This document shows positions 1 through 26,347 of a stretch of 26,347 bases of DNA, piece by piece. The stretch comes from Spirogloea muscicola. Its lineage: Eukaryota > Streptophyta > Zygnematophyceae > Spirogloeales > Spirogloeaceae. The stretch covers positions 193,071 to 219,417 of the forward strand of contig WELB01000128.1 of assembly GCA_009602725.1 (NCBI GenBank). The letters run 5' to 3'. How positions within the stretch are numbered: the first letter of the stretch is position 1; each line of letters begins with the position of its first letter. Made by a program: the position numbers and the translations under genes. The notes under the pieces are model-generated. The model had not been told where the DNA came from and made no database searches. It worked only from the letters and a program-made list of their open reading frames with translations.

Positions 1-2
1 GC

Positions 3-482
3 GCCCTTGACGCGGCGCCGCCGCCGCCGCCGCCGCCCCCACCGGCCATGGCCGCCGTCAGCGGCATCCCAAGCGGCGACGGCAGCGGAAGCTTCTCCGA
101 GTCGGCTCTCCTGCCGCTCTCCGCGGCGACCACCAGCGGCAGCTGCCTCAGCGGCCGTGACGCAGCACCACTGCAGCTTCTCCACGAGCAGTTCCTCGGC
201 ATCGCTGCCGCTGCAGGCGAGCCGCCACTGCCTTGGTGGACCAGCGGAAGCGCCATGGCCGCCATGACCGCGGCCGCTGGGGCCGGCGAGCTGCTGCCGC
301 CGACGCCGCCTGCCCCCTCGCCGGAGCTCGAGCTCTTGGGGCTGGCTGGCAACGGTGGCAACGGCGGCGCCGGCAGTGATACCGTGACGGCGGGCGAGGG
401 CCATGACCTGCTTGCGTTGCTGCGCGCCATGGTCGCCGACGAGCTCTGCCGGCACGGCAGCGCCTGTGACGCTGCTGACTGA
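3..482 (+). CDS. C-terminal part of an unidentified protein (5'-truncated)
   Basis: The frame is open from the left edge to a TGA at 480-482, about 159 residues, so the true start may lie outside the window; the ATG at 48 is only the first internal one. The visible protein opens with a run of about ten prolines, then is Ala/Gly/Ser-rich with no recognisable domain, and ends in a more ordinary helical-looking tail (DLLALLRAMVADELCRH). Third positions are strongly G/C, as in the confirmed exons here, which supports coding on this strand. Low-complexity tails like this are common in algal regulatory proteins, but I do not recognise the family. It could be a single last exon. The next gene is convergent on the minus strand and ends at 1012. 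Confidence 0.45.
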   Translation, partial: ALDAAPPPPPPPPPAMAAVSGIPSGDGSGSFSESALLPLSAATTSGSCLSGRDAAPLQLLHEQFLGIAAAAGEPPLPWWTSGSAMAAMTAAAGAGELLPPTPPAPSPELELLGLAGNGGNGGAGSDTVTAGEGHDLLALLRAMVADELCRHGSACDAAD

Positions 483-1011
483 AATCAATTAGTGGCCAAA
501 TAGGAAATACAAGTAGAGTGACAGGGGTGGCCGCTGCCGGGACGTCGGCCGATGTGACCGCGCTCGGCGGTGTTAGCGCCGCTTCCCGTCACAGTCACAG
601 CAATAAGCCGTCTTAGTATTGCCATTGGTTGTCATAACCAGCGGCACGACGCAACAATAACAGGCAATTATAGCTGACGATGCAAGTAATTCTCATATAC
701 TTGCATCCAATGGCCGCTACCAATTGCTGCCACTTTTATTCTAGTGGCTGATGTAGTCCAGCTGCCACTCCAAAATTGGCGGCTGACATTATTGGGAGGC
801 CACATTCGATGTCGCCCCAAAGCAGCAGTTTGTGCGCTCGCCTCAATGAACTTTGGACGTTGGAAGTAATTATGTGGGCAGATTGCATCGACAAATATGC
901 GCTGATCTTAACAGCATTCGGGCAGGCAACAGTAGCAATCTCGCAGTGAATTACGGCCATAGTGAAAGCAATGACATTGGTGCACTAATCCCAATGTCAC
1001 ATAGCGGCCAG
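483..1011. other. Intergenic stretch, no gene seen
   Basis: This AT-richer stretch lies between two convergent genes and should hold both 3' untranslated regions. Short open frames here lack the G/C third-position bias of the exons and match nothing I recognise. I did not find a TGTAA element on either strand. Confidence 0.5.
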
Positions 1012-4000
1012 TCAGGGTGGCCCGAGGCTTTTGGCGAGCGCAGTATTCCACTGTCGCCAGCGTGCTGCCAGGCTCTTGAGGTTTGCCCGCAGCGTGTCAC
1101 GGAACTCCGCCTGCGCCACCGCCGCCGTCGAGAGCATCACCCAGCAGTCGAGCAGCCAGTGCAGGCCAGCGGCACCAAAGGCCAAGTCGTTATCCTAACC
1201 ATAAACCTACACCCTAACCCTAATTCCTAAACTGCCCAACAACGTCATATCGTATCGCATCTGCCTCTGCCTCTGCACTTTGTCACTGTTATTAAGTGAT
1301 AGAGGTCTGTGAAAGTAGTCGAGGTCTACACAGCACAGGCGTCAATGGGCTCGACAAGCCAGCACAGTACAGCTGCCAAGGGGCTCGACGAGGCGCACTT
1401 TGGCAAGGAGGCCGTCCATGGCCGCCTGCAGCAGTTCTCGTCGTGCGTACACGTGCACAAAGTTCCTGTATGACAGGAAGCCAAGCTGCAGGAGAAACAA
1501 AGAGCAGCTGTGAGCGAGGGAGCGGAACCGCGGCGTCAGCAGCGCCTGACGGGCAGCGGCAGTCACCATAACGACGTCCCACAGATTGTCGTCAAAGATG
1601 CCGTCTGCGCCATCCTTGGCCCTGCGCCGCCACCAATGCCGCCGCCGCCACGCCAGCCATCAGCACGCCGGCAAGACTCAGCACAGCAAACCTGGGGCGC
1701 TGGGAGGGGGTGACATTTACTGTGGACGCCGGAATGCACGCTTGCCAAACACCTCCACGGCAGTTCGGATGCAGTACGCAAAGTCGGCTGCCATGGCCCG
1801 GGCCTCCTCGCTGTCCAAGAACTGGTGCCTGAGGAAGCCGCGCAACAACAGCCATCACAGGAGTCTCAGGCCGGCGGCAGCTGCAGTGGCAGAAGCCACG
1901 GGCAGCAGGACAAGAAGTACCTGCGGATCTCGGCATTGAGCCACGCCTTGTTCGGCGTGAAGAAGCCCTCGATGCCGCCCCGGCGGAGCGCAAAGAAGCG
2001 CAGAATCAGCTCGCGATCCCGCATTCTGAAATGGCGCAATTGGGTCGCGAGAGGAAGAGGGAGGGAGGACAGTCACAAGAGGAGAATGGGTGTGAGAAAA
2101 GCAGAGAGGAGTGAGGAAGTAGAGGAGAGAGGAGAGACAGAGGGACGCGGACAAGCGGGCCAAGCCAGGCATTGGCTTCATATCAGCAGTACTTTAGGCG
2201 TTCTCTCATTGTCAGCAGCAAAGTGAGCTGCTTGGGGCAGCCCATGTCAGGAGGAGGGAGGGGAGGCAGGGGGCCAGCTGCCAGACCTCTTGTGCGGCGC
2301 ATCAAGCCTCAGCGCCTGCTGCATGTGAGTGTTCTTGACAAGCTCCTCCAGCAGATCGTTGTAGCTGCGGCGCAGAGAGAGAAGGCCTGGCCCATCAGCC
2401 GCTGCTCCTGGCCCGTGGAGCCATGGCGTACCACAGGAGCGCGGTCATGCACCAACCCCACTAGGCTGCCACGGCAGGACCTCTGCCACAACGCTACTGC
2501 TTCAACTGGATGTCAAGAGGAGCAGGTGCCACCTGCCCTGGAAGATGCAGTTCCGGAGCTCCTGCTCGTTGAGCTGCTCCACCCATGGATGGCCACGCCG
2601 CCGAGCTGTGCTCGAAGTGAGTGCGCGAGCGGCCACTGAGCTCGTCGGTGGCTGCCCACGCTGGATGGCCAGCCAGTGGCCAATCGAACCTGACTAGGCG
2701 GTCTGTGGACCTGGGGCGTAGGGATGTGAGTAAGACTTGCGAAGCGCACCTGCGTGGACCCCATGTTCAGCCGCTCGAAGACCTGGAAAGCGCAGAGCAA
2801 CGAGCGTCATTGTGCACTTCGGCGGCTTGGACTCTAAGTCGATACATGAAGCATGGTCCAACTAGCCAGCAGCCGAATAAATGCACCTCAAAGACAACGT
2901 CGTCGTCTGAGTGCCGCGAAATGGTGTGCACGTTGAGCGCAAAGTCCTGCATGGCCTGGGCCTCAGCGTGGCGGTCCGCAGATGGGTCATCAAGATGAGT
3001 ATTGTCAATCTCTTGAAAGGTCAAGGCCAAGCTGTTGATTACAGGTATGTTGGCTTAGAGGTCAAGGTGCACCCTGTCAAGCAAAAAGGCCGCATGACAC
3101 GATGGATGCAGGACAAATGACCAGCTGGGAAGACCCCAAGATGGTTGCCAGCTTCATGGTATTGGTCAAGCTGATCTTAGCAGCATCATTGCCTACTTTT
3201 GTTCGTTGACAATGATGGAAACAATATCCCAACTGCTGCCAGCCGCAAGGACAGTTGGGGTGAGGCTGACCTCTTTGCTGCTCTCGTCAAGGTCGCAGTA
3301 CTTCAGCCCATTCAGCTGCCAGTAAGCCCACAGCAGGCGAGCAGGTCCTATATCAAGCATTAGACTTTCGCCATGTGGGGTTTATGGTCTGGACAGTGTG
3401 CTCAGTCAGTTGAGATTGAGGTCAAGGTCATGGCCAAGGCTGTGCTTTGTGGTTTGTGGGGTGTGCAGGCAGCAGCCACACCTTGCCACAAGGGAGCGCA
3501 GCAAAGGTAAGATGTATTCTGAGCGATCCTAAACCCTAGACCCGAGCTTTGAAATCGTACCCAAATTATCCACCTGAGCCTTAAAGCTATATACAACGGC
3601 CAGTAACCCTCCAATTACACAATTGGCCCCAAATGTTTGCTCTACCTTGTGGAGGACCTCAAGGCCAGTGAGGGAGAATTCCGTTCCGTCAGGGAATCGC
3701 GCCTCCACAATGTACGACCTGGTGGAGGTGGCCGACCGGACTACTCAGGTGAACTTCTTTTCGAGGACTGCCAAGTCAGCTATAGCTGTTGCCTAGATGG
3801 TCGGGAGCTAAGAAGGCAGCAGTAATGGCCATTAAAGTTGCATTAGTTGAAATATGAGAGTCCATGTCGACTGCAATCTGTAACCGTTGTTCAATATCAG
3901 GGCTTTGGTCTCAGAGAATGGCTCCGTTTGGGAGGGCCTGATATTTCAGTGCGGTGCGCACCAGATACTTGTGAGCCTCTGCTTGCCATCCACGACCTCC

Positions 4001-5385
4001 AGGATGCCCCTGATACAAAAGCGGCAGCATATGAATTGTCAGCGACCCCCCGCCCTGCTGCATCTTGTCGTGGGCCCTTTCCTAGCACGGCCGCACGAGC
4101 CGCCTGCATGCAGTGGTTGAGCTAAAGGAGGCCATCGGTGGGCGCCGGCGCGCACTTCTCGCGCTCGTGGAAGAACATGGTGGGCACAGGGATGTTGAGC
4201 AGCAGTGACTCGATGAGCTTGCTGGCCGTCTTCTTGTCCCACACAAAGTCCCGCTGCAAAGCAATTGCCACCGGAGTGCAAGCCGCAATGAGCGCTGTCA
4301 GATCAGCCGAGGCAATACAATGCAGATGCTAACGACGGCAGCATCGACGACGGCGGCAGCAGCAGAAGGAGTGCAGGTTTCAGCAAAGGATACCTGGTAG
4401 GACGGCCGCAGGTCCAGCTTCCCGCGCTTGATCTTGTCCAGCACGGAGCTAACAGTAAAATCTGCGGCGCAAGGCGAGCCGAAACAGAGGCTCTATCAAT
4501 GCCGGCCGTCATGACGTGCGGAATGGCCAGCTGGCTGGCCAATCCATTGCAGTTAGCAGTGCACACGCCTGCCTGAAGTGCTTGATCAGGAGGAGCCTTG
4601 ATTGTCCTTGACCTGAAATCTAATCGAATTTTTGCCCAGCATAACAACCCGATGTTGCACAATCTTAGACACTGAATGCTTACCTCCAGCGTCAAATAGA
4701 CCCAATTATTGAGCAACTGATTTCCGCCTCAGAGAGCACTTGTCTGATTACTCCCCAATTTGGCCATTATATGCTCTAACTGCGGAACGTAGGTGCCCTT
4801 TGCTGCTGGCGCGCCAGCTGGCGGCTGCATAGCGGCGCGGTGGGATTAAGGCGGCGGTATCTCACCGGCCTTGCTGATCTGTAGCACCTTCTCGCCGGAG
4901 ATGACGCGCTTCTCCAGCAGCGGGAGGGTCTGCGGCGCCACCTCGCCGGCCGCGGCCCGGACGTCGGCGCCGCCGCCCTCGCCGTCGCTGCCGGCCTCCT
5001 CGTAGCTGTCGCTGTCGGCGCCGTCGTCGTCGTCGCCCACAAAGCCGCTCCCCTTGCTCTCGGCAATGCTGCCTTTGTCTTCGCCGTCAGAGCCGCCGCC
5101 AATGCCGCTGCCGTCGTCGCCTCCTTGGAGCGGCCACGCCGTCCTCTCGGATCTGACGACAGCCGGCGGCAGGGCGCAGCGGCGGCGGCGGCTGCGGCAC
5201 TGCCATGGTGGGTCCCGCCAGCTCCATGACCGGCCGCCGCTGCTGCCCTCGACGCCTCCCGCCGCCACAACTCTCGCCTCTGGCCGTCGCCGCTGTCGCC
5301 CAAATGCCGACACGGCCGTGAGACGGCGGCTGCAGAGTCCGCCACAGCCGAGCACCGCCACCGTCGCCGTCGCTGCCGCTGGCAT
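1012..5385 (-). CDS. DUF262 (GmrS/ParB-like) domain protein, 15 exons
   Basis: Exons, minus strand: 5385-4866, 4461-4394, 4253-4156, 4009-3962, 3718-3646, 3315-3271, 2955-2887, 2782-2750, 2573-2533, 2364-2287, 2025-1921, 1828-1721, 1621-1567, 1485-1399, and 1110-1012 (the last may begin at 1194). All junctions are GT-AG and keep phase, giving 508 or 536 residues. Exon 1 encodes about 170 residues that are Arg/Ala-rich then acidic, possibly an organelle-targeting leader. DUF262 follows: KIKRGKLDL near 182, RDFVWDKK near 197, IESLLLNIPVP, then VVDGKQRLTSIW at 234-245, the family's DGQQR signature with Q changed to K. Later blocks include FERLNMGSTQ, LNEQELRNCIFQG, YNDLLEEL and MRDRELILRFFA. In bacterial GmrSD systems this domain binds NTP and usually precedes a DUF1524 HNH nuclease; none is seen here. 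The start at 5385 opens the leader; an in-frame ATG at 5475 is possible. Family confident; function unknown. Confidence 0.88.
1199..1230. repeat. Degenerate telomere-like motifs (CCCTAA type) in the last DUF262 intron
   Basis: Imperfect repeats such as ACCCTAACCCTAA lie next to a possible acceptor of the last exon of the DUF262 gene. They resemble decayed green-algal telomere repeats and recur in many introns of this window. Confidence 0.6.
3527..3541. repeat. Short telomere-like motif in a DUF262 intron
   Basis: CCTAAACCCTAGACCC lies in the intron between exons 5 and 6 of the DUF262 gene, about 100 bases from the exon 5 donor. Confidence 0.5.
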
Positions 5386-5644
5386 CGAGCGCCAGGACCT
5401 GCTGGGCGGCCCTCGACTGTCGCCGCTGTCCCAGCTGGCCAAGGAGTGCGTCGCTAACACTGCTGACAGGAGCACGCTCAGCAGGGCTGCCTCTAGAGTC
5501 GCTCAGCTGGTGTTAGCACTTGACTGGTCAGGAGCTGACTGGTCAGCCCCACGAGCGATGATAATATACCTTCCCATTCTAAGTCAATTTCTGCTCACAT
5601 TGTACCAGAATGATATCTTATGCGCCTTGCGGAAAGGAGAATGG

Positions 5645-5830
5645 AGTGTGTAAGTATTAGCTGATGGAGGGCCTGAGTGGCCAAGTACAAAGGCCAGCAC
5701 TTTGACAGATGTGCATTACCTGCTGCTGAGCTGACCCGCTCAGTAAACACGAGTCAGCATGTAGAGGTCGCTAACTGATGCCCGAATACCAGACGGCGAC
5801 TGACAAGCCCTTGTGCCAATGGGAGAAAAG
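5645..5830 (+). repeat. Dispersed repeat R1, copy 1
   Basis: It shares ordered blocks with copies near 13.2 kb and 19.5 kb: ATGGAGGGCCTGAGTGGCC, AAGTACAAAGG, ACCTGCTGCT, GCTGACCCGCTCAGTAA, then AGGTCGCTAACTGATGCCC and a block ending in CTTGTGCCAATGGGAGA (5810-5826). A fragment (GGCCAAGTACAAAGGCAAAG) follows near 5868. There is no coding capacity and no recognisable transposase, so it is a short non-autonomous repeat of unknown class. The final 17 bases recur at 6691-6707, beyond the minisatellite. Confidence 0.75.
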
Positions 5831-6027
5831 ATCTCGTGTATTTGAAACAATCGAAGGCCACTATGGCCAAGTACAAAGGCAAAGCACATCAAATGACGTA
5901 GCAGCTAGCATCTAGCAGCTACTGGAGCTGCAGGAGAAGTAGGGCGGCAGCAGTGGCAGACGAAGGGATGGGGGGAAAGGGAGGGCCGGCAGAGCCCCTG
6001 GGGCCCTTTCCTGAAGCTCCTTTCCTG

Positions 6028-6109
6028 CCTTTCTTTCCTTCCCTTCCCTTTCCTTTCCTTTCCTCCTTTCCTTTCCTTTCCTTTCTTTTCCTTTCCTTTC
6101 CTTTCTTCT
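6028..6109 (+). repeat. 82-base homopyrimidine tract, (CCTTT)n-like
   Basis: There are 82 consecutive C/T bases, mainly CTTTC pentamers, with no purine. Homopyrimidine-homopurine tracts of this length with partial mirror symmetry can form triplex (H-DNA). The tract runs directly into the left arm of the hairpin at 6104-6165. Confidence 0.95.
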
Positions 6110-6165
6110 AGCAGCTCCAGAAGCGGATGCAGTTTCCTGCATCCGCTTCTGGAGCTGCTAGAAGA
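6104..6165. repeat. Inverted repeat with 29-base arms and a 4-base loop
   Basis: Arms at 6104-6132 and 6137-6165 are perfectly complementary around the loop TTTC. The right arm is the normal unit junction of the minisatellite (CCGCTTCTGGAGCTGCTAG); the left arm is the same junction inverted. A fold-back or template-switch during repeat expansion would produce this. Confidence 0.95.
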
Positions 6166-6714
6166 TTGAGGCAGTAGCAGTGGCAGGAGGAATGGAGGGT
6201 GGGGGGGAAAGAGGGCTGGAAGTGCCGATTGGGGCATAGCCGACCTGTCCTGCCGGAGCTGCTGTAGGAGTCGGACAGCAGTGGCAGGAGGGATGGCATG
6301 GGGGGGAAGGAGGGCCGGAAGCGCCGCTGAGGGCTTTGTCGACCTGGCCTGCGTCTGTTGCAGGAGCTGCAAGAGGAGTGGAGCAGCAGCAGTGGCAGGA
6401 GGGGTGGCGGGGATGGGAAGGAAGGCCGGAAGTGCCAATGAGGGCCTTGTCGACCTGTCCTGTGTCTGCTTCTGGAGCTGCTAGAGGAGTGGGGCAGCAG
6501 CAGTGGCAGGAGGGATGGCGAGGGGGGGAAAGAGGGCTGGAAGTGTCAATGGGGGCCTTATAGACCTGTCCTGCGTCCGCTGCTGGAGCTGCTAGAGGAG
6601 TGGGGCAGCAGCAGTGGCAGGAGGGATAAGGGAGGGGGGAAGGAGGGCCGGAAGTGCCGCTGGGGGCCTTGTTGACCCGTCCTGCGTCCACTTGTGCCAA
6701 TGGGAGAGGAAGGT

Positions 6715-7144
6715 CAAGGAAGGGCGCACCGAAGGAGCAGGGCAGCGGCACTTAGAAGTTGGCGGCAGCGGTGATCACATCGACAGCGGCGCCCTTGCGG
6801 TGGCACGGCACTCGAGCAGGCGCGCTTGCTTGCCGCCTTGCTTTCTAGATCCTATGGGCTGGTTGTTATGCTCCGTGTGCCGGGATTTTATTCCGTTTCC
6901 ACCTTGCTGGGCCTAGCCCCAGAAGGAGCTGCGGCCAGCGAGTGTTGCTAGCACAGAAGCACCTCTTACTCACTTCCACTCACAGTAATTGCTAATTGCA
7001 GTGCGGACCACCTTGGACGCAAACCGCCATGGTAGCGCGCATGACAGGTGCGGCTCGTGCAATGTCCGGTGCGCGAAAGAGGTCCTCTCAAGTAGGAGAA
7101 GGTGCCAGCATGCTGCAGCAGTGGCGAGCATGCCAGGCAGAGCG
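6715..7144. other. No firm gene; possible short minus-strand exon near 6752
   Basis: On the minus strand a short frame with exon-like codon use ends at a TAA (6752-6754) in GAAVDVITAAANF. It could be a last exon of the zinc-finger gene or an unrelated remnant; I could not join it in phase to any confident exon. Nothing else is recognisable. Confidence 0.25.
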
Positions 7145-7844
7145 TCAATCCCGGTCCTCGCCGGTGCGACCGCCGCTGGGCAGGCTGCCGCCACAACCCC
7201 AGCCTGTCGCATTAGTGTCGTCCTCCTCGTCGCACTCACCCTCGTCCTCGCCCTCGTCACTGGCAGGGCCATGGCCGGCCTCGGCCCCACCAAAGGTCCG
7301 AGCGTGCTTGCGCAGCGTGGCCCTGCTCGCGAAGTCGGCGCCGCACGTGCACAGCCAGACGCGGCCGCATAGCTTGGCATGCACGTTCAAGTCCGCCGCC
7401 ACGCCATACCGCTTCCCGCACCTGTCACACTGCCGCCACGACCAGCCACGGCCGCCGACGACCGCCCCAGCGAGAACCCCTGTCAGCTGGCAAGCCCGTG
7501 GGTTTCACTCGTCGCCAAGGTTTGCATGTTAGAATTGCGGTTTAAGAGTAGAAGTGTAGGGGTTTAAGGATGAGGATTTAGGGATTTAGGATTTAAGACT
7601 ATGGTTAGTTTTGAGGCTTTTGTGATTTAGGGCGGCAGCAGTGTTAGCGGCAGTAAGCAGCAATGCGACATGTGGGTTATCAAATAGGGGCTAATGATCA
7701 GGTTAAGGGCTACGATTAGTTGGACACCTTGTGGCGCTTCTCGCCGTGGCAGCGCTTGTAGTGCTCCGTGGCGCCGGCGAGGTCCTTGAGCGGCAGCCCG
7801 AACTCGGCGCTGCGCACGCAGCCTGGCTCGGGGCAGTACGCCGG
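7145..7844 (-). CDS. STOP1/WIP-type C2H2 zinc-finger protein, 5'-truncated
   Basis: Two exons are clear: 7844-7728 and 7429-7145, joined in phase 0 (donor GTGTCC, acceptor GGCAG). The joined product carries three finger-like units: a CPEPGC...HYKRCHGEKRHK block, KCDRCGKRYG...HAKLCG, and WLCTCGADF...GH. The spacing, the HYKR.H block, the CxC final finger and the trailing GGAEAGHGPA match plant STOP1/WIP transcription factors, nuclear DNA-binding proteins known for acid and aluminium responses. The first finger (a YxCxxCxKxFKR-type unit in relatives) should lie upstream, but that space is occupied by KEA-like exons and an ambiguous base. The tail is acidic and ends GEDRD; a good donor (GGTGAGTG) inside it allows an alternative ending. 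Function in this organism is inferred. Confidence 0.75.
7555..7632. repeat. Telomere-like TTTAGG motifs inside the zinc-finger intron
   Basis: GGATTTAGGGATTTAGGATT and neighbouring variants fill part of the intron between the two zinc-finger exons. Orientation and spacing are imperfect, as in other introns here. Confidence 0.7.
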
Positions 7845-7880
7845 CTGCGGCGGCGATGGCGCCGCCGCTGCCGCCGCGGC

Positions 7881-7881
7881 N
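7881..7881. other. Single ambiguous base (N)
   Basis: This is the only non-ACGT base in the window. It lies exactly between the last KEA-like exon found (ending 7931) and the first zinc-finger exon found (starting 7844), both on the minus strand, in a GCC-rich stretch. Confidence 1.
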
Positions 7882-7930
7882 CACCAAGTGCCTAGAAAGC
7901 TGTCAGGAGATGCAGGGAAAAGATCAGGAC

Positions 7931-8664
7931 CTGGGATTCAGCCACTGTTGTGTTGAAGTTGCTCCCAACCTCAGCTTCATTGGCTGCAGATTGCAACAAA
8001 AAGCAAGACGGCCAGTAACCTTCAAATTCTTGCTTTAACAGGAAATTCGTACTGATCCTGTTGTCTCTGATCATTTTGAGCCTTTTGATCCTATGTGACG
8101 TGCAGTACCTTGATCAGAAGACTTGAAGGGCAAGCTGCGTGTCAGAGACAAGCCCCTAGCCTTGCCATTAATAAATATGGTGGGCTTACAGTAGACACTT
8201 ACCGATCTCGCTCTACAATTACGACGCATCGTTTGTGAGGACTAATTGTGAAGACATACACAAGACATATAAGCTGAGCTGCAAAGCACCGCAGCGATGA
8301 AGGGAAGCTTGTAGGGCCAGGTACACTTCATTGGTGCCAAGCTGAACTTTACAAGTAGCACAGGCCAAGTAAACCACAACTCCACTCAGAAGCCGGCTGC
8401 TCTCCGTTGCAATGTGACCAGGGCTTGAGGCATACGACAGCGCTCACCTTCGCTAGGGTCGTTATCGGGGAACTCCTTCTCCAGCACCCGGTCAATGATG
8501 TCAGCGAGGCTACCGGCGCTCGGCGCGTCCCTCTCCTCAATGTCGTACTCCGGCGCCACCTCCCGCCCATCCTCGACGTCTGCCGCTGAGGTACCGACGG
8601 CGACGAGGAGCACAATCACGGCAGCGGCCAGCCGCCGAGGAAGGCGAGCCGCCGCCCGCGCCAT
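7931..8664 (-). CDS. KEA4/5/6-type K+ efflux antiporter, N-terminal exons only
   Basis: Exon 1 is 8664-8448, exon 2 is 7983-7931, joined in phase 1 (donor GGTGAGC, acceptor TCTGCAG). Exon 1 begins with a signal-peptide-like sequence (MARAAARLPRRL, then AAAVIVLLVAVGTSAA), then an acidic stretch and LADIIDRVLEKEFPDND; across the junction come EANEAEVG and FNTTVAESQ. This is the order seen at the start of plant KEA4-6, endomembrane K+/H+ antiporters of the CPA2 family. Relatives continue with a VLETVARV-type block and about 12 membrane helices plus an NADH-binding-type region, but no such exon follows toward lower coordinates. The start is chosen because the signal peptide begins there; an in-frame ATG upstream (8934) would add a polyalanine tract. 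Its 5' end faces the DUF1295 gene head to head. Confidence 0.7.
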
Positions 8665-8673
8665 GCTGCCGTC

Positions 8674-8762
8674 GTGCCCCGCAGTCCTAGACACGGCGCC
8701 GTCGACGCACGACCGCGGCCGCCCGCTGGAGGCCGCCAGTGCCGCTTTCGCCGCCGCCGCCT

Positions 8763-8800
<38 letters not shown>

Positions 8801-11584
8801 TCACGGCCGTCGCGCTGCCGCTGCCGCAGACGGAGAAGTTCTTCGACCTCACCGGTGCACTCACGTTCCTCGCCCTCGCCGGCCTCTCGCTCGCCGCGCG
8901 GCCTGACTGGCCGCCCCGCCAGGTCCATTGCCACGCCGCCGCCGCCGCCGCCGCCGCTCCGGGCCTCCCGCGACTGCCTGAGCAGCTCTGCCGGGGCTCT
9001 GGCATGACGGCGTCTTTGAGGATTTAGGGCTAGGGCTTAGGGCTTAGGGCTGGGGCCGCAGAGGAGCCCGACCTAGCACCCTGACCCTCGACGAGCCTCT
9101 CTTTGAAGGTCTAAGGCAAAACCTAAATCAATTTTTCATACATCAATATATATACACACATACCCTCGTACATATTACATTTGCAGGACGGTCAGTGGGC
9201 ACAGTGCTGGCTGGTCTTACCGGAGAGCGATGAGCCCTGTGCGACCTCTTCGAATTGATGGGATTACTTTACCAATCCAAGGCTCAAGCTCAGCCCCATC
9301 CTGAGCTCAGTTCCAATTTGTGCATTTTGTGCAGGTCGCGGCCACCGTGCTGGTCTGTCTGTGGGCTGCGCGGCTGGGAACCCACCTCTTTGCCCGCGTT
9401 CTCCAGGTGCGAGGCGCTCGCATAGCCTAAATCCTAAACCCTTAACACCATACACCCTAAGTTTTAACCCTAAGCCGTTGACTCCTGGACTATCAACTCC
9501 TGGTTGTTATTATGTAAGCCTGCACGGCTATCACCGTGTTGTCCTCTGTTATGGGGCTGTTACGGCGTACTAATCACAATTCTTTGCTTCAGTAATGGAA
9601 GCATTGCCTATCTGACCTTGGCTGCGTCGTGCTCGCAAGCTACCAGGTTGGGCGCGACAGCCGCTTCGATGGCGTCCGCGACAATCCACCCTGGTTCTTC
9701 GCCTTCTGGACCATACAGGTTGCCAAGTCCATCCAGTCGCAGACTTAACTGCTTGATCATTTTACAACATTCATCTAGATACTTCAGTCAAGGCTCTAAT
9801 TTCTCTAGCTCTAGCACTCCTCTCTGGCTGCTATTTGTACTCCTGGACCTTGTACCAAGCTCAAGAGTGGCAAGACCAAGTAGAAGTAACTTCGTCTGGG
9901 GATGCTGCTCAAAGCTAAAGCCTCACCCTAAAGTTCGTTACATTGATGCCTTGCTTAGACTTCGAAGCTCACCAGCTCCAAATTAACAGGCGTTAAGGGT
10001 TTACAGCAAGCTGAGCGTGAGTACACAGAAGCATTCTTTCAGTCTTTGGAGTGGCTGAAAAGCAGACACGCACGTTGCTCTATACTTGACTTATTCTACG
10101 TGTTGATCAGGCAATGTGGATATATATGGTGCTACTGCCAGTCCTGCTGCTCAACTCTGGCGGCCTTAATGTGCTGTGGCCTGGCTGGACCGACTTGCTC
10201 GGTGCGAACACAAGACTTTGACATGCTGGGCAGCGCTTGACATCCTCACTGGAACCGCGTTCGACGGAGGTACTGCTGATGTTAAAGGATGAGGCTTCAG
10301 GATCGACTTTTCCAGGAACACATACCCGTTTCCTGCTTTGATCCTCAGGATTGGGCGTGTGGATGGCTGGTTTTGCCATAGAAACGATTGCCGATTACCA
10401 GAAGAACAGGTGAATAGCTCGATTTGCACCTGTATTAGTGGACACATTACATTGTAGATCTAGCTGCAAGAGCAATTGCCAGAACATGACCAAGGGTGTC
10501 AGCCTTGACTTGCAATTTGGGACTCTGTTTGGCCGCTGAGCACGTGATACACAATACTGCGGCTGGACATTATGCAGTCTACGACACTTTTTGACCGGTT
10601 GATGCCACTCAAAGACCTCCCCTTTCTGTCAAGCCATGCACACTAGCATTGCAGTGTGTAACTTTTGACCTTGCCTGGCATATTACGTGCGAGGGTAACA
10701 GGTTCAGGCAGTTGGACGCCAGCAAGGGGAAGTGGATTGACAGTGGGCTTTGGAGGTATACAGCATATAGCAACCTGCAGATCCCTTGCTTTCAGTGACC
10801 AGTAATTGCTGCCCATCTTATATAACAGCATGAAGGATGGGGAAATGTATGACGTTGCTGACAGGTCTCTTTTTCTCTGCTGTTTTGTGTCCCTGTAGGT
10901 ACAGCAGGCATCCAAATTATTTTGGGGAGATGGTCCTGTGGTGGGGCGTGTACCTGCTGTCGTTCAGGTCCTTGGCTCCCATGGGCCGAGTTATTGGTAA
11001 GTTCCTCAAGCTGAAATTGTGTTGACACGTAAGAGGTGACTATTACAAGTACTTGGCTAATCATAAGAGCCGCCTAGCTGCGTTTTCCAGGTAAGCATGA
11101 GTCAGGAAGCAGCAATTTTGTTAGTCTTCTGTTTGGAGCTCTATGTATCTTCTAGTGCGCAAAATGCTGCAAGAACTTGAGATTCACGTCGCAGTGACAG
11201 TAGAAGTAGGTGCTTTCTGCATTTTGTTGTCAGACACACAAATATTGTTGCATTCGCACTTGCTCTGTGCTTGCAGCTCTCATCAGCCCAGTAGGTACAA
11301 TGTACCTCTTGATAAGAGTTTCTGGGGTGAGCCACTCGACTCTAGTTGCTAGTATTCCAGGATTCCAGGCACGCTGATGCTACAAGTAGAAGGTCTTACT
11401 CTTTTGGGATCTGGTCCCTTCTTGACAAGGAAGGGATCCATATGCTGCGATGCAGATACCTTTGCTAGAGAAAGCAGCGCTCAAGAAGTGGGGCACGGAC
11501 ATGGACTACCAAGAGTACCTGCGCACAACATCAAAGATTATTCCTTGGGTTCCCAAGCAAGGAAGGCGAGCCAAGGTTTTGTGA
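8674..11584 (+). CDS. DUF1295 / steroid 5-alpha-reductase-like membrane protein, 9 exons
   Basis: Exons: 8674-8922, 9335-9406, 9647-9718, 10111-10201, 10349-10409, 10702-10755, 10899-10996, 11277-11326, 11456-11584; all GT-AG, all in phase, 291 residues. Key blocks: QTEKFFDLTGALTF (52-65), GRDSRFDGVRDNP (109-121), FAIETIADYQKNR, GKWIDSGLWRYSRHPNYFGE with the family signature SRHPNYFGE, and a tail VSGIPLLEKAALKKWGTD then YQEYLRTTSKIIPWVPK. DUF1295 proteins are multi-helix membrane proteins related to NADPH-dependent steroid/enoyl reductases and isoprenylcysteine methyltransferases; the substrate is generally unknown. Several hydrophobic segments are visible. The first about 45 residues are Arg-rich from a GCC tract, and CTGCCGCAG at 8821-8829 could be an acceptor, so the true start may lie in another exon. 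A TGTAA follows the stop by about 50 bases. Confidence 0.88.
8735..8803. repeat. GCC trinucleotide tract between divergent genes
   Basis: A long (GCC)n run reads as polyarginine, polyalanine or polyglycine depending on frame and lies at the shared 5' end of the KEA-like and DUF1295 genes. Similar tracts sit at other gene starts (14446-14520, 20703-20740, 26284-26347), so they are probably a 5'-region feature and not conserved protein. Confidence 0.85.
9015..9055. repeat. Telomere-like repeats at start of DUF1295 intron 1
   Basis: TTTAGGGCTAGGGCTTAGGG and a further partial unit lie about 100 bases inside intron 1 of the DUF1295 gene. They are degenerate and not a functional telomere array. 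Confidence 0.75.
9426..9480. repeat. Telomere-like repeats in DUF1295 intron 2
   Basis: CCTAAATCCTAAACCC and AACCCTAAGCC-type motifs begin about 20 bases after the exon 2 donor, in the opposite orientation to those of intron 1. Confidence 0.7.
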
Positions 11585-11631
11585 CTAGAGTGATAAGGTC
11601 TGGGTACTGAACACAGTGCTCAATGTTGACA

Positions 11632-11636
11632 TGTAA
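11632..11636 (+). promoter_or_regulatory. Probable polyadenylation element TGTAA
   Basis: TGTAA, the common green-algal polyadenylation signal, lies 47 bases after the stop of the DUF1295 gene. The motif is short and the assignment rests on position. Confidence 0.5.
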
Positions 11637-11639
11637 TTA

Positions 11640-12785
11640 GGCAGGCGCTAGCTATTCCCACTGCCCGCTGTCAATGTGAACTCTTTTGACAACATTTAAA
11701 TTTGTGATTATTCCTAGCTATTGCTGACGCCTGTTTAATTATGGATCAGGACATGCATTACTCAATAAACTTTTGGTCACAGTGTGGGGACCTAGTAATC
11801 ATACTAGTCACGACTAGGGTCAATGATAGGCACCATGATGGACCTTTTAGTTCTTTAGTAGCTTTCTCAATCGAGCGGGCTAAACCTATTGGCAATGGCT
11901 AAGGAGAGGCATTTCTATCAAGACTGTGTTGCAAGGCCAATTTCAGAAGCAATTGATTTTCTAAGAATTTGTCTTCAGGCACTTGGTGGTCCCAATGACC
12001 AGCAGGCATTTTTCTTGCCGATCGTTACGTGCCATCAGAGTGCCGGCGTGGCGAGCATGGGATGTTGTTGTTGTTTAGCATTCCCACATCAATTGGGACC
12101 TCGTGCAGCCCTTGAGTACGTGCACGCACTTTACGACAGTACGAGCCTGTTTGTCATGCTCTGTGGGTTACTGTCGTGCTCTACCACGGTTAGTAGCATT
12201 GGCACGTCCCTCTGACTCAAATAACCGTATTGGCGACATGCACGTGGCATGTCTCAATCAACTGGATCAATCACTAGTAAGCATTAGGTTTGTATATTAG
12301 TGCCAGTAAAGTACTTGTATACAATCACGAACCAGGGAGGTCGCTACCAATCACGAAGCCAGGGAGGTCGCTACCTACAAGAGGATATGTAGTGTAAGAG
12401 CGGCAGCCAGAAGTCTGGTACAGCAACTGACGATGGAGCACCCAAGATCCAACCTGCACAAGAGACCCCATCGAGGCACGGCACAGCTGCGACCAGATGA
12501 CCACGAAGGAGCTGCCAACAACGACCAGCATTGCCGACCCAGAGTGGCAGCCAAGGCGTGGCAGGCCAGCAAATGCACGGCGAACGCCTGGGAACGCTGG
12601 AACGAGATGGAGAGGCGCATTCAGTGAATCAGCGCAAGCAACCTGGCAGCAGAAAAGCTGGGCTGCTCGCCCTGCTGTCCTTGACGCCGGGTTAGCGCTT
12701 GGAAATGGCCTGAATTGAAGTGGAATTAGAAGCGCTACTTGCTGACGTCTTGGAGAGTAGTTATCCTGCTTTTTGCTCCATCCGG
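11640..12785. other. Intergenic stretch with no recognised gene
   Basis: Open frames here lack exon-like codon use. The stretch 12430-12720 is somewhat GC-richer and has two overlapping plus frames rich in Trp/Arg/Gln (one holding WERWNEMERRIQ), but no family is recognisable. It could be a decayed gene or element. Confidence 0.4.
12323..12375 (+). repeat. Two-copy tandem repeat of 26-27 bases
   Basis: AATCACGAACCAGGGAGG plus TCGCTACC (12323-12348) is repeated immediately with one inserted G (12349-12375). It looks like a recent duplication of unknown role. Confidence 0.95.
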
Positions 12786-13132
12786 CCCTTTTCGGACCTT
12801 TTTTCAGACCCTTTTTTCTCTGTTTTTGGCTCTTTGGATCTTGTCCATTCTTTTGAGCTGGCCTTTCCCAGCCCCTCTACTCTATGGGCAAGCAATTTCT
12901 TTCAGACCTTGTACATTCCTTTGGGCGTGCTTTTTGTATTGACAGCCACTTTCTTCACAGCCACTGCCTTATGATGGGGAATGGGCGAGCATTTTCTTTC
13001 TTCTATATTGGAAGTGGAAGTGGCTCGGGGCCATCCCCCCATAAGATGAAGTGGTTCTCCGATGGGGGCAAGGGCTGTGAAAAGCCAGCCCGTAAGACTT
13101 TGTCCATTCCTTTGGGCTGGCCTCTCACAGCC
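12786..13132 (-). repeat. Cluster of R2 repeats, partly inverted
   Basis: The R2 consensus as read elsewhere is GTGGCTCTCCCAATGGGGGC, AAGGGCTGTGAAAAGCCAGC, then CCGAAAAGAATTGACAAGG and TTCGAAGGGGCC. Around 12786-12965 the reverse complement appears at least twice (CCTTTTCGGACC, TTGTCCATTCTTTTGAGCTGG). At 13048-13091 it is in forward orientation, immediately followed by an inverted half. No coding potential. Confidence 0.7.
13073..13132. repeat. R2 hairpin with 19-base arms
   Basis: Arms GGCTGTGAAAAGCCAGCCC (13073-13091) and GGGCTGGCCTCTCACAGCC (13114-13132) are complementary at 17 of 19 positions around a 22-base loop. This suggests that R2 units can form head-to-head palindromes like small MITEs. 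Confidence 0.85.
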
Positions 13133-13199
13133 ACCATTCAATGTGGCCGCGCTTTCTATATAAGAGGAAGGCGGCTGCTGATAAAAGGAGAAGCTGGAG

Positions 13200-13412
13200 T
13201 GTGCATTAAGAGATGGAGGGCCTGTGTCGCCAAGTACAAAGGCAAGCACATTGACAAATGCACGTCACCTGCTGCTAAGCTGACCCGCTCAGTAACCACG
13301 AGTTAGCACATAGAGGTCGCTAACTAATGCCCTATAGGACGGCAATCGACAAGCTCTTGAGCTACCAGCTAAGGCTCGACCAGCTTTCTGATGCAACGCA
13401 TGAGCCTGAGCT
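13200..13412 (+). repeat. Dispersed repeat R1, copy 2
   Basis: It matches copy 1 in order: GATGGAGGGCCTG, AAGTACAAAGGCAAGCAC, CACCTGCTGCTAAGCTGACC, CGCTCAGTAA, AGGTCGCTAACT, then ACCAGCTAAGGCTCGACCAG followed by CTTTCTG, the last shared with copy 3 near 19750. Confidence 0.8.
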
Positions 13413-13690
13413 CGCTGCAGACAAGCTGACACACGACGTCTCAAGAATGACAAGTAGGCTGCCGTCATGCCCATCTGAGCTGGAAGCATATCCTCACGTC
13501 GAGCATATCCCAAACTTGCCATATCCTCCAGTAGGGTATGGAAGCGAGGACCCATGCAGCCGAAAGTGTCAATTGCCGCCGGTAGGAGGTGATCGCTGCG
13601 GGGGTAGTCAGTGTAGTGCCGGAGCTTTCTCTGCTCAGCTCTCCCAGCAACGTGCATCGATCCGGAAATCTTGTATGCTTCTTCTTTCCC

Positions 13691-13828
13691 GGTTGGGAGA
13701 GCCACTTCTATGCTTTCGTCACAACCTCATCAACCAAGGCCCGTGGGAAGGGCTCGCCCATTGAGGATAGGGGCTGGAAAAAGCCAGCCCAGAAAAGAAT
13801 GAACAAAGGACGAGAAGGGGCCAGGGGA
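13691..13828 (+). repeat. R2 repeat copy
   Basis: It contains AGAGCCACTTCTATGC, GGGCTCGCCCATTGAGGATA, GGGGCTGGAAAAAGCCAGCC and AGAAAAGAATGAACAAAGG followed by GAAGGGGCC, a diverged R2 consensus. Confidence 0.6.
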
Positions 13829-13878
13829 AGTACGAAGAACAACAAGCACAGAAAAGAAACGAAGCAGCTACGAAGCAC

Positions 13879-14160
13879 TCAGTAACCCCTGCTAAGCAGC
13901 CTCAGGTCAGAGAGACTGGGTTCCTGGAAGCGGGTCCCCTGGCCAGAGCCAGAGGCAGCAGCGAGGGCTCTGCCTGCACGCAGGTGCAGCGCGCGGGCCA
14001 TAGACCTCTGCAGCGAGACGGCCAAGCGCATGCGGTACACCTGCGATGACGACCCTGCTGCGTGGGAGTCCACCAGCTCCCCATGGAAGCGGCGGGCAAT
14101 GGCGTGACGAGAGAGCTGGTTGAGCAGCAGCCCGTGGAGCCTCCGCCAGGTTGTACACCC
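13879..14160 (-). pseudogene. Orphan coding-like segment, possible exon or gene remnant
   Basis: The minus-strand frame ending at 13879 has G/C-rich third positions for about 90 codons and reads as an ordinary soluble protein (LHGLLLNQLSRHAIARRF, VYRMRLAVSLQRSMARALHL). No start, partner exon or known family could be assigned, and it lies between repeat copies. It could be the last exon of an unrecognised gene, a captured gene fragment in a repeat, or chance. Confidence 0.3.
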
Positions 14161-14205
14161 ACCATGTCCCGGGTGCGACGGTGATGGCGTCCCTGGGAAT
14201 AGAAA

Positions 14206-14290
14206 GGGGGCGAGGGTGAAGAGGGCTGTGAAAGAAATTTGCTCGCCCACCGAGAATAGGGGCAGGGAAAGGGCCAGCCCATGAAGTGAA
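14206..14290 (+). repeat. R2 repeat copy, diverged
   Basis: GGGGCGAGGGTGAAGAGGGC, TGTGAAAG, CTCGCCCACCGAGAATAGG and GGCAGGGAAAGGGCCAGCCC follow the R2 order. The unit is more diverged than the copies at 13.0 and 19.9 kb. Confidence 0.5.
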
Positions 14291-14445
14291 AGAGGGAAAG
14301 ATTGGCTTCGATAAGAAAACACGGGACAGACACGGGAGCCAAGGAGTCCCTCGCAGATGATTAGCACCAACAAACGGGACACCCCGTTCTGCGATCTGCC
14401 GTCACGGGCCGCCGTTAAGGAGGTTCATGCTCGTGATTGTCCATC

Positions 14446-14520
14446 CAGCCGCCGCCGCCGGCGCCGCCATCGCCGCCGCCGCCGCCGCCGCGGCCGCCGC
14501 CGCCGGAAGCGTAGGCAGCG
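14446..14520. repeat. GCC-rich tract upstream of the PIN-LIKES gene
   Basis: Imperfect (GCC)n about 210-280 bases before the carrier's start codon, probably in its promoter or 5' untranslated region. Long open frames on both strands here come from the repeat. Confidence 0.7.
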
Positions 14521-14728
14521 CTGCACGCTGCAGCTGACGGCTGTTGCTCCGTCGGCTGCTCCGTGGGGGCGCCCCGGAGCTGGAGCCGCGCGCCGCCGCG
14601 GCGCGCGCCCGCGATATGCTGCGGAGATGGCGGCCTCGGCCGACGGGCGCGCGGGACCGCGAGGGAGCCTCGGTCTGTTGATGCAGAAGCGCCGAGCGTG
14701 AGAGACTCGAGCACCGGCGGCTGTGGCG

Positions 14729-17700
14729 ATGCTGCTGGACGCCATGGCGCTGGCGCTCGGCGGCAGCGGCGGCGGAGGCGTCCTGGGCGACGGCCTGCCC
14801 GTGAGCCACCTGCTACTCAGCTCCGTACTGCCGATCGTCAAGGTCCTCATCATCTGCTCCGTCGGCCTCGTCATGGCGCTCCCGTCCGTTAACGTCTTCC
14901 CGGGCCCCGCCCGCAAGAGCGTCAGCAAGGTCAGCTTCCTCTCGCTGACGGTGCTGTTGCAGGCGCTGACGCCGACAGGCTCTCACCAGCCTGTCGAAGA
15001 CGTCAGCAGATCAATTCCTGTAGTGACTTGCATTGCGTGTCCACCTCCAGTACGAAATAATGAAATGTCCAGCAGCTCGTCCTCTGAAGGTGGCCACTGA
15101 TAGCGAGGTCGATGCAAGCGCGATGCTAAACAGCTAGATTAAGCAAAAGAGAGGACTTGAGGGGATCGCATTGGTGAGTGGTCATGTAACTGTATTACAT
15201 TTTATTGGTGAGTGGGCTTGTAATTGTAACTGTAACTGTAACTGTAACTGTAATTGCTCCGCTCACTTTGTTGTCATTGTAGCTTGTCTTCGCGGTCTTC
15301 CTGCCGGCCATCATCTTCGTGGACCTAGGGGAGGCTATCAACCCCAAGAAGATAATAGCCTGGTGCGTGGCCCCCCCCTTTGCACAGTGACAGACCAGCA
15401 AGCACGCTGGGCTGAGTCCTCCAAGTCATGCAAGAAGCGGTCAAGTCAATTACGTATTTGTTGTTTCGCCTCCATAGAAGCCGAGCTGGTGCTTAGATTA
15501 CTGTCAGGCCAGCATCTCATTTAAGCGAATGGGACAAGTGTGGTCAAGGCATGGTGCTAGCCATGACGGAGAAAGGGAACTTTATCGTTGATGGTGTGGT
15601 GGTCAGCCACTTGACTTAGTAATGAACCGCTGCAGCAGCCAACCACTGTGTATAGAGCTGCCTGGCGGTGCTTGTGAAGGCATGGCCACTCACAAGTCAA
15701 GTGCAAGGACTGTAAATCGTCACCTCTGAAGGATATTCACTTTGGGATGCATCAGTCTTCATGAGGTTGTCAGGACAAGAGCACGGAGCCATTGATTTCC
15801 ACCTGTGAAAGAACTACGGGGCACATCAGTGGTAGAACCGAGAGTCAACTACGTACTCAGTTGCTTCAGTGACTGACTGAAAACAAGTCAAGCACTGTTG
15901 AGGACTGAGCATGCGACAACCTCCTTGTCTATCTGTACCAGGTGGTTCATCCCTGTGAACGTCATAATTGCCTCCATCGTGGGCTGCTGCGTCGGCCACG
16001 TCGTAGCCAAGCTGACCAATGCCCCCCCCGAGTTCTACCGCATCACATACATCCTCACGGGCATAGGTTGGCTCAGATCCCCACTGTCCTTTCTCTATCA
16101 CCATCATGGTAGTCTGGTGTTATTCAGAGACTCACCGCTGCAGACCAGACCTCTAGCCTGCTAGACCACCAATCTCTGCCACAGGAGAATGATCTGTGTT
16201 AGTCCAGTATATCTGACATGGATGTCTGACTGTCCTTCTGACAAATAATGACTGTATCTGCTGGCTGCAGGTAACATGGGCAATATGCCCCTGGTGTTAC
16301 TGACAGCTGTCTGCAGCGATGCACGTAACCCCTTTGGGCCACAGTGCAGCAAGCATGGGACAGCCTACGTTGCCGTAGGAATGTGGGTCAGTACTTGCAG
16401 ACCACCACTGGATCACAGTACTTGACTCATTGCTAGTATTGCATGCTTTTGATGCATGTAGCTAATTAGTCGCCATTATGATTGACCCTTAAGTGCAGTC
16501 ATGACCAACTTTGGAAAGAGCTCTTTTTGGGTTCTTCGAGAATACTTTCGGAAGGTGGATCGACTTCCAGTGCGGACCTGACTGATGCGGATGGGCTGGC
16601 GCAGATGGCAGCAATCATTATGTGGGGAGTCGTGTACAACATCCTGCAACCTCCAGAGCTGTGGCTTCCAAACTACGTCCGGCCTTCTACCTCCGGCCAT
16701 GTCCAGTTTCCTGATAACGTCACAGATGGCACCAAAGCATTGCCAAGTGAAGAGGAATGTGAGAGCCAGGGGCTGCTTCGCCGCCAGCAGAGCTTTGGTG
16801 ATCGGGTGTATGGGCTCACACGGAGGGCCTCGTCTGGTATCATTCTCCAAAGCCGAAAGGTGACACTTTGAGCAGCATGCTCTTCACCTTGCTCTTGACT
16901 ATGTTGGTGAGGCACTGTAATCGCTCATCGCTCATAGTCGCTCAGACGAGGAACCGAGATGTTCACGTTAATCGTCCAGGTTGTTTGAAAAACGAGTTAG
17001 TGCAGAGCAAATTTATATGCAATTTAAAATCAGACGCAAGCACAAGGCACAAATTGAAGCGTTAAGATTGGACATTGACAAGTCTTAGTTCAAGTGTTGT
17101 CAAGCAACGTACTTTGTAAGGCTCAGATTGTGTATTGTATGCTCACAGGCCGCTACCTTTGTGACTTGGCTGACAAAGACGCTGCACATATATGACATCC
17201 TCCGACCTCCTGTACTCGCTGCAGTAAGCCAGCAATGACTGGAGCAACCATATCGTAGTCAGATGACTACAGTATCTGCAGCCAGTATGAAATGCATAGA
17301 AGCTTGGCTGTGTCCTGATCTATGGGCACACCTTCAACTACTAAGCTCCATGCTGATGCAACATGTGGTTGACTGCAGTTCCTGGCTATGCTCTTTGGAC
17401 TTGTCAAGCCCTTGCGGTTTGCCTTCTTTGATGTTGATGGGCCATTGCGATTTGTTTCCGATTCGTTGGATATACTCGGGTTCGCTCCTCTCCGTCTAAG
17501 TCTGTGCGACCCCCATTCTAAGGATGCGTCTTTATGTGGACAATGGCATGTGGAGACTTACTGAGCAAGCATACTGATGAGGCAGATCAAATAACTCAGG
17601 CAGTTATGCAAATGCATGGTCATCAGGCCAGGCACTGCGCCTTCCGTAAAAGGTTACTGTAGTGTGCACTTTACTCAACATCATCATTCACATGATTCCA

Positions 17701-18479
17701 TGCAGCCAAGCGATGATTCCTTGCATTCTGATTGTTCTCGGGGGGAATCTTGCTGGAGGTGAGCGTCATGAGTTGCTTCAGTACCCTACCATGCTGATTT
17801 GGTACTTGTGATATTGCTTCTCTTTGCTGAGTGACAAAAGGGTAGTGGTCTGACTGTGAATTTTAGTTGTCAACTATTCAATCTTTGTCTTCGGTCAACA
17901 AGAACAACATTTGGGCATGGACAGTAACATGAAAGCTTCAATCTCCTGGCTTATTGATTCTCAATGCAGGGCCTGGGTCCTCGTCTGTGCCGGCGGGGAG
18001 AACGTTCGCGATTGTATTCGCCAGGCTGTTTATTATGCCAGCCATAGGCTTGAGTGTGGTTCTGTTTGCTGACAAGCTCGGCTGGATTCCACCCGACAAT
18101 AAGCTTCTCAGATTCATACTCATGCTGCAACATGCCATGCCCTCCTCCATTCAAATAGGCAAGTCAGGACTATCTCATCGAAAAGGCAAACCCAAGATCG
18201 TACACTACATGATAGTGACCGCTCTTTCAAGTGGCAGCTTTCAATAACAATCACGTGCCCGGATTTTTAAGAGGTATTGCATGTAGGGTAGTAGCTACAG
18301 CTGCTGGTGCACTGATTGCAAGCTCACATATATGTTCATTGCAAACAGGCACCGCTTGCAGCCTTCGCAATTTTGGGGAAATGGAAGTATCGGCAGTGCT
18401 CTTCTATGAGCACCTTACTGCTGTCTTTTCTATGACTGCCTGGCTCCTCGTATTCATGTACATCCTCTTCGGAAGTTGA
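14729..18479 (+). CDS. PIN-LIKES (PILS) / auxin efflux carrier-family transporter, 10 exons
   Basis: Exons: 14729-14929, 15283-15362, 15942-16066, 16271-16386, 16605-16859, 17149-17223, 17379-17479, 17706-17758, 17970-18158, 18349-18479; phases agree throughout, 441 residues. Nine introns: eight GT-AG (the one after exon 7 uses a weak GTTCGC donor) and the last GC-AG. About ten membrane segments, five on each side of a hydrophilic loop (about 195-258). Family blocks: LVFAVFLPAIIFVDLGEAI (68-86), GNMGNMP and NPFG in exon 4, TAYVAVGMW, YDILRPPVLAA, DGPLRFVSDSLDILG, AMIPCILIVLGGNLAGG, and RLFIMPAIGL. PILS proteins sit in the endoplasmic reticulum of plants and affect intracellular auxin; substrate in algae is not established. 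The ATG at 14729 precedes the first membrane segment by about 28 residues. Confidence 0.92.
15219..15256 (+). repeat. (TGTAAC)n hexanucleotide repeat in PILS intron 1
   Basis: Six TGTAAY units in tandem lie just upstream of the exon 2 acceptor. The unit contains TGTAA, the likely algal polyadenylation element, so premature polyadenylation within the intron is conceivable. Confidence 0.9.
18159..18348 (+). other. GC-AG intron in the PILS gene
   Basis: The exon ends ATAG and the intron begins GCAAGT, the usual context of GC donors; it ends AACAG. Splicing here gives IQIGTACSLRNFGE in frame, the continuation expected in the family. The nearest GT (18164) shifts the frame. Confidence 0.8.
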
Positions 18480-19410
18480 CCGCTTCATGCAAGCTGGCAG
18501 TGTATATGACGACCTGACAGCCGTTTTGGGTCGTTGAGCTTCCATTGCCAAGAGTGCTGTGGACTCGTCTCCAAGGCGTGGCGCCTGCCAGCATCACTTT
18601 GAGAGCAGAGAACGAGACCATTCACACAGCTTCTTTTACCTGATTCCAGGTCCAGATCTCAATTACTCCTGAAGGTGAACTCTGTGTGCGGCCAGCTTAT
18701 TTCTGCTCATGCAGAAGTTAGCGAGCACCCCTTCCGTGGCTGGCCCCTCTGAAGGCAATGTATCAATGCGCTAGAGGCAGCCAGGTCAGGTCAGACTTCA
18801 GGCTATGTATGACGAGGTTGCCTCTGCAATTGACCTTTGGCAACATCCGAGCAAGCCCTGCCCTTTGAGCCCCTTGGCCAGCCACATTATCTAGTTGACT
18901 TTCTTCTCGGCAATGTTTGTCATGTCAACATCTTCTGTCCCCAAGTCATGCATGCGACACAGTAGACTCGGAGGTACAGTCCTGCACCTTGTAGACACCA
19001 ATCCTTATGCCAGCCCGCTCTTTGTGTAGCAACTGTTGGTCTTGTTCGATATACAGAAGCGCCGGGCAAGGGACCACATACATATGTCGACTGCTGTGTA
19101 AATTGTTAAGCTTGTATGTCATCTGGGGGCTTTAGGTATTTGAGCACTATTACATTTAGTGCTAAACCTGAGCCTCATCACTATGATCTGATATTTGAGA
19201 GGTTCGAGGACGAAGTGCGGGCATTTCATTTATTATCGATGCTCACACAAGGCTGCTGTCATGACAGCATTACAAGTGCTGTCCTGCCATGCGGTTGCTA
19301 TGATCATCCCCAGTGCAGAGGCCGACATGGAGAAGTTGTGCATTGCATTTCCTCATCTGCCAACAGCGATCCTTTCAGATACAGCTTGCATCATGTTCAC
19401 CTGACTTCGA
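18480..19410 (+). other. 3' flank of the PILS gene; TGTAA at 19097-19101
   Basis: No exon-like frame is seen. The first TGTAA found is 618 bases after the stop, which would imply a long 3' untranslated region. The frame 19116-19640 is shadow plus repeat sequence. Confidence 0.4.
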
Positions 19411-19418
19411 GAAAGAAA

Positions 19419-19491
19419 GTGGCTTCCCGAAAGGGGGCGAAGGCTGTGAATAGCCAGCCCGAAAGTAGTCGACAAGGTTCCAGAAAGGGGC
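19419..19491 (+). repeat. R2 repeat copy
   Basis: GAAAGTGGCTTCCCGAAAGG, GGGCGAAGGCTGTGAATAGC, CAGCCCGAAAG and GACAAGGTTCCAGAAAGGGG follow the R2 consensus order. Confidence 0.7.
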
Positions 19492-19501
19492 TCTTCCAAA
19501 G

Positions 19502-19785
19502 GGTGGAGTGTGTACTGAGTGATGGAGGGCCTGAGTGGCCGATCACAAAGAAGGTGGCCTTTTCAATTTGGGCAAGGGCTGTGAAAAGCCAGTACAAAGG
19601 CAAGCACGCACTTCGGCAGATGTACGTATACAGCTGCTAACCTGACCCGCTCAGTAAGCACGAGTCAGCTCGTAACTGCTCAGCTGACTGATGCCCGGAT
19701 ACCGGGCAGCAATTGACAAGCCCTCAAGTTGACTAGCCGTTGTGCCACCAGCTAAGGCTCGACCAGCTTTCTGGTGCGAAGGATG
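19502..19785 (+). repeat. Dispersed repeat R1, copy 3, with an R2-like insertion
   Basis: The R1 blocks are present in order (GATGGAGGGCCTGAGTGGCC, AGTACAAAGGCAAGCACGC, CTGACCCGCTCAGTAAGCAC, CTGATGCCCGGATACC, CAGCTAAGGCTCGACCAG). Between the first two blocks about 45 extra bases (19540-19584) hold an R2-like piece (GGGCAAGGGCTGTGAAAAGC), which copies 1 and 2 lack. Confidence 0.75.
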
Positions 19786-19844
19786 GATGTGTATCGAGTG
19801 ATGGCGGAAAGCGAGCCCAATGAGGACGGACAAGGTCCGAAGGG

Positions 19845-20023
19845 GCCGGTTCGAGAAAGACAGTGGCTCTCCTAAAGGGCGCAATGGCAATCTCCAGATT
19901 CTTTCTTTCTTTACTTCCATGATAAGGCAGGGGCTGTGGAAAGAAGAAGAAGTGGCTCTCCCAATGGGGGCAAGGGCTTTGAGAAGCCAGCCCGAAAAGA
20001 ATTGACAAGGTTCGAAGGGGCCA
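19845..20023 (+). repeat. R2 repeats: a partial copy and the most complete copy
   Basis: 19845-19890 is partial (GGTTCGAGAAAG, AGTGGCTCTCCTAAAGGGC). 19950-20023 reads GAAGTGGCTCTCCCAATGGG, GGCAAGGGCTTTGAGAAGCC, AGCCCGAAAAGAATTGACAA, GGTTCGAAGGGGCC. It was used here as the reference copy. A short R1-end fragment (CTCAGTAATTACGAGT) follows near 20091. Confidence 0.75.
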
Positions 20024-20359
20024 AACTACGAGCTAAGCAGCGACTGCGGGGCCTGAAGAGGCTATGGCAGAACGGGGGAGGATGGACCACTCAGTAATTA
20101 CGAGTGAGGAGCCTCACATCCGACAGACTAGCTGCCGGAAAACTATCCCCCAAGCCAGCCCGACGCATTCGACACGAGAGGACTCCAAGTGGAACTCTTG
20201 TTCAAGTGGAAGTTCATTCCAGTAGGCTTAGCTGCAAGACACTGACCCCTCTGCCTTGTGCGGCCCTCACCCCCTAGGGAACAGCTTACTATCTGCCAAG
20301 TCGATGCAACACTCTGCAAACCCTGAAACCCAACCCTACACGCTGAAGCATGTCGCATC

Positions 20360-20576
20360 GACTTGCAGGCGGGCCATACCACGACTACATGAGCAACATC
20401 ACTGTCCAGCAGGAACACCACAGCCTGTTCCCCTCGCTGCCTCTGCTGAGCAAGCGATGGTGATTCAGTAGCAGCCCACGAGAATCAGTTGCAGCTCCGG
20501 GGCGGCGAGCACGCTCAGCACCACGAGGCCATGGCAGACTGCGAACAAGGGCACTGCCACGATCACGGAGGCGGGT
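20360..20576. other. Ambiguous coding-like segments upstream of DCP2
   Basis: On the plus strand, GPYHDYMSNITVQQEHHSLF followed by PSLPLLSKRW and a stop (20458) has exon-like codon use after an acceptor-like TTGCAG. On the minus strand a hydrophobic frame (ASVIVAVPLFAVCHGLVVLS, then VLAAPELQLILVGCY and a stop) covers 20471-20575. Either could be a terminal exon of an unrecognised gene, but neither has a partner exon, and antisense of His-rich codons automatically reads as hydrophobic. Confidence 0.25.
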
Positions 20577-20626
20577 TTTAGGGTTTAGGGTTTAAGAGTA
20601 GGGTTCAGTGGTCAGGGTTTAGTGGG
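20574..20626. repeat. Telomere-like TTTAGGG motifs before the DCP2 start
   Basis: GGTTTTAGGGTTTAGGGTTT, followed by variants to AGGGTTTAGTGG, sits within 60 bases of the DCP2 start codon, in its probable 5' untranslated region or promoter. It is the cleanest such array in the window. Confidence 0.8.
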
Positions 20627-20632
20627 GTGGTC

Positions 20633-20702
20633 ATGGCGGCAAGCGGCGGCAGTCCCCTGCCTCCGCACAAGGCTGGCAAGAAGGGCGGCAGCGGCAGCAT
20701 CA

Positions 20703-20733
<31 letters not shown>

Positions 20734-23730
20734 GGCGGCATTGCCAAGTGCGGAGCTCCTCGACGACCTGTGCAGGTCAGGCGCACTGAGCCCTGAACCC
20801 TAGACTTGTAGAAGGAAAGGTTCTACACCTATGAGCCCGCTGACTTCCTCCATCTAATGGGGAGTTTACGTAACCTGAGATAATGGCAGCCTCAAGAGTC
20901 GAACAACTCTGGTAGAGACTTCAACCAATCACCAGAATCTAGAGTTACCAAGTCCGCAAGTCATGATGGCACTCCTGAGGAGTCGAAGATTCGTCCCGGG
21001 GATGCTCATTTTGAGCTGAAAATGCTGGTAACTGATTGTTCTCATTACCTAGGTAGACGACTTGTATATGTGCCAAATAGAAGCCCTGCTTCGGCAAAGT
21101 CCACACCCTGCATTGTACTTTCTTGTAGCCCACAAACTCAAGGTATCGCTTGGGGCGCCACTTTATTACACAGCAATAAGATACCGCATACTCCCATTTT
21201 GCTGATCTTGGTTTGAGCTTATTCTCCAGGTCAAGGCTCAAGATAGCTTCGCAGCACTGTATTAGACAACATATTGACTAACTAAGAATTACTGGCGCCG
21301 TCCGCATGCAGCCGCTTTGTCCTCAACGCCCCGCCAGAGGAGCTCCGGTCTTTTGAGCGCATCCTGTTTGCGGTTGAACAGGCGCACTGGTTCTACGAGG
21401 ACAACACGCGTGAGAAGACGCCACTTCTCAAGTCCTTCACCCTGCGCGAATTCACGTCCCTCAGTATCCCATACAGCAGACAGGGTACTTTCAATTGCGC
21501 GTAGCTGGCTATTCCCAATTGACTTGAGTCCGAGAGGAAGGAATGGTGGTTAGCTTGCTTCAGCAGGTTGAAGCAAGCTCTTCCGCATTTGTCCATCACT
21601 CCAACAGATACACCTCAGCTTGTAAGAATCCGTCAAAGTGCAAGTCATGCATGGTTAACACCCCTCAAGCAGACCCCACAAGAGAGCTTTCATGAACTCC
21701 GAAGATCAAAGTCCCATCTGCGGTTGCCTATGACTGGCTCGTGTTCATTGGACCTACTTCAATGAGAGTGTCCAACTGTCCCCTGTAGCCAAGCCGTCTT
21801 CAGCCCTTGACTGACGTGCACAGTGTTCAGCAGCTGCGCGGCTCTCCGCCCGTACATCGCCCACATTGACAACATCTACAAGGACTTCAACTCGTACAAG
21901 ACCAAGGTGCCAACAACGGGCGCGATCATTGTGGATGACTCCTTTGACTGGGTGCGTGACCCGTGCGCTGCCCAGTCTCAGCAATGAGTGCTGCGCCGCC
22001 TTGGCCCGGGACGATGCCGAGAGACTTGCAGAGTCATGTTTTCCCACATCTCAGACCTGAGCTTATAATGCTTCCTTGCTTTCTCGCTTTGCTTCTGGCA
22101 ATGGTGTGAGCAGGTACTGCTTGTTAAGGGCTGGAAGTCGGGATCCAGCTGGGGCTTTCCCAAGGGTAAGAAGAACAAGGATGAAGAGGACGGCAACTGC
22201 GCCGTCCGTGAGGTGAAAGCATAGTCCTACGAAAGTACTCAACTCCAAAATCAAGACCCCATCTCATAACCCCAATCCTGCTAACCAACAACTTCTGCTT
22301 AGTCAGGGTGCTCATTGACATTTGCAGAATCTCATCTTTTCTGTGACGAAGAGCCCAGATTTTGCCGCTGTTTGAGCATTACCCTGGATCGACTTTCGCA
22401 TAAGGACTTCTCTAACTTCAAAGTCAATGTGCAGTTCCTGGACTCCTGCTCAGGAATAGTTAGACATTTCCGTGCAGGTTCTTGAGGAGACTGGATTCGA
22501 CATCGGGCCGCTGCTAACACCGTCAGACTTTGTGGAGCATAATCTGGGTCAGCAGCAGCGCTCGCGGCTCTACATTGTTGGCGGAGTTGACAAGCAGGCG
22601 ACCATGGCTCCCAGGACGAAGAAGGAGATCAGCGTAAGGCACTCCAGAAGTGCATAAAATTTTAACTTTTACCAGCATTTGCTCAGAGTAGGGGTATGTT
22701 TTTTATTTAAGCCTAACAGACGTAGCATTCTGAGAAGGGGTCAAGAGGTTGCTGCTGCCGCAGGAGATTGCTTGGCACAGGGTGGAGGAGCTGGAGCCAT
22801 TAGCATCCGGCACCGCCGTCGAGTCAGCCTCCTTCACGCAGCACCGCGGGCGCAATGGCGCGAAGCACTTTATGGTGCTTCCGTACCTTGGGTGAGCTCC
22901 GGCCTCATGCGCAGGACCTGGCTGTGCGACTTGAGATACCCATCTTGCTCAGCTCTCAGCTGCAAATATTTGCTAAATATTCTACGAAATTGTGTGCTTG
23001 AGCTCCTTGATATCTACCACACGCATATTGGACTTGACAGGCCGCTGAGATCGTGGATTGCCAAGAACCGGCCTGGGTGGGACCCAAATGTCGGCCCACT
23101 TGGAGATAAGCACAAAGCAGGTGTGCAATGCTGTTGCCTTCTTATGCAGAAGCTCAAACTTTGAATGAGAATCATAATCTCAAAGAAGACAAGAAATGAC
23201 CATCAAACAAAGTTGTTGAGGACTGCCAGTCAGTTTTGCAACTGGAGATCCCTACAAAGGATGTCCAGTATGAATGATCAGCAACCACGGGCAGCCTCAA
23301 CAGACTAGTATATGTGATCAGCCACGCACTAGACTTCACACTGCAATGGCTTGGCGAGTTCAGCGGTCAGTTCGACAGTCACACTTAGTGAGGCCCAGAC
23401 CTTCAGCATGTTGTTGGTACTCAAAGTAGACATTAGGACGCTAACTACTATGGTCTGCACTTAGGCACCATCCTAACGGTGTGGAAGGCGTCAGCTGCGG
23501 AGCTGCCTTTGGCGGTAACCCCACCGGTCATGGTCAGCCCAGGGCAGGGCCCCACGCTGCAGGCGCCAAGGACAGTCGGCACAAAGGTGACCTCTGATGC
23601 TGAGGCCATGCCTGCTGCAGCCAGCGTGTTAATTGGCGGTGGCGGTGGTAATCTCTCTCTAAGAGACTTCCGTTTTGACCACCAAAGGATCCTGCATGCT
23701 ATGGACGCCCACTGGGCGCGGACATCGTGA
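20633..23730 (+). CDS. DCP2: mRNA-decapping enzyme subunit DCP2 (Nudix hydrolase), 8 exons
   Basis: Exons: 20633-20775, 21312-21463, 21824-21951, 22114-22212, 22478-22633, 22764-22891, 23041-23120, 23465-23730; GT-AG, in phase, 383 residues. DCP2 removes the m7G cap from mRNA in the cytoplasm with DCP1. Residues 1-40 are a Gly-rich leader. The N-terminal regulatory domain follows ([15 protein letters not shown] near 41, [24 protein letters not shown]). The Nudix box GX5EX7REUXEEXGU is intact at 159-181 ([11 protein letters not shown]... to REVLEETGF), including the catalytic pair E177/E178. A box B-like helix ([10 protein letters not shown]) follows near 270. The short tail ends in [13 protein letters not shown], the FRFD-type motif seen at the C terminus of plant DCP2. 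The tail is short compared with fungal or animal forms. The ATG opens the frame just after the telomere-like motifs. Confidence 0.95.
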
Positions 23731-24362
23731 CCTGTCTTTGATGGAACAATTGGCAATAATGAGAATGAGAATATTGAGAAACTGGCAAATTTAATGGCAA
23801 GACTGCACCTTGCTGTTATCTATAGCAGCAAGCCGTGGTAACATGTTGATGGACTTCATAGTCTGCCTCAAATTCTTCTCTCTTCTTGGGTTAGCTGTCG
23901 GGGCCCACTAAGGGCATGCAATAATGCCTTGGCAAGAGGCGGGATCGTACCAGAGACTGAGGTTTTGGGTTTAAGGTCTGAGGTTCTCAGGCTGGCCCAT
24001 CTTAGTGGAACCTTGAACCGTCATCCTCAAGTGGAATCTCCTAGAGATCTCTTAGGTGCAACTTTGTATGTCCCACAGAGTGCACACACTTGAAACTGCC
24101 ACTTAAGAGGCCGCTGCAATTTCAGGTGCATGTCAACCTTATGAAGGGACCAGATTTTCAACGCATTATTGCAGAGTTTCAAAGCCTGTACACCCTTCCA
24201 ATATCCCTCAGCAGACTCAGCGCAACTTAGCAAAGCATCTGCTGTCAACCTACTGCGACTCCATCTATCACTTGCTGCTTCTGGCGAGTCCAGCCATCAA
24301 CTGGTAAATGCTGGGAAGGCACTGCTGTGGACTTCAAAGCTCTGGTCCATTCAAGTTCCCCT
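23731..24362. other. Convergent intergenic region between DCP2 and NudC
   Basis: This is shared 3' flank of two convergent genes. No exon-like frame and no TGTAA on either strand were found; a telomere-like GTTTTGGGTTTAAGG lies near 23962. Confidence 0.5.
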
Positions 24363-26345
24363 TCAGCTGATCTTGGCCTTGGAAAAGTCCATCTCGGGGT
24401 GCTGCACAATAGTAGGACGTGATGGAGATTAGCTAGGGGATTATCAATCTCAGAAAGTGCTGATTGCAGTCACACGGGTCAGCTTCAGACAGTGGTCCTT
24501 AGCCAGCTTGCCACAATGCACGCTGAAGGAGCAAGCCAAAGAAAACCGCGACTATCGGCGCGCTTGGCAGAGACAGCGTGGCTCAGTCGCCTGCACACCC
24601 ACCTGAGCCATGAACTTCTTGAGCATATCACCCCGCTGCTGCTCCTCGCTTGTCGGCAGCCCCATCTGCTTCTGCCGCTGGTCGTACTGCCACCACCAAA
24701 GGCCACGCAGTGCCAGAGGCCGTGAACAAAAGCAGGCGTCTATCATTCAGCACAATTGACTGTTACGTAGAACAGCACAAGCAGACCCGCACATAATGGC
24801 CTAAATCGTGAAGTTGGGATCGTGAAGCTAGTTGCAGCTTGAAGAAGCCCTCACATTGACTGGCACTTACAGGCACAATCACTGATATTTACATGACTGA
24901 AAGACTTCAGCCCATCTGGTCTGAAATCAGTCAGCAATGCCAGGTGCAAAGCATTCTTTGTAGCGAATTGCTAGTTTGTTATTGAGAAGTATGTCACAAC
25001 TACGTCAACTGAGGCATCTGTACGATTGAGGACAGCATTCACGGCTTGGCACTAAGGCTTTGAGGCTTTTGACGCAAAAGTGAGGCTCAGGCTTTGCGGC
25101 GCAAGGATGGGGGGCCCACCATCATCTTCTCCACGGTCTGCCGTGTCTCGGCGTCGAGGTCAGAGAGCTTGCTGTTCTCTGGCTCCACCTTCTGCGTGTC
25201 GATCTCCGGGTCGCCACGCAGCACCGCCTTCCACCACTCCATCTGGTTGGCCTTGGTCAGGCTCACCGCCAGCACCTTGCCGTCCTCTACGCAATCGCAT
25301 GCCGGTGTCACATGTAAGACAACGAGACTGAGTCTCCATACAACGAAATATATTTCACTAACGGCAACTTATTGTCTCTATGACGCTTAAACAGCTCACG
25401 AAACACAATTGCTCAACTGGCACGATACGAAGCATGACCATGCAGTCTGCGATGGAGGCCGCCTGCGCAGTTAGGCTGGCAAAAGCACGCAGCCCCAAGT
25501 AGATGACTTCCCCAGACTTTGAGCTGTGACTCTCTCATGCATGCCAACTCGCATCAAATCTCTAATCAACATCTCTATCAGAAGCCAAATCATGGTGTAT
25601 TAGGTGAACCCAAACCCCTAAGTTAGAGAGGAAAGAATAGGAGGGGAGTATGGCTCGTACCTATGCTCCAGAAGCAGTCGTCGGGCTTCACAGCCGCATA
25701 CAGCTCGCCCTGCATGAGACAGCAGCGGGCATGGAAGTGAGCAGCTTTCGGCTGCATTTCTGTGACTGCGCACAGCCAGCCGTGTGCTCACAGCATTATG
25801 AGGACCAGAGCAAAGAGGGCATGACAAACACAGTACAACCTGTGGTACCAAGACCTCTGAATGACAAACGACATACGAGGACAAGAGCGAAGAGGGCATA
25901 AATATCAGGAATGATAATTCTCCCGTAGTAATCCCTAGTCACGAGCACCCTCTGGCTGGCTTTTACAGCTGCGCTTTTACTATCAGCAGCCGCATTCACT
26001 TCACCACCAAGACCTCAGCACAGCAAATGGCACCATGCCGGTAACGCTCTCGAAGCTCTGGGGCCTCAGATGGTTCGTGGCAGCGGAGGCGTGGGGGGGT
26101 TTGGGGTTTAAGCTCACGTCCAGGATCGGGGGCTGGCCCTTGAGGCCGGCCCTGAGGGACTTCTTGCGCGTCTCCAGCGCCACGTCGCGCGAGCGCGTGC
26201 CCGGCGGCAGCGGCACCAGCACGCTCACCTCGCCCAGCGTCTGCGTCCACGAGTAGCGCTCCAGGTCCGCGCCGTTGCCTGCGTTGGGCTCTGCTCCGCG
26301 GCGGCGGCGAGCGACCGGCGCGTGAGCTGCGGCGGCGGCGGCGGC
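24363..26345 (-). CDS. NudC / BOBBER-type CS-domain co-chaperone, 5'-truncated by the edge
   Basis: Exons, minus strand: about 26345-26118 (open to the edge), 25709-25661, 25286-25120, 24686-24603, 24401-24363; all GT-AG, phases agree, 188 residues visible. The CS (p23-like) domain runs from [20 protein letters not shown] through [31 protein letters not shown] and [20 protein letters not shown]. The NudC C terminus follows: [48 protein letters not shown]. NudC proteins are small cytoplasmic chaperones that work with Hsp90 or alone; in plants the BOBBER members are needed for development and thermotolerance. The region before the CS domain is Ala/Arg-rich from a GCC tract, and an acceptor-like CCGCAG near 26328 suggests a further upstream exon outside the window. 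It is convergent with DCP2. Confidence 0.93.
25600..25625. repeat. Telomere-like motif in a NudC intron
   Basis: AACCCAAACCCCTAAGTTAG lies in the intron 36 bases beyond the exon ending at 25661. A related TTTGGGGTTTAAGC lies directly at the donor of the preceding exon (about 26100-26113). Confidence 0.6.
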
Positions 26346-26347
26346 GG

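What the first reader, a model, noticed from the sequence alone, without database searches (positions are those of the whole stretch)
7728..8664. KEA antiporter start and STOP1 zinc-finger end abut at an ambiguous base: chimeric join or two broken genes
On the minus strand, two clean, phase-matched KEA4/5/6-like exons (8664-8448, 7983-7931) are followed by no further KEA exons. Then comes an N (7881), then two clean zinc-finger exons (7844-7728, 7429-7145) with no upstream first finger. Each gene lacks exactly the part that should lie on the far side of the N. The simplest reading is an assembly join in a GCC-rich gap; the alternatives are a real rearrangement or a fusion transcript.
Basis: partly seen in the sequence, partly recalled or inferred. 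Interest (0 to 1): 0.75.

Follow-up and report, generated by a model that had tools for sequence, protein, structure and literature searches.

The report
Assembly join mimics a fused gene
Two unrelated half-genes sit side by side here almost certainly because the genome assembly was stitched wrongly at a GGC repeat and a one-base gap, so the apparent transporter-to-zinc-finger fusion is an artefact rather than a new gene.

Summary
In detail: two phase-matched KEA-type exons, one N at 7881, two zinc-finger exons, no KEA membrane exons. Bases 8778-7882 (897) are identical to C122:255030-255926, where the gene runs on into transporter exons. Copies on C118 and C266 are 86-88% identical, so the window piece is a fourth, partial copy, bounded by a GGC array and the N. 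Beyond the array lies a DUF1295 locus (plus strand); of its two sister loci, C182 stops there at a gap and C15 runs, after a nearby GGC array, into a MYB gene. Best reading: a contig crossed a GGC array into KEA sequence, ended in ordinary intron, and was scaffolded with a single N to a contig holding the zinc-finger gene. Against: a second predicted duplicate (MYB) was not found; exon phases would permit an in-frame fusion. No reads were available to close the case.

The parts
7882..8778 (-). 897-base piece out of place: 5' end of a KEA-type antiporter gene, duplicate of C122:255030-255926
   Evidence: string-identical to C122; C118 87%, C266 86%; membrane exons on C122
8448..8664 (-). KEA exon 1 (ATG, 217 nt)
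7931..7983 (-). KEA exon 2 (53 nt)
   Evidence: not called by the rough model
8749..8827 (.). GGC/GCC array, 26 copies of a 3-base unit; join 1 lies inside it
   Evidence: identity to C122 ends at 8778, where C122 itself has an N gap; the match to C182 starts at 8749 or 8763, depending on the filter
7881..7881 (.). single N, join 2
   Evidence: exact end of the C122 duplicate
7728..7844 (-). zinc-finger exon a (second finger of an IDD/STOP1-type array)
7145..7429 (-). zinc-finger exon b (third and fourth finger, stop codon)
8749..12532 (+). stretch shared with C182 (84-87%) and, from 8934 to 12434, with C15 (80-82%); holds a DUF1295 gene whose 5' end points at the array
   Evidence: that the exon next to the array belongs to this gene is recalled (no Pfam match for it)
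10894..10998 (+). DUF1295 exon piece (PF06966, 43.7 bits, cut-off 20.4)

Best explanation
It is an assembly artefact made of two joins. The contig that begins at 7882 belongs to the DUF1295 locus. At that gene's GGC array (8749-8827) the assembler crossed, through the shared repeat, into sequence of the KEA gene that belongs to C122, ran on for 897 bases and ended in ordinary intron. The scaffolder then set this contig next to the contig 1-7880, which ends in GCC-rich sequence inside a zinc-finger gene, and wrote one N for a gap of unknown, probably near-zero or negative estimated size. Neither a fusion gene nor two broken genes need exist: the KEA gene continues on C122, and the rest of the zinc-finger gene most likely lies in unassembled sequence. 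Shown: the identical copy, its two ends, the membrane exons on C122, the different partners of the sister loci. Inferred: the assembler's step and the meaning of the single N.
For: (1) 897 of 897 bases are identical to C122:255030-255926, which begins at the first base after an N run of at least 15,530 and continues without a break; PF00999 matches follow at C122:257380-257646 and 259751-259948, and a rough exon pair from C122 gives PF00999 50 bits. (2) The other copies differ by about 13-14% (C118 87%, C266 86%), so identity is out of line with the distances among copies. (3) The duplicate ends exactly at the N; C122 has ordinary intron there and continues. Of 18 gap edges in the stretches fetched, this edge has the lowest GC (0.46); 12 of 18 are at 0.65 or more, against 10.1% of 2308 background windows; 6 of 18 hold a GGC-type run of 12 or more, against 3.5%. 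(4) The neighbour beyond the array is a DUF1295 locus found otherwise only on C15 and C182, not on a KEA contig. C182 stops at an N gap at that array; C15 breaks at a nearby GGC array into a MYB gene. (5) Upstream of KEA the three other copies disagree: N gap on C122, a single N on C266, and on C118 a stretch whose own copies are on C101 and C2.
Against: No reads, so no direct proof. If the MYB piece of C15 arose the same way it should have an identical copy elsewhere; it has none, so the mechanism has one clear case only. A span across another single N (C2:1625625) gave no 100% copy either: one side is the end of a many-copy repeat, the other a stretch shared with C101 and C118. The KEA and finger exons are in matching phase and would give 223 residues in one frame. 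Point 5 would also fit real rearrangements.
Confidence: 0.92

Rival explanations
1. A real, very recent copy of the KEA 5' end (897 bases or more) was inserted at the GGC array of the DUF1295 locus by repeat-mediated recombination; the N is only a small unresolved spot.
For: 100% identity also fits a very young duplication; GGC arrays lie at the start of both the KEA and the DUF1295 gene and could recombine.
Against: The copy ends exactly at an N; the sister locus C15 has a different unrelated gene at nearly the same place; the edge at 7882 is ordinary DNA that is assembled without trouble on C122.
Confidence: 0.05
2. Both joins are right at large scale and the gap at 7881 hides the rest of a second, identical KEA gene, so the window has a fourth KEA copy and a normal zinc-finger gene.
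For: A gap written as one N can be of unknown length; C128 and C15 agree on both sides of the region with nearly equal spacing (13,169 and 13,115 bases).
Against: The equal spacing leaves little room for about 5 kb more (weak, since both distances contain estimated N gaps); a fourth copy would have to be identical to C122 while the other two differ by 13-14%.
Confidence: 0.02
3. A working fusion gene: the KEA leader and N-terminal region spliced to a plant zinc-finger domain.
For: Exon phases match: the four exons give 672 nt and 223 residues in one frame. The other copies keep a GT at the exon 2 donor.
Against: A phase match is 1 in 3 by chance; the fusion needs the assembly to be right at two joins; a secretory-type leader on a DNA-binding domain makes little sense (general knowledge); the unspliced KEA frame stops before the N.
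Confidence: 0.01

Closest known systems
Chimeric contig end through a simple repeat, joined in scaffolding with a minimal N (recalled kind of artefact)
   Same: Identical duplicate of another locus, bounded by a shared repeat and by an N; sister loci disagree beyond the repeat
   Different: Assembler and reads are unknown here, so the step itself is inferred
Plant KEA4/5/6-type potassium/proton antiporter (CPA2)
   Same: The window exons are identical to those of a gene with PF00999 exons on C122
BIRD/IDD zinc-finger transcription factor
   Same: Third finger above Pfam's cut-off (32.8 vs 27 bits); JACKDAW among the PDB matches (38.4 bits)
   Different: Second and fourth finger match no IDD model; first finger not found; generic zinc-finger arrays score higher than JACKDAW
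STOP1/STOP2 zinc-finger factor
   Same: 39% identity in the alignment with a STOP1-like gene of the same genome
   Different: Below both STOP2 cut-offs (21.7 and 14.8 vs 27)

Membership tests
KEA/CPA2 antiporter (window copy) | Na_H_Exchanger membrane domain (PF00999) | tested here: not met
   0 of 40 listed PF00999 matches on C128
KEA/CPA2 antiporter (C122 copy) | Na_H_Exchanger membrane domain (PF00999) | tested here: met
   C122:257380-257646 31.2 bits (cut-off 26.2), 259751-259948 25.1 bits below it; 50 bits for a rough later exon pair
KEA4/5/6 subgroup | subgroup placement by tree | not tested
BIRD/IDD | third C2HC finger (PF22995) | tested here: met
   32.8 bits, cut-off 27
BIRD/IDD | second and fourth finger (PF22996, PF22992) | tested here: not met
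   neither is listed among 10 families at E up to 10; the filters drop most matches above about 0.1
BIRD/IDD | first finger | tested here: inconclusive
   not on this side of the N; the orphan on C132 carries its own second finger
STOP1/STOP2 | PF23115 and PF23118 above cut-off | tested here: not met
   21.7 and 14.8 bits, cut-off 27; a STOP1-like gene on C79 gives 73.3 and 63.5
Assembly misjoin | piece has another home, with flanks that continue the gene | tested here: met
   C122:255030 onward
Assembly misjoin | no read spans the join | not testable with these tools
   no reads held

The most novel reading that the evidence does not exclude
GGC arrays at gene starts recombine in the living genome of this triplicated plant-type organism and move gene starts between loci; here one such event put a KEA leader in frame with a plant zinc-finger array.
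Probability: 0.03. Interest if true: 0.6.

Novelty: not a real feature. Interest (0 to 1): 0.08.

Why it matters
It matters mainly as a warning. Because the exons on the two sides are in matching phase, an automatic gene finder could report a KEA-zinc-finger fusion protein, and a fourth KEA gene, that do not exist. Gene starts with GGC arrays look like weak points of this assembly in the stretches seen, so other odd neighbours at such arrays (for example DUF1295 and MYB on C15) deserve the same doubt.

Tried and rejected
Orphan first finger: a query made from the first finger of the C79 STOP1-like gene gave 6 matches at E up to 10. Five (C79, C70, C21, C7, C37) lie beside later fingers already listed; the sixth (C132:81290-81385, 55%) is followed by a second finger of its own that seems frame-shifted (PF22996 29 bits, cut-off 27), so it is not the missing half. 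The first fingers of the C97, C134 and C459 set were not found by that query, so a miss is no proof of absence.

MYB piece of C15 as a second identical duplicate: expected, not found. Span over the single N of C2: no identical duplicate (only 40 of 154 candidates were scored). The single N at C182:201500 was not examined.

Sisters of the left contig: window 1-5600 has none at DNA level (best other match 71.6 bits), window 6900-7880 none. A first search with 1-6000 was swamped by a repeat at 5635-6000 (40 of 2508 candidates scored). So the zinc-finger side could not be placed by its sisters.

Exon model of C122: home-made and rough. It prolonged exon 1, missed exon 2 and includes doubtful exons; it is used only to show that conserved transporter-like frames follow. 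Of two fragments tried in Pfam one matched nothing. Of five DUF1295-region fragments, one passed the cut-off, one matched below it (12.2 bits) and three matched nothing.

Papers: the fit to a triplicated genome rests on a search listing and passages. Two other searches gave nothing used; one search pointed to the paper. One search for the meaning of a single N found one paper whose passages do not explain it; that some scaffolders write one n for a negative gap is recalled.

Full report
Observation. On the minus strand, exon 1 at 8664-8448 and exon 2 at 7983-7931 give 90 codons with GT and AG splice sites; one N stands at 7881; two zinc-finger exons follow at 7844-7728 and 7429-7145 and end with a stop codon. 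No antiporter membrane exon was found on this contig: a whole-assembly PF00999 search listed 40 matches at E up to 0.001 and none is on C128.

Where the KEA piece belongs. The window is C128:193071-219417 of an assembly of 153,112,186 bases in 471 contigs. A search with 8700-7700 found four places: the window itself, C122 at 100% up to the base next to the N, C118 at 88% and C266 at 86%. A longer query showed that the 100% match covers 8778-7882, and a string comparison confirmed 897 of 897 bases. On C122 the stretch starts at the first base after an N run (15,530 bases of it were seen), so the match cannot be followed further on that side; on the other side C122 runs on past the end of the duplicate without a break. 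The C122, C118 and C266 copies align with one another over about 6 kb, and C122 and C266 carry PF00999 matches there. My rough exon model of C122 shows conserved transporter-like frames up to 261118, one pair of which gives PF00999 50 bits; it missed exon 2 and prolonged exon 1, so it is no clean gene model. With 13-14% divergence between the other copies, identity over 897 bases is not expected (0.87 to the power 897 is about 6e-55, a crude figure): the two identical stretches are one sequence placed twice, or a very young copy.

What lies on the other side. Right of the KEA piece is an array of 26 three-base units at 8749-8827. From there to 12532 the window matches C182 at 84-87% and, from 8934 to 12434, C15 at 80-82%. 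On the plus strand this stretch holds a gene with a DUF1295 domain (43.7 bits at 10894-10998, cut-off 20.4); that the open frame next to the array is its first exon is my recall, since that fragment matched no Pfam family. The whole-assembly search found this stretch only on C128, C15 and C182. C182 runs into an N gap of 10,083 bases at the array; C15 leaves the common sequence at a GGC array about 170-185 bases nearer the gene, enters a MYB gene (60.2 bits) and then meets an N gap of 12,398. So at nearly one place three sister loci show a KEA start, a MYB start and a gap.

The N. The edge on the KEA side is plain intron of GC 0.46, the lowest of the 18 gap edges in the stretches held; 12 of 18 edges have GC of 0.65 or more against 10.1% of 2308 background windows, and 6 of 18 hold a GGC-type run of at least 12 bases against 3.5%.

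Results against. The MYB piece of C15 was expected to have an identical copy elsewhere and has none. A span over another single N (C2:1625625) held no identical duplicate; one side is the end of a many-copy repeat, the other a stretch shared with C101 and C118. The mechanism therefore rests on one clear case.

Large-scale order. C128 and C15 share sequence on both sides of the region, 13,169 and 13,115 bases apart, though some of these matches are repeats and both distances contain N gaps. So contig 1-7880 may well belong here and the zinc-finger gene may be a true neighbour of DUF1295; only the KEA piece is shown to be out of place.

The zinc-finger gene. The third finger passes Pfam's BIRD-IDD model (32.8 bits, cut-off 27); the STOP2 models stay below (21.7 and 14.8, cut-off 27); a STOP1-like gene of the same genome on C79 gives 73.3 and 63.5, and stays below the IDD cut-off with 24.6. 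Eight places of the genome pass the STOP2_3rd cut-off, with 64.6-75.1 bits; the window's does not. Among solved structures the plant match is JACKDAW (38.4 bits), but generic zinc-finger arrays score higher. I call the gene IDD-like, weakly: it is still 39% identical to the C79 gene. No sister copy was found: none at DNA level, and at protein level nothing closer than 41% apart from itself that covers most of the array.

Organism. The source is not given. Many stretches sampled come in three copies: the KEA gene, the DUF1295 stretch, the C118 upstream stretch and two of three STOP1-like sets; one STOP1-like set shows two, and the zinc-finger gene, the MYB piece and window 1-5600 show one. Papers describe Spirogloea muscicola as a streptophyte alga with a triplicated genome (PMC11712027 and PMC7994812, passages), and the IDD subfamily as gained within streptophytes (PMC11712027, passage). 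That this is its genome is my inference and untested.

Fusion. The four exons are in one frame and would code 223 residues. That is a 1 in 3 chance and no evidence for a transcript; without reads it cannot be ruled out by sequence alone.

Verdict. An assembly artefact at 0.92; a young real copy 0.05; a hidden fourth KEA gene 0.02; a working fusion 0.01.

Noticed in passing
L004:3498-4204 (C15:1015997-1016703): The DUF1295 locus runs through a GGC array into the start of a MYB gene, then an N gap; possibly a second misjoin, but the MYB piece has no second copy.
   Followed up: partly
L021:4200-4800 (C132, near 81290): IDD-like first finger and a seemingly frame-shifted second finger, followed by low-complexity sequence; looks like a gene relic.
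   Followed up: partly
window 6142-6688: Minisatellite with a 111-base unit, downstream of the zinc-finger exons; similar sequence on C101.
   Followed up: no
L003:6893 (C266:96392), L020:6626 (C2:1625625), L015:7500 (C182:201500): Three further single-N joins in the stretches fetched; at C2 a many-copy repeat ends at the N, at C266 a repeat-like sequence lies within a few hundred bases of it, C182 was not examined.
   Followed up: partly
window 1-7880: No sister copy at DNA level was found for 1-5600 and 6900-7880, although many sampled stretches of this genome come in threes.
   Followed up: partly
L002 near 1014 (C118:274013): The stretch upstream of KEA on C118 has its sisters on C101 and C2, not next to KEA; C118 stops resembling them about 90 bases before C101 reaches an N gap and C2 a single N.
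   Followed up: partly
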